A stretch of DNA of 48,459 bases from the IMG/VR virus record IMGVR_UViG_3300046171_000184, positions 1-48,459 of that record, one strand, 5' to 3'. Shown piece by piece: positions 1 to 48,459 of the stretch; within the stretch, counting starts at the first letter, position 1; every line of letters begins with the position of its first letter. The DNA comes from a virus. Position numbers and translations under genes: made by a program. The notes under the pieces were generated by a model. The model searched no databases and was not told the DNA's origin. It saw only the letters and a list, made by a program, of their open reading frames with translations.

Positions 1-1457
1 ATCCCAGTTTGAAAATAATCCAGCGTCTGATGCATTTGTCACATCAGTGTTAAACCATGCCTCAATCGTAAAATCACTTTGACCACTAAAGTCACCTGCA
101 TTTGTTCTTGTATAAGTGACTTTATCATTACCATCAAGATCTATACTTGATCCATAAAAATTAGAGCTACCATCAGAGGCAGGATCTCCACCAGCAGATG
201 ATGCTTTAGTGGTAGATGTGCAATTTATTGTGTTACTTATATCAGTATAACTTCCACCTGCACCAGGAACAGCAAGGATATTTTTCCATGCATATGGGTC
301 TGCTTTGGTTTCATCAGTGATTTGAGAAGTAGAGCTTCCCATACCACCGTGATTTGTACAATAATAGTATAAGGTATCTGGAGCATTATGTGGAACTGTG
401 AATCTTAGTATATGCACCAGCAGAACCAGGTGTTCCACTTGTTACAACACCATCAGTATATTGTGAACTTCCGGCAGCATCAGCAGCAGTAGCAAATCTT
501 AGTGGGTGAGTGAGTTAGAATTGTCTTGATTGGTCAAAGGTATATGTTGCACCACGAATTAATGTTGGATTAGGTCTATCTACTCCATCAAAGTGATATC
601 TGTTTCCACCACCTACCGAAGCAACAGTAACTGCATAATATGCTCCTACTTCACTACCAAATACACCAGGTCTTGCACATTACCACCACCATCAGTATTC
701 AGGATTGGTCTTGCACCAGATACTTGTGGGTTATCAAGTGCTACTGAACCACCAAAGTTTACTGGTGTCCAGTTGTTTCCTTACCAGATTTATCTTCTCC
801 AATTGGTGAGTTTCCATCCATTGGGAGGTAGAAACCATTTATCACCAGTATTTGTTGTATCACCATCAATAACACTCATCATCCAATCCTGAAACAGGTT
901 CTTCTTCACTCCATCTTGTGAAATAGCTTGACTTTATATCACCAGAGAAGTCTGTTCTCCATGTTGGCCTATTGAACTGAGCACTAATTGAGACTCACAT
1001 CAGTACATTACTTCTCACTGAGACGCTTGTTCCTTTCCACAATAGTTAATGTTTGCTTCCATCTGACCAGTTTTGGCAGAAAATGTATTTTACATCATGT
1101 GTACCCTTAAATACGAGCTAACTAGCTCCAGTTGATATCCAATAGATCTGTCAAATGATCTCCAATGGTTCCTTCCAAAGATTAGTGATACAGTTTGAAC
1201 TACTAACTGTGCCAAGCTGAACTCCAAACAGTTCATCATTTGCATGTTGTGTCCTACCACTTTAACTTTTTAGGTCTCCAAGTTCCTGTGAGTCCGTCAG
1301 TATATCCAAAGTTTTCAGGTCCAAGTGCTTGTCCGTCTATTAGATAGACCTGTGATGATATCCATCTAAGTAGTTTGAGTTATCAATGATCGCTGTTTAC
1401 CAATACTATGGGCTGGCAGCACTATTGACAGCGGTGATTCATTCTGATTTGGATTTG
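1..1457 (-). pseudogene. frame-broken middle part of a LamG-type giant tail fibre (copy 1)
   Basis: This stretch continues the gene that starts at 1886 and runs off the left edge, but no frame stays open. Translating the minus strand piecewise recovers the same protein family as the intact gene at 10580-12862: the end of a LamG domain with GQALGPENF near 1310-1340, then the phrase VALDNP near 740-760, whose DNA is almost identical to 11365-11400 apart from single-base gaps. At 330-660 it then has a segment the other copy lacks: a beta-rich domain with THPLRF (near 500) and YYYCTNHGGMG (337-369), which resembles a cupredoxin copper site. Another LamG start (DFTIEAWF, near 45-75) follows. The likely role is a host-binding fibre. 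The many one-base shifts look like sequence errors, although true decay cannot be excluded. Confidence 0.6.
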
Positions 1458-1886
1458 TTATGGTTGAGAATCGTAATTTGTGAGACCATTCACATAAATT
1501 TTACTCCGATCATTTGCTGTTGATTGAGTAGTATCGACAGCAATGACTAAATGTCCCCATGACGAAACGTCACGAAAAACTTGACTTGTTAGTCTGTTAT
1601 TTGCTTGTGCTACTGTGACTAAAAGTGTGTCGTCTGATTGAAACCGCACAAGGAATCTGTCCGTAGCGGTATCAGCAGAACCCGCTTCAAATACAAATTG
1701 AGTAGCTCCAAGTTTGTTTCTCTTTACCCAACCACTCCAAGTCCAAGTCTTCCTATTTCCACTGGATGAAGGTGTTCTATTTAAATAATTTGATGAACCA
1801 CTATCAAACTTCAAACTACCATCAATAACCTGAGCACTGGACTGATTAAGAAGTCCTGATTGTAGAATTGTATGTTGAGCTCCCAT
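1458..1886 (-). CDS. N-terminal segment of LamG-type tail fibre, copy 1
   Basis: This is the open N-terminal part (142 aa) of a long fibre gene whose remainder is frame-broken to the left. It starts MGAQHTILQ, with AQVIDGSLKFD at about residue 18 and RKTWTWSGWVKR at about residue 45, the opening strands of a concanavalin/LamG-type sandwich. The same phrases open the intact 760-aa paralogue at 12862. The ATG at 1886 is preceded by a purine-rich GGAGGATAG ribosome binding site and lies 13 bases after the stop of the upstream short-fibre gene (1900), the same order and spacing as 12862/12875. The likely role is carbohydrate or surface binding on the host. The ORF stops at 1458 because of a frame change, not because the protein ends. 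Confidence 0.7.
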   Translation of the reverse strand: MGAQHTILQSGLLNQSSAQVIDGSLKFDSGSSNYLNRTPSSSGNRKTWTWSGWVKRNKLGATQFVFEAGSADTATDRFLVRFQSDDTLLVTVAQANNRLTSQVFRDVSSWGHLVIAVDTTQSTANDRSKIYVNGLTNYDSQP

Positions 1887-1899
1887 TTATCTATCCTCC

Positions 1900-2121
1900 T
1901 CAGTTGCTGTAGTTGAGACCAGCAGACGCTAGTAACTGTGTCCCTCCTGCACCTACTCGTTTCACTACAAATGAAACTAAATCTACCTTACCACTTCCTG
2001 TTGACATACTTGGTGTTGCCCCTGAAGGGAATAAGAAGAATGTGCTAAACCCAACAGTAGCAATACCTGATGATGGTTGACTTATCACAACTGAGTGTGA
2101 TTCACCAAAAACTACCACCAC
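1900..2121 (-). CDS. C-terminal segment of short VGIVTA-type fibre protein, copy 1
   Basis: This is the third and last frame segment of a gene that begins at 2627. It encodes FGESHSVVISQPSSGIATVG, then FSTFFLFPSGATPS and a C-terminus ending GGTQLLASAGLNYSN. The same ending, FSTYFLFPSG...GTQLLAGASLNFS, closes the intact paralogue at 12875-13783, so this is the authentic C-terminus. The segment joins the preceding one (2102-2389) near 2110 through a one-base shift at a run of C/A. The likely role is a structural fibre or fibre-tip protein. Confidence 0.65.
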   Translation of the reverse strand: MVVVFGESHSVVISQPSSGIATVGFSTFFLFPSGATPSMSTGSGKVDLVSFVVKRVGAGGTQLLASAGLNYSN

Positions 2122-2389
2122 TACAAGTAATTGTTGTAATACCTGCTGTCAGTGTGATGTCATGATGTTGTGCTGTGCTTAAATTCAGTGTAACAACTGT
2201 ATTTGCTGATGGTGATGATGCCGTTGTGCTAATACCTTGCAGACCAATAGTAATCGTTGTAATTCCAGCAGACCCAGTGCTAGCTGTAGCACCAGAGAAA
2301 TTAATTGCTGTAAGTGATGTACCTACTGATGATCCGCCTGATTTAACTTCGAATACCAGAAACAACACCAGAAAGACTTGACCCATCAC
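2102..2389 (-). CDS. middle segment of short VGIVTA-type fibre protein, copy 1
   Basis: Only the part from about EVKSGGSSVGTSLTAINFSG onward is authentic; the first residues of this open frame (MMGQVFLVLFLV) are out-of-frame reading of the preceding segment. The core contains repeated GITTIT and SANTVVTLNLSTAQHHDI, matching SNTVVTLDLSKQDHKLNVTGITTITVSGG in the gene at 12875-13783. It bridges the N-terminal piece (2343-2627) and the C-terminal piece (1900-2121). Beta-strand repeats of this type are usual in trimeric phage fibres; no enzymatic motif is visible. Confidence 0.55.
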   Translation of the reverse strand: MMGQVFLVLFLVFEVKSGGSSVGTSLTAINFSGATASTGSAGITTITIGLQGISTTASSPSANTVVTLNLSTAQHHDITLTAGITTITCSGGSFW

Positions 2390-2627
2390 CTGAAAAACTA
2401 GTAGCAGTTACAACACCAACTGCATTAATACCACCTGCGAGAACTTTAATTCCTGTTCTAGCAGTTACAATACCAACTGAGTCAATATTGGTTACATCTT
2501 CATAGGTCAGTGTTCCACCAACCGATACATTTCCACTGAAGGTTGCTCCAGCACTAATGATGCCCTGAGTGAAACTAACAGCTCCACCCACTCGACTCTT
2601 AATATTGTTAACGTAGAGCTGTGACAT
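2343..2627 (-). CDS. N-terminal segment of short VGIVTA-type fibre protein, copy 1
   Basis: The protein starts MSQLYVNNIKSRVGG, an N-terminus of the pattern MS-x-[LI]-x-x-NNI that is also seen in the genes at 6871 and, loosely, 5276, so it may be the attachment end of this fibre type. It continues with FSGNVSVGGTLTYEDVTNIDS and VGIVTARTGIKV, the repeat typical of fibre proteins in T4-like marine phages, and GDGSSLSGV. The start at 2627 is 8 bases downstream of a late promoter (2636-2650). A frame change near 2355 moves the message into the next segment. The rejoined protein would be about 240 aa. Confidence 0.65.
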   Translation of the reverse strand: MSQLYVNNIKSRVGGAVSFTQGIISAGATFSGNVSVGGTLTYEDVTNIDSVGIVTARTGIKVLAGGINAVGVVTATSFSGDGSSLSGVVSGIRS

Positions 2628-2635
2628 CTTATCTA

Positions 2636-2650
2636 CTTTTTAGTTATTTA
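2636..2650 (-). promoter_or_regulatory. T4-type late promoter overlapping a stop codon
   Basis: On the minus strand this reads TAAATAACTAAAAAG. The first TAA is the stop codon of the Gly-rich gene at 2648-4582, and the element ends 8 bases before the ATG at 2627. The same 15-mer recurs at 6468, 7575 and 16261 and, less exactly, elsewhere in the array. Confidence 0.7.
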
Positions 2651-4582
2651 GGAGGGATATGCAATGAGGACAATACCGGAACCACCATTGCACCTTTCCA
2701 TTATTGGGATTCGCATTCCACCGCCTCCTCCACCGATCCAGGTAGCTTTTCCTAGTGCATTGCAATCCAGGATGCACTACTGGATCAGCTACCACCATAC
2801 CAGTCCACCTCCTCCAGACCACCATCCAGCACTAGGTGATCCTTGTACCTCCACCACCACCACCAGCAACCAAGTAAGATTCCGACCTAGGACCAGGAGT
2901 ACCTAAGCTGATGCATGGATTTCTAAATGTAGCTGGTACTTGTATTCCAACACCACCACCACCATGTATCCACTTGTACCAGTTCCGCCAGCACCTCCGG
3001 CACCACCACCACCGCCACCAGCCATATAACTATCAGTTCAGTGCCACCATCATTACCTCCACCAGCATATTGCCTATGATGTCCGGACCAGATCCACCTG
3101 GTCATTGAGCCCACCACCAGACACCACCACCATGATCCACCAGGATCACCGACCTCAGTCTGGTCCACAGTCCACCACCACCACCACCATCAGCAGTTAT
3201 GGTCCATGGACCATAGTAAGATGAGTACCAGTTCCATTGCCTACCAGCCTCATGTCCTATGGTGTATCCTAGCCACCACCAGCACCAACTAGAATAGTTA
3301 CTGGATGTAGTGATTGGTGCAATGGTATCCTGTATGATACAACCACCAGCACCACCACCACCGACCAGCGATCAAATCCACCAGCCACCACCACCACCAC
3401 AATACATATTCTACAGTTTCGATGAATTGATCTGCTGGTTGCAAAAGTACCAGAACTAGTAAAGGCATGAATGGTCTTACCACCATAGAAACTAATAGCA
3501 CCACCAGTTGCTTTTGCGGTTGCTGTAGTTCTGCTATTTTATAACGGACTACTACAATACCTGAACCACCTGACCACCATCTTGATGTCCATTGGATCCA
3601 TCTGCACCACCACCGCCACCACCAGTGCCTTGTTGCAGCACATGTCCTTCAGCAGATGCAGTGACCACCACCACCACCTCGCACCATTGCTGACCTACCA
3701 GTCCACCTGCACCAGTTGGAGTCCTCATCCACCACCACCGCACCACCTGCATAAGATCCTGGATGCTGGATCCATTGCATCATTTGCTAGCTATCGCATT
3801 ACCACCTATCCACCATATGTACCTGCATGGATCGCATTACCACCAGCACCACCAGCACCACCACCGCCACCACCTGCTGAATGACGTGCTGTGCCATTAC
3901 CACCATCATTATCCTTGTAAGTTGATCCATGAATTGGTGGTCATGATTTCCAGCACCTCCAGTGGATTGATTCACTGTTACCAGCCACCACCACCAGAAC
4001 CACCAGGATCTTCCAGACTGGATTACCGAGTTCTAGCCACCACCACCACCACCTTGATGTTTATGTGGATCCATGGATATCAAAGTGCTGATCACTTCCA
4101 TATTCCTATTAGTAGTTCATGATCCACCGCACCACCACGCACCAACAGTTACTGATAAGATTACTGCAACTGGAATGCTGATCTGTTGATGGAAGTGTAT
4201 CCTGGTACATTAGTTCTAACCACCAGCACCTCCACCACCACCTGTATAATTCCATCCACCAGCCACCACCACCAGCAACTACAAGATAATCAACAGTATC
4301 ACCAAAATCACCAAGAGCAGTTACATTCAAGTGCTCCTGATGAAGTAAAGATATGTGCTCTATAAACATCACTACCAGAAGTATAATCACTAATGACACC
4401 ACCAGTTGCTGTTAAACCTGATGGTGGTGTACTCCAGGAGCATTGTAAATATCTCCTTGTCTCTCAAAATATCCATGTGCAAATAAATCTAATAATCCAC
4501 CACCAACAGCACCACCTGCTGCTCCTGGATTAGAATCTCCGTTGTCTTGTGATAAACCTATGCGTCTGCCTAGATATCCCAT
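2648..4582 (-). pseudogene. Gly-rich adhesin-like gene, heavily frame-broken
   Basis: The gene starts at ATG 4582 behind an excellent Shine-Dalgarno (AAGGAGG) and opens MGYLGRRIGLSQDNGD, followed piecewise by PPSGLTATGGVISDY, YRAHIFT and DTVDYLVVAGGGG. It ends at 2648 with GIVLIAYPS and a TAA that is part of the late promoter. The middle is nearly all CCACCA-type DNA encoding GGGG-rich repeats, and the frame slips many times, so no long ORF survives. The same opening and ending are found in the better preserved gene at 14349-16252. The VVAGGGG start and VxxxAYPS end match a Gly-rich domain common in phage adhesins. Repeats of this kind are prone to assembly and sequencing error. About 640 aa is expected if repaired. 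Confidence 0.6.
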
Positions 4583-4594
4583 GGTTTATCCTCC

Positions 4595-4996
4595 TTAACT
4601 AATTTCTTCGTATGAACAAACTACGTCAATAGTTCCTGTTATTGGTTGTGCAAAAATACCAAGTGAAGTATTTTCTTCCAGATATACTGAGTTGTCTTTG
4701 GTAATGATTGCAAGTGTGGAGAATGTTGGTACTGATATTGTCATACCAATTGATACTGTACTACCAGCAGATGCATGATTGATATCATTAAAATACTGAA
4801 GAGTGACTCCAGTAGTTGCTCCTATACCTGCTGCAACCAGTGAATTAATCTTTAATACCTTACCACTTGATGCTGCATTTGATACCACAGTAGTGATACC
4901 TAAAGCACCCTTTCCTCCAGTCGTTACAGCAATACCAGCATGAAAAGTGGTTACCCCTGTGATAGTTGTAACATTTACTATATTAGGTGCAGCCAT
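4595..4996 (-). CDS. small beta-rich structural protein
   Basis: This 133-aa protein starts MAAPNIVNVTTITGVTT and has no enzymatic motif. It has the same outline as the proteins at 6113-6460, 17458-17862 and 18715-19248: a short ITGxTT leader, a VLKINSLVA strand, an acidic or polar middle, and a C-terminal half on the pattern NSVYLEENTSLGIFAQPITGTIDVVCSYEE. I read these as one family of small virion proteins attached to the fibre array; the similarity is by eye and weak. The gene lies 12 bases upstream of the Gly-rich gene at 4582 and behind a GATAAATA late promoter. The function is unknown. Confidence 0.7.
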   Translation of the reverse strand: MAAPNIVNVTTITGVTTFHAGIAVTTGGKGALGITTVVSNAASSGKVLKINSLVAAGIGATTGVTLQYFNDINHASAGSTVSIGMTISVPTFSTLAIITKDNSVYLEENTSLGIFAQPITGTIDVVCSYEEIS

Positions 4997-5010
4997 TACC
5001 TATAATACCT

Positions 5011-5026
5011 CTTTTGTCTATTTATC
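5011..5026 (-). promoter_or_regulatory. late promoter variant
   Basis: The minus strand reads GATAAATAGACAAAAG, directly abutting the TGA stop (5025-5027) of the short fibre gene and 15 bases before ATG 4996. It is a variant of the repeated late element. Confidence 0.6.
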
Positions 5027-5276
5027 AGCCGAACACCATAGACAAAGCAATAGCCTTACCTGGTGATGTTTTGCCGTTGATTGATGTTTCTAATGCACTA
5101 CCAGATTTAGCAGCAATTGCTTGTGTTGCCTCTGATGCAGTTCCAGTTACATTACCAGTAAGATTTCCATTAAAACTAGTAGCAGTAGAAACACCTGTTA
5201 CTACTACACCAGCAGGAAAGGTAGGAGCTCCTGCTCCTTCTTTATCAAAAATGTTGTCTACTTGTATTCTAGACAT
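5025..5276 (-). CDS. very short VGIVTA-type fibre protein
   Basis: This 83-aa protein starts MSRIQVDNIFDKEGAGAPTF, then PAGVVVTGVSTATSFNGN and LTGNVTGTA. It is the N-terminal attachment pattern plus one fibre repeat, with no long shaft. Similar TATSFNGNLTGNVTGTA repeats occur in the larger fibres at 12875 and 17882. Its start follows the late promoter at 5283-5296 by 6 bases. It may be a minimal fibre subunit or the remnant of a longer one; the ORF itself is intact and ends at a late promoter like its neighbours. Confidence 0.65.
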   Translation of the reverse strand: MSRIQVDNIFDKEGAGAPTFPAGVVVTGVSTATSFNGNLTGNVTGTASEATQAIAAKSGSALETSINGKTSPGKAIALSMVFG

Positions 5277-5282
5277 AATGTG

Positions 5283-5296
5283 TTTTTAGTTATTTA
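5283..5296 (-). promoter_or_regulatory. late promoter overlapping a stop codon
   Basis: The minus strand reads TAAATAACTAAAAA, with the first TAA serving as the stop of the Gly-rich gene 5294-6109. The ATG of the next gene lies at 5276. Confidence 0.7.
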
Positions 5297-6109
5297 GTTC
5301 AGATAGTATACTATACATATACCGGATCCACCAGAACCCGTGTTACCACCATCAGGAGCTCCTCCTCCACCTCCTCCGGTGTTGGCAGTTCCAGGAGCAC
5401 CTGTTTGACCATTGCCGCCACCACCAGCTCCACCAGGAGCATTACCATTATTTCCACCTCCTCCACCACCCGCAAAGAATCCACTATCACCATAAGCAGT
5501 AGGAATTTGAGGAATAATAATACCAGATCCACCATTTTTACCACTGCCAGCGCTTCCAGCACCACCGCCACCGCCACCTTGAGGATCACTTCCAGGAGCT
5601 CCTGAACTTCCTTGAGGTAACAATGGTGCTGGCACTCCTGAACCACCTCTAGATCCTGCAGGTGAGCTACCATAACCACCTCTACCGCTTGCTCCACCAT
5701 AGGCAGTGAAAGTAGGTCCGAATGTTGAATTGCCCCCATTGGAATTGCTACCTCCTCCTGATCCAATAGTTGCAGCAAAAGGAGATGTTGTTGGATCAAC
5801 CTCTATATTACATCTATGAAGAGTACCTCCTCCGCCTCCGCCACCACCACGGTTAGGTGCACCACCTTGACCACCAGATACAAGCAAAAGGTTAATATGT
5901 CCCTCTCCAGAGTCGATACTAAACGTACCTGGAGTTTTAAATTCATGAATAGTATAATCAGCAAATACAGTTTTTGTTCCGCCAGAAGCACTAACTGGAA
6001 CAGGAGCCGCAGATCCACCAGCTCCACCAATACCTTGACCAATATTACTAGATTGCCAAGTTGTAACCTCTTTTCCTACATCTCTACCCTTAGAAGATCT
6101 AAAAGACAT
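5294..6109 (-). CDS. Gly-rich adhesin-like protein (intact)
   Basis: This 271-aa protein starts MSFRSSKGRDVGKEVTTWQS, with a short non-repetitive head to about residue 75 (TVFADYTIHEFKTPGTFSID), then HINLLLVSGGQGG, and from residue 85 on dense GGGG-containing repeats ending GSGGSGICIVYYLN. This is the Gly-rich domain pattern (FxTPGTF, LLVxGGxGG, ATIGSGGG, GGSGIxIVYY) seen in many phage tail tips. Poly-Gly helices of this sort form the binding head of gp38-type adhesins in T-even phages, so host-receptor binding is a reasonable inference but not shown. It is the only Gly-rich gene here without a frame break. It sits 3 bases downstream of the small protein gene at 6113. Confidence 0.75.
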   Translation of the reverse strand: MSFRSSKGRDVGKEVTTWQSSNIGQGIGGAGGSAAPVPVSASGGTKTVFADYTIHEFKTPGTFSIDSGEGHINLLLVSGGQGGAPNRGGGGGGGGTLHRCNIEVDPTTSPFAATIGSGGGSNSNGGNSTFGPTFTAYGGASGRGGYGSSPAGSRGGSGVPAPLLPQGSSGAPGSDPQGGGGGGAGSAGSGKNGGSGIIIPQIPTAYGDSGFFAGGGGGGNNGNAPGGAGGGGNGQTGAPGTANTGGGGGGAPDGGNTGSGGSGICIVYYLN

Positions 6110-6112
6110 TAA

Positions 6113-6460
6113 TCAAGCCTCCTTGTCACCCGTTAGGAACACATTAAGACCGGCAGAAGTAGAACCAATACTAATCTTATCACCAGTGGTAGTAAGTGTA
6201 ATTGGATAGTTTGGTTCAATATAAACAGTTTCCAATGGCTCAATACTTACATTAAATAGTCTTGTAGTATCAGCCACACTACCACCATTAGGAATGTAAT
6301 ATACATGCCCTCTTGCTGTAGTAGCTGCAGATACGTTATGTGCAATTACTGATTTAACATATACATTTTTATTACCGGCACAAGTAATTACATCTGACGT
6401 AGAACCGGCAGAGATATTTACTACGTTATCAGTAAGTCTTCCGTTTTCTAATGCTGCCAT
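6113..6460 (-). CDS. small beta-rich structural protein
   Basis: This 115-aa protein starts MAALENGRLTDNVVNISAGS and has the core KNVYVKSVIAHNVSAATTARGHVYY and NVSIEPLETVYIEPNYPITLTT. The phrase IEPLETVYIEPNYPI resembles IAPNETTFFESTYPI in the protein at 17458-17862, which supports a shared fold. No catalytic motif, membrane segment or signal peptide is visible. It is read from the late promoter 8 bases upstream and is immediately followed by the Gly-rich gene, so it may be a cap or connector for that adhesin. Confidence 0.7.
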   Translation of the reverse strand: MAALENGRLTDNVVNISAGSTSDVITCAGNKNVYVKSVIAHNVSAATTARGHVYYIPNGGSVADTTRLFNVSIEPLETVYIEPNYPITLTTTGDKISIGSTSAGLNVFLTGDKEA

Positions 6461-6467
6461 GATTTTA

Positions 6468-6482
6468 CTTTTTAGTTATTTA
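6468..6482 (-). promoter_or_regulatory. T4-type late promoter
   Basis: The minus strand reads TAAATAACTAAAAAG, an exact copy of the element at 2636, 7575 and 16261. It lies 2 bases after the TAA stop of the gene at 6485 and 7 bases before ATG 6460. Confidence 0.7.
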
Positions 6483-6484
6483 GT

Positions 6485-6871
6485 TTAACCGAACAACCAG
6501 GATCTCTGTTCGAGTCCTGTGAGTTGTGATCCACTACCGGTAAATGATGTAGAGGTAACAATACCTGTAACAACAATACCACTACGAGCGGTAATTATAC
6601 CAACTGAGTCAATATTAGTTACATCTTCGTATGTAAGAGTTCCACCAACTGATACATTACCAGTGAAGGTTCCTGTAGTGCCAGACACAGCACCACTAAA
6701 GGTTCCTGTAGTGCCAGACACAGCACCACTAAAGGTTCCTGTAGTTCCAGATACAGGACCACTAAAGGTTCCTCCAACACCAGTAATATTTCCACTGGCT
6801 GTCAAGTCACCAGTAAGTCCTACACTACTACCACTACGGGGAGTGATATTGTTTGTAATTATTTTTGACAT
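6485..6871 (-). CDS. short fibre protein with tandem 11-residue repeat
   Basis: This 128-aa protein starts MSKIITNNITPRSGSSVG, sharing the MS-x-x-x-x-NNI opening with the gene at 2627. Residues about 35-68 are three near-identical copies of VSGTTGTFSGA, followed by FTGNVSVGGTLTYEDVTNIDS and VGIITARSGIVV, the common fibre repeat. The final residues LEQRSWLFG end in a short non-repetitive tail. The gene overlaps by one base the start of this protein and the stop of the 231-aa gene (6871), so it is translationally coupled to it. It is probably a thin trimeric fibre segment. Confidence 0.75.
   Translation of the reverse strand: MSKIITNNITPRSGSSVGLTGDLTASGNITGVGGTFSGPVSGTTGTFSGAVSGTTGTFSGAVSGTTGTFTGNVSVGGTLTYEDVTNIDSVGIITARSGIVVTGIVTSTSFTGSGSQLTGLEQRSWLFG
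6661..6771. repeat. three tandem copies of a 33-bp unit
   Basis: The unit CCACTAAAGGTTCCTGTAGT... (33 bp) is repeated three times, with the last copy carrying a few substitutions. On the minus strand it encodes the VSGTTGTFSGA repeats of the short fibre at 6485-6871. Copy-number change would shorten or lengthen the fibre shaft in frame. Confidence 0.8.
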
Positions 6872-7566
6872 CAGAGGTCTCCGATCTGTAGGATATCAAT
6901 AATCATAGTCTTACCGGTTCCAACGGTAAGTGCAACACCAGAAGCAACTTCAACATTTGGAACAACTGATACAACATAGGATGTGGTTAATCCAGCGTTC
7001 TCTGTATCAATCAGTAGGTTACTAGTTACAGTTACATGTGAGTCAATGTAACTGAATGGTGTGGGTGTGTCATCACTGTAGTTGATGGCGGTTCCTAGAC
7101 CACCTCCTCCACTACCACCAGAGATGGAGATATCAATAGTATCACCGTTCTGTGCGAAGGTGTTACCACTACCAATAAAGTTTAGTGTTTTAGCTTCACC
7201 AATTGCAATACCACCAGAGTTAACTCCAACAATAGCACCATAAACAGTTCCAGTGACAGTTAAGTCACCACTGATTGTTTGTGTGGAAGCTGCTGATACA
7301 ATAGCATCAGCTACTCTAAAATCATCCTGAATTTCAAACAGGACTTCATCATTTGTTTGTGCAGCATTGACAAGAGTTACAGTTGAACCATCTTGTGCTG
7401 TAAAATCACTATTATTAGATAATCTAACACCGTTTCTGAAAACACCAATCTGGTTAATACGATACCCACCTGGAACTGTAAAGACAGTTTGGTTGTTGGT
7501 AGCTAGAAGCCTGATGATCTTAGATGCTACATTATTTGTTAGTGATATGGGTCTACCAAGAGCCAT
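6871..7566 (-). CDS. tail fibre protein with conserved N-terminal head
   Basis: In this 231-aa protein, residues about 15-85 (NNQTVFTVPGGYRINQIGVFRNGVRL... DFTAQDGSTVTLVNAAQTNDEVLFEI) form a domain also present at the start of the 277-aa protein at 18715 (GYDVGYLDVYVNGSKLI...DYTASDTQNVILTTAAQSGDVIEFV). I infer that this is the virion-attachment head. It is followed by a repeat-type shaft (ISGDLTVTGTVYG, SGGSGGGGL) and a C-terminal beta domain ending GKTMIIDILQIGDL, whose last part resembles the small beta-rich proteins of this array. It starts 9 bases from a late promoter at 7575-7589. Confidence 0.75.
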   Translation of the reverse strand: MALGRPISLTNNVASKIIRLLATNNQTVFTVPGGYRINQIGVFRNGVRLSNNSDFTAQDGSTVTLVNAAQTNDEVLFEIQDDFRVADAIVSAASTQTISGDLTVTGTVYGAIVGVNSGGIAIGEAKTLNFIGSGNTFAQNGDTIDISISGGSGGGGLGTAINYSDDTPTPFSYIDSHVTVTSNLLIDTENAGLTTSYVVSVVPNVEVASGVALTVGTGKTMIIDILQIGDL

Positions 7567-7574
7567 GGCGATAT

Positions 7575-7589
7575 CTTTTTAGTTATTTA
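7575..7589 (-). promoter_or_regulatory. late promoter overlapping a stop codon
   Basis: The minus strand reads TAAATAACTAAAAAG. The first TAA is the stop of the giant fibre that ends FNLFGAQSNAR at 7587. The element leads into the ATG at 7566. Confidence 0.7.
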
Positions 7590-7770
7590 TCTTGCATTAG
7601 ATTGGGCTCCAAACAAGTTAAATGTTGGTGCTTCTGCCCATGCTGCAGTAGATGTAAGTTGAGAACCACTTTGAGTTATGTCTCAACCTAAATCCATTTG
7701 GAGTATATCAAATTATTATGAAATAATCATCTGATGAAGCATCAGTTCAATTACATTAGTTTTGCATGGA
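7587..7770 (-). pseudogene. C-terminal end of giant LamG fibre, copy 2 (frame-shifted)
   Basis: This is out of frame with the segment at 7771-8994 but plainly its continuation: it reads SQLTSTAAWAEAPTFNLFG and ends AQSNAR, followed by TAA at 7587-7589. That ending is a standard C-terminus for long LamG fibres in T4-like marine phages. At least one frame change lies between 7680 and 7900. Confidence 0.6.
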
Positions 7771-8994
7771 TTACCAGTGGTTAAATTTTCTTTTATTATC
7801 AATATCAATCCATGTTGTAACCACTGTAGTTCTTTTATACCACAGCAGTTTTGACGGAAGCCTAATTCTATGAATGTCCGTTGTAAGCACTTCATTGAGA
7901 ATAGCTGCCAAATTTCTGTAGTCCGGGACATCGTGCCACAGATACATAATCGTATCTCCAGCAGAACCAAAGGAATGGGGTTCTGCTCTCGTTGTAACTA
8001 CAGAACTTGTCGGTTCAGTATTGTTCCAAAACTCCGAACCTGTCGCCGCTGCGTTAGTTAGATTTAAATACATAACTTTTGTAGCGCCTACTGATCCGTG
8101 GTAAACGCCCCAGTGACTTGTGCCAGATGTTTTCTTCCATATGATAAAATCTGGTTTTTGTGTAAGACCATGAGATTGAGTGGAATTACTAGTAGTATTT
8201 GTGAATTTAATAATACTAAATCCTTGCTTGGTTCCAACAGATGCACCAGTATTAGCAATTGATGGAACGTTTGCAACAGACACTCCATTATTAACAAGCA
8301 TTTTGTCATTAATGTAAATAGCCTGAACGTACCAATAAGAATCATCAAAAAACAACGATGTAAATGTTCCTATATTGCCAAGGTCTATAGTATGCCATGT
8401 GTCTTGTGCAAGACCAGCGTTAAGTATATACTGCTGAACAATATCATTTCCATTGATTTTAACGTCATTGACAGCTACATGATTAGATATATTGGGAACA
8501 TACAAACTAATCTTAAAGTTAGATACATTTGATATTGTATAAGTCCATGTTGCGTTATTGCCAGAAGCAGCATCCGCAATATTATTACTTACAACACCAT
8601 CAAACAACCTAGTAAGAGGATAACTTCCACCCCACCCCGAAGACGAACCCAAAGAACTCCACGTCTGACTTTGATCATAGGAGACACTATTAAGACCACC
8701 AACATTCATTCCAACATCAGAGGCATTTGCATAACCTACATCATCAACATTAAAGACGCCTTTGTTTCCACCAGCTCTCCAGCACCATGCCACATAATTG
8801 TAACTTCCATTAACATTCCCAACAGTTCCAAGACTAAATCCATTAGAGTTAAATGCAGTAAGTGATCCAGACTCTGTTGATTCGCTATTGGTCGTAGAAG
8901 ACTCAAGTCTTTTTTCTACACCACGAACAGAATCAAACAATTTATGATTATTTCCAGTATTCCTTAATTTGGTCCATACAAAATCTGGATGCAT
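7771..8994 (-). CDS. C-terminal segment of giant LamG-type fibre, copy 2
   Basis: This 407-aa open segment belongs to the gene that starts at 12862. It carries HPDFVWTKLRNTGNNHKLFD and SVRGVEKRLES, a domain with SSGWGGSYPLTRLFDG, then GFSIIKFTNTTSNSTQSHGL and TQKPDFIIWKKTSG, followed by HDVPDYR. These phrases are characteristic of the C-terminal beta domains of long fibres in T4-like marine phages (the KPDFIIxK type). The last roughly 50 residues are read in the wrong frame; the true C-terminus is at 7587. The role is probably host recognition at the end of a fibre. Confidence 0.65.
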   Translation of the reverse strand: MHPDFVWTKLRNTGNNHKLFDSVRGVEKRLESSTTNSESTESGSLTAFNSNGFSLGTVGNVNGSYNYVAWCWRAGGNKGVFNVDDVGYANASDVGMNVGGLNSVSYDQSQTWSSLGSSSGWGGSYPLTRLFDGVVSNNIADAASGNNATWTYTISNVSNFKISLYVPNISNHVAVNDVKINGNDIVQQYILNAGLAQDTWHTIDLGNIGTFTSLFFDDSYWYVQAIYINDKMLVNNGVSVANVPSIANTGASVGTKQGFSIIKFTNTTSNSTQSHGLTQKPDFIIWKKTSGTSHWGVYHGSVGATKVMYLNLTNAAATGSEFWNNTEPTSSVVTTRAEPHSFGSAGDTIMYLWHDVPDYRNLAAILNEVLTTDIHRIRLPSKLLWYKRTTVVTTWIDIDNKRKFNHW

Positions 8995-10579
8995 TATTTG
9001 TGACTATTGATCTTGCACTATTACCAGTCCACAAGTATGTACTTCAACATAACTGATCAGGACGTGTAATCACAGTCTCTGGTCTTACATTAGCAGCATT
9101 CAGTGGTTGGAAACCTGCTGGTGGTGGGAACTTGAAGGGTTTTTGTCCGAAGTTTACATGTATGACACTGATTGTCCATCATAGAAATGCTGGATAATAA
9201 TGGATCCAGATCGTTAATCCTGTGAAATGCAATCCTTGACTTACATCCATTTTTGAAAAATCAAGTTTCCATTGTCAGCATCAAAAGCACTCCAATAGAT
9301 CACCATTGTGAAGTTGCACCATATGCTAGTTCCATTTTATACTGTATGTTCCCATGTAGATACCATAGTACCATAAATTCTCCTACACCAGATACTCATG
9401 TCATCACAATCCTTCTGATTCCAGATATGACTACCATCCAGTTTTGAATTCGATTCAAAATACCACTTACCAGTATGAATTCGCAGTAGTTGCAACATTG
9501 CATGGTCATACCTCCACAGTCATGTTAAGATTTCCATCTGATAAAGTATTCCTGATTATCTAATAGGGTTCAAAGTAGCAATAACCAGTCTCTTGTCCAC
9601 GAACTGTATTGATATCAGTGTTGAATGGGTTGAAGTTGGTTGCTGCTGCGTTCCTATCTGGTGCACACTGGATCACAAGAGTAGTCATCTACACATATCA
9701 ATTCTGAAACTAGATTAAACCAGTTGTAGAACCTTAGTCTATGTACAAGTAGTAAAGTTGATGTATATTGTATATCAAGGATTGAGTACATCCAGAACTT
9801 GACTGTTGTCTACACCATTTACATAAATAACTCTCAGTTCCATCTATAACATCAATTCCTGATCAACATTAATTGAAAGTCCTATGTTTGTAGGAAATGT
9901 TAGTTCCAATACTGTCCTGCATTAGGTCGCTGGTAGAAGTTGCATCCATTAAATGCATTTGCAACTGGTCTGCATCTAAATCTTGACTGATAATGTTACT
10001 AGAGCTCCAGACAGTTCCATCATTTACACCACTAATATTGGAGATAACAGCAGCAGCACCAGCAGACGTATTAGACTGACAACACAGAAGTTTTGTGTTG
10101 GTTACATTTGTGAGTTCTCTGGTTGGTGGTGTGAAGTTGATGTATAGAGTGCAGTTCCTTTGACAATACTAACATTTGATATGAAACCATCAAAATCTAA
10201 GTATCCATTCTATATCTCCCAATATCACTGCTGTAGATTATCGTTGAATCAGCTGTAATGTATTACTCACTTGTTTTCCATCAAAAAATATTTAGTTGTT
10301 CCGACTTCTCTAGCAACAGCACATGATGCCATCTTTGAGTTTATATGCAGCATACATTCAAAGATGTAGACTATATCCATAATAATCTATTCCATTAGAC
10401 ACTTGATATCCATCCAAACTCAGTTCCATGAGTATCTATCTTGCATTAAGATATCATCACTATCTATTATAGATATAGAAACATTCAATGGTAAATTCTC
10501 CACTTAATGTAAAATCTGAACTAGATGCCAAGCTAAATAATCACCACTATCATCAAAACTCACAGCACCATCAGTAATC
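8995..10579 (-). pseudogene. frame-broken middle part of giant LamG-type fibre, copy 2
   Basis: No open frame longer than a few dozen codons exists, yet the minus strand translates piecewise into one protein that links the segments on either side. It begins with LPKITDGAVSFD just after the stop at 10580, then a LamG strand (SSDFTLSGEFTIE, near 10480-10530), the phrase NFNPFNTDINTVRGQETGY near 9580-9640, a signature of a SPRY-like segment in such fibres, and TAANVRPETVITRP near 9060-9100. The breaks are single bases gained or lost, probably sequence error. No other gene, repeat or RNA was seen in this stretch. Confidence 0.6.
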
Positions 10580-12862
10580 TTAGGCAAGTTTAGAACTACC
10601 ACTCACACCTGATGGAGTATCTGGGAGAATGTCTGGAGAGGTTGCAGGAACTACAAAGTTACTGGTGTATTTTGCTACTCCTTTATAAACACGAAAGTCT
10701 GAAATATTTCCCACCCAAAGATAACTGGTACTGTAATATCCACCAATAGCTAAGTATGTTCCACTGTAGTTCCTTGAATCTGAAATTGTTGTGGCATCTT
10801 TAACACCATTCACAAACAGATTTAAAGATGTAGAACTACGAACCAATGCTAAATGAACCCATTTATTTGTAATAACTGCTGTTGAAAATGGTGTTGAAGT
10901 ATTATTTGCATATGATCGGTAAACACTACCATTTGTTTGTAAAGTAATAGTATCCGATTGTGTTGCAGCCAATCCGCCAGAAGTTGTTGATATTTGGAAA
11001 ATACCATCTTCAGCACTGGCAGCAGAGGTTTGATAAACCCAACACTCAATAGTAAAATTACCCGTACCAAATGTTAAATCAGCACTACTACTACTACTTA
11101 GATAGTCACCACTACCATCAAATACAAAACTTCCACCATAGAAGTTACTAGCAGCATTTGAAGCAACAGGATCACCATTTGATGTAATTGCCTTTGTAGT
11201 GCTTCCACTATTAACAGAATTACTCACATCATCCTTACTACCAATTAATGGAAGTGCAAGAACAAGATTAGCATGGTAAGCATCAGTTCTTACACCAACT
11301 CCTGCTTGAGTTCCACCTTGAGTTGTATTCAGGATTGGTAATGCTCCTGATACTATAGGATTATCAAGTGCTACTGAACCACCAAAGTTTACTGGTGTCC
11401 AGTTGTTTCCTTTTGGAGATTTATCTTCTCCAATTGGTGAGTTTCCATCCATTGGGAGATAAAAACTATTGACACCAGTTTGAATATAATTTGCTATAGT
11501 ATTAGGAGTGCTTCCGCTTACATCTACTAGAGGGGAAGCAAAATATAGTTGAGAATCAGAAAATCCACTGTAATGATTAATATTACCTGAAGAATCAATC
11601 AATGGTGCTGTTGGTGGAGTAAAGTTTCCAGATACTCCTTGACCAATATAGATAACTGCATCAATAACCTGTCCATTAATATTATATGATGTGGTATTAT
11701 TATCTGCACCAAAAAAGTTGAATTTGGAATTTGCTAATACAGTATTATCTCCAGAAATACCACCAGTATCAGTTACAATCTGTTCTCCATCAACAAATCC
11801 TCTGAGTGATCCACCACTTCTTGATAGTGCCCAATGTTGCCATTGATTAGTGTCATTAGCATATCCAGAATTACTAGATTGCCCACCACTACCAGTATGT
11901 CTTACTTTAATTGCTCCATTTGATAATGTTTCAAAAAAAACATAGTTACCGGCCATATCAACACCAAACTGTTTATTTGTTTCATATGAGTCAAGGTTAA
12001 CCCAAATCGCCATAAAAAAGTCACCAGCAGCAGAGTTATTAGTTTGAATCTCAAATCCACCAGAAGCTAAATCTAATGCTTTACCACCATAATGAGATGG
12101 ATTACTCATAGGCAAAGTATGTCCAGTGCTGTTCTCATTTACAGTAGTATATGTCTTGAAACTATTCCATCTCGCAGTTGTTGAGTATGGTGCAAATATT
12201 CCCGCATAACCAGAGGAACTAATATTAAAATCACCAGTATATTTCTTAGGTCTCCAAGTATTAGTGAGTGGGTCAGTGAATCCAAAGTTTTCAGGTCCAA
12301 GTGCTTGTCCGTCTATGAAATAGACCTGCGTCATATTGTAATCATTAAATGTGATGTTTTCGCCGCCGCCACCATCAATACCACCAATGTAGTGAATTAC
12401 ATTATCGTTTATTGGATAATCAACATTAGAAAGAGAACCATTATTGGCTAAATCAGTAATTTCTACACCATTTTTATACAATCTAACTCTGTTAGATGCT
12501 GTTCCTTGTGTAACATCAAATGATATTACTATGTGATAAAACTCATTGTAATCACGAAATTTATCATTACTTCTTTTCCATAAAGTATTCCATCCAGCAT
12601 ATCTTAGTTGCTCATCAGTTTCAATTTCTATAGCAGCGAATCCAGTATCATTAGATGTTGCTCCAGCAGAGAATAGTGTGGATCTGCTATCTTTGTGTTT
12701 CTTTACCCATGCACTCCAAGTCCATGTTTTTCTATTTCCATCAGAACTTGGTGTTCTTTTTAGTGCTGTACTTTTACTTCCATCAAACTTCAAACTACCA
12801 TCAATAACCTGAGCACCTGATGCACTCGACTCAGTTACTACCTGAGGTACTGCTGCTCCCAT
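10580..12862 (-). CDS. giant LamG-type tail fibre, N-terminal 760 residues, copy 2
   Basis: The protein has three LamG/concanavalin-like domains: residues about 20-200 (QVIDGSLKFDGS, RKTWTWSAWVKK, VYFIDGQALGPENFG), about 260-430 (GGKALDLASGGFEI, WQHWALSRSGGSLRGFVDG) and about 550-745 (NFYGGSFVFDGSGDYL, NFTIECWVYQ, VHLALVRSSTSLNLFVNG, DFRVYKGVAKY). No signal peptide is present. The start is preceded by GAGGAG and lies 12 bases from the stop of the fibre gene at 12875. The stop at 10580 is a frame break, since SKL is followed in the next frame by PKITDGAVSFD; the full gene would run to 7587, about 1,750 residues. The likely role is a host-surface binding fibre. Confidence 0.8.
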   Translation of the reverse strand: MGAAVPQVVTESSASGAQVIDGSLKFDGSKSTALKRTPSSDGNRKTWTWSAWVKKHKDSRSTLFSAGATSNDTGFAAIEIETDEQLRYAGWNTLWKRSNDKFRDYNEFYHIVISFDVTQGTASNRVRLYKNGVEITDLANNGSLSNVDYPINDNVIHYIGGIDGGGGENITFNDYNMTQVYFIDGQALGPENFGFTDPLTNTWRPKKYTGDFNISSSGYAGIFAPYSTTARWNSFKTYTTVNENSTGHTLPMSNPSHYGGKALDLASGGFEIQTNNSAAGDFFMAIWVNLDSYETNKQFGVDMAGNYVFFETLSNGAIKVRHTGSGGQSSNSGYANDTNQWQHWALSRSGGSLRGFVDGEQIVTDTGGISGDNTVLANSKFNFFGADNNTTSYNINGQVIDAVIYIGQGVSGNFTPPTAPLIDSSGNINHYSGFSDSQLYFASPLVDVSGSTPNTIANYIQTGVNSFYLPMDGNSPIGEDKSPKGNNWTPVNFGGSVALDNPIVSGALPILNTTQGGTQAGVGVRTDAYHANLVLALPLIGSKDDVSNSVNSGSTTKAITSNGDPVASNAASNFYGGSFVFDGSGDYLSSSSSADLTFGTGNFTIECWVYQTSAASAEDGIFQISTTSGGLAATQSDTITLQTNGSVYRSYANNTSTPFSTAVITNKWVHLALVRSSTSLNLFVNGVKDATTISDSRNYSGTYLAIGGYYSTSYLWVGNISDFRVYKGVAKYTSNFVVPATSPDILPDTPSGVSGSSKLA

Positions 12863-12874
12863 TGTTTATTCTCC

Positions 12875-13783
12875 TCAGCTAAAGTTAAGTGATGCGCCAG
12901 CCAACAGTTGTGTTCCTGCTGTTCCTACCCTATTTACCGTGAATGACATAAGGCTAATTGCTCCACTCGCCGAAGGGAATGACGGTGATGACCCTGATGG
13001 GAACAAGAAGTAAGTTGAAAATCCTATTGTTACACCACTAGCAGAGTTAATAATCCTTACTGTATGACTATCTCCTTCTGTTCCACCAGATACTGTGATT
13101 GTTGTAATACCTGTAACATTGAGTTTATGATCCTGTTTAGAAAGATCCAATGTAACTACTGTGTTTGATGGTGTTGAGGATTCTGTTCCAATACCACCAG
13201 CGGAAATACCTGTCAGTTGTGAACCATCACCGAAGTATGTGACAACACCAACACCCTGTGGACCAACAGTACCACCCGTACCAATTCTAATACCCAGACC
13301 TGCCGTGACAAGACCAACAGAGTTTACATTGGTTACATCTTCATATGAGATTGTTCCAGCAATAGAAACAGTTTCAGCTGTAATATCTTGAACTATAATA
13401 CTTGGTGTTCCAGTTAATCCTCCAGCAGTTCCTGATACATTACCTGTTACATTACCCGAAAGTGCTCCACTGAATGTGGTAGCACTCAGTGTATTAGTTG
13501 ATGTGGCGTATGTAATATCAGCGTTGGTCGCTGCCTGGGTCATACTCCCAGAAGTTTGACTGGTGACTACAAGTCTTTGTGTTCCACTTGAGGCGTTCAG
13601 TGTAGCTCCAGCCACAATGCCAGTTAGATTTGAACCATCACCAAAATATTGAGTAGCACTTACTACACCAACAACATCAAGTTTAGCGTCAGGAGTTAAA
13701 CTATTGATACCAACATTGTTGCTGGAGTCAACGCTAAAAATTGACGAATTAGCTAATTTTGCAAGTTCTCTAGCCCTAGTCAT
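12875..13783 (-). CDS. VGIVTA-type tail fibre protein, copy 2 (intact)
   Basis: This 302-aa protein starts MTRARELAKLANSSIFSVDS, a head found in many fibre proteins of T4-like marine phages (TRAxELAKL). The shaft follows: VGINSLTPDAKLDVVG, GDGSNLTGI twice, TTFSGALSGNVTGNVSG and TISYEDVTNVNSVGLVTA. The C-terminal domain from about residue 200 (SNTVVTLDLSKQDHKL, GITTITVSGG, FSTYFLFPSG) is shared with the frame-broken gene at 1900-2627. It is transcribed from a late promoter at 13795 and is followed closely by the giant fibre at 12862, the same pair order as copy 1. Confidence 0.8.
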   Translation of the reverse strand: MTRARELAKLANSSIFSVDSSNNVGINSLTPDAKLDVVGVVSATQYFGDGSNLTGIVAGATLNASSGTQRLVVTSQTSGSMTQAATNADITYATSTNTLSATTFSGALSGNVTGNVSGTAGGLTGTPSIIVQDITAETVSIAGTISYEDVTNVNSVGLVTAGLGIRIGTGGTVGPQGVGVVTYFGDGSQLTGISAGGIGTESSTPSNTVVTLDLSKQDHKLNVTGITTITVSGGTEGDSHTVRIINSASGVTIGFSTYFLFPSGSSPSFPSASGAISLMSFTVNRVGTAGTQLLAGASLNFS

Positions 13784-13794
13784 CTCAGCTATTA

Positions 13795-13810
13795 CTTTTT
13801 ATCTATTTAT
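13795..13810 (-). promoter_or_regulatory. late promoter variant
   Basis: The minus strand reads ATAAATAGATAAAAAG, upstream of ATG 13783 and just downstream of the terminator at 13817-13841. Confidence 0.6.
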
Positions 13811-13816
13811 AGGCAT

Positions 13817-13841
13817 AAAAAAAGGAGGGTTGAACCCTCCC
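13817..13841 (-). terminator. intrinsic terminator
   Basis: The minus strand has GGAGGG-TTCAA-CCCTCC followed by seven T. This is a compact G+C stem with a 5-base loop and a T-run, 6 bases after the stop of the gene at 13848. It separates that gene from the fibre pair to its left. Confidence 0.85.
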
Positions 13842-13847
13842 TGTGAT

Positions 13848-14292
13848 TTATTCAGGTGTAGTCAGAACCCATGCTGTTGCTGGGTCTGCTTGATAATTAC
13901 TTTCGTTCCAAACGTAATACTTACTTGCTGCCACTTCATCATCAGTTAGTGCAGGTGCATCACCAGGAGTTGAGGGTGGATACCAAGTAGCAGTACCAAC
14001 ACCAATCGTCCATGAACCATAAGGTTGTGGTGAGATAAAGATATCAGTAGAACCAACTCCAAGGGTTGCAACATTACTCATGTAGGTATATCCAATACCT
14101 GCATAGTTGCCTCTCATATTACCATTATAAGAAGTTTGCTTCCAGTTTGTAGAAGCACCAAGAAGTTTCTGACAGAAAGCAACACCAATGCTTTCAGTTT
14201 CTACTCCGACCTGAGTCGGAAGTGTCATCGTTGCTCACAACGATGACTTGAGTGACGATGTTATCACCATCTAGTTGTGCGAAATGAGCCAT
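13848..14292 (-). CDS. conserved T4-like marine phage protein of unknown function
   Basis: The true start is ATG 14292 (MAHFAQLDGDNIVTQVIVVS), and one frame change near 14212 brings it into the open segment that runs to 13848 (GVETESIGVAFCQKLLG, KQTSYNGNMRGNYAGIGYTY, FISPQPYGSWTIG, YYVWNESNYQ). The pattern of a short MAHFA... VTQVIVV head, a W-x-QTSYNG core and a C-terminal VWxE tail is a widespread small protein of T4-like marine phages. The function is not known to me. It is flanked by two late promoters upstream and an intrinsic terminator downstream, so it is transcribed as its own unit. Confidence 0.7.
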
Positions 14293-14310
14293 GCTTATAT
14301 CTAAGTTTAA

Positions 14311-14326
14311 TGTTTTTAATATTTAG
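14311..14326 (-). promoter_or_regulatory. late promoter, proximal
   Basis: The minus strand reads CTAAATATTAAAAACA, 18 bases upstream of ATG 14292. A second late-like element lies at 14343-14354. Confidence 0.55.
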
Positions 14327-14342
14327 GACTACTAGTGTCCTG

Positions 14343-14354
14343 GGTTATTTATGA
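14343..14354 (-). promoter_or_regulatory. late promoter overlapping a stop codon, distal
   Basis: The minus strand reads TCATAAATAACC, in which TAA is the stop of the Gly-rich gene at 14349. It may act together with the proximal element for the gene at 14292. Confidence 0.5.
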
Positions 14355-15071
14355 AGGATATGCAATGATAACAACACCACCAGAACCATTACCACCACCA
14401 CCAGATGCTACCGCTGGATGAGCTCCACCTCCTCCACCACCAGAACCAGTAGCAAATACAGCATCATCACCACGGACAACTGAAGGTTGTCCTTTACCAT
14501 GACCACCTATAGATGAACCACCTGCGGCACCACCTCCACCAGAAGATTGTCTATCACCACCACCGCCACCACCGGCATAGAATTTTGCAGTGCCACTAAT
14601 ACTATATGGTAAACCAGCACCACCAGTTCCAGCAGTTGTACCAGAAGCATTAGAACCAACGGCTCCTGCTCCACCTCCACCACCAGCAGCTGCGGGTTGA
14701 CCAGATCCACCAGCATATCCCTGTCCAGCAGTTCCAGCACCACCAGAACGACCATCTGATCCACCACCACCAGAACCGCCAGCAGCACCAGTTGGGTCGG
14801 GTTGGTTGCCACCACCACCACCTCCGCCAACACAAGTAGCTAAGATACTACCAGTAGTACTATTGCCACCATTCTGTCCTGGATTATATGGAGGGGATGT
14901 TCCATTTGGAGTAGATCCAGATCCTGCTCCACCTGCTCCAATAGTGACTGTATATGTTCCAGGAGATGGATTTACAGGTGTGCTAGCAGAGTATAATAAT
15001 CCTCCTGCTCCACCACCACCACCATTGTGCTTTCCACCACCACCGCCACCAGCGACTGAGAGAATTTCCAC
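14349..15071 (-). CDS. second Gly-rich domain (C-terminal half) of a two-domain adhesin
   Basis: This 240-aa open segment belongs to the gene starting at 16252. It opens at EILSVAGGGGGGKHNGGG, contains GTYTVTIGAGGAGSGS and many GGGG runs, and ends GGVVIIAYPS at a TAA embedded in a late promoter. The VTIGAGG and VVIIAYPS phrases are the hallmarks of the Gly-rich domain. The first domain of the same protein lies at 14972-16045 and joins here through one frame change near 15085-15110 (linker GAISFTPTKTVHVF). The likely role is receptor binding, inferred from the poly-Gly architecture. Confidence 0.65.
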   Translation of the reverse strand: MEILSVAGGGGGGKHNGGGGGAGGLLYSASTPVNPSPGTYTVTIGAGGAGSGSTPNGTSPPYNPGQNGGNSTTGSILATCVGGGGGGGNQPDPTGAAGGSGGGGSDGRSGGAGTAGQGYAGGSGQPAAAGGGGGAGAVGSNASGTTAGTGGAGLPYSISGTAKFYAGGGGGGDRQSSGGGGAAGGSSIGGHGKGQPSVVRGDDAVFATGSGGGGGGAHPAVASGGGGNGSGGVVIIAYPS

Positions 15072-16045
15072 ATTGGCAATAGGAGAAGTAATCTTAAATT
15101 CTCCAGAATTTCAAAAACATGAACTGTTTTGGTGGGAGTAAAACTGATAGCACCACCAGTTGCTTTTGCAGTTTCTGCTATTTCTGCTATTTGATAACGA
15201 AGTACAACGATACCAGAAGAACCATTTGCTGCATTTAATAATGGTGCTCCATTTCCACCACCGCCACCACTACCAGTGGATAATTGAGCATTTTGCGCGG
15301 GACTGCCTGAAGCTGATGGATGATCGGATCCATATCCCCCTCCACCAAGACCACCATCACCACCTACGGATGATGAATATCCACCTCCACCTCCACCACC
15401 ACCGGCAAAGTATTGATATTGATTATTGGATGGGTTCTTTGCACCTACACCAGTAAATGTGGTTGCAGTGGGACCAGCAATAGCAACTTGAAAACCAGCG
15501 TTACCATCACCACCACCTCCACCAGCGGAAGCTCCTCCGCCGCCACCACCACGACCAGATCCACCTCCACCATCAAACCCCTGAACCGTTGGTGATATTC
15601 CGTCTACAGCAGCTACTGTGGATCCCGTACTACCGCCATAAGAACCACCACCACCAGAACCACCACTTGCAGCAGTGATTCCAGGGAGAACTGTACCTCC
15701 ACCACCTCCTGATGCAATAACTCCACCAGCACCACCAGAACCAGGATGATCTGGACCAAGCACGGAACTAACACCACCAGGATATCCTGTATCTTGTGGT
15801 GATGGTGTTGTAGGAGTGTTTCTTGCTAAACCACCAGCACCTACGGTAACTGTATATGTATATGGTCCAGATCCTGGAAATGCTAATGAAGAATCTGGAA
15901 TATTATATGGAACTGTGGGTATATTAGTTCTTAAACCACCAGCACCACCGCCACCTCGTCCACCATTACCAGGAGCTGTTTTAGCGCCACCACCACCACC
16001 GCCACCAACTACAAGATAATCAATATTATTACCATAACTCACCAA
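14972..16045 (-). CDS. first Gly-rich domain of a two-domain adhesin
   Basis: The authentic part runs from NNIDYLVVGGGGGGG to VHVF (about residues 5-307). It contains YTYTVTVGAGGLARN, long GGGG tracts and GSSGIVVLRYQIAE, then the linker ATGGAISFTPTKTVHVF. After about 15110 the frame is wrong and the message continues in 14349-15071. Upstream it continues at 16046-16252. Two copies of the same domain (VVGGGGG...GIVVLRY and SVAGGGG...GVVIIAY) in one protein suggest internal duplication. Confidence 0.65.
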   Translation of the reverse strand: MVSYGNNIDYLVVGGGGGGGAKTAPGNGGRGGGGAGGLRTNIPTVPYNIPDSSLAFPGSGPYTYTVTVGAGGLARNTPTTPSPQDTGYPGGVSSVLGPDHPGSGGAGGVIASGGGGGTVLPGITAASGGSGGGGSYGGSTGSTVAAVDGISPTVQGFDGGGGSGRGGGGGGASAGGGGGDGNAGFQVAIAGPTATTFTGVGAKNPSNNQYQYFAGGGGGGGGYSSSVGGDGGLGGGGYGSDHPSASGSPAQNAQLSTGSGGGGGNGAPLLNAANGSSGIVVLRYQIAEIAETAKATGGAISFTPTKTVHVFEILENLRLLLLLPMWKFSQSLVAVVVESTMVVVVEQEDYYTLLAHL

Positions 16046-16252
16046 TAGCAGTTACATTCAAGAGTTCCTGATGAGTAAAAACATGTGCTCTATAAACATC
16101 TCCAGGATAGTAGTAATCACTAATGACACCACCAGTTGCTGTTAATCCTGATGGTGGCACCACAGCGAGCAGCACCAGTCAGCATCCGTTCCAGTATTAG
16201 AAAATACATCCAGGTATGCTGCTATTGGATTATTTTGAGAACGAATGCCCAT
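16046..16252 (-). pseudogene. N-terminal head of the two-domain Gly-rich adhesin (frame-broken)
   Basis: The start codon is ATG 16252 (MGIRSQNNPIAAYLDVFSN), 8 bases behind a late promoter. After a frame change near 16175 it reads PPSGLTATGGVISDYYYPG and VYRAHVFTHQEL, and after another near 16045 it enters LVVGGGGG. The same head sequence, PPSGLTATGGVISDY...YRAH, is seen in the gene at 4582, so these two Gly-rich genes are close paralogues. Confidence 0.6.
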
Positions 16253-16260
16253 CTTATATA

Positions 16261-16275
16261 CTTTTTAGTTATTTA
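16261..16275 (-). promoter_or_regulatory. T4-type late promoter
   Basis: The minus strand reads TAAATAACTAAAAAG, 8 bases before ATG 16252 and 4 bases after the TGA stop (16279-16281) of the next Gly-rich gene. Confidence 0.7.
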
Positions 16276-16278
16276 TGT

Positions 16279-17455
16279 TCAGGAAGGATATGCATATGAT
16301 ATAAGGACTAATCCACTACCACCAGATCCACCATCTCCAGGACCACCAGAAGAATCCAGCACCACCACCTCCGCCACCACCGGAACCAGAGTTATCAAGT
16401 GCATCACTATAATCATCATATCCTAGGTACCACCTGTTCGTCCAGTTGATGACACCACCACCATTACCTGCGCCAGCATATCCCCTGCCATTTTGCCCCC
16501 CATAGGGTGCTCCACCTCCACGGGCAGCAGCTTGAATTTTCGTAAGGGGGGCTGTAGCATCGTAATACATTGCAGTTGCACCACCACCTGCTACCCAATG
16601 GGTTGGACCACTTGCTCCTGGATCTCCATATGGAGCAGGTGCCATGGTTGGTGCAGGAAGTTGAAAGTTAGTAGGAAGTAAATATCCAAGACCACCAGTT
16701 CCACCAGAGTGGGCACTTCCATCACCACCACCTTCTCCAACACCACCGGCACCGCCGCCACCACCAGAATAATAATATGGATTCCCTGGATTACCATCTT
16801 GTCCACCTCTACCACCAGCATGACCCCAACCAGCATCTGGTGAATTACCAGGAGTGCCAGGGAAAGAAGCACCAGATGCAGTTCCACCAGTTTTGGGATA
16901 GTAAAGTCCAGCACCACCGCCAGATCCACCATTTCTACCTGGACCCCCACTTGCATAAGGTGTTCCAGAAGCTCCAGGTAAATCTGCTCGTCCACCAGCA
17001 CCACCACCTGCTGCTGTTAAAGTTCCTCCTGGGAAGTTAATACTAGAGAGTCCACCATCACTAGCATTTGTATTTGCAGATGATGCCTTTGCTCCACCAT
17101 TTCCAACAGTTACAGTGACATTAACTGCCCCACTCAAAGAAACATTAGACTTATCAATAACAGCACCTGCTCCACCACCGCCAGTTCCACCATGTCCAGA
17201 TGGAGAGGAGTATCCAGAACCTCCTCCTCCACCAATGATGACATAATTGATATTTGTATTAAAACTTGCTGGAGTGCTGAAAGGAGCAGTTCCAGTAAAT
17301 ACGTGATAATTTACATCATTATAATTTATTTTTGTACCACCAGATGCTTCTACTGCTGGTGGTGTTGGTACATATGGACTTACTGCATCCTTTCCAGTCT
17401 TACTGAAAAAATCAAAGTATGATGCAAAAGGACTGTTAGACTTGATAGGAGCCAT
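16279..17455 (-). CDS. Gly-rich adhesin-like protein
   Basis: This protein of about 390 aa starts MAPIKSNSPFASYFDFFSKT, a head resembling MGIRSQNNPIAAYLDVFSNT at 16252. It then has VHVFTGTAPFSTP-like strands, NINYVIIGGGGGSGY, VTVTVGNGGAK and a long GGxGG region with aromatic insertions (YYYSGGG, GPTHWVAGGG). A single-base frame change near 16355 makes the ORF end in a false Trp-rich tail; the corrected frame reads SSGGPGDGGSGGSGLVLIS and ends YAYPS with TGA at 16279, matching the other members. It starts 2 bases after the stop of the 134-aa gene at 17458. It is probably a host-binding adhesin. Confidence 0.7.
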
Positions 17456-17457
17456 AA

Positions 17458-17862
17458 TTAGACATCAGTGTCGCCATTGACGATAAAGTTTACTGCTGAT
17501 CCAATACCTGTTCCACCTGCATCTGGTGGTTGAACTTCCACTGTAAGACTATCATGATGTGTCATTACAATTGGATATGTACTTTCAAAGAATGTTGTTT
17601 CGTTTGGCGCAATATCTATTCTCAAAAATCTATTTGCTGTCACACCATAACCCGTAATAACTGGTGTGGTATTGGGGTTAATATAAAGTGAAACCCTAGC
17701 AGTACCAAGACCAGTATTGTGCATAATAATATTTTTCATATAGGTGGTTGATGCAATACCAACTCCACCTGCTGTCGATGTTACTCCAACAGTAAGAATA
17801 CCAACTGTGGCAATACCAGTGACTGATACAATATCTAATAGTTGTGTCTTTTTAAGCGCCAT
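17458..17862 (-). CDS. small beta-rich structural protein
   Basis: This 134-aa protein starts MALKKTQLLDIVSVTGIATVG and contains STTYMKNIIMHNTGLGTARV, SLYINPNTTPVITGYG and LRIDIAPNETTFFESTYPIV. This outline (a strand that ends KNIIMHNT, and IAPNETTFFESTYPI) is repeated in the proteins at 6113-6460 and 18715-19248. I regard it as one family of accessory virion proteins associated with the Gly-rich adhesins: here too the next gene downstream is Gly-rich, only 2 bases away. There is no catalytic motif. It is transcribed from a late promoter variant at 17868-17884. Confidence 0.7.
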   Translation of the reverse strand: MALKKTQLLDIVSVTGIATVGILTVGVTSTAGGVGIASTTYMKNIIMHNTGLGTARVSLYINPNTTPVITGYGVTANRFLRIDIAPNETTFFESTYPIVMTHHDSLTVEVQPPDAGGTGIGSAVNFIVNGDTDV

Positions 17863-17867
17863 CTTAC

Positions 17868-17884
17868 TATTTTTCCTTTATTTA
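17868..17884 (-). promoter_or_regulatory. late promoter variant overlapping a stop codon
   Basis: The minus strand reads TAAATAAAGGAAAAATA. The first TAA is the stop of the fibre gene at 17882, and the element leads to ATG 17862. Confidence 0.55.
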
Positions 17885-18715
17885 GTTGAATAGGGAAGCA
17901 GTGATGTCATTGGAGTCACCACTAGCAGGAAGGTTTGTCAGGTTAGCACCCGAACCACTGAATGATGTTGCAGTCACACTACCAGTTACAGTGACACCAT
18001 TAGTGGTAGTTTCAAGTTTCTTGTTTCCTGCGAAGTGTGCTTCTACACCAGCAGCAGAATTAAATTTCAACCAAGTTTGGTTGGCATTAGCTACATCTTG
18101 AACATATCCTGCCGATGCTCTGACATACAAATCACCAGTGCCGGAATCGACAATGAAACTGTGAGATCCAGTGTGATAAATTTCTAAATCATCACCAGTT
18201 CCCAACAAAATCTTATCATTATCTTGAAGATCCAGATTTGCATCAAGAACTACATTACCAGAGAATGTTGCACCAGCAAGAGTAGAAATACCACTAACTT
18301 CTAAGAAATTGGTTCTTAAGTTGTTAGTATTAGCAATACCTGTCAGAGACGAACCATCACCAATAAATGATGTAGCAGTAACATTACCAGTAGCAGTAAC
18401 ACTACCATCAACTGTTAAATCACCAGGCACTGATGAAACAACATTGCTGAGATTGAAAGCCTTGTAAGCTACAAACTCAATTACATCACCACTTTGTGCC
18501 GCAGTAGTGAGTATTACATTCTGAGTATCAGATGCAGTATAGTCAAGTGCGTTGATAAGTTTAGAACCATTGACATATACGTCAAGGTAACCTACATCAT
18601 ATCCAGAGTTGAATACAAAAGTTGTAGTAACTCCAGTAGGTTGATTTGTTTGACGAGCAACTGTGATACTACTATCACTTGGAGCTCTTCCGATATAACC
18701 GCTTCTATCTGCCAT
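17882..18715 (-). CDS. tail fibre protein with conserved N-terminal head
   Basis: In this 277-aa protein, residues about 20-90 are a head domain (TTTFVFNSGYDVGYLDVYVN, ALDYTASDTQNVILTTAAQ, SGDVIEFVAYKAF) shared with the protein at 6871-7566. The shaft follows: VDGSVTATGNVTATSFIGDG, SSLTGIANTNNL and DLEIYHTGSHSFIVDSGTGD, then GVEAHFAGNKKLETTTNG and VTATSFSGSGANLTNL. The DLEIYHTGSxSxI segment is a standard fibre repeat of T4-like marine phages. Its ATG at 18715 overlaps the stop of the upstream 177-aa gene (TAATG-like coupling). Confidence 0.8.
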   Translation of the reverse strand: MADRSGYIGRAPSDSSITVARQTNQPTGVTTTFVFNSGYDVGYLDVYVNGSKLINALDYTASDTQNVILTTAAQSGDVIEFVAYKAFNLSNVVSSVPGDLTVDGSVTATGNVTATSFIGDGSSLTGIANTNNLRTNFLEVSGISTLAGATFSGNVVLDANLDLQDNDKILLGTGDDLEIYHTGSHSFIVDSGTGDLYVRASAGYVQDVANANQTWLKFNSAAGVEAHFAGNKKLETTTNGVTVTGSVTATSFSGSGANLTNLPASGDSNDITASLFN

Positions 18716-19248
18716 TAGCTGACCCCCTGTAGAACACCTAGTGTTACGTCAATAGCATTTTCTGTATCACAATAGATATTCACTACATCTCCTCCAGCCA
18801 ATACTGTCTTACCAGCATCACTAATAACAAAAGAACTTCCACTAGGAACAGGGATATCATTTGCAATAGTGGTAGATGTTACACCAGTCACAATCTCAAC
18901 CGTAATATTCACATTGTTATTTGTGAGGTTTGAGAATGTACCACCAATCAAAATACTCTTAGTTGAAGATGGTGATGCGTATGAGGTTGTTGGTCCTAGG
19001 AACTTAACACTCTGATTGGCGGCAGAAGCAGTGTTTGTAGATGTTTTATCTACAGTGACTTGACTTGCTCCAAGAGCACTTACTTTCGCACCACCTCTGA
19101 AGTGTTGATTATCAATAAGATAACCTACACCTACTCCTACAGTTGAGATACCGGTGATTGTGGTAGCATTAGCTCCAATAGTACCATTGGAACTGGTCGT
19201 AACAATACCTGCCGATTTAGCTAACGCATTTACAAATAATTCTGCCAT
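18715..19248 (-). CDS. beta-rich structural protein
   Basis: This 177-aa protein starts MAELFVNALAKSAGIVTTSS, then NATTITGISTVGVGVGYLID. The C-terminal half (TKSILIGGTFSNLTNNNVNI, IPVPSGSSFVISDAGKTVLA, GGDVVNIYCDTENAIDVTLG) has the same order of elements as the small proteins at 4595, 6113 and 17458, so it is the longest member of that family. A late promoter (AATAAATATCAC) lies 18-30 bases upstream. It is probably a virion component; its exact place is unknown. Confidence 0.75.
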   Translation of the reverse strand: MAELFVNALAKSAGIVTTSSNGTIGANATTITGISTVGVGVGYLIDNQHFRGGAKVSALGASQVTVDKTSTNTASAANQSVKFLGPTTSYASPSSTKSILIGGTFSNLTNNNVNITVEIVTGVTSTTIANDIPVPSGSSFVISDAGKTVLAGGDVVNIYCDTENAIDVTLGVLQGVS

Positions 19249-19266
19249 TGTTTTACGGGGTGTTAG

Positions 19267-19278
19267 TGATATTTATTA
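19267..19278 (-). promoter_or_regulatory. late promoter next to a stop codon
   Basis: The minus strand reads TAATAAATATCA. The TAA at 19276-19278 is the stop of the upstream fibre gene, and ATG 19248 follows. Confidence 0.55.
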
Positions 19279-20226
19279 GCCGCCAAGTGCAATGGCTAGA
19301 CCAATTGAGATACCTGGTGTAAATGTGACTGTTGCAACTCCTGCAGTGACAATAGTTTCTGTAACACCAACAAAGTTAATTGTAGATGCACTACCAACTA
19401 AAGTTCCACCAGAAGAAATTCCAGTAACACCACCAGTGTCGATGATCATCACACCAACCATTGGGGCGTGATTTTGACACTGATAATATAGTGTATTAGG
19501 TGCGTCGAATGGAACCTTAAAGGTTACAACACCAACTGCTGCACCATTATTCACAACACCATTAGGATACTGATTACCAGTACCAGTTCCAGGTGAGGTC
19601 TTGATGAGGAATGGGTGACCAGAAGCGTTTACATTGAAACGATAGTTCTGACCTCTGCTTAGATATAGTGGAGGGTTATTAGTGTTCTGTGTGAAACCAA
19701 TACCAGTTGCATTGAACTGATAGGCTCCACTACCACTATTAACTACATCAAACTGAGTGAAGATTTCCTTCTGTGATGCCTCAAGACTGCTGACAGTAGC
19801 AATACCAGTAACATTTAAGTTAGCAGTCGTTACTTCTGAACTATTTGTAATCGCGTTTGATTGAACACGACCAGTTACAGTAACATCACCCGACACATAA
19901 AGTGAGGTTGAAATCTCACCTGATGCCTCAGGGCTTGGTCTTACAATATGTACATTATATTGAGGAGATGCAGTACCAAGTCCAATTAGACCTGATGGCA
20001 ATGCAGTAATAACTGTTCCACCTGAACCCACATTGAGTTCAGATATTGCGGTTACAATTCCAGTAAACAGACCATCTTCAGCTGCAATACCCTGACCTTT
20101 AACGTCAAGGGTAGTGGTTGGGATAGTGGAACCAATACCGACTTTACCTAGGTCTGAATTTGCAAAGATTAGATCCTCTGCAACTTCAATCCCATTTTTG
20201 ACTACAAAATTCTTGTTGACAGCCAT
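19276..20226 (-). CDS. tail fibre protein with cupredoxin-like domain
   Basis: In this 316-aa protein, residues 1-150 are fibre head and shaft (VKNGIEVAEDLIFANSDLGK, VGIGSTIPTTTLDVKG, SLYVSGDVTVTGRVQ). Residues about 158-262 form a separate beta domain: PLYLSRGQNYRFNVNASGHP, then FKVPFDAPNTLYYQCQNHAP followed by MVGVMII. His204, Cys250, His253 and Met256 are arranged like the four copper ligands of plastocyanin-type cupredoxins (a distal His, then a C-x2-H-x-Met cluster), although H-x2-M is shorter than the H-x4-M of plastocyanin. C-terminally it returns to a fibre strand ending GISIGLAIALGG. Copper binding is an inference. AGGAG precedes the ATG, and a good TATAAATA late promoter lies upstream. 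Confidence 0.8.
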   Translation of the reverse strand: MAVNKNFVVKNGIEVAEDLIFANSDLGKVGIGSTIPTTTLDVKGQGIAAEDGLFTGIVTAISELNVGSGGTVITALPSGLIGLGTASPQYNVHIVRPSPEASGEISTSLYVSGDVTVTGRVQSNAITNSSEVTTANLNVTGIATVSSLEASQKEIFTQFDVVNSGSGAYQFNATGIGFTQNTNNPPLYLSRGQNYRFNVNASGHPFLIKTSPGTGTGNQYPNGVVNNGAAVGVVTFKVPFDAPNTLYYQCQNHAPMVGVMIIDTGGVTGISSGGTLVGSASTINFVGVTETIVTAGVATVTFTPGISIGLAIALGG

Positions 20227-20255
20227 TTTTCTCCTATAAAGGTTTCACTATCCAC

Positions 20256-20271
20256 CTTATACTTATTTATA
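20256..20271 (-). promoter_or_regulatory. T4-type late promoter (TATAAATA)
   Basis: The minus strand reads TATAAATAAGTATAAG, the best match in the array to the T4 late consensus. It lies immediately after the TAG stop at 20272 and 30 bases before ATG 20226, which has its own AGGAG site. Confidence 0.75.
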
Positions 20272-22359
20272 CTATAAAACTACTCTGAATATTGCCTTAG
20301 CAACTCCATTACTACCACCAAGAATAGATGATACGACTGTAACACTACCATTCGTGTATCCAGAAGCACCACCGCCTCCATCTCCACCAACTCCACCTTG
20401 TCCACCTGTGGCTCCATTGCCACCGTTTCCACCATTTACATTACCTAAACCAGCAGTTTCAATAATACTATAACCAGCCTTATATCCTCTAGTGATATTT
20501 GCTGTATTAGTTACGACAGTACCATCAGACAATCTAAACTGTGTAGTTCCTACATCAGAACAGGCTGATACGCCTTGGTTTCTCCAATAGACACCATAAG
20601 GACAGGGTAGTGTTCTACCACCATCAGGGTTCGTTGCTGTTGTATCTGGTGCGACTGGTACTGCAGTGGTGAAGAGTGAACCAAAGATACCAATATTAGA
20701 AAGAGTACCAGCAGAGACAGATTCACCACCATTTCCACCTCTTCTACCATAACCTTCATCACCAGATACACCAATACCTCCACCAAATCCACCATTTCCA
20801 CTACTACCTGCGGAACCACCTTGTCCCACACAGGCAATCAGTGAACCTTTACGATACAGGAATGGAGCATCAATAAGTGTATTCAATCCAGTCAGTATAT
20901 ACTCAACATTCTGTTCCATTGTAAATCTGATTCTTGAGAATCCACCTTCACCACCAACAAAGGAACCGGAATTAGCACCCTTACCACCATATAAATCAAC
21001 CTCTACCTCAATATCTTTATCTGGGGAGTAGATACTGTAGTAGTTTGTATACTCTCCACCACTAATATCACCACTGCCTGTAGTATCAATTTCAAAATCA
21101 CCATTAAACAAATCAATAGATGAGATACTAGCTTCTGTCAACCCACCAATAGCCTCAACAATAATTGGGAATGAATCTGCATTAGAGATAGCAGAGAACA
21201 ATGCTACATCACTTTCAAGTGGTGAGTTAGTTGCGGTTGGGTGAGTTAACTTGCAAGTTATTGTTTGAATACCGACAGTATCAGAACTTGCAGTAAGTGA
21301 TTCGGTTTGTGAACCACTCAATGTAGTATTGATGATTTTTACAATACCTGTTGAATTACTACCAGCGGGAACATCATATTTGATTTTAATGAAACCATTA
21401 CCACTAGAATTCCTTTGATCTAATAGTGCAGTAGCTCTAGTATTGTCAAACTTGGAACCTCCGCCAGATCCTCCGCTGCCACCACGGGAGTTATCTTGAC
21501 CTGAACCACCACCACCGGAACCAGGGGCGCCACCGCCTCCGCCTCCTCCACCGCCGCCATCACCACCTGCAGTTTGTCCTTGAGAACCACCAGAGACAGA
21601 AAATGAACCACCAACAGGAACAAAACTACCACCAGATCCGCCACCACCAGCTGGTGCACTTAGGGAGGCGCCACCGCCTCCACCACCACCGCCAGACACG
21701 ATAGTATATGAACCACTATTCCTATCATAAACACCAGAGGCACCACCGGCACCACCACCTCCACCAGACCAACCACCAGGTCCAGCACCACCACCTCTAC
21801 CACCAGCACCAACTCCACTAGCACCACCAGTACCATAGGCACCTGCATTTCCACTAGTGCCACTATTGCCAGATCTACCAACTTTCAAGTCTAGTGTAGT
21901 TCCTGCACCATTATATGAAAACTTACCATATCTACCACCTCCACCACCACCAGGTGAACCTCCTGCATCACCACCACCACCTCCACCAGATCCACCAGCA
22001 ACTTCAATCTCAATATCTAATGCATCACTAGGAAGTGTAACTGTGGTGTCTGAAGAAAATGTTTCTTCAAATCTTGTGACAGGAATTTCTTGTGTTGTTG
22101 TTCCATCTACAGCATCATTTCCATTTATAGTCCATTGATAAGTAAGAGATTCTGCAAATGTTGCGTCAGAAAGACTTGCATCAATGTTGAATGTTGTATT
22201 TCTATTTGGAATTGTAGTGCTATTAGATGGTTGAGCAATAATCTCAATGAATGGGAAAATTGTTACTGTTACAGTATTTGAGTTGAATGGTTCATTAATA
22301 CCAGAACCAGTCTCTGTTGATGGTTCATATGAAGCCTTCAAGGTAGAAGTCTCTACCAC
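20272..22359 (-). CDS. Ig-like plus Gly-rich structural protein, C-terminal 690 residues
   Basis: This is the main open segment of a gene that starts at 22648. From the N-side: strands of an Ig-like domain (IEIIAQPSNSTTIPNRNTTF, NIDASLSDATFAESLTYQWT), a linker, then a Gly-rich domain at about residues 120-330 (DIEIEVAGGSGGGGGG...FIKIKYDVPAG), another Ig-like strand set (SGSQTESLTASSDTVGIQTI), and a second Gly-rich domain at about residues 440-690 (KDIEVEVDLYGGKGANSG, GGEGGFSRIRFTMEQ... GGDGGGGASGY). Ig-like and Gly-rich domains thus alternate. It lies between the long structural gene and the fibre array, so it may be a fibre base or a large adhesin. Confidence 0.7.
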   Translation of the reverse strand: MVETSTLKASYEPSTETGSGINEPFNSNTVTVTIFPFIEIIAQPSNSTTIPNRNTTFNIDASLSDATFAESLTYQWTINGNDAVDGTTTQEIPVTRFEETFSSDTTVTLPSDALDIEIEVAGGSGGGGGGDAGGSPGGGGGGRYGKFSYNGAGTTLDLKVGRSGNSGTSGNAGAYGTGGASGVGAGGRGGGAGPGGWSGGGGGAGGASGVYDRNSGSYTIVSGGGGGGGGASLSAPAGGGGSGGSFVPVGGSFSVSGGSQGQTAGGDGGGGGGGGGGAPGSGGGGSGQDNSRGGSGGSGGGSKFDNTRATALLDQRNSSGNGFIKIKYDVPAGSNSTGIVKIINTTLSGSQTESLTASSDTVGIQTITCKLTHPTATNSPLESDVALFSAISNADSFPIIVEAIGGLTEASISSIDLFNGDFEIDTTGSGDISGGEYTNYYSIYSPDKDIEVEVDLYGGKGANSGSFVGGEGGFSRIRFTMEQNVEYILTGLNTLIDAPFLYRKGSLIACVGQGGSAGSSGNGGFGGGIGVSGDEGYGRRGGNGGESVSAGTLSNIGIFGSLFTTAVPVAPDTTATNPDGGRTLPCPYGVYWRNQGVSACSDVGTTQFRLSDGTVVTNTANITRGYKAGYSIIETAGLGNVNGGNGGNGATGGQGGVGGDGGGGASGYTNGSVTVVSSILGGSNGVAKAIFRVVL

Positions 22360-22648
22360 TATCAGTAGGTGATACCAAACTCTGTAAGGATAGTGTAGTT
22401 GTGGCAGATCCTGTTACTCCATTACCATCACTGACAGGACCAACACCAATCTCATACCATTGATACTTAAGTGTTCCACTGTTAGTTGGATTTGTGCTGG
22501 CAAATGATACTGTTGCAATACCAGTTAGAGTCACTGATGATCCATCAGTGCTCACAGATTCTGGTTGTTGTGTGAATGACAACAGTGGACCATTAAGGTC
22601 CAACTGTGTCGGTATTGAACGATATAAGTGAAATCCTACTGCACTCAT
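22325..22648 (-). CDS. Ig-like N-terminal segment of the Ig/Gly-rich structural protein
   Basis: This 107-aa open segment starts MSAVGFHLYRSIPTQLDLNG and carries LLSFTQQPESVSTDGSSVTL, TGIATVSFASTNPTNSGTLK and YQWYEIGVGPVSDG, a typical bacterial/phage Ig-like repeat with its YQWY strand. At SGRDFYL a one-base change (near 22340) moves into KASYEPSTET of 20272-22359. The ATG overlaps the stop of the preceding long gene by 4 bases (22645-22648), so the two are coupled. With the frame repaired the protein is about 790 aa. Confidence 0.7.
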   Translation of the reverse strand: MSAVGFHLYRSIPTQLDLNGPLLSFTQQPESVSTDGSSVTLTGIATVSFASTNPTNSGTLKYQWYEIGVGPVSDGNGVTGSATTTLSLQSLVSPTDSGRDFYLEGFI

Positions 22649-23124
22649 GAGAAGTTCTGACCTCCAACAACACCGAACAGAGAAGTTCCACCATCAAAAG
22701 TCATAAAGGAGTAGATATCAGTTTTAGCTGCTGTTGGTGTAACTACAGGAACTGAACCACCCGGCCAATATACCGGAATCGGTGAACCACCACTTGTTCT
22801 GAATGTATCTATACCAACTCCACGAGCTGTTCCACCTTGAAGAATCTTCAGTGTGAATGCTGTAGTGGAATCAGCTGCCGCACCTGTGAGAGTGAAGGAA
22901 GTGATGTTTTCAGAAGTAGTGAGAAGGAATGATTGAGCCTCTGAAAGATTCAGAGTTACAACACCAGAATCACTCGTAACAGTTTTTGCTATCTCATAAT
23001 AAGACTTAAGTCTAGCCGTACCTTCAACATCAAGTGATGCTCTTGGTGCCGTAGTTCCAATACCGACACCAACGAAACTCACCATTCGCGGGGGTAGAAA
23101 GAATCGTGCCACCAGTTCCAACAT
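22645..23124 (-). CDS. C-terminal segment of the long structural protein
   Basis: The authentic part starts at about FVGVGIGTTAPRASLDVEG (near 23080), continuing STPANGEF of 23030-24778 after a one-base shift in a G/C-rich run. It then reads ARLKSYYEIAKTVTSDSGVV, TLNLSEAQSFLLTTSENITS, VGIDTFRTSGGSPIPVYWPG and ends DGGTSLFGVVGGQNFS. The VTLNLSEAQSFxLT and SPIPVYWPGGxVPxVT phrases are a common C-terminal fibre-type domain of T4-like marine phages. TGA at 22645 overlaps the ATG of the next gene. Confidence 0.7.
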   Translation of the reverse strand: MLELVARFFLPPRMVSFVGVGIGTTAPRASLDVEGTARLKSYYEIAKTVTSDSGVVTLNLSEAQSFLLTTSENITSFTLTGAAADSTTAFTLKILQGGTARGVGIDTFRTSGGSPIPVYWPGGSVPVVTPTAAKTDIYSFMTFDGGTSLFGVVGGQNFS

Positions 23125-24778
23125 GTAGTTGAGTTGCGGTCATCAGACCAACATTCAATGAACCACCAGTTGTTTCAATATCACCAACAGATAGTGTGAC
23201 ACCAGAACCAATTACAACATCTTGGTTGAAGTATACTTTACCATCAAATCGTGATTCATTGGCGACCCACAGTGAAGTAGTAGCTGTACCTGCGATCCTT
23301 AGTTGTGAAGTAACACCCAGTGATGTTCCAATACCAACCTTCAGGTCAGGATTGTCCTTGGTATATGCCCACTCATTGGTGGAGTTATTAGTCCAGATAC
23401 TATCAAGGTTAGAAAGTTGTGAACCATCACCCTCAAATGTGCCTCTAATGTTTCCACCAAAGACGTGGAGTTTGAACCCATTAGCTGTGGTTCCAATACC
23501 TACACCACCTGTTCCATCAATGGATACCTGTGTAGAACCAGAACCAACCAATACGGTGCTCTCACCGAGTGCACCAGTTGCAATACCAACCTTATCAAAC
23601 AGAACACTCTGACCATACTGGTCAAGTGATACAGCACCAAAGGTACTCCAATTATTATCAGTGGTATAACTCCAACCAAGAATACCACCAGGTGTTGGAT
23701 TAGCGTTATAAACTACATCACCAGGGTTTCCAGCGTTCACTGGAGTAGAAATACCAACTGTATATTTTCTAGAAACAGTGGCATCACCCTGAAGGAACAT
23801 ACTTACAGCTTCCAAACCATCTTCAGAAGTAGAAGTTACCTTCTTGTTCAGTACAACAGGACCATCAAACTCTGATACAAAGTTATTATTGATACCACCA
23901 CTAACCTTGATAGAACCAGTGATGTCAGCTGCTGATGTCTCAACAATATCAACACTCACATCTCTATCTACAGATGCAACATCCTCACCAGTTACAGTTG
24001 GTACAGGTGTATTATAGATGTCAGCCTTACCAGTAGTAGAAGAAAGTCTTCTGTTACCAACAAAGTAGTCACCCTTATCATTCATACCAGTGTAAACACT
24101 GAGACCACCATCAGACCTGAAGGACTGAGATAGTGTCTGTTCTGTTAGTGTAGGTGAAGTATCCTGTCTGTCAGGAAGTGCAGTTGAGTAGTTACCAGGT
24201 CCATAACCTTGATACTCAAAGGTGTGACCAGAAGCTCTAACAATAGAAGGTCTTCTAAACTCAACACTATTGACTTTAACTCTTCTTACAACAGAACCAG
24301 CGTCATGTATAGAAGCTCTTGTTCCAAACAATCCTCTGAATACACGAACTGGGTTTCCAGTTACAGTTCTCTTAACTCTAAGAACCTCATCATCAATTCT
24401 CAGATAGTCACCAATGTTGATATCTAGATTTTCAATATTGAGGATTTCAACTTCATCATCAGACGAAGAAGAAACAGCTGAAGAAAGTGTAGTTGTAATA
24501 CCAGCGTAGATATCCTGAACTCTACCACCAAAGTTCTCACCATATAGGACAGCTGGACCTTCTTGTGAAGTCAATCCAGGAAGATATGCCTTGATAGTTC
24601 CACCAATGGTTGGTGATAGAGTACTAATACCAATATTTGCTGTGAATGTTGTGAGATTAGTAATCTCTGTAACCAAGAAGTCTCCATTTGCAAGTTCAGT
24701 ATTAGCTCCACCGAACACAATCTTATTATTAGGTCTCAAACCATGATTTTGAGCCTGTAACAACAGTTGCAAATCCAC
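23030..24778 (-). CDS. third segment of the long structural protein
   Basis: After the frame join (AQNHGLRPNNKIVFGGANTE, near 24750) the segment carries a baseplate-like beta region (DEVEILNIENLDINIGDYLR, VKRTVTGNPVRVFRGLFGTR, FRRPSIVRASGHTFEYQGYG), then DRQDTSPTLTEQTLSQ and FVGNRRLSSTTGKAD, and a fibre-like tail (GDGSQLSNLDSIWTNNSTNE, VKVGIGTS-type repeats). The GHTFEYQGYGPGNYSTALP phrase is one I associate with large virion proteins of T4-like marine phages. The end SGFRWCRYWNYG-like tail is false, since the frame changes near 23090. Confidence 0.75.
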   Translation of the reverse strand: MDLQLLLQAQNHGLRPNNKIVFGGANTELANGDFLVTEITNLTTFTANIGISTLSPTIGGTIKAYLPGLTSQEGPAVLYGENFGGRVQDIYAGITTTLSSAVSSSSDDEVEILNIENLDINIGDYLRIDDEVLRVKRTVTGNPVRVFRGLFGTRASIHDAGSVVRRVKVNSVEFRRPSIVRASGHTFEYQGYGPGNYSTALPDRQDTSPTLTEQTLSQSFRSDGGLSVYTGMNDKGDYFVGNRRLSSTTGKADIYNTPVPTVTGEDVASVDRDVSVDIVETSAADITGSIKVSGGINNNFVSEFDGPVVLNKKVTSTSEDGLEAVSMFLQGDATVSRKYTVGISTPVNAGNPGDVVYNANPTPGGILGWSYTTDNNWSTFGAVSLDQYGQSVLFDKVGIATGALGESTVLVGSGSTQVSIDGTGGVGIGTTANGFKLHVFGGNIRGTFEGDGSQLSNLDSIWTNNSTNEWAYTKDNPDLKVGIGTSLGVTSQLRIAGTATTSLWVANESRFDGKVYFNQDVVIGSGVTLSVGDIETTGGSLNVGLMTATQLHVGTGGTILSTPANGEFRWCRYWNYGTKSIT

Positions 24779-27700
24779 TTACATTGTCATAAACAATAGA
24801 TGAAACATCCAGTGTCTTACCAGTTACATGAGTGAACGCGTTTGTAGAAAGTGTTACACCAACACCAGTCACACTAGCTCCACTGATAGCTACAACGGAT
24901 GAAGCTTCAAAGGCATTATTGGTAGTAATACCAGTAATACGATAGAGTGAGTTATATCCTTCATATGAAGTAGATTGGATACCAGCAACACGAACTGTAT
25001 CACCAACATTATTACCAATTTGTGTTACAGTCACAGTTGCTTGTGAGAATCCTGTGGTTGTAGCCGTTCCAGTTATATTCAGAACATCTCCAACTTGATA
25101 GTCAGAACCACTGTTCATGACCTCAACATCTGAGATACTACCAGAACCATCTACTGTGATTCTTGCTGTAGCACTTACCCCTCTTGCACTTCCTGTATTA
25201 ACGAGGATTGCGTTATAAAAGTTCTCAATAGATCCAGTACCATTACCATATCCAGCACCACTACTAGCAACACTAACAACAGAAGCTCTATTCAGTCCAT
25301 GATCATGTTGAGTGAAGATGGTATGAGCTGTTCCTGTTGGATTGGAGATAATGTCAGTAACACCAAGACCTACACCAAAGTCAAGTAAAGCGGTATCAAT
25401 AGTCTTTTTGGTGATACTGTTTCTAGGATCATCAACTACAACTTCACCAAGAGGAGTTGGTTTGGCATATGTTTTAGAACCATTAGGATCAAACTGAGGA
25501 TTATCTCTATCATACTGTGGATACAGATCTCTGATAGGTGATGGGAATGAGAATTGATCCTTATCATTGAATGGTGATACAACAGGAGTGTTAGATGAAT
25601 CAATAACAGTCAGATAGTAGATACCATCTTGTTCTCCAGTCACATACTCTCTTAAAGTATTAACATCATAGATGAAGAAAGTGTCCTTAGATTGTGTTCT
25701 CTGGAATGTAGGTAGAGATGTGGTTCTCAGTGATGTGTTGTTCTGGAATGAACCAGGATCAGCTACAGGACCACTTACAAAGAAGGTGTTAGCACTTGAG
25801 ATACCAGAAACTGTGAATTTATTATTGAACGCTGAGTTAGCAACACCAGTTGTATTATTGCTAGACTGAACATTATTGATTCTAATTTGTGTTCCTTCAA
25901 TCAAACCGTGTGGTTGTTCAGAAGTGAAATATGAAGTACCACCAGCCCAATTAGCCTCTCTCAAGAAACTGAAATTTCTCATCTCAGTTTCATTGGTCAT
26001 AGTGACCAAACTTGGGTTGTACTGAAGTGCAACCTCAACATTACTGTCACCAGTTACTTTGTTTGATTCCTGAAGAACATAATTGACTCTAGGAGCACGA
26101 GCAGAGGTAATACCACTACCAGCAGGAACTACATATCTGAATGTGTAAATCTTCTCGTTATTCTTTCTGGTATCAGGTTTTCTAGTGATGAATGTTCTTG
26201 GTGTTGCAGCTCCAAGACCAGCCACACCAAGAGAAGCCACTGTTCCATAGATGGTATTCTCTGTTGTAGTAGTAGATACATTAACAAACCACTGGTTCTG
26301 AGTATTGTCATACTGAACAGGGTGTCCAATATCACCAGCGATCTTATCAGATACTCTAGATTCAATTACCAGGTTACCACCAGCGTTGTTGAAACTAGTT
26401 TCTGAACCATCTAGAGAATCATTGAGTGTGGTTGCCAGTTGAATCTGGTTAGCAGCAACACCATCAGTGATGGCAAAATATAGTCTATTGTTGTCCAGAC
26501 CATCAGGTAGTCTAGCATTATCACTCAGAATCCTAACACTTTCACCATTAATAAATCCATGATTCTCAGTGAAGGTGATAGTAGAAGATGCAATACTATT
26601 ACCTGTTCCTACATTTCTACCAATATTGTATGCCTTTACAGAACTCTTGTCTGTATCAGGCATCACGATACGAGCAAAGTAGTTAGTTGGAGTTCCACCT
26701 TGTGAGATGATAACATTCAACTTATCATTCACCTTAGCTCCAACTCTATATCCCTGAATAACAGTTTCAGGAATAGAAGACTCGTTTGTCTCCTGATACA
26801 GATAAAGATGACCAGTGGAAGCAACACCAACAGTCTTTGCTACATCAATAGAATTAAATTCTAGGTTGACATTCTGTGTTACACTCTCCCTTGGTGGAAT
26901 AATGTGTGAGATATAACCAACATCGTCTCTTGTAAATGCTTCTTCTCTAAATCCTTTCGAAATCAGTGAGTTCTGACCAAAGTTAGAGTTGGAGTTTGTA
27001 ATACTGGTATCACCACCAGATTCGTTGATGAACTGTTGTGCAAAACCAATAGCGAAGATCGAAACTTGCTGAGTTACAGAGTTGTTCGATGTCTTCATAT
27101 GGAAGTTATAATATGAAGGCTTGTAGATAGCGTTAGGATCACTATGGAGGTTATCTACAGTGGTGGAATCATCAAATCCACCTGTGCTTTGGTTGAACTT
27201 CAGGAATGCATTGTCATCCTTCTGGAGAGATACACCAGTGAATTGAGCAACAACCATGGATTTAAATCCAGTGGCTTTTGATCCATCAGCGTGCATACCA
27301 CACATACCATACACTGATCTCAGTGAGATATTGAAGATGTATGGAGATGCAGAGGTAACTGTATCAGTATCCAATGCAACAGTAGCACCAGTAACAGCAG
27401 GAAGTGCATCTACTGGAACATCAGGAACTTGATAGGTGAATGATAGCGTTTCACCATCAGAATTACTAGTCAGAACTTCCTGAACAGAATAACTACCATT
27501 ATAATCACTATCTGCAACACCATTCACAATGAATGTGGTGTCTACATCCAAACCAGCAACACCAGATGACATTGTTGCAGTAACAATAGCAGTAGATGTA
27601 GATCCATCACCAGCCTTGATACTTGTAATACCAACTTCACCACCAGTTGGTCCGACAATACGGAATTCATCAACCTTGGTTTGAATATCAAGTGTTCCTG

Positions 27701-27965
27701 AAGGATAATCAGGTTCGATTGCTCTACCAGATGCAGAACCATAGGCCAAACCAACCTTCTCATAATACATATCCAGATCAGTTCTGGCAGATGAGTAGGT
27801 TACAAAGTCATCAGCAATATTGACACCATTTGCACCATCAGCATACTCAAAACAAGTGAGTTTGTGGTGTGAGAAGTTAGGAACAAACTGAGCAGTTGTA
27901 TAGTCCTTGTATGCCAAACCATTTGGATCAGGCAGTCGAACATCGAGAACTGCCACAGGTAACAA
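24729..27965 (-). CDS. central segment of the long structural protein
   Basis: This 1,078-aa open segment is authentic from about DLPDPNGLAYKDYTTAQFVP (near 27930) to DNVSGFATVVT (near 24760). It includes FSHHKLTCFEYADGANGVNI, SVYGMCGMHADGSKATGFKS, MVVAQFTGVSLQKDDNAFLK, GYISHIIPPRE, LYLYQETNESSIPETVIQGY and KDTFFIYDVNTLREYVTGEQ, then DRDNPQFDPNGSKTYAKP. These mark a very large virion protein conserved in T4-like marine phages. Its place in the particle is not known to me; the location between baseplate and fibre genes suggests a baseplate-periphery or fibre-connector component. No catalytic motif was recognised. Confidence 0.8.
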   Translation of the reverse strand: MLPVAVLDVRLPDPNGLAYKDYTTAQFVPNFSHHKLTCFEYADGANGVNIADDFVTYSSARTDLDMYYEKVGLAYGSASGRAIEPDYPSGTLDIQTKVDEFRIVGPTGGEVGITSIKAGDGSTSTAIVTATMSSGVAGLDVDTTFIVNGVADSDYNGSYSVQEVLTSNSDGETLSFTYQVPDVPVDALPAVTGATVALDTDTVTSASPYIFNISLRSVYGMCGMHADGSKATGFKSMVVAQFTGVSLQKDDNAFLKFNQSTGGFDDSTTVDNLHSDPNAIYKPSYYNFHMKTSNNSVTQQVSIFAIGFAQQFINESGGDTSITNSNSNFGQNSLISKGFREEAFTRDDVGYISHIIPPRESVTQNVNLEFNSIDVAKTVGVASTGHLYLYQETNESSIPETVIQGYRVGAKVNDKLNVIISQGGTPTNYFARIVMPDTDKSSVKAYNIGRNVGTGNSIASSTITFTENHGFINGESVRILSDNARLPDGLDNNRLYFAITDGVAANQIQLATTLNDSLDGSETSFNNAGGNLVIESRVSDKIAGDIGHPVQYDNTQNQWFVNVSTTTTENTIYGTVASLGVAGLGAATPRTFITRKPDTRKNNEKIYTFRYVVPAGSGITSARAPRVNYVLQESNKVTGDSNVEVALQYNPSLVTMTNETEMRNFSFLREANWAGGTSYFTSEQPHGLIEGTQIRINNVQSSNNTTGVANSAFNNKFTVSGISSANTFFVSGPVADPGSFQNNTSLRTTSLPTFQRTQSKDTFFIYDVNTLREYVTGEQDGIYYLTVIDSSNTPVVSPFNDKDQFSFPSPIRDLYPQYDRDNPQFDPNGSKTYAKPTPLGEVVVDDPRNSITKKTIDTALLDFGVGLGVTDIISNPTGTAHTIFTQHDHGLNRASVVSVASSGAGYGNGTGSIENFYNAILVNTGSARGVSATARITVDGSGSISDVEVMNSGSDYQVGDVLNITGTATTTGFSQATVTVTQIGNNVGDTVRVAGIQSTSYEGYNSLYRITGITTNNAFEASSVVAISGASVTGVGVTLSTNAFTHVTGKTLDVSSIVYDNVSGFATVVTGSKSWFET

Positions 27966-28489
27966 CCACCTGTCAGTCTGAATAGAGAAGTTCTTTCAAT
28001 ACTATCGTTCTCAGGGTTGGGAACATATAGAGGACGAATCTTTGTCTTTCTCAGATCTTGTCCAACAATCGAAACACCACGGGGAACAATGACACCACCA
28101 TGAATAGAGTTCAGTTTGTAAAGTGCATTATCAGTGGTAGTAAGATCAAAGTTTGATGTGGAGTTAAAAGGTGAAAAATCAGAAGAGGTAGTGCCATCCC
28201 TCAACTGATAGTTATTTGTACCATCAGGAATCCATCCTGGTCTGTTATCAATAACGTGTTCTGCAGGATACAACATGATCGTCGTCTTTGCAAAACGATC
28301 ATTGTCTAATCCAACCTGATATGAGAATCTAGCTGCTTCTACAAGTGCTCTCTGAATTGTAAGGAACGGGCGACCCATCGAGTTGCCCTGATTCTCAATA
28401 CTATCAGTGGCATCCAGGTCATTTGGGTTTACATAAAGAATGTTACCACGAACGTTCTTTAGGAAATTATCTAAGCGACTGAGTGGCAT
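27800..28489 (-). CDS. N-terminal segment of the long structural protein
   Basis: I chose the start at ATG 28489 (MPLSRLDNFLKNVRGNILYV) rather than upstream codons because a late promoter (28511-28527) lies just before it and the residues upstream read through the promoter. The authentic part runs to GGCYLWQFSMFD (near 27927): NPNDLDATDSIENQGNSMGR, PFLTIQRALVEAARFSYQVG, DNRPGWIPDG, GGVIVPRGVSIVGQDLRKTK. There a missing C in GAC-CTG moves the message into 24729-27965. The PFLTIQRALxEAAR and GVSIVGxDLRKTxIRP phrases resemble pectate-lyase-like beta-helix fibres. With all three breaks repaired the protein is about 1,950 aa. Confidence 0.75.
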   Translation of the reverse strand: MPLSRLDNFLKNVRGNILYVNPNDLDATDSIENQGNSMGRPFLTIQRALVEAARFSYQVGLDNDRFAKTTIMLYPAEHVIDNRPGWIPDGTNNYQLRDGTTSSDFSPFNSTSNFDLTTTDNALYKLNSIHGGVIVPRGVSIVGQDLRKTKIRPLYVPNPENDSIERTSLFRLTGGCYLWQFSMFDCLIQMVWHTRTIQLLSLFLTSHTTNSLVLSMLMVQMVSILLMTL

Positions 28490-28510
28490 CTTACTCGCAC
28501 AATTACTTCT

Positions 28511-28527
28511 ATTAACCTTATTTAGTA
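28511..28527 (-). promoter_or_regulatory. late promoter for the long structural gene
   Basis: The minus strand reads ACTAAATAAGGTTAATA, 22 bases upstream of ATG 28489 and just downstream of the hairpin at 28538-28556. Confidence 0.65.
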
Positions 28528-28537
28528 TGCATAAAGA

Positions 28538-28556
28538 AACCACCTATAAGGTGGTT
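28538..28556 (-). terminator. hairpin terminator
   Basis: There is a perfect 8-bp stem, AACCACCT/AGGTGGTT, with a 3-base loop, followed on the minus strand by TCTTTAT. It lies 29 bases after the stop of the 54-aa gene and isolates the small-gene cluster from the structural gene to the left. The symmetric stem could also work on the other strand. Confidence 0.7.
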
Positions 28557-28584
28557 TTGATTACCACAGAGTGGTACACTTCCT

Positions 28585-28749
28585 TCACACTTCATTATTT
28601 AGAAGGTATTCAATTGTGTTAGCAACATCGTCCATAGCATCTCTCAAATCTCTCTGACTACCACTCTCTTGAAGATAACTGTCTTCATTAGAGGTAAGTG
28701 TCCATCTCCATATTTCTAACTCTTTCGAAAACCATAAATTTACTACCAT
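28585..28749 (-). CDS. small conserved phage protein (54 aa)
   Basis: The protein starts MVVNLWFSKELEIWRWTLTS and continues QRDLRDAMDDVANTIEYLLN to NEV. Its ATG shares one base with the stop of the 59-aa gene (TAATG), so the two are translationally coupled. The aromatic WFSKELEIWRWTLT strand followed by an amphipathic helix makes a compact small protein; I believe similar short ORFs occur in T4-like cyanophages, but I cannot name a function. Confidence 0.65.
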   Translation of the reverse strand: MVVNLWFSKELEIWRWTLTSNEDSYLQESGSQRDLRDAMDDVANTIEYLLNNEV

Positions 28750-28928
28750 TAGAAAAGATGTAACTGGGTATTAGTTTCCTCTATGTATGTCACATCATGA
28801 GTTTCGACGTAGTTATGGAAACAGATCTTAAGTTCTTTTACTGTCAAACCACAATGTTTGGCAGCTTTAGGAACATTCCATCTTGCGATGAAAAGGTTTT
28901 CCATGGCTTCTCTAGTTGCTTTTCTCAT
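28749..28928 (-). CDS. small protein with HTH-like segment (59 aa)
   Basis: The protein starts MRKATREAMENLFIARWNVP, followed by KAAKHCGLTVKELKICFHNY. Residues about 18-42 (NVPKAAKHCGLTVKELKICF) have the spacing of a helix-turn-helix (a xAAxxxGLTxxELK pattern), so DNA binding is possible but not established. The start follows directly after the repeated hairpin element at 28931-28970. It forms a coupled pair with the 54-aa gene and sits among late structural genes; the 83-aa gene upstream has its own sigma-70-type promoter, so the three small genes may be early genes. Confidence 0.65.
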   Translation of the reverse strand: MRKATREAMENLFIARWNVPKAAKHCGLTVKELKICFHNYVETHDVTYIEETNTQLHLF

Positions 28929-28930
28929 TA

Positions 28931-28970
28931 AAAAAAAGTAAAGGGGTCAAAAAATACCAGGGATTTTTTA
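28931..28970. terminator. AT-rich bidirectional hairpin, copy A of a repeated intergenic element
   Basis: AAAAAAT-ACCAGGG-ATTTTTT forms a 7-bp A/T stem with T-runs leading out on both strands. The surrounding 40 bases (AAAAGTAAAGGGGTCAAAAA...) closely match 48031-48069. It probably terminates transcription or marks a processing site between small genes. Confidence 0.55.
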
Positions 28971-28999
28971 TTCGACTTTTTTGAAACTAAAAGTCGAAT
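28970..28999 (-). terminator. strong hairpin over the stop of the 83-aa gene
   Basis: ATTCGACTTTT and AAAAGTCGAAT form a perfect 11-bp stem with an 8-base loop. The stop codon of the 83-aa gene lies inside it. Together with the adjoining A/T hairpin (28931-28970) it makes a double terminator-like structure. Confidence 0.6.
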
Positions 29000-29238
29000 T
29001 TCCCTGTGGGTTCTGATACTACTGGTGATATGTATCTAACAATCTCATCATCAACAAGAGCCCTGACCATCTCCAGGACTTCCATAAACTCATCAACCGT
29101 ATCACACTCTACCTTACGTTCTGTTCCTTCATTAGAGAACATAACAAAGGTTCTTGCACCAACGTTGACCATGACATCTGTTAGATACTCATCGTCTTCG
29201 TTTTCAAGTTCAAAGTCTTCTGGGTTGTAATCCGTCAT
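28987..29238 (-). CDS. small acidic conserved phage protein (83 aa)
   Basis: The protein starts MTDYNPEDFELENEDDEYLT and continues DVMVNVGARTFVMFSNEGTE, then VECDTVDEFMEVLEMVRALV. The acidic head plus a short alpha/beta body is compact; there is no recognised domain. I believe small proteins of this pattern recur in T4-like cyanophages, but no function is known to me. It has its own extended -10 promoter (29261-29269), unlike the late genes around it, and ends in a strong hairpin, so it is an independent transcription unit. Confidence 0.7.
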   Translation of the reverse strand: MTDYNPEDFELENEDDEYLTDVMVNVGARTFVMFSNEGTERKVECDTVDEFMEVLEMVRALVDDEIVRYISPVVSEPTGKFDF

Positions 29239-29260
29239 AGAGTTCTTTTGATACTTAGGT

Positions 29261-29269
29261 ATTATAACA
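29261..29269 (-). promoter_or_regulatory. sigma-70-type extended -10 promoter
   Basis: The minus strand reads TGTTATAAT, an exact TGnTATAAT, 22 bases upstream of ATG 29238. No convincing -35 hexamer is visible, which an extended -10 can tolerate. It lies just downstream of a small G+C inverted repeat (AGACCC...GGGTCT, 29275-29294). Use of the host sigma-70 polymerase would suggest early or middle expression. Confidence 0.55.
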
Positions 29270-29323
29270 CACTCAGACCCCTGTGGGTGGGTCTTGTGAC
29301 AGTTTCCTATTCGGTCCCTGTGT

Positions 29324-30283
29324 TCAATAGGTTCTTATAGGGGATGAGTTCATTTGACTCATAAAACTACCATTTGCAGTGAGTTCATTTTCTGAGTTAC
29401 CAATATGTGTTCTATATGCCCAGATAGCAATGTTCAGTTCATTTCTCTTTGTTCTTACTGAATTTACAAGTGTTATCTTCTCAGGGAATGAGTTACTACC
29501 TGATAATGCAGCTTCTGCGGCATTTCTAGCACTAATAGCGGCATTCAGATCACTATCATTACAACCTGAGAGAGATGCATATGCTTGTTGAGCTAATCCC
29601 ACATTTCCATTAAAAATTCTCACATCACCTTCTGATGCATTACCACCACCAGCTGAAATTGGTTTCTGTCCAAATCCAACTGCATAATAAATCTTACCAG
29701 CACCAACGTTTGGTTCCACAACATTTACAATATCATCAGGTAACAGATCAGGATCTGGGAAACCCTCCAAGAACTTATTCCACTCCTGAGATGCTGGACT
29801 AGCACCATTATTAATATACTTAATCTTCACACCATTTCCAAAATCACTGTTACCAAGTAGACTGATTGTTTGTGGAGCATATGGACTAACTTCTGGGTTA
29901 ATCGCAAACTCATCACTAATCAGATCTGGATCTTTACTGAAATCAAAGTATGTATACTTACCATCACTGCCTGGTGCAGTTACAGCAGAAACAGACGGAT
30001 TTTGTAGTGTAATTAGTGGAACAGTATATGTTGACGCAGTTCCCACACTAATAACATCACTATAAGGTCTAAGGTCCATGGTGGTAGAACTCACACCAAC
30101 AACAATATTACCAGCTTCTGCAAAAATACCAAATCTGCTTGGTGTTATGACCATGCCAGTTTTAATTCCAAGATTAACATTAGGTGTTAATAATGTGATT
30201 GTATTAAACCCTGCAGAAATAGTTCCAATACCAGTAGCTACGAATAAATCACCGATATCTCTAGCATATGGCTCATTATACAA
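29324..30283 (-). CDS. C-terminal segment of a conserved virion protein
   Basis: The segment starts inside the reading frame at LYNEPYARDIGDLFVATGIG and runs TISAGFNTITLLTPNVNLGI, KTGMVITPSRFGIFA, VVGVSSTTMDLRPY, then DPDLISDEFAINPEVSPYAP, QTISLLGNSDFGNGVKIKYI, NNGASPASQEWNKFLEGFPD. The last 100 residues are helical (SGCNDSDLNAAISARNAAEA, NSVRTKRNELNIAIWAYRTH). It joins TRQPPxNLHGLL of 30276-30554 through one base. The gene as a whole is a large virion protein of T4-like marine phages with an unknown place in the particle. Confidence 0.7.
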   Translation of the reverse strand: MYNEPYARDIGDLFVATGIGTISAGFNTITLLTPNVNLGIKTGMVITPSRFGIFAEAGNIVVGVSSTTMDLRPYSDVISVGTASTYTVPLITLQNPSVSAVTAPGSDGKYTYFDFSKDPDLISDEFAINPEVSPYAPQTISLLGNSDFGNGVKIKYINNGASPASQEWNKFLEGFPDPDLLPDDIVNVVEPNVGAGKIYYAVGFGQKPISAGGGNASEGDVRIFNGNVGLAQQAYASLSGCNDSDLNAAISARNAAEAALSGSNSFPEKITLVNSVRTKRNELNIAIWAYRTHIGNSENELTANGSFMSQMNSSPIRTY

Positions 30284-30554
30284 TAGAAGACCATGGAGGT
30301 TGTCGGGTTGCTAGATAAGTATCAAATGCAGAACCAGCACTGACTAGTGTTTCATCACCACCCATAGCAACTGTAGTAATTCCTGGACCAGTACCTCCAC
30401 CACCAACTGGTCCTGTATACCACATCATTGACCCTGTAGTAGAATCCAATAGCGGAAGTTCCAGTGCCAGTATTTTCAAGTTTAGGATAAGTTGGAGATA
30501 GTTTAGTACAGGTACAAATAACATCATTTCTGATACCACCTGCTCCAGGACCAC
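30276..30554 (-). CDS. middle segment of the conserved virion protein
   Basis: The authentic part begins about SMMWYTGPVGGGGTGPGITT (near 30430) and continues VAMGGDETLVSAGSAFDTYL, ATRQPPW. It continues the 30355-30843 segment (ENTGTGTSAIGFYY) after a one-base change near 30440 and hands over to 29324-30283 near 30295 in the same way. The ETLVSAGSAFDTxLAxxQP phrase fits the family. Confidence 0.6.
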   Translation of the reverse strand: MVLEQVVSEMMLFVPVLNYLQLILNLKILALELPLLDSTTGSMMWYTGPVGGGGTGPGITTVAMGGDETLVSAGSAFDTYLATRQPPWSSIV

Positions 30555-30843
30555 TAGTAACTGCAGCAGTATTGATACCAGTTACTCTCCAGAAGAGATC
30601 ACTTCTACAATTCTGAACATCAATCCTCTTCTGATATTCATCTCTTACTTTCTCAAGAGTATTGTTTGTTTCAACAATAATATTTTGCAGGTTCCTATCT
30701 ACATTCTTGATAGCTTCATCGTATGGAATCTTTTCATTATCACTTAAAGTAATCTTCAATTTTGCCTGCTCAACAGTATTTCTAGCAGTTGTACTGATAC
30801 CAGAAACACCACTGGACATTTGATCTGTATATAATTCAGCCAT
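30355..30843 (-). CDS. N-terminal segment of the conserved virion protein
   Basis: The segment starts MAELYTDQMSSGVSGISTTA and contains a helical region (NEKIPYDEAIKNVDRNLQNI, IVETNNTLEKVRDEYQKRID) followed by RSDLFWRVTGINTAAVTSGP and TKLSPTYPKLENTGTGTSAI. The last roughly 25 residues are out of frame. The ATG at 30843 follows a late promoter at 30850-30863. The rejoined gene 29324-30843 encodes about 505 aa. Confidence 0.65.
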   Translation of the reverse strand: MAELYTDQMSSGVSGISTTARNTVEQAKLKITLSDNEKIPYDEAIKNVDRNLQNIIVETNNTLEKVRDEYQKRIDVQNCRSDLFWRVTGINTAAVTSGPGAGGIRNDVICTCTKLSPTYPKLENTGTGTSAIGFYYRVNDVVYRTSWWWRYWSRNYYSCYGW

Positions 30844-30849
30844 TATGAG

Positions 30850-30863
30850 TTTTTAGTTATTTA
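30850..30863 (-). promoter_or_regulatory. T4-type late promoter
   Basis: The minus strand reads TAAATAACTAAAAA, preceded by another TAAA that contains the stop codon of the oxygenase gene (30865). It is 7 bases from ATG 30843. Confidence 0.65.
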
Positions 30864-30864
30864 T

Positions 30865-31539
30865 TTACAGTTCTAACCACTTTGTGGGATGAGTGCACCC
30901 TTGATGATAATTTTGATACTCTGGTTTCAAAGTCACTCTTACATCACCAGCAATTACAATTCTTTCATTCTCTTGGTCTGACACCTTCAGAGTAGAGTGA
31001 AGAACATCACTTGGAAAGATGAGAACACTGCCTTCATGTGGTGTAATAGTATAGTTGTTACAGTTGTATTTGTTAAATCCTTTGATTGTATTTCTTTGTT
31101 TACTAGTCTCAAATAATCCACCAGTATTCTCATTTACATTTTTAGATTGTGACACACAGAATTTGTCTGAATTGTCACATGACTTGAGGTAGTAAACAAA
31201 ACTTATATTTGCCTCATTGTGACTATGAACATTCAAAACAGGCACTTCTTTATTGTGATATCCAACCCATGATTTGGATACAAAGTAACTCAACTTCTCA
31301 TGATCCACATTCAAGTGAGTCATGTAATCATCAATATTTTTTTTCAGATCATCAAAGAAAGGTTCATACTTTTCTTCTGTATGTAAGAAGATGCGACCTG
31401 AGTATTCAGGACTTTCATTCTCATAACCATTGAACCAATATTGTTTCAGTTCATCAGTATATTGTTTGAACTCGCTATGACAATCAATATTCCCCTGATA
31501 AACAACCAGAGGAAATATCTCATGAACTTTACTCATCAA
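30865..31539 (-). CDS. 2-oxoglutarate/Fe(II)-dependent oxygenase-like protein
   Basis: This 224-aa protein has the metal-site pattern of the small 2OG-Fe(II) oxygenases common in marine phages: LNVHSHNEANISFVYYLKS (His105, His107, Glu109 as candidates for the first ligands), then GSVLIFPSDVLHSTLKVS with the distal His181, and Arg193 in NERIVIAGDVRV as the likely 2-oxoglutarate contact. These enzymes hydroxylate proteins or other molecules; the substrate here is unknown. It is the last gene of the baseplate operon and overlaps the stop of the 323-aa gene by 4 bases (ATGA), so it is expressed with the structural genes. It may modify a virion protein (inference). Confidence 0.8.
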   Translation of the reverse strand: MMSKVHEIFPLVVYQGNIDCHSEFKQYTDELKQYWFNGYENESPEYSGRIFLHTEEKYEPFFDDLKKNIDDYMTHLNVDHEKLSYFVSKSWVGYHNKEVPVLNVHSHNEANISFVYYLKSCDNSDKFCVSQSKNVNENTGGLFETSKQRNTIKGFNKYNCNNYTITPHEGSVLIFPSDVLHSTLKVSDQENERIVIAGDVRVTLKPEYQNYHQGCTHPTKWLEL

Positions 31540-32507
31540 TTATCATTCAATCTATACTCACTATTATCACCTGGATAGTCATTAGTTGTTAAGCCTTCAT
31601 ACTCAGGGATATTCTTTTCACCATCAGTTCTCACACCAAATACCACATAACTACACTTGATAGGACCACCTGATGCATTCTTCACAGTCACTTTAGTTCC
31701 CCATTCAATCTTCTCAACAAACAATTCTTGATAAGAACCCATGGGTGTAAGATGGACACCAATACTATCAGGATCAACTAACTCTCTCCAGTAATCTGGT
31801 AGGTTAATGGTTGTAGTATTCTCCATTCTACCACGATAGAATACCTCAGCATCTGGACCTTCAAGACAAATATGTCTCAGTCTATGATTTTCTTTGGTTG
31901 GGTGTGGAATATCAAATCCCTTCTTTAGTACAGCAATAGCATGAGTGGCGTTAAGTGTTGTTTTAGTTGTTATAAAATCAGGTGCAAACATAGGAGCTGC
32001 ACCTATAACTGGAGAATCTTTTAAGTCAAGAGCAACATTTTTATTAACACCAATCTCTGACTTGAAGAGTGCAAAGACTTTATTTGAAATGTCTGTATAG
32101 AGAGCTGCGATATCGTCTTTTATAATACTCGTATTGGTATATGCTGCCTCCAACAAAGTTATTGCTGTTGCTTGAACTGTAAAGAATGAAGGACCACAGA
32201 ATACAGTCACACCAACAGGACCAGCAAGATCACCAATGATCACATCAGTTGGTAGTGCTGGAACTAGTGGAGCGTTTCTTATTTTGACCAATGAGAGTGG
32301 TAGTGGAATGGCATCAGGATTGATACATCTACTGATACACACATTACTCTCACCAGGAGCAAAGACAGGAGTTCCAACATCTAGGGGACCTTCAATGAAG
32401 GCACTACCTCTGATATTGCCCTTTATCCCAACTAAATTGAGAGCTTGAGGAACTGATATACCAACTGTTAATTGTTTTTTTACACCAAAATCAGGTACAT
32501 TAGGCAT
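31536..32507 (-). CDS. structural protein with C-terminal HPTKEN-type domain
   Basis: In this 323-aa protein, residues 1-100 are a short beta-rich head (FGVKKQLTVGISVPQALNLV, GPVGVTVFCGPSFFTV) and about 130-200 a linker with a helix. Residues about 200-310 form a conserved domain: IPHPTKENHRLRHICLEGPD, AEVFYRGRMENTTTINLPDY, WRELVDPDSIGVHLTPMGSY, QELFVEKIEWGTKVTVKNAS, SYVVFGVRTDGEKNIPEYEG. The same domain alone makes up the next gene, 32500-32826. It is a common C-terminal module of virion proteins in T4-like marine phages; its function is unknown to me. Confidence 0.75.
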   Translation of the reverse strand: MPNVPDFGVKKQLTVGISVPQALNLVGIKGNIRGSAFIEGPLDVGTPVFAPGESNVCISRCINPDAIPLPLSLVKIRNAPLVPALPTDVIIGDLAGPVGVTVFCGPSFFTVQATAITLLEAAYTNTSIIKDDIAALYTDISNKVFALFKSEIGVNKNVALDLKDSPVIGAAPMFAPDFITTKTTLNATHAIAVLKKGFDIPHPTKENHRLRHICLEGPDAEVFYRGRMENTTTINLPDYWRELVDPDSIGVHLTPMGSYQELFVEKIEWGTKVTVKNASGGPIKCSYVVFGVRTDGEKNIPEYEGLTTNDYPGDNSEYRLNDN

Positions 32508-32826
32508 CTTGTATTACCTCCAATCTAGGAACATCTTGTCTTTCGCCAATAATAAAGTAATGACAATCAATAGGAACACCAGGTCTAGCCTCTAGTTTCA
32601 CTTGATTGTCACTCACACCCTTCACAATGATATCTTGAAAGGCACCAACAGGTGTAATACTAACTGTAACTGAACCAGGTCTCACAAGTTCAACCCACTC
32701 AATAGGTAGGTTGATAACCTTCTTACCACCTTTCAGTCTTCCTCTACAATATACAGAGTTCTCAGGTCCATCTAGTGAACCATAGACTAAACTCTTTCCT
32801 TCTTCTACAGGGTGATTAATTTTCAT
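32500..32826 (-). CDS. stand-alone HPTKEN-type domain protein
   Basis: This 108-aa protein reads INHPVEEGKSLVYGSLDGPE, SVYCRGRLKGGKKVINLPIE, WVELVRPGSVTVSITPVGAF, QDIIVKGVSDNQVKLEARPG, CHYFIIGERQDV. Line by line this matches the C-terminal domain of the adjacent 323-aa protein (HPTKEN, LEGPDAEVFYRGR, INLPDYW, HLTPMGSYQ, SYVVFGVR), so one arose by duplication of the other. It overlaps the next gene by 8 bases, and its ATG overlaps the stop of 32826-33488. It is probably a structural partner of the spike region. Confidence 0.75.
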   Translation of the reverse strand: MKINHPVEEGKSLVYGSLDGPENSVYCRGRLKGGKKVINLPIEWVELVRPGSVTVSITPVGAFQDIIVKGVSDNQVKLEARPGVPIDCHYFIIGERQDVPRLEVIQDA

Positions 32827-33488
32827 TACTTAAATATTCCAAATACATCGGCACCATATCCAATTTTCATTTGTTTTTCGAATGTTGTTCCAAATAGGTC
32901 AACAATACCACCAATAAAAGGTATTTTACTTGTAGTTGTCTTAGAACCTGCACTTACAATAGCAGTAGATGAACCATCACACCACTCAGTGAGGCCACCA
33001 TACATGTTTAATACACTCTCTCCACAAATTTCAACACTTTTGGTTGAGAAGAACTTAGCCGCGGTCACTCCTTTACAATCAATAGTATTACCACTTGCAG
33101 TTACACCATTAGTAGCAGTAATTTGAACGTTTCCCCTCTTATCTCCACCAGTGGCAGTAATGTCAATATCAAGAGCCTCAAGTCTAATACGACCATTGGA
33201 TGCTCTGATTACAACATCACCACTCTCTGCATCTAAAAAGATACCTGGCTCATTATCAGGGACACCTTTACCATGTTTAACTTGAAAGGATCCTGGCCCT
33301 CTAAAATTTGTACTATGTTTTCTAAACTTCTTTCCACCAGGACCATCCATGGTCATGTAATGTTCGTAAGTGTATCCACTCCTTAACATCACTGCAGATC
33401 TTACATTATCAGTATGGACATGTCCAAACTTGATCTCACCCTCAGCGGTTCCGTATCTAATTTTATGATAGTTTTTGTTTTGCGACAT
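32826..33488 (-). CDS. spike-like beta-structured baseplate protein
   Basis: In this 220-aa protein the first third is RYGTAEGEIKFGHVHTDNVR, SGYTYEHYMTMDGPGGKKFR. The middle has short alternating strands (GIFLDAESGDVVIRASNGRI, RLEALDIDITATGGDKRGNV, QITATNGVTASGNTIDCKGV) that look like the beta-prism of gp5/VgrG-type spikes. The C-terminus (SKIPFIGGIVDLFGTTFEKQ, MKIGYGADVFGIFK) is hydrophobic. It directly follows the gp5-like gene, whose own C-terminus lacks a beta-prism, so it may supply the needle part as a separate polypeptide (inference). Confidence 0.65.
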   Translation of the reverse strand: MSQNKNYHKIRYGTAEGEIKFGHVHTDNVRSAVMLRSGYTYEHYMTMDGPGGKKFRKHSTNFRGPGSFQVKHGKGVPDNEPGIFLDAESGDVVIRASNGRIRLEALDIDITATGGDKRGNVQITATNGVTASGNTIDCKGVTAAKFFSTKSVEICGESVLNMYGGLTEWCDGSSTAIVSAGSKTTTSKIPFIGGIVDLFGTTFEKQMKIGYGADVFGIFK

Positions 33489-35542
33489 TAGACACTACCT
33501 ACACAATCGATAACAGAAATAACTTTGTCCTGTAAATCTGGTTCTCTTTCGAGATCATTTTCACCCACTCTATCTATACAGAACTTGGGAACAATGAATG
33601 AACCAAATCCACTATCTGATTCAATGTAACATTGAGGCATTTCTTGGAAACCTTCACCACCAGCAGTTACTTTAATAGAAAGTAATCTACCAAACCTATC
33701 AAACTTAGGTACAGCCGTGGCTCCCATATCAGGTTTGATGACAACTTTATCTGTTGGTTGATAATCCACACCAGATTCGTCAACAATCAACTCACAAAGA
33801 TACAATATGACCGGATAAGAAGAAGTTGATGGATACTTATCAACAAATTTAACACCCTCCATAATTGTTGGTGAAGTCATACTACCACCATTAGGGAAAA
33901 GAGTAGGAGTGCCAGGTAGTATTTCAGTTGTGTTTCCATCAGGATCAAAACCTTCAGACAGATTTGAATTAGATGGTGTGGTTACTGTTGATCCTGGTGG
34001 AATGTTTACAGTATTTCCTGGTGGAATTGGTGGATAATAATCAGTACCAAATCCATCTTCACCAGGTACAATTCCACCATTAGAGGGAACAAACCTACCA
34101 TCACCTATTATAATAGTTTCATCCGTTTCTGCCCATACTTGACCATCGCCCCCTGTCGCACCATTTGGTGATGAAAGATAACCATAACCAGGATTGATGA
34201 CGGTTACACCTATAATACCAGTTTGTGTCGATGTACCACTAGCATTAAGGGAAGCACCAAGAGCTTCACCAGTTCCCGCAAATGTTCTATCTAAAATAAT
34301 AGATCCAAAAGCAGTAATTGTAGCAGTGCCAGGTAGTTCAACACTTCCTGCATTACCAGTCAATTTTATAATCATTCCTGGTACTAAACTTTCAAGAACA
34401 GATTTAGGTTGTACATTCTTAATTACATTTGAACCAGCAACGAGATCACCAGTAAAGTTAGCGGAGAATGAACTATCAAAACCTTCAGGAACAGGTACAG
34501 TGCCATATTCAGGTCTCACAATGATATCATCAGGAAGATCACCACCAAGAATATTGTAGTTTGAAACAACAGGACCAAATATTGGTTCAATAACACCACC
34601 TTGTCCTAATCCACAATCATCATATACATTGAGAGAGGAACTATCACTATCAAAACCATAACCAGAACTGACGATATCTGCGCCCATGATTTCACCACCA
34701 CCAGACACAATTAGATTGATTTTTGCACCACTTCCAGGGCCTACAACCTGAATTGTCGGAGGACCACAACTCCTTGGTCCAACATCACATGAAGCACCAT
34801 CAAATATACCAGAGAAATCAATATCATCAAATGAACTTCCAAGTTGAGTGACTGAACTAGTTACACTTTCAGCCCTACTGATGATACGATCAATATCAAA
34901 AGAACCACCATTGCTAGCACCAGAACTCATACTCCATTCTTTAACTGTAGCACATTTGGGTCTTTTCAAACACTGTAGCAATGCAATAACATCCATTACA
35001 ACACCACCGGCTTCATCAAGAAGCCCTCCAATACTACTAACAACACCACTCACATCAGATAATAGACCATCAACAGCACTAATAATGTTACCAACAACAT
35101 TTCCTATGACTGTAGAGACAAAATCTTCTATAAAACAAGAAGGAACATTTACAAGTTTAGTTGGAACTGTAATTGAAAGATCAATACTATCTCCTGAAAG
35201 TACTCCGAACATATTACCAAGTAATCCAGAAATCTGACTAGGCAATAGTGATGCACTAGTTATACCAGCGCAAGCCATCACGTCCATTATTTTAGTTACA
35301 GTTTCTTTGAAAAAATCTTTCACGTCCGGTGGAAAAATCGCAAATAATTCTCTTTCGGCAAAATTCCTTAGATGCATTAATTCTTTTTGTATTCTATTAA
35401 TGATTGTCTTCATGAACCCAGAAATCTTATCAGTCAATTTCTTAGTTAACTTTTGAATATACTCTTGAGCATCCGCAAGACCAGCTGTTAAAGCTGCTCT
35501 AGCATCATATATCATTTGGTTAATCTTTTGAACCTCATTCAA
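33488..35542 (-). CDS. gp5: gp5-like baseplate hub, C-terminal portion
   Basis: This 684-aa segment begins with a long helical region (NEVQKINQMIYDARAALTAG, QEYIQKLTKKLTDKISGFMK, RIQKELMHLRNFAERELFAI), then SQISGLLGNMFG and a hydrophobic helix set (IEDFVSTVIGNVVGNIISAV, GVVSSIGGLLDEAGGVVMDV). It continues with a long beta-rich part (PPTIQVVGPGSGAKINLIVS, GGGEIMGADIVSSGYGFDSD, ILDRTFAGTGEALGASLNAS, VIILYLCELIVDESGVDYQP-type strands). The true frame is open back to 35638, where a TAG ends the upstream gp5 OB segment; the 32 codons between read QTQNQIHQFPLAFPEDCEPI. No lysozyme domain like that of T4 gp5 is seen. I take it to be the rest of gp5. Confidence 0.65.
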   Translation of the reverse strand: MNEVQKINQMIYDARAALTAGLADAQEYIQKLTKKLTDKISGFMKTIINRIQKELMHLRNFAERELFAIFPPDVKDFFKETVTKIMDVMACAGITSASLLPSQISGLLGNMFGVLSGDSIDLSITVPTKLVNVPSCFIEDFVSTVIGNVVGNIISAVDGLLSDVSGVVSSIGGLLDEAGGVVMDVIALLQCLKRPKCATVKEWSMSSGASNGGSFDIDRIISRAESVTSSVTQLGSSFDDIDFSGIFDGASCDVGPRSCGPPTIQVVGPGSGAKINLIVSGGGEIMGADIVSSGYGFDSDSSSLNVYDDCGLGQGGVIEPIFGPVVSNYNILGGDLPDDIIVRPEYGTVPVPEGFDSSFSANFTGDLVAGSNVIKNVQPKSVLESLVPGMIIKLTGNAGSVELPGTATITAFGSIILDRTFAGTGEALGASLNASGTSTQTGIIGVTVINPGYGYLSSPNGATGGDGQVWAETDETIIIGDGRFVPSNGGIVPGEDGFGTDYYPPIPPGNTVNIPPGSTVTTPSNSNLSEGFDPDGNTTEILPGTPTLFPNGGSMTSPTIMEGVKFVDKYPSTSSYPVILYLCELIVDESGVDYQPTDKVVIKPDMGATAVPKFDRFGRLLSIKVTAGGEGFQEMPQCYIESDSGFGSFIVPKFCIDRVGENDLEREPDLQDKVISVIDCVGSV

Positions 35543-35638
35543 CGCATTCTTAATTTCAACTGAAATACTGTGTGCTGGTATTGGTTCACAATCTTCAGGA
35601 AAAGCAAGAGGAAACTGGTGGATCTGGTTTTGCGTCTG

Positions 35639-36226
35639 CTATATCTTAGTAACATTATTACCATTGACACTACTTGTTATCTGGTCATTAACAAGATTTC
35701 CAGTAGCATTTTCTTGTGATAATATTTCATCACCACCATTCTCTCTTACTTGAAGTGTAGATCTCTTTGAACCAAACACCGGATCTTGTGCTGGATATCC
35801 ATCAAAAGGAAGAAACCTAGTTGGACTAATGTTCTTCATCACCGCATTATAATCATTGTATCCTAAGATACCCATGATAATAGGAATTTGTGCATCATCA
35901 CCATCCATGAACCAACCGAACACAAATGTTCCTTGTGTCAGGTTTGCACTCTGAGATGAACCTCTACCACCACCACCTGCGGTGACAGGATACATCACAT
36001 ATGCCCATGGCAGTTCATCATCAGGAATATCATCTGCGTTGGCAGTATGATATCCCATGATACGAACACGGTATCTCTCACCAAAACCTTTTGTTTCCCG
36101 ATTGTTATCTTGTTGTGTTCCAGGTATATTTTCTCGCCATGATTCCTCAGGTGGGATCTGTCCGATCCACCATTGGAAACCATCTCTACCTACGAAATGT
36201 TTTTTAAATAAAGTTTCGTCAATCAT
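35639..36226 (-). CDS. gp5: gp5-like baseplate hub, N-terminal OB-fold part
   Basis: In this 196-aa protein the pattern WWIGQIPPEESWRENIPGTQ, GFGERYRVRIMGYHTANADD, IPDDELPWAYVMYPVTAGGG, GTFVFGWFMDGDDAQIPIIM, GILGYNDYNAVMKNISPTRF is the OB-fold of gp5/VgrG-type hub spikes (YRVRIMGYH, LPWAYVMYP, FVFGWFMDGD). T4 gp5 carries a lysozyme domain after the OB fold; here the ORF ends in TAG and the same frame resumes immediately as the 684-aa segment. It lies 8 bases after the gp27-like hub gene, the same pairing as in other T4-like phages, where gp5 sits on gp27. Confidence 0.8.
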   Translation of the reverse strand: MIDETLFKKHFVGRDGFQWWIGQIPPEESWRENIPGTQQDNNRETKGFGERYRVRIMGYHTANADDIPDDELPWAYVMYPVTAGGGGRGSSQSANLTQGTFVFGWFMDGDDAQIPIIMGILGYNDYNAVMKNISPTRFLPFDGYPAQDPVFGSKRSTLQVRENGGDEILSQENATGNLVNDQITSSVNGNNVTKI

Positions 36227-36234
36227 TAAAAATT

Positions 36235-37521
36235 TTACCTCTCGCCATATGAGTCTCTTACCAAACCAAGACTGGTAAAAGTTGACTTTGGAGTAATCCT
36301 ATGACACACATGTGCTACCATATATATGCCTCCACTTTGATCATTGGTATTAGTTAGATCAGCACCGGACAACTCAGGAAAACTACATTCAACTAGATCA
36401 CCAGCTTTAATACTAAAATCACCAGCGATAGTTATTTGTGCCTTTACACTGAACAACTGATTATATCTCATTATACTCTGAACCGCAGTATCTTCAGCTT
36501 GGAAATTTGGTTCTCCAGGATTGGCTTTCTGATTATCGAGTTGTGCGTCTCCAGTTCCTTTTGGATTCACACCAATGTCCAGAATGTGAGTCATAAATCT
36601 AGATGGTGTTCTTGTGAATTCTTTTGCTACAAAACTATAGTCATCACCTTTTCTACCAGCAACCTCAACATCACTCGATTGTTGCTCAATACTATATGAA
36701 ACCTCTCTGTAATTCATAGCTAAGAAGTCAAAGAAAATTGATTTGTTATTATAAGTTCCCAGTGTGAGGTTCTGGTGTAGTTCAGTATCACTTTCGATAG
36801 TATAGTTTAGAATGTTGTTATCTTTACCTTTAACTTTATTACCAGTGTTATTGTAATTAAACTTCTTTACTGATGATCCTCTGAACAAATTATCAATAGA
36901 TTTAAAGTGAAACCCTTCTCTGGTTTGAAAGAATAAGAAACCAGCTGCACCACCTACACCCTGTGCAGGAACAGACTTTGATGCTAGCCAAGTACAAACA
37001 TAAAATGGTTTTCTATCATTACCAATAAAGTTATACTCCAGTGATGTTTCGTCTACATCAACCTCACCAGACACAGGAAGAACATCACCTAGAATAGAAC
37101 TGATGTGATCAGATATCTTACCTTCATATCTTTTAGTAACTCTGGTCTGTGTATTAGCAAAGTATTCTTGAGAGGCGAAGTCAAGAACATACAAGTCCTG
37201 TTGTGTTCCAGGGATAGCATCTCTCGCTCTGTTCACATACAAAGGAACCTCTAGTGTTCCACCCTGATTATCACTTATCTTAATCTGTGCTCTCTCACCA
37301 CCTCTGATGGGTAGACCATCCAAAGATCCTCTACCAGGACCATCGGCTTCATTGCCTGTTTCAACAATAGTTGCACTGGCAGATATTGTATTTGAAAGAA
37401 CACTCTCATAGTAATTATATTCTACCACACCAGCAGAAAGATCTACAGATCCACCTCCAGTATTGGAGTTGATCTGAAATGATTCAATATTACCTGCTTG
37501 TGATAGATCTTTTTCTGACAT
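36235..37521 (-). CDS. gp27-like baseplate hub protein
   Basis: This 428-aa protein starts MSEKDLSQAGNIESFQINSN, with GGGSVDLSAGVVEYNYYESV and LSNTISASATIVETGNEADG, then IRGGERAQIKISDNQGGTLE, VPLYVNRARDAIPGTQQDLY. The middle has VCTWLASKSVP and GFLFFQTREGFHFKSIDNLF, and the end has VKAQITIAGDFSIKAGDLVE, CSFPELSGAD and GGIYMVAHVCHRITPKSTF. The GEHIL-type start and the final beta-barrel (IAGDFSIKAGDLV) are typical of the hub family that includes T4 gp27 and VgrG/PhageGPD. The neighbouring OB-fold spike supports the call. The ATG overlaps the stop of the 1,029-aa gene (37521). Confidence 0.75.
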   Translation of the reverse strand: MSEKDLSQAGNIESFQINSNTGGGSVDLSAGVVEYNYYESVLSNTISASATIVETGNEADGPGRGSLDGLPIRGGERAQIKISDNQGGTLEVPLYVNRARDAIPGTQQDLYVLDFASQEYFANTQTRVTKRYEGKISDHISSILGDVLPVSGEVDVDETSLEYNFIGNDRKPFYVCTWLASKSVPAQGVGGAAGFLFFQTREGFHFKSIDNLFRGSSVKKFNYNNTGNKVKGKDNNILNYTIESDTELHQNLTLGTYNNKSIFFDFLAMNYREVSYSIEQQSSDVEVAGRKGDDYSFVAKEFTRTPSRFMTHILDIGVNPKGTGDAQLDNQKANPGEPNFQAEDTAVQSIMRYNQLFSVKAQITIAGDFSIKAGDLVECSFPELSGADLTNTNDQSGGIYMVAHVCHRITPKSTFTSLGLVRDSYGER

Positions 37522-40500
37522 TAACCTACTTTATACAAGGACCCTAAGAGTTGTGCTTCATAATAACTATTTAACAGGTTTCCAGAACCTGTTGATCCAG
37601 TAGAGGATTTGCCACCTCCACCACCTCCTGATGATTGTTGTGGGGGTGGTAATGGAACAATAGTTGGTGACCCTTCGCCAGGGTTTTCATATGAAGCTTG
37701 TTTCTCAACACTACCAATATTCTGAGTTGGTGCCTTCTGTGGTGTGATTGTAGGTGTTGATGGTTCTGGTGTTTGGCCAGGAGCTTCTGGTGTATCAGTT
37801 GGAGTGATCTTTGGTTCTTCCTTCTGTTGTGAGTTATACTCTTTCATATCCTCTTCATATTTGGCTGCACCAGATCTACCTGTGTATTCAGACCTTTCAG
37901 GTTTCTTCATCTCAGGAGGATCAACTGGTTTTACATCTTGACCAGTCATAGTTTCTGTAGGAGTAACTTCTGCTTTTACCGGAGTACCCTGTCTGGCCTC
38001 ATACTTCTTAAGATCTTTTTCATATTGAGCTGCACCAGATCTACCTGTGTATTCAGACCTTTCGGGCTTCTTCATCTCTTCAGATGGATCAACTGGTGAT
38101 ACTTTAGCAACAGTTGGTGGGGGATTAGGTGATCCTTTCTCTTCCTTCTGTTCTGGATCCGCTCCACCTTTCAGTGAGGCCATCTTGGCTTTAATCCTAG
38201 ATCTCATAGTATTACCACCATGGCTCAATACTCTAGAAACATTGATGTTAGGATCAGATGGTTTTAGTTTATCAAGATCCCATCTCTGTGGGCCACCTGG
38301 CAATCGTCCAGTGGATGTAGCTTCTCTTTCCCACTCACCATGAGTTCTTACATTCTTATCAACAGTTGATGCATCCCAACCCCAATCCAAAGCAATCTGT
38401 GCCGCCTCAGTAACCATAGCATCCATCTGTGCTGAGGTTGGTGGTGTAGGCCATGATGATGCTCTGTCTTGATTGTCTGGTCCGTGCATAGCAGCAACAC
38501 TCAAACCAATAGAACCAGTATTAGCACCTGCTGTGTGTGAGTTTTTATCCTGACCATAAGGTGTATATCTTACAGCCTTACCACTACCAAGGAAGGTAGT
38601 ATGATAGTAAGAGTAAGGTGTATTGTGACCTCCAGCTGTCCAGTGAAGGAACATCTTTCTATTCTTATCACCACCAGATGCATTGTATGGTGTGACTGAT
38701 TGACTAGAACTTGGAGCAACAGCTTTCAATCCAGCAGTATCAGATCCAGGTCTATCTCCCTGCATAGTGGGACTACCACTCTGATCTGTTGAACTACTTT
38801 CTGTTGAAGCAGGTGGACTATCAGGAGAAGTATTACTGATGGCTTCCTCTTCAGTATTACCTACGAAACCACCATCTCCACCAGTTCTAAAGTATCCAAC
38901 TCCCGGTTGAAGATAGTATTTACCTTCGGATATCTCTTTAGCCTGTTCTGACATAACACCAGTCTGTCCAGAGGCATTGGTTAGATCTCCTTGATTTACT
39001 TCCGTCTCCTCACCATCTGCCATTGGATCTCTACTGAAGAACGCCTTCATCATAATAGGGGCAATCTGTAGTGGATTGATCATCAATGCAGGGAAATTAA
39101 CAATTCCATAATCCACAAAAGGAATATTCAACTTTGGCAATCCCTCATACATTCTCTTAAAACCATCACCAGCCCAACCAAGAACCTTTTGTCCTGTTTG
39201 AAGAACAGCCGCAATATCTTCTTTTAACTTGTTACCAACCTCACTAACTCCACCACCTTTAAGTAAGATATAAAACAACTCACCAACATACTCACCAATC
39301 AACTCACCAAGGATGGTTCCAATGATAGGAATAGGAAGGAAGGTTCCTAAGAAACCACCCAACAGAGTACCACCAGCTTTGAACAAAGCTTTATCAAGTT
39401 TCTTATCTGGTTTACCATCACCATCAGCATCTTCAAAATAAGTAGTGACAGCAACAATCAGAGGACCAATGATAGGTATTCTAGACATACCTGACTTGGT
39501 TGCCAGTAATCCACCCTGTTTGGTAATAAAACTCGTGGCCTTATTCTTTCCAAAGGTTTTAATCAAACCTCTGTTCAGAGATCTATTAGCACCACCCTTA
39601 AAGAGTTGGCTTCCTTTTATCCCACCACCAAGGGATCCCATCATAGGGGCAGATGTTAGTCTGCCAGAACTTATTGCCTTGTTAACATTTGTTAGTGCCC
39701 TTCTAGAATCTAAACCATTATCAAGCAGGCCTTGGAACATTCTGGCAGCTTCATCACCATACTGTGCTCGTACCTGTAAGGTTTTCTTACTCAGAGTGTT
39801 GGTTATTCTTCCAGAACCACCAGGAAGTCTTCTAAATCCTTCACCAATACCAAGGTTACGACCAGCACCAGCACCACCTCTATTAGTAAGTCTATCTAAT
39901 GCTCCTGATGTTCTTCCTAGTTGTTGTGTTCTTGTATTGAATGTAGCAGCTCTACCTGCTGCCTTTGCTGCATTACCGATTGCCTTGGATATATCAGCAA
40001 TCTTCTCTACTCCCCTAGTAATAAAACCAGGAAGAACTTTACCTAGAGCTTTAAAGGTAGCCTTAATACCATTCCCAATCTTACCCCAGATATTTGGTTT
40101 GAAATTCTTTAACTTAGTAAGACCATCTTTAAAGAACTTGGATACCTTAGGTCCAAGTAGTTTGAATGTTTCATTCAGACCTTTAAATCCTAAGAATGTT
40201 AGGTGAAGATTTTTAGTTGCAAACTCAATACCAGACATGATTGGTCTGGCAAACTTGAGTAATGAGAGTGCAACAAACCCTAAGAATAACTGTGTAAAGA
40301 AGTTAAAGATACCTAACCCTTCACCAGCTTTTTTACCTTGGTTCAATAAGAAACCACCAACACCAGCCAGAATACCCTCTCTCTTATTCTCCTTCTCTCT
40401 CTTCTTTGCCTTCTCTCTATCCTTTCTTGCAGTAGCTGCCCTCTTCTTCTTGGACGCAATACCTTTTCCAGTAACAGATTCAATTGATCCAGTGAGAGAT

Positions 40501-40610
40501 ACAATACTATCCAACTGATTAGTGATGGATGTGAATGAAACCTTACCTACTGGTTTTACTGTTTGAACTTTTGGTTCTACAGGATCAGGAAGAGCCAACC
40601 CACCAAACAT
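37521..40610 (-). CDS. tape-measure/hub protein with embedded amidase domain
   Basis: In this 1,029-aa protein, residues about 52-80 are very basic and coiled (KKKRAATARKDREKAKKREK). Residues about 82-130 (GILAGVGGFLLN, FFTQLFLGFVALSLLKFARP) and 380-450 contain membrane-prone helices. DADGDGKPD at 395-403 resembles an EF-hand loop. A peptidoglycan amidase (PGRP/amidase_2) domain spans about 650-785: MFLHWTAGGHN, HTAGANTGSIGLSVAAMHG, VRTHGEWE and RWDLDKL, with His656, His757 and Asp778 as probable zinc ligands. A Pro-rich tail has a duplicated KKPERSEYTGRSGAA unit. The real start is 40860; a one-base change near 40748 separates the first 39 residues. Confidence 0.75.
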   Translation of the reverse strand: MFGGLALPDPVEPKVQTVKPVGKVSFTSITNQLDSIVSLTGSIESVTGKGIASKKKRAATARKDREKAKKREKENKREGILAGVGGFLLNQGKKAGEGLGIFNFFTQLFLGFVALSLLKFARPIMSGIEFATKNLHLTFLGFKGLNETFKLLGPKVSKFFKDGLTKLKNFKPNIWGKIGNGIKATFKALGKVLPGFITRGVEKIADISKAIGNAAKAAGRAATFNTRTQQLGRTSGALDRLTNRGGAGAGRNLGIGEGFRRLPGGSGRITNTLSKKTLQVRAQYGDEAARMFQGLLDNGLDSRRALTNVNKAISSGRLTSAPMMGSLGGGIKGSQLFKGGANRSLNRGLIKTFGKNKATSFITKQGGLLATKSGMSRIPIIGPLIVAVTTYFEDADGDGKPDKKLDKALFKAGGTLLGGFLGTFLPIPIIGTILGELIGEYVGELFYILLKGGGVSEVGNKLKEDIAAVLQTGQKVLGWAGDGFKRMYEGLPKLNIPFVDYGIVNFPALMINPLQIAPIMMKAFFSRDPMADGEETEVNQGDLTNASGQTGVMSEQAKEISEGKYYLQPGVGYFRTGGDGGFVGNTEEEAISNTSPDSPPASTESSSTDQSGSPTMQGDRPGSDTAGLKAVAPSSSQSVTPYNASGGDKNRKMFLHWTAGGHNTPYSYYHTTFLGSGKAVRYTPYGQDKNSHTAGANTGSIGLSVAAMHGPDNQDRASSWPTPPTSAQMDAMVTEAAQIALDWGWDASTVDKNVRTHGEWEREATSTGRLPGGPQRWDLDKLKPSDPNINVSRVLSHGGNTMRSRIKAKMASLKGGADPEQKEEKGSPNPPPTVAKVSPVDPSEEMKKPERSEYTGRSGAAQYEKDLKKYEARQGTPVKAEVTPTETMTGQDVKPVDPPEMKKPERSEYTGRSGAAKYEEDMKEYNSQQKEEPKITPTDTPEAPGQTPEPSTPTITPQKAPTQNIGSVEKQASYENPGEGSPTIVPLPPPQQSSGGGGGGKSSTGSTGSGNLLNSYYEAQLLGSLYKVG
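37864..38063. repeat. duplicated 35-bp exact repeat in the hub gene
   Basis: GCTGCACCAGATCTACCTGT and the following 15 bases occur identically at 37864-37898 and 38029-38063. On the minus strand both encode ERSEYTGRSGAA within a duplicated unit of about 50 residues in the Pro-rich C-terminus of the hub protein. Confidence 0.8.
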
Positions 40611-40740
40611 AGGTGATGTTGGTATGATATCAGATGAACCAACCTTTGTGATTGCACCAGGTTCTTCAGTTCCACCTTCTCCACCCTTTCCTTTCTTTTT
40701 CTTTCTACCCTTACCAGTAACTCTATTCTTTACAGCATTC

Positions 40741-40860
40741 TTAGTCCTTACCTTTTATAAACTTCTTGGCACCATCCATCACTGCCTTCTTGGTCATCGT
40801 TCCGGCCAAGACTTTAGATGCAGCTGTAAGAGCTGCTATAGATCCTGATATTACAGCCAT
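40741..40860 (-). CDS. N-terminal 39 residues of the amidase-bearing hub protein
   Basis: The segment reads MAVISGSIAALTAASKVLAG, TMTKKAVMDGAKKFIKG, then a frame change. The following frame continues TKNAVKNRVTGKGRKKKKGK, IIPTSPMFGGLALPDP, in line with the 1,029-aa ORF, so the gene starts at 40860. The ATG shares bases with the stop of the 886-aa gene (TAATG), showing translational coupling. An extra G near 40748 explains the break. Confidence 0.65.
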   Translation of the reverse strand: MAVISGSIAALTAASKVLAGTMTKKAVMDGAKKFIKGKD

Positions 40861-43520
40861 TATACGATATTATAAATGGATTTGATGACCAACAACTCTG
40901 GATTATTCTGATCTGTTGATGAGAACATGGGTGCATCTGTTTGGTTTCCACCAGAACTAGAAGTTGGTTGTTTTTGTCCTGGTATAGGTAGAGGAACAAT
41001 ACCACCTGATCCAGTTCGAGACTTGGGTGGTTGTATGTTAGATCTTGATGATGGTTTTACTTTAGGTGACACTATCGGTAGTGAAGAACTGCCAGGTGTC
41101 ATACTTGGAACAGTCAGGTCTGAGGTACTTGGTCCTGATGATTGATTATTAACACCAGGTGTTCCTGCCATCTCAGCAATGGGTGAAAAGTCCAGTGCGG
41201 GCGCAGGTGTTGAAGAACTTGTACTTACTTGAGGTAGTCCAGAAGATCCAGGTGTCTGATTTGGAGTTCTCAAATCTTCTGTACTAACACCCTTACCACT
41301 CTTTACATCACCCATTGCTTTGAGTACTCTATTATATCCAATGGTAGATTTATTTCTACCATCACCATCATAGGCACCACCAGACTTACTCTTGAGTGCT
41401 GCCCACTCATAAGATATTCCTTTACCAAAAGCTTCATCTGACATCTTACCAGATAACCAATCATTTCCTCCTCTGGTCACTGCTAAACGATAGATTCCCA
41501 TCTTGTCCTGATTTGCAGGTGAGAATAAATCTGTCTCATAGTTTAGACCAACAGACTCTACTAGTTGTTTGAATACATTCACACCATTATATACTGGCAT
41601 AATTTGATACCTACCAGCTGCACCTGTTCCCTTGGTAGAACTCATAGCCATATCTCTGACCTGTTTCATAGTCATCTGAGTGATTGGTTTGCCCTCAGCT
41701 TTTGTATTTCTACCAGGATTCATAGCATCATATCCACCAGATGTATCTGATTCCCCCTCAGCGATTAGGTCAAGAATAGGACCCCATCTTCCTTTGTTAC
41801 TTCCTCCTCCACCACTAGATGATTTAGGTTTACCTGTTACAGTCTCTTGAGGATCTACTTGAGTTTTACCACCACCTTTGTATTCAAAGTGACCACCATG
41901 TGATCCACTATAATCATTAGCTCTCCACCCATACTTAGCACCATTTTTTCTAATCCAGGTGTTCATTGCACCATGAATATCAGCAGCTTCACCATGGTTG
42001 TGGAAACTATTTGAAGCTGGACTATATCCTTGACTTTTTAATCTATTGTACTCAGCTTTGTCTCTATAAACATTTGCGACATCAGCAGGATTGTATGGCA
42101 TTCCATCACTAACCATCTGTTTGAATGCAGATGCTGCAGGTGGTGCCAACATAACTGGCCTACCTTTGTAGTCTTGATATCCAGTGTCAACAACATTACT
42201 CGCTCCAACATAACCACCACCAGACATAGCAGGAATCAACCCTCCACCAGAGGCACTCTGAACCTTTGCCATCTTAGGTTTATTGGCATTAGGTCCAACA
42301 TTAAATGATAATGGATCAATACCAGTAGATTCTATCTGTCTTTCTCTTGCACCTACCTGCATAACTGATTCACCAGGTTGGAGTGCTACCAGTTGTGTAT
42401 CAGGACCAGCACCTGTAACCTTCTCTCCACTATCAGTTCTAACTTTACCACCACCTTCCATAAGTTGGTAATACTTATTGGTGACATTAGTAACTTCGCC
42501 ACCACCTGCCATGGCAGTTGCAGGAATAGGTACTTTTGATGCAGGATCTTTTGGTTTTTCAGTCTTCTCTGGAGGAGGTTCAATTCTTGGTATCTGTGGA
42601 GCTTCTATATTTGGAATGTCTGGAAGTTTGAGATCAGGAATACCAGGTATCTTACCTATAGTACTGTTTATGGCAAACTCAAATTCATTGATAGAACCAT
42701 TTAATAAGTTGATAAAGGTATTATAGGGGAAAAATATAATATCAAATATACTTTTTATAAACCCATTGAAGAAATCAATAATTGAATTACCAATGTCTCT
42801 GAATATCTTACCAGGATCTTTCAGGAACTCAAGCACCCCAAGTGCCAACATACCAAGAACAATATTATAAAGAAACTTAAAGATAGAACTAAAAAGACCA
42901 GATAGAGGTGATAAAACTTTCTTGCCTATATTTCCCAAACCATCTAAGAGACCTTTTCCTGACTCTTGTTTCTCTTCCTTATCTCTTTTCTTTGCCTTCT
43001 GACCAGCAACTCTACCCTTTTCTGAGGCTTTATCTTCTGCTTGTTGCTGACTACTTAGATTTGAAAGAATATTAAAAAGACTTGTTTCAATCTTTGAGAG
43101 ACTAGGAGCCACCACTGCAGTGAGAAACCCCATCATATCTTGTGGTTCACCAGTAACTTCAGTTTCTTCTTCAGGTTCTACATCACTACCCATCAATGTC
43201 TTGGTAGGATTAGATACTGGTCTTGATTTTTGTGCTGTTTTAACTACAGTATTAAACTTGATTTTATTATTCTTTACCTTAAATTTACCAGTCTCTTTCT
43301 TTACTCTTTTGAATTCTTCCGTAAGTCTTTCTGTATCTTCTGTAGGGATATCATTACCTGGCATTCTACCGGCAGCCATCCTCTCCTTCAGAAGAGTTTT
43401 ATATTCATCATAATCTAAGTCACTTACATCTTCCAATCCAAGAAGGCGAAGGATCTCCTCATCGATATTCTCATCGACTTGTTGATCATCTTTAATTCCT
43501 TCGTAGATTGTTAAAGCCAT
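40860..43520 (-). CDS. tape-measure-like hub protein with M15 peptidase and muramidase-like domains
   Basis: In this 886-aa protein, residues about 1-200 are charged and helical. Residues 205-275 are hydrophobic (SSIFKFLYNIVLGMLALGVL, SIFDIIFFPYNTFINLL), as in tape measures. Residues about 455-548 form a D-Ala-D-Ala carboxypeptidase/VanY-type M15 domain with SFHNHGEAADIHG and GGHFEY, that is His507, Asp514 and His544 as zinc ligands. Residues about 578-735 resemble a muramidase or transglycosylase (LIAEGESDTSGGYDAMNPG with Glu588/Glu590, and GTGAAGRYQIMP). A Pro/Ser-rich tail follows. It is the first long gene after the gp26 / small ORF pair, the position of a tape measure. Confidence 0.75.
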   Translation of the reverse strand: MALTIYEGIKDDQQVDENIDEEILRLLGLEDVSDLDYDEYKTLLKERMAAGRMPGNDIPTEDTERLTEEFKRVKKETGKFKVKNNKIKFNTVVKTAQKSRPVSNPTKTLMGSDVEPEEETEVTGEPQDMMGFLTAVVAPSLSKIETSLFNILSNLSSQQQAEDKASEKGRVAGQKAKKRDKEEKQESGKGLLDGLGNIGKKVLSPLSGLFSSIFKFLYNIVLGMLALGVLEFLKDPGKIFRDIGNSIIDFFNGFIKSIFDIIFFPYNTFINLLNGSINEFEFAINSTIGKIPGIPDLKLPDIPNIEAPQIPRIEPPPEKTEKPKDPASKVPIPATAMAGGGEVTNVTNKYYQLMEGGGKVRTDSGEKVTGAGPDTQLVALQPGESVMQVGARERQIESTGIDPLSFNVGPNANKPKMAKVQSASGGGLIPAMSGGGYVGASNVVDTGYQDYKGRPVMLAPPAASAFKQMVSDGMPYNPADVANVYRDKAEYNRLKSQGYSPASNSFHNHGEAADIHGAMNTWIRKNGAKYGWRANDYSGSHGGHFEYKGGGKTQVDPQETVTGKPKSSSGGGGSNKGRWGPILDLIAEGESDTSGGYDAMNPGRNTKAEGKPITQMTMKQVRDMAMSSTKGTGAAGRYQIMPVYNGVNVFKQLVESVGLNYETDLFSPANQDKMGIYRLAVTRGGNDWLSGKMSDEAFGKGISYEWAALKSKSGGAYDGDGRNKSTIGYNRVLKAMGDVKSGKGVSTEDLRTPNQTPGSSGLPQVSTSSSTPAPALDFSPIAEMAGTPGVNNQSSGPSTSDLTVPSMTPGSSSLPIVSPKVKPSSRSNIQPPKSRTGSGGIVPLPIPGQKQPTSSSGGNQTDAPMFSSTDQNNPELLVIKSIYNIV

Positions 43521-43693
43521 TAACTCCTCTGTTTAGCCTTTTCTTCTTCTTCCTCAAGGTGTTGTTGGAGAAGTGCGACATAAACATCACGCTCCCAAGG
43601 CATCATATTTTCAATCTCTGTCAATGAGTATTTATGGTACTGCATCAAAGCGAAGTTGAGTTTAAAATAAGCCTCAAGATCCATGTGGATCAT
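43520..43693 (-). CDS. gpT-like small tail-assembly ORF, likely -1 frameshift extension of gp26
   Basis: This 57-aa ORF starts MIHMDLEAYFKLNFALMQYH and contains KYSLTEIENMMPWERDVYVA, LLQQHLEEEEEK. The helical ENMMPWERDVYVALL segment looks like the C-terminal half of tape-measure chaperones. Neither possible start (43693 or 43684) has a Shine-Dalgarno: the upstream bases are TTTTTTCGCGTAGCC. The ORF lies in the -1 frame relative to gp26, begins within 3 bases of the gp26 stop, and a T TTT TTC slippery heptamer sits two codons before that stop. Its own stop overlaps the start of the 886-aa hub gene (TAATG). It may be made as a gp26 fusion, as a separate protein, or both. Confidence 0.7.
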   Translation of the reverse strand: MIHMDLEAYFKLNFALMQYHKYSLTEIENMMPWERDVYVALLQQHLEEEEEKAKQRS

Positions 43694-43708
43694 GGCTACG
43701 CGAAAAAA
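43681..43708 (-). other. candidate -1 programmed frameshift signal (slippery heptamer plus hairpin)
   Basis: On the minus strand the heptamer T-TTT-TTC (43702-43708) is in the zero frame (AGT TTT TTC GCG TAG). Six bases further (43696-43701, including the stop) comes CCATG-ATCCA-CATGG (43681-43695), a 5-bp stem with a 5-base loop. Slippage by -1 would read CGC GTA GCC ATG into the 57-aa ORF. This is the layout used by long-tailed phages for gpG/gpGT, here next to gp26. Confidence 0.6.
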
Positions 43709-44202
43709 CTTGAGAGACCTTCTAATACGATAGTACTCTTCTCTTTAGTTTTAGGATTGACTACCTCAACTGTATGTGAAAGTTTAGGCATTGTCTCAAA
43801 GAATTTCTCAATTTGTTTAAATTGAATTGAGTTCATACCCTCAAGGAATTCGACAACTTCTTTCTTAGTACAGTCAGAAGTAGACCATACTTCATCTTCA
43901 TTGTAGATCTTATCAATACAACTTGCCACCAGTTCAAATGATTTCTCAATATTCAACTCATCAGTATCAGAGAAGTTGTTCTTAATGAACTGATCCAATG
44001 AAGGATACCTCATCTCCATCATCAACTCATCATCAAGTTTGATCTGTTTGTTGTGATCTTCACTCTCTACAACTTTAATCTCATCAAGAGAAATAGTTAC
44101 AGGGATCTGTGTCTCACCATCATCAGGGGCAGTGATGTTGACTTCTACTTCTTCACCAACAGACTTTGCCACGAATGTTGAGGAACAGATACTCAATATC
44201 AA
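43696..44202 (-). CDS. gp26: gp26-like baseplate hub/tail-assembly protein, C-terminal part
   Basis: The authentic part starts about KSVGEEVEVNITAPDDGETQ and runs IPVTISLDEIKVVESEDHNK, DELMMEMRYPSLDQFIKNNF, FELVASCIDKIYNEDEVWST, SDCTKKEVVEFLEGMNSIQF and KQIEKFFETMPKLSHTVEVV, ending TIVLEGLSSFFA. This is the gp26 pattern of T4-like marine phages (a small, acidic, mostly helical protein placed beside the tape-measure genes). The upstream segment reads in other frames because of two single-base changes (about 44165 and 44266). TAG at 43696 ends the protein; a slippery heptamer lies just before it. Confidence 0.75.
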   Translation of the reverse strand: MILSICSSTFVAKSVGEEVEVNITAPDDGETQIPVTISLDEIKVVESEDHNKQIKLDDELMMEMRYPSLDQFIKNNFSDTDELNIEKSFELVASCIDKIYNEDEVWSTSDCTKKEVVEFLEGMNSIQFKQIEKFFETMPKLSHTVEVVNPKTKEKSTIVLEGLSSFFA

Positions 44203-44417
44203 ATGTAGGTAGTTGATCTACTTTTACACCTCTTGTTGTTACACAATTTTTAATTACAGCCTTAACTGCAGGTTGTGATCTGTTTACTATCTTCACTTTC
44301 TAAAGCAAGAACAAGAAGTTTCTCTTCCTTCACAAGGAAAGGACGATAGCTAATAGTCTTCTTTGTAGAAGGTAACACCAACTCATAGGTAGGTGTTGCA
44401 ATTTTTGGTAAAGGCAT
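44203..44417 (-). pseudogene. gp26: gp26 N-terminal part (two frame changes)
   Basis: The segment starts at ATG 44417 (MPLPKIATPTYELVLPSTKK, TISYRPFLVKEEKLLVLALE, SEDSKQITT), then after one extra C reads AVKAVIKNCVTTRGVKVDQL and PTFDIEYLFLNIRGK, and after another frame change joins KSVGEEVEV. All three frames give one continuous, sensible gp26. A GATAAATA late promoter lies 24 bases upstream. Breaks in an essential gene argue for sequence error. Confidence 0.65.
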
Positions 44418-44440
44418 AATATTCTAAAAACCTCAGTGTG

Positions 44441-44450
44441 TATATTTATC
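44441..44450 (-). promoter_or_regulatory. late promoter for the gp26-hub operon
   Basis: The minus strand reads GATAAATATA, between the stop of the gp54-like gene (44453) and ATG 44417. It probably starts the long coupled operon that runs to 30865. Confidence 0.6.
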
Positions 44451-44452
44451 GG

Positions 44453-45115
44453 TTAAACTTGAGCGACAATTTGAGATTTATCAATTGTATATCTCTGCAT
44501 ACTCATTGATACTGAAAACTTGAGAATCTGACTTCCCTCATATGAAACAGGAGTACTAATGATATTAATTGGAAAGGAATTGACTAATGTATATGTTAGT
44601 TGATATGATGTGGGATCAGATTCAAATACTCGTTGAACTGTCGATACATCTTTTTCGAACTTGACAATATACATATTAGTTTTGTAGCTAGCAGGATAAT
44701 TCATCCTGTAGTTTGCTCCAAACTTCCTTGCATTAACATTACTTAGTCTCTGACCATTCCCTTGCCCAGAAATATAATCAATCCAACCATTGAAGAAATC
44801 TACAACTTTGTAGTCATGATCAACATAGAATGTTAGATCAACTGTATCATCATACTGACGGCGATAGGCCATCCTCTCACGAACACCTTGATAATCACCG
44901 ATCACTTCATGTGTTGATAAACTAGTTCCAGGTAAAACAGCACTATTACATAACAGTTCTATATCCTCACCATCATTATCATAATTAAATCCATTCAAGT
45001 TAAGATGAGTCTTAACAGCATCAGGAGGTGCTAACTTGATCTGATATACGGATGTCTGAGCAAGATTAAGTATCTTACTCTCCAATGTTGATGTTCTGAT
45101 GGGTCCGATAGCCAT
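44453..45115 (-). CDS. gp54: tail-tube-family protein, probably gp54 baseplate-tube initiator
   Basis: This 220-aa protein starts MAIGPIRTSTLESKILNLAQ, with YQIKLAPPDAVKTHLNLNGF, CNSAVLPGTSLSTHEVIGDY, QGVRERMAYRRQYDDTVDLT, FYVDHDYKVVDFFNGWIDYI, MYIVKFEKDVSTVQRVFESD, YQLTYTLVNSFPINI, then GSQILKFSVSMSMQRYTI. The NSAVLPGTSLS...VREMAYRRQYDDTVDLTFYVD and YTLVNSFPINI phrases belong to the gp19/gp54 tail-tube fold of T4-like phages. It is longer than the gp19 major tube protein and sits beside gp48, which favours gp54. gp19 itself remains possible. It is transcribed away from gp4. Confidence 0.7.
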   Translation of the reverse strand: MAIGPIRTSTLESKILNLAQTSVYQIKLAPPDAVKTHLNLNGFNYDNDGEDIELLCNSAVLPGTSLSTHEVIGDYQGVRERMAYRRQYDDTVDLTFYVDHDYKVVDFFNGWIDYISGQGNGQRLSNVNARKFGANYRMNYPASYKTNMYIVKFEKDVSTVQRVFESDPTSYQLTYTLVNSFPINIISTPVSYEGSQILKFSVSMSMQRYTIDKSQIVAQV

Positions 45116-45116
45116 C

Positions 45117-45124
45117 TATAAATA
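45117..45124 (+). promoter_or_regulatory. perfect T4 late promoter for gp4-gp48-gp53
   Basis: TATAAATA matches the T4 late consensus exactly and is 32 bases upstream of the gp4 start. It lies between the two divergent gene groups, only 2 bases from the ATG of the gp54-like gene. Confidence 0.8.
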
Positions 45125-45155
45125 TACTTGATTACTATTACTATGTATATGAGTT

Positions 45156-45671
45156 TTGGGACAATTCGTAAAGTCAAAGTATAAACCTTCTCACCCTGAG
45201 AAGTATCAAGGCAATCCCAATAACATCATCTGTCGTTCCTCATGGGAAAGGGTGTTTTGTAAGTGGTGTGATACCAATCCCAACATACTTAGGTGGGCTT
45301 CAGAAGAGTTTAGTATCCCCTATATCTCACCAGTAGATAATAGGTTACATAGATATTATCCAGACTATCTGATTGAGTTTCGTGATTCATCTGGTAAGGT
45401 AAAGAAACAAATTATAGAAGTTAAACCAAAGAAACAAACACAACCACCCAAACCAGGTGTTCGTGTTACTAAATCATTTCTTTATGAAGCTTCAATGTAT
45501 GAAAAGAATATGGCTAAGTGGGCAGCAGCTACAGAGTTTGCTAAAGATAATGGTATTGAATTTAGAATCATCACAGAGGATGAGTTAGGTATCAAACAAC
45601 ATGATAGTAGACGCACTGGATCTGGAGGAGTACAACGGAGAAGACAGTCGAATAAACGGCCTCGTAGATGA
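45156..45671 (+). CDS. gp4: gp4-like head completion protein (PD-(D/E)XK nuclease fold)
   Basis: This 171-aa protein starts at TTG 45156 (MGQFVKSKYKPSHPEKYQGN), because no in-frame ATG gives the conserved opening. It is followed by NIICRSSWERVFCKWCDTNP, SIPYISPVDNRLHRYYPDYL and IEVKPKKQTQPPKPGV. The pattern of PD (69-70), then E88-V-K90, is a PD-(D/E)XK catalytic layout. gp4 of T4 completes the head before tail attachment; related proteins trim DNA ends. The basic tail RRTGSGGVQRRRQSNKRPRR could contact DNA. It overlaps the next ORF by 71 bases. Confidence 0.85.
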   Translation: MGQFVKSKYKPSHPEKYQGNPNNIICRSSWERVFCKWCDTNPNILRWASEEFSIPYISPVDNRLHRYYPDYLIEFRDSSGKVKKQIIEVKPKKQTQPPKPGVRVTKSFLYEASMYEKNMAKWAAATEFAKDNGIEFRIITEDELGIKQHDSRRTGSGGVQRRRQSNKRPRR

Positions 45672-45996
45672 TGTCAGAATTTTAAGAGAATCTGACAGAA
45701 TGATGGAAGCCATCCTCACTCTTCTTACTGATACACCTGCACCAATACCACAGGTTGGTGCATACTACACCTTCTCCTATAAACCAAAGACACCTAGGAT
45801 TGAATATGATTCAAATCCTCTCATAGCATGTACTGGTGTATATCAGTGGGGGTTCTCAGGTATCAACTATCACTGGGGAGACTATCGTAATTATACTTGG
45901 GAAGAACTAGTTACTAACCCATACCTAGTGTATCCATCAGAGTTGGAAGACCTGAGAAGTATTCCATATCAAAACTACAAGATAAATAACTCGTAA
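45601..45996 (+). CDS. unknown structural-region protein between gp4 and gp48
   Basis: This 131-aa protein starts MIVDALDLEEYNGEDSRING, with LVDDVRILRESDRMMEAILT as a helix, then GAYYTFSYKPKTPRIEYDSN, PLIACTGVYQWGFSGINYHW, GDYRNYTWEELVTNPYLVYP. The YxFxYxAKTP...YDxxPLI...GINxHW pattern is seen in proteins of large myoviruses; I recognise it as conserved but cannot name a function. The proposed start lies inside gp4 (71-base overlap); a shorter start at MMEAILTLLTD is possible. Co-transcription with gp48 and gp53 suggests a head-tail or baseplate assembly role. Confidence 0.65.
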   Translation: MIVDALDLEEYNGEDSRINGLVDDVRILRESDRMMEAILTLLTDTPAPIPQVGAYYTFSYKPKTPRIEYDSNPLIACTGVYQWGFSGINYHWGDYRNYTWEELVTNPYLVYPSELEDLRSIPYQNYKINNS

Positions 45997-46008
45997 GGTA
46001 TAATCCAA

Positions 46009-47364
46009 ATGGCCAAAGTTAAGACCACTAGAGTTTGGAATGGTCTACCAGTAGAAGAAACCACTGATACCGACACTGGTGTTATCGAACTTAGATCTGG
46101 TTCCTTTCTTGGATCTCAGGGAGATCTTTTGGCGACTGGTGATGGAAAAGGAAATTGGACTTACAATGATCAAGCAGGATTTCGTCGCAGATATAATAAC
46201 AAACAGAGAACTCAGGGTAAACCTGATCTTAAACCAAAAGATTTTAATAAAAAGTTTTTTACAGAAGGAACAAAGTTATTCAACAATGATAGAGCTGCCG
46301 TTCTAAATAACGATGAAAACTATACTGGTATATCACAAGCTGTAAGAAATAAAGTATCTTTTTCTGAGAATGGAATACCTGGAGTGTTTAATCCAGAAAC
46401 AGGTCTTAAGAATAATAGTCAGGGCATTAATGTAGAGAATCCTGATAAAAATCAAGGAGAAGAAGAAGATAGTGATAGTTTTGAATTAAAACCAATAGCA
46501 GAAAAACCTATTGGTTCTGTTCCTGGACAGAATCTAAGATATCCACTGGGACAGATTCCAGATCTTGGATATGATTTTGTTACATTCACAGCTCATGAAT
46601 ATAAAGCTGGTGGATTAGAGAATCTAACAACTTCAACTGGAACAGAAAGACTAGGCAATGCATTAGAAACTATCAGTCTCCCAATGTTACCTGGAAGAGA
46701 AGAATCTAACTCTGTTACTTTTGGTAGTGATAGTATGAATATGATTCAACAAGCTGCTGGAAATATTGCACTGAAGGCTCTTAATGTAACTAGTGGTGAA
46801 GGAATGGTTGCTGGTTTGGGTGCATTTGCTAGTCAAAGTAAAGAAGAATTAGATAATCTTTTAAAAGCAGACAGTGCAATCAGAACTCAAATTATAGCTT
46901 ATTTTGCTGGACAAGCAGCACAGGCTCCAGGTCTTCTTACTAGATCCACAGGTTCTGTTCTCAATCCAAATATGGAGTTATTATTCAAAGGACCAAACCT
47001 GAGAACTTTTAACTTCGCTTTTCAGTTTAGACCTAGATTTGAAGATGAATCAGTAGCAGTTAAAGAGATTATTAGAATCTTTAAAAGAAATATGGCTGTC
47101 CAAAGGTCAGCTACAGAGATGTTCCTAAAAACTCCAAACATCTTCACTATCAAATACATTCACAACGGTGGAGAAGATCACCCATTTATGAATAGGATGA
47201 AACCTTGTATGTTATCAGGGTTCAATGTTAACTATACCCCAGATAATAGTTACATGACATATCAAGATGGTGCCATGACTGGATACGACGTAACTATGAC
47301 GTTCCAAGAAATCGTTCCTATCTACGCAGACGAACAACAAAATGCAGGAGGCACTGGATTCTAA
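46009..47364 (+). CDS. gp48: gp48-like baseplate tail-tube cap protein
   Basis: In this 451-aa protein, residues 1-170 are poorly ordered and charged. From about 235 to the end is the conserved part: SGEGMVAGLGAFASQSKEEL, LFKGPNLRTFNFAFQFRPRF, EDESVAVKEIIRIFKRNMAV, KTPNIFTIKYIHNGGEDHPF, MNRMKPCMLSGFNVNYTPDN, YMTYQDGAMTGYDVTMTFQE. These are the gp48 signatures (FKGPxLRxFxFxFxFRPR and MTFQEIVPIYADE). gp48 caps the baseplate at the top of the hub and starts the tail tube. An AAGG site precedes the ATG, and the stop overlaps gp53 (TAATG). Confidence 0.85.
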   Translation: MAKVKTTRVWNGLPVEETTDTDTGVIELRSGSFLGSQGDLLATGDGKGNWTYNDQAGFRRRYNNKQRTQGKPDLKPKDFNKKFFTEGTKLFNNDRAAVLNNDENYTGISQAVRNKVSFSENGIPGVFNPETGLKNNSQGINVENPDKNQGEEEDSDSFELKPIAEKPIGSVPGQNLRYPLGQIPDLGYDFVTFTAHEYKAGGLENLTTSTGTERLGNALETISLPMLPGREESNSVTFGSDSMNMIQQAAGNIALKALNVTSGEGMVAGLGAFASQSKEELDNLLKADSAIRTQIIAYFAGQAAQAPGLLTRSTGSVLNPNMELLFKGPNLRTFNFAFQFRPRFEDESVAVKEIIRIFKRNMAVQRSATEMFLKTPNIFTIKYIHNGGEDHPFMNRMKPCMLSGFNVNYTPDNSYMTYQDGAMTGYDVTMTFQEIVPIYADEQQNAGGTGF

Positions 47365-48032
47365 TGGCTAGCAAAACTTATTTCAAACATGTACCAGATT
47401 TCGACTATGTAAGTCGTCTTCCTAACTCAAAACTTATTAATGATTATGTTAAGACAAAGAACATCTTCAAGAGAGTAAGGTTGTCTGATGAAATCTTTGG
47501 TGAGCTCACATACTTCAATAAGTATACGATTAAAAACCAAGAGAGACCTGACTCTGTAGCTTATAATGTATACAAAGATTCTAATCTTGATTGGTTGGTA
47601 ATGCTTTCCAATAATATTATCAATATACAGACAGAGTGGCCTATGGATCAGATATCATACAACAATTACCTACTGAATAAGTATGGTTCTTATGAAAACA
47701 TGTATGGTGTTCATCACTATGAAACCATAGAGGTTCTTGATATCAATAAGAATGAAATTCTTCCAAAAGGTTTAGAAGTACCACAAGATTTCTCAATCAC
47801 TTACTTTGACAACGGTGTTGAAAAAATCGCAACCAATATTACAGGTGAGATATCCAATCTTGTATATGAAGATAGAGTACAAGAAGAGAAAACTAATATC
47901 TATCTACTCAGACCAGAGTACATCTCCTTGATTATCAATGAGATCGGACAACTGATGCCATATAAAGAAGGTAGTACACAATATGTTGGTAGATCACTTG
48001 TCCGTGGCGACAACATCAGATTGTATCAATAA
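47364..48032 (+). CDS. gp53: gp53-like baseplate wedge protein
   Basis: This 222-aa protein starts MASKTYFKHVPDFDYVSRLP, with TKNIFKRVRLSDEIFGELTY, FNKYTIKNQERPDSVAYNVY, KDSNLDWLVMLSNNIINIQT and EWPMDQISYNNYLLNKYGSY. The YTIKxxERPDxVAxxVYxDSxLxWLVxLxNNI phrase is the LysM-like core of gp53, which binds wedge subunits in T4. The ATG overlaps the gp48 stop, so the two are coupled. Downstream is the repeated AT-rich hairpin. Confidence 0.85.
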   Translation: MASKTYFKHVPDFDYVSRLPNSKLINDYVKTKNIFKRVRLSDEIFGELTYFNKYTIKNQERPDSVAYNVYKDSNLDWLVMLSNNIINIQTEWPMDQISYNNYLLNKYGSYENMYGVHHYETIEVLDINKNEILPKGLEVPQDFSITYFDNGVEKIATNITGEISNLVYEDRVQEEKTNIYLLRPEYISLIINEIGQLMPYKEGSTQYVGRSLVRGDNIRLYQ

Positions 48033-48081
48033 AAAGTAATAGGGCAAAAAAATACCCAGGATTTTTTATCCTAGGTAAATG
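48031..48081. terminator. bidirectional terminator between gp53 and gp32, copy B of the repeated element
   Basis: The AT-rich block AAAAAAT-ACCCAGG-ATTTTTT (48046-48066) matches the hairpin at 28931-28970 with the same flanking AAAAGTAATAGGG. A second pairing is possible (ACCCAGGAT with ATCCTAGGT). The convergent genes gp53 and gp32 both run into it. Confidence 0.65.
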
Positions 48082-48102
48082 AAATCAATAGTTGATTTTG
48101 GT

Positions 48103-48459
48103 TTAACTATCAGCCAACTTAGAGAAGTAGCTCATAGGATCTTCTTCGTCATCTCCGTCACTAGTATTGCTGACACTAGCAGTGGGTGTTGACTTGGCTG
48201 CCTGATAAGAGTCTTCAAGCTTCTGCATGACCTCCTCTTCTGTGACTCGCTTCTGTTCTGTTGCTTGGTAGTTATCATACTGTGTTTCTTGTGCTGCTTG
48301 ACGTGTTGATGTTGTACCTAATACATTATCAAGACGCTTCTTCAGATCATCATAGGATTTAAATTGATCTGGTGCAACCAAGGCAGAAAGTGAATACTCT
48401 TTCTTCCAGATGGCTTCCATAGCATCATCGTCGTCCAAAGTGGACCAACGTTTGCGAAC
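48103..48459 (-). CDS. gp32: gp32-like single-stranded DNA binding protein, C-terminal fragment
   Basis: The 5' end lies beyond the window. The fragment reads VRKRWSTLDDDDAMEAIWKK, EYSLSALVAPDQFKSYDDLK, KRLDNVLGTTSTRQAAQETQ, NTSDGDDEEDPMSYFSKLAD and ends S at 48103. The KSYDDLKKRLDxVLG segment, followed by a Gln/Thr-rich linker and an acidic end with DEEDPMSYFSKLA, is the C-terminal tail of gp32 in T4-like marine phages. In T4 the acidic tail recruits replication proteins. It is read toward the gp53 gene, with the terminator between them. Confidence 0.85.
   Translation of the reverse strand, partial: VRKRWSTLDDDDAMEAIWKKEYSLSALVAPDQFKSYDDLKKRLDNVLGTTSTRQAAQETQYDNYQATEQKRVTEEEVMQKLEDSYQAAKSTPTASVSNTSDGDDEEDPMSYFSKLADS

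Follow-up and report, generated by a model that had tools for sequence, protein, structure and literature searches.

The window analysed here, the whole 48,459-nucleotide stretch of IMG/VR record IMGVR_UViG_3300046171_000184, is a 48.5-kb AT-rich virus record with T4-like structural genes; of its annotated relatives, the closest are marine cyanophages, for example S-SCSM1 and P-TIM68. A short region of its minus strand holds a gp26 homolog and a small open reading frame (ORF), both candidate parts of a tail assembly chaperone (TAC), together with the features listed below in the order in which they would be transcribed.

44453..45115, minus strand: tail tube protein gene, upstream of gp26 (PF23849, phrog_45).
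43699..44417, minus strand: gp26 homolog, the putative TAC-N (PF12322, phrog_150), split over three frames and full length in content.
43718..43722, minus strand: Shine-Dalgarno (SD)-like GAAGG, 9 nt upstream of the heptamer, supported by its fixed spacing and anti-SD pairing; GGAGGG or GAGGG in many relatives.
43702..43708, minus strand: candidate slippery heptamer T_TTT_TTC in gp26 codons AGT TTT TTC, in register; T_TTT_TTN in 329/329 relatives.
43520..43702, minus strand: gp51 domain, the putative TAC-C (phrog_634, E 1e-27), as it would be read in the -1 frame after a slip; every relative has this frame open from the heptamer on.
43696..43698, minus strand: gp26 stop codon TAG.
43520-43693, minus strand: gp51 ORF with its own ATG, 57 aa.
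43678..43691, minus strand: GATCC-ACAT-GGATC, a putative stimulatory hairpin located 10 nt past the heptamer, proposed from covariation and from stability relative to synonymous shuffles.
40860..43520, minus strand: tape-measure-like ORF of 886 aa with an endolysin-like domain (weak phrog_1068/5062 tape measure matches; phrog_90 endolysin).

The gene order in both the window and S-SCSM1 is tail tube, gp26, gp51 and large tape-measure-region ORFs, and the annotation of S-SCSM1 names tube and tape measure in the matching region; in the window, gp26 and gp51 are located between the tail tube gene and the tape-measure-like ORFs. The 886-aa ORF has its own SD (GGAG), and its ATG overlaps the gp51 stop as TAATG, in agreement with the earlier note on this DNA, which had described the small ORF as ending on the start codon of a tape-measure-like gene. 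Weak sequence matches and position hint that this ORF may be the tape measure gene, and this tentative assignment gains support from how S-SCSM1 and HTVC008M are annotated in that region. Two large tape-measure-like ORFs are consecutive in the window, at 37521-40610, with a weak amidase-like match, and at 40860-43520, which carries the endolysin-like domain (phrog_90).

The gp26 homolog is distributed over segments in three frames (44417-44271, 44269-44165 and 44169-43699), an arrangement missed by the earlier note. The segments are 67-90% identical to intact relatives and are separated by two shifts of opposite sign, one near 44270 and the other near 44167, with some 100 nt between them. Because the middle piece still encodes conserved sequence, these breaks are probably assembly or sequencing errors in the record. 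The run of six T at the end of gp26 is not among them.

At the junction between the two genes the minus strand reads ...GAAGG TCTCTCAAG TTTTTTC GCG TAG CC ATG ATC CAC ATG GAT..., where the zero frame AGT TTT TTC GCG TAG puts T_TTT_TTC (43708..43702) in the X_XXY_YYZ register, with a single sense codon, GCG, between the heptamer and the gp26 stop (43698-43696). The gp51 ORF is in the -1 frame relative to gp26, its ATG lies 2 nt past the TAG and an SD is absent nearby. The heptamer, the frame relation and the SD-less start just past the stop had all been read in this way before, and the fusion junction predicted at that time, SFFRVAMIHMDL, is correct. Heptamers of this kind are not above chance in the window (7 found, 9.75 expected), and their frequency was rejected as evidence; since the heptamer alone is not unusual there, the case for a frameshift rests on conservation.

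The 57-aa ORF, which had been left unnamed when it was proposed to form a chaperone pair with gp26, corresponds to the C-terminal domain of T4 gp51 (phrog_634, E 1e-27) and is the cyanophage form of that protein; the proposed pair is supported and its second member can now be called gp51. T4 gp51 matches phrog_150 over 13-280 and T4 gp26 over 14-235 only, the pieces found in the window match the two parts of T4 gp51, and both parts belong by profile to the T4 gp26/gp51 family (PF12322, phrog_150, phrog_634). A C-domain profile built without T4 matched T4 gp51 residues 209-244 with an E value of 5e-5. Comparison of the gp26 profile with T4 gp51 by hhalign gave a weak, local match only, so that the link between T4 gp26 and gp51 rests on phrog_150. 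Judged from these profiles, T4 gp51 is one ORF that joins a gp26-family domain to the C-domain, and a frameshift product of gp26 and gp51 would therefore share the architecture of a known natural protein.

Searching with gp51 supplied junctions from IMG/VR, to which nine named phages were added; one gp51 match (L259) was spurious and was excluded, and the 329 usable junctions, of which 271 are unique, have a median gp26 identity of 42%. The -1 relation and T_TTT_TTN in the gp26 register were present in 329 of 329 junctions, counts that are not independent trials, with C as the last base in 208, T in 106 and A in 15; conservation of the heptamer and of the frame relation was the check that the earlier note had named. 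The heptamer was kept in all 19 gp26 clusters sharing <40% identity (36 clusters at <50%), and at protein identities below 40-50% silent sites should be saturated. In every unique junction (271/271) the first codon was TTT, followed by TT[C/T/A], and the codon preceding TTT ended in T, for which 61% would be expected; the silent positions of the codons flanking the junction vary freely.

A requirement that gp26 end in Phe-Phe could be thought to preserve T_TTT_TTC by itself, Phe237 being invariant and Phe238 nearly so. We regard this explanation as having a negligible chance of being correct, given that the codons are frozen too: TTT comes first in 271 of 271 unique junctions compared with 40% at other Phe-Phe sites of the same phages, where TTC is first in 303/509 and TTT-TTC occurs in 59/509, and replacement of the second Phe by Leu is always through TTA, by which the slip is kept. 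No junction with TTC-TTT or TTC-TTC and an unchanged gp51 frame was found among the relatives collected. On these counts, conservation of the heptamer and of the frame relation extends beyond protein and codon constraint.

The earlier note had also warned that an indel error could sit in the T run and make the -1 relation an artefact. Two frame breaks do occur further upstream in gp26, but the same run and frame relation are shared by all relatives collected, including the GenBank isolates P-SSM2, P-TIM68 and P-HM1 as well as the record L258, which refutes the artefact and reduces its probability to almost nothing. The run itself is extended to eight T in HTVC008M-type phages. More distant are the Vibrio phages 1.255.O, Kuja and K483 (L083, L087 and L091), in which the -1 relation is kept but the T6 heptamer is not, [A/C]_CTT_TT[T/C] providing a different possible slip site (CTT-TTT or CTT-TTC). 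The T6 heptamer is thus not universal beyond the set found via gp51 similarity. The slip site of these Vibrio phages bears some resemblance to GTTTTT, a motif that PMC12846349 reports for Vandenendeviridae.

The ATG located two bases after the TAG, present in the window and in many relatives (at codon index 3 of the gp51 frame in 85 of 271 unique junctions), raises the alternative that termination and reinitiation at this codon, with no frameshift, produce gp51 as a small protein of its own. We consider this unlikely. In about half of the relatives, none of the first eight gp51-frame codons is a start (ATG, GTG and TTG are all absent in 133 of 271 unique junctions), no gp51 start precedes codon 14 in about a fifth of the unique junctions, and in ACG-2014j and Melnitz a start codon is absent at the gp51 N-terminus. 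Moreover, reinitiation would have to proceed with the SD before gp51 absent, and it leaves the invariant heptamer and the hairpin unexplained. In the GenBank record of ACG-2014j (L095), gp51 (2971-3150) is unannotated, apparently for want of an N-terminal start codon, and several further records give gp51 starts that seem arbitrary.

In most relatives exactly 9 nt separate the heptamer from the end of an upstream purine-rich motif (GGAGGG, GAGGG or GAAGG), whose predicted SD-like pairing to the 16S 3' end amounts to -6.54 kcal/mol compared with -5.28 kcal/mol (sd 0.10) expected from synonymous resampling; the same resampling detected no comparable pairing excess in other upstream blocks. A conserved Leu-Glu-Gly accounts for part of the motif, and the version present in the window, GAAGG, is a weaker one. 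SD stimulators of frameshifting are discussed in PMC4066793. On the other side of the heptamer, the first 40 nt fold with -8.9 kcal/mol compared with -4.2 kcal/mol for synonymous shuffles of the gp51 codons (mean z -2.3), and the next stretch downstream, which served as control, had no folding signal relative to synonymous shuffles. The downstream fold of the window itself reached -11.3 kcal/mol (p 0.01).

The hairpin CCATG-ATCCA-CATGG, put forward in the earlier note, was rejected, having a single double-change cell, a value reached by 402 of 500 shuffles. Covariation points to GATCC-ACAT-GGATC (43691-43678) in its place: in the window group, 4 of 5 pairs covary, with 31 double-change cells compared with 14.7 in shuffles (0/500), and shifting the partner position lowers every covariation measure. 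This hairpin is short and its pairing is broken in 17% of cells. An SD-like element upstream and structure downstream are both found, though RNAalifold predicted no consensus structure for the window group, and the hairpin is therefore best described as a putative stimulator, well supported by the sequence comparisons but not unanimously so. Inspection by eye of other marine groups (L093, L095, L243 and similar) revealed different potential hairpins at the same place, such as CCCTC...GAGGG and GGCTCTC-TCAC-GAGAGCC, which suggests turnover of the stimulator hairpin among marine groups.

Conservation of these ribosomal stimulators also bears on whether the fusion could arise through slippage of RNA polymerase, instead of the ribosome, on the T6-T8 run. 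A run of six T, or of eight as in HTVC008M-type phages, can be slippery, which may be why UUUUUUU is underrepresented in each of the three frames of E. coli genes (PMC4066793). However, the T6 of the window group is short, the ribosomal stimulators are conserved, and the run always has the same register (a codon third base, then TTT TT), which polymerase slippage would not need; we therefore see transcriptional slippage as very improbable.

An AlphaFold2 model of gp26 from an intact relative had a pLDDT of 87, and its N-terminal residues 1-96 matched 2ob9, the tail assembly chaperone of HK97 (Z 7.7), as well as the small proteins 3fgx (Z 7.9), YqbN 3klu (Z 7.2) and 5ir0 (Z 5.5), the latter three being probably of similar kind and from phages or phage elements; the next structural match had a Z of 3.7. 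Foldseek of the model against the PDB gave no match at E<=0.001, the HK97 TAC appearing at E 1.2, and a PDB sequence search with the gp26 profile gave nothing relevant. Among Pfam TAC families, sequence comparison returned only Phage_TAC_3, for 3 of 73 members and with a best E value of 0.018, which is not significant. With Z scores under 8, the model is moderate evidence that gp26 has a TAC-N fold. T4 gp51 is needed for assembly and absent from the particle (PMC3004832).

We thus hold it highly probable that gp26 (TAC-N) and gp51 (TAC-C) form a single tail-assembly-chaperone gene from which -1 programmed frameshifting yields a second product. The gpG/gpGT-like pairing suggested in the earlier note is supported by the sequence signal and its conservation, the -1 relation, the codon and structure constraints, the undependable gp51 starts, the TAC-like predicted fold and the gene order; slippage itself, its rate and what the products may bind are inferred. 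The majority of ribosomes would terminate at the gp26 stop and release TAC-N. A minority, paused by the SD-like element 9 nt upstream and the hairpin about 10 nt downstream, would slip back one base on U_UUU_UUC and continue in the gp51 frame, yielding a gp26-gp51 fusion (TAC-NC), which with an intact gp26 would have about 298 aa. If the analogy with lambda gpG/gpGT holds, TAC-N and TAC-NC would coat the product of the adjacent tape measure gene, the gp51 domain would recruit the tail tube protein, and both chaperone forms would leave the finished virion. A broader proposal, on which our judgement is evenly balanced, is that the TAC frameshift of marine T4-like phages has a bipartite dnaX-like stimulator (GGAGGG plus the covarying hairpin) that is old in Kyanoviridae and sets the TAC-N:TAC-NC ratio, the T4 group using two separate genes (26 and an N+C 51) instead.

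Most likely, the gp51 of these ocean phages forms the C-terminal end of a chaperone extended by frameshifting, a reading that explains why cyanophage gp51 reaches only some 20% of T4 gp51 in length (PMC3037559). The same reading indicates that an abundant ocean phage group is routinely mis-annotated, gp51 being either entered as a separate baseplate hub assembly catalyst or overlooked, and the heptamer junction offers a clear signal for annotation correction and for measurement of the frameshift rate.

The layout had been presented in the earlier note as not established for T4-like phages, but it was already reported: both PMC10885494 and PMC12846349 credit TAC genes of T4-like phages to Vladimirov, Gautam & Davidson (Virology 566:9-15, 2022), and poly-T frameshift signals in the TAC-N genes of these phages are credited to the same work (PMC12846349). 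As far as these citing passages describe it, the T4-like gp26/gp51 system comprises the same genes, TAC-N plus TAC-C and a poly-T signal, with no essential difference from the window; a frameshifted gp26/gp51 was thus already predicted for this phage group in 2022, and the window, which agrees, adds a further genome to it. The SD-like element and the hairpin, quantified here, may be new. The abstract of the 2022 study reportedly states that frameshifting appears conserved in several T4-like groups, the T4 group using separate genes 26 and 51. T4 (Tevenvirinae) resembles the window in having a TAC-N-like gp26 and a gp51 whose C-terminus matches the window ORF, but T4 and Merlin carry genes 26 and 51 on opposite strands, and their gene 51 is a single ORF for the complete N+C protein, which makes a frameshift unnecessary there.

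The lambda gpG/gpGT scheme is reviewed in PMC5009743, T4 being still named as an exception in 2016. Common to lambda and to the arrangement proposed here are a short chaperone and its -1-extended form, the tube and tape measure as partners, and a frameshift near the end of the first ORF. The slippery sequence of lambda is of the G/A type, whereas the slip site of the window is U_UUU_UUC with an SD-like motif upstream and a hairpin downstream, and no sequence similarity is claimed. The -1 signal of E. coli dnaX combines a heptamer with a hairpin downstream and, about 10 nt upstream, an SD-like element. Its heptamer is different from that of the window and the gene is unrelated, the likeness between the two being one of design only.
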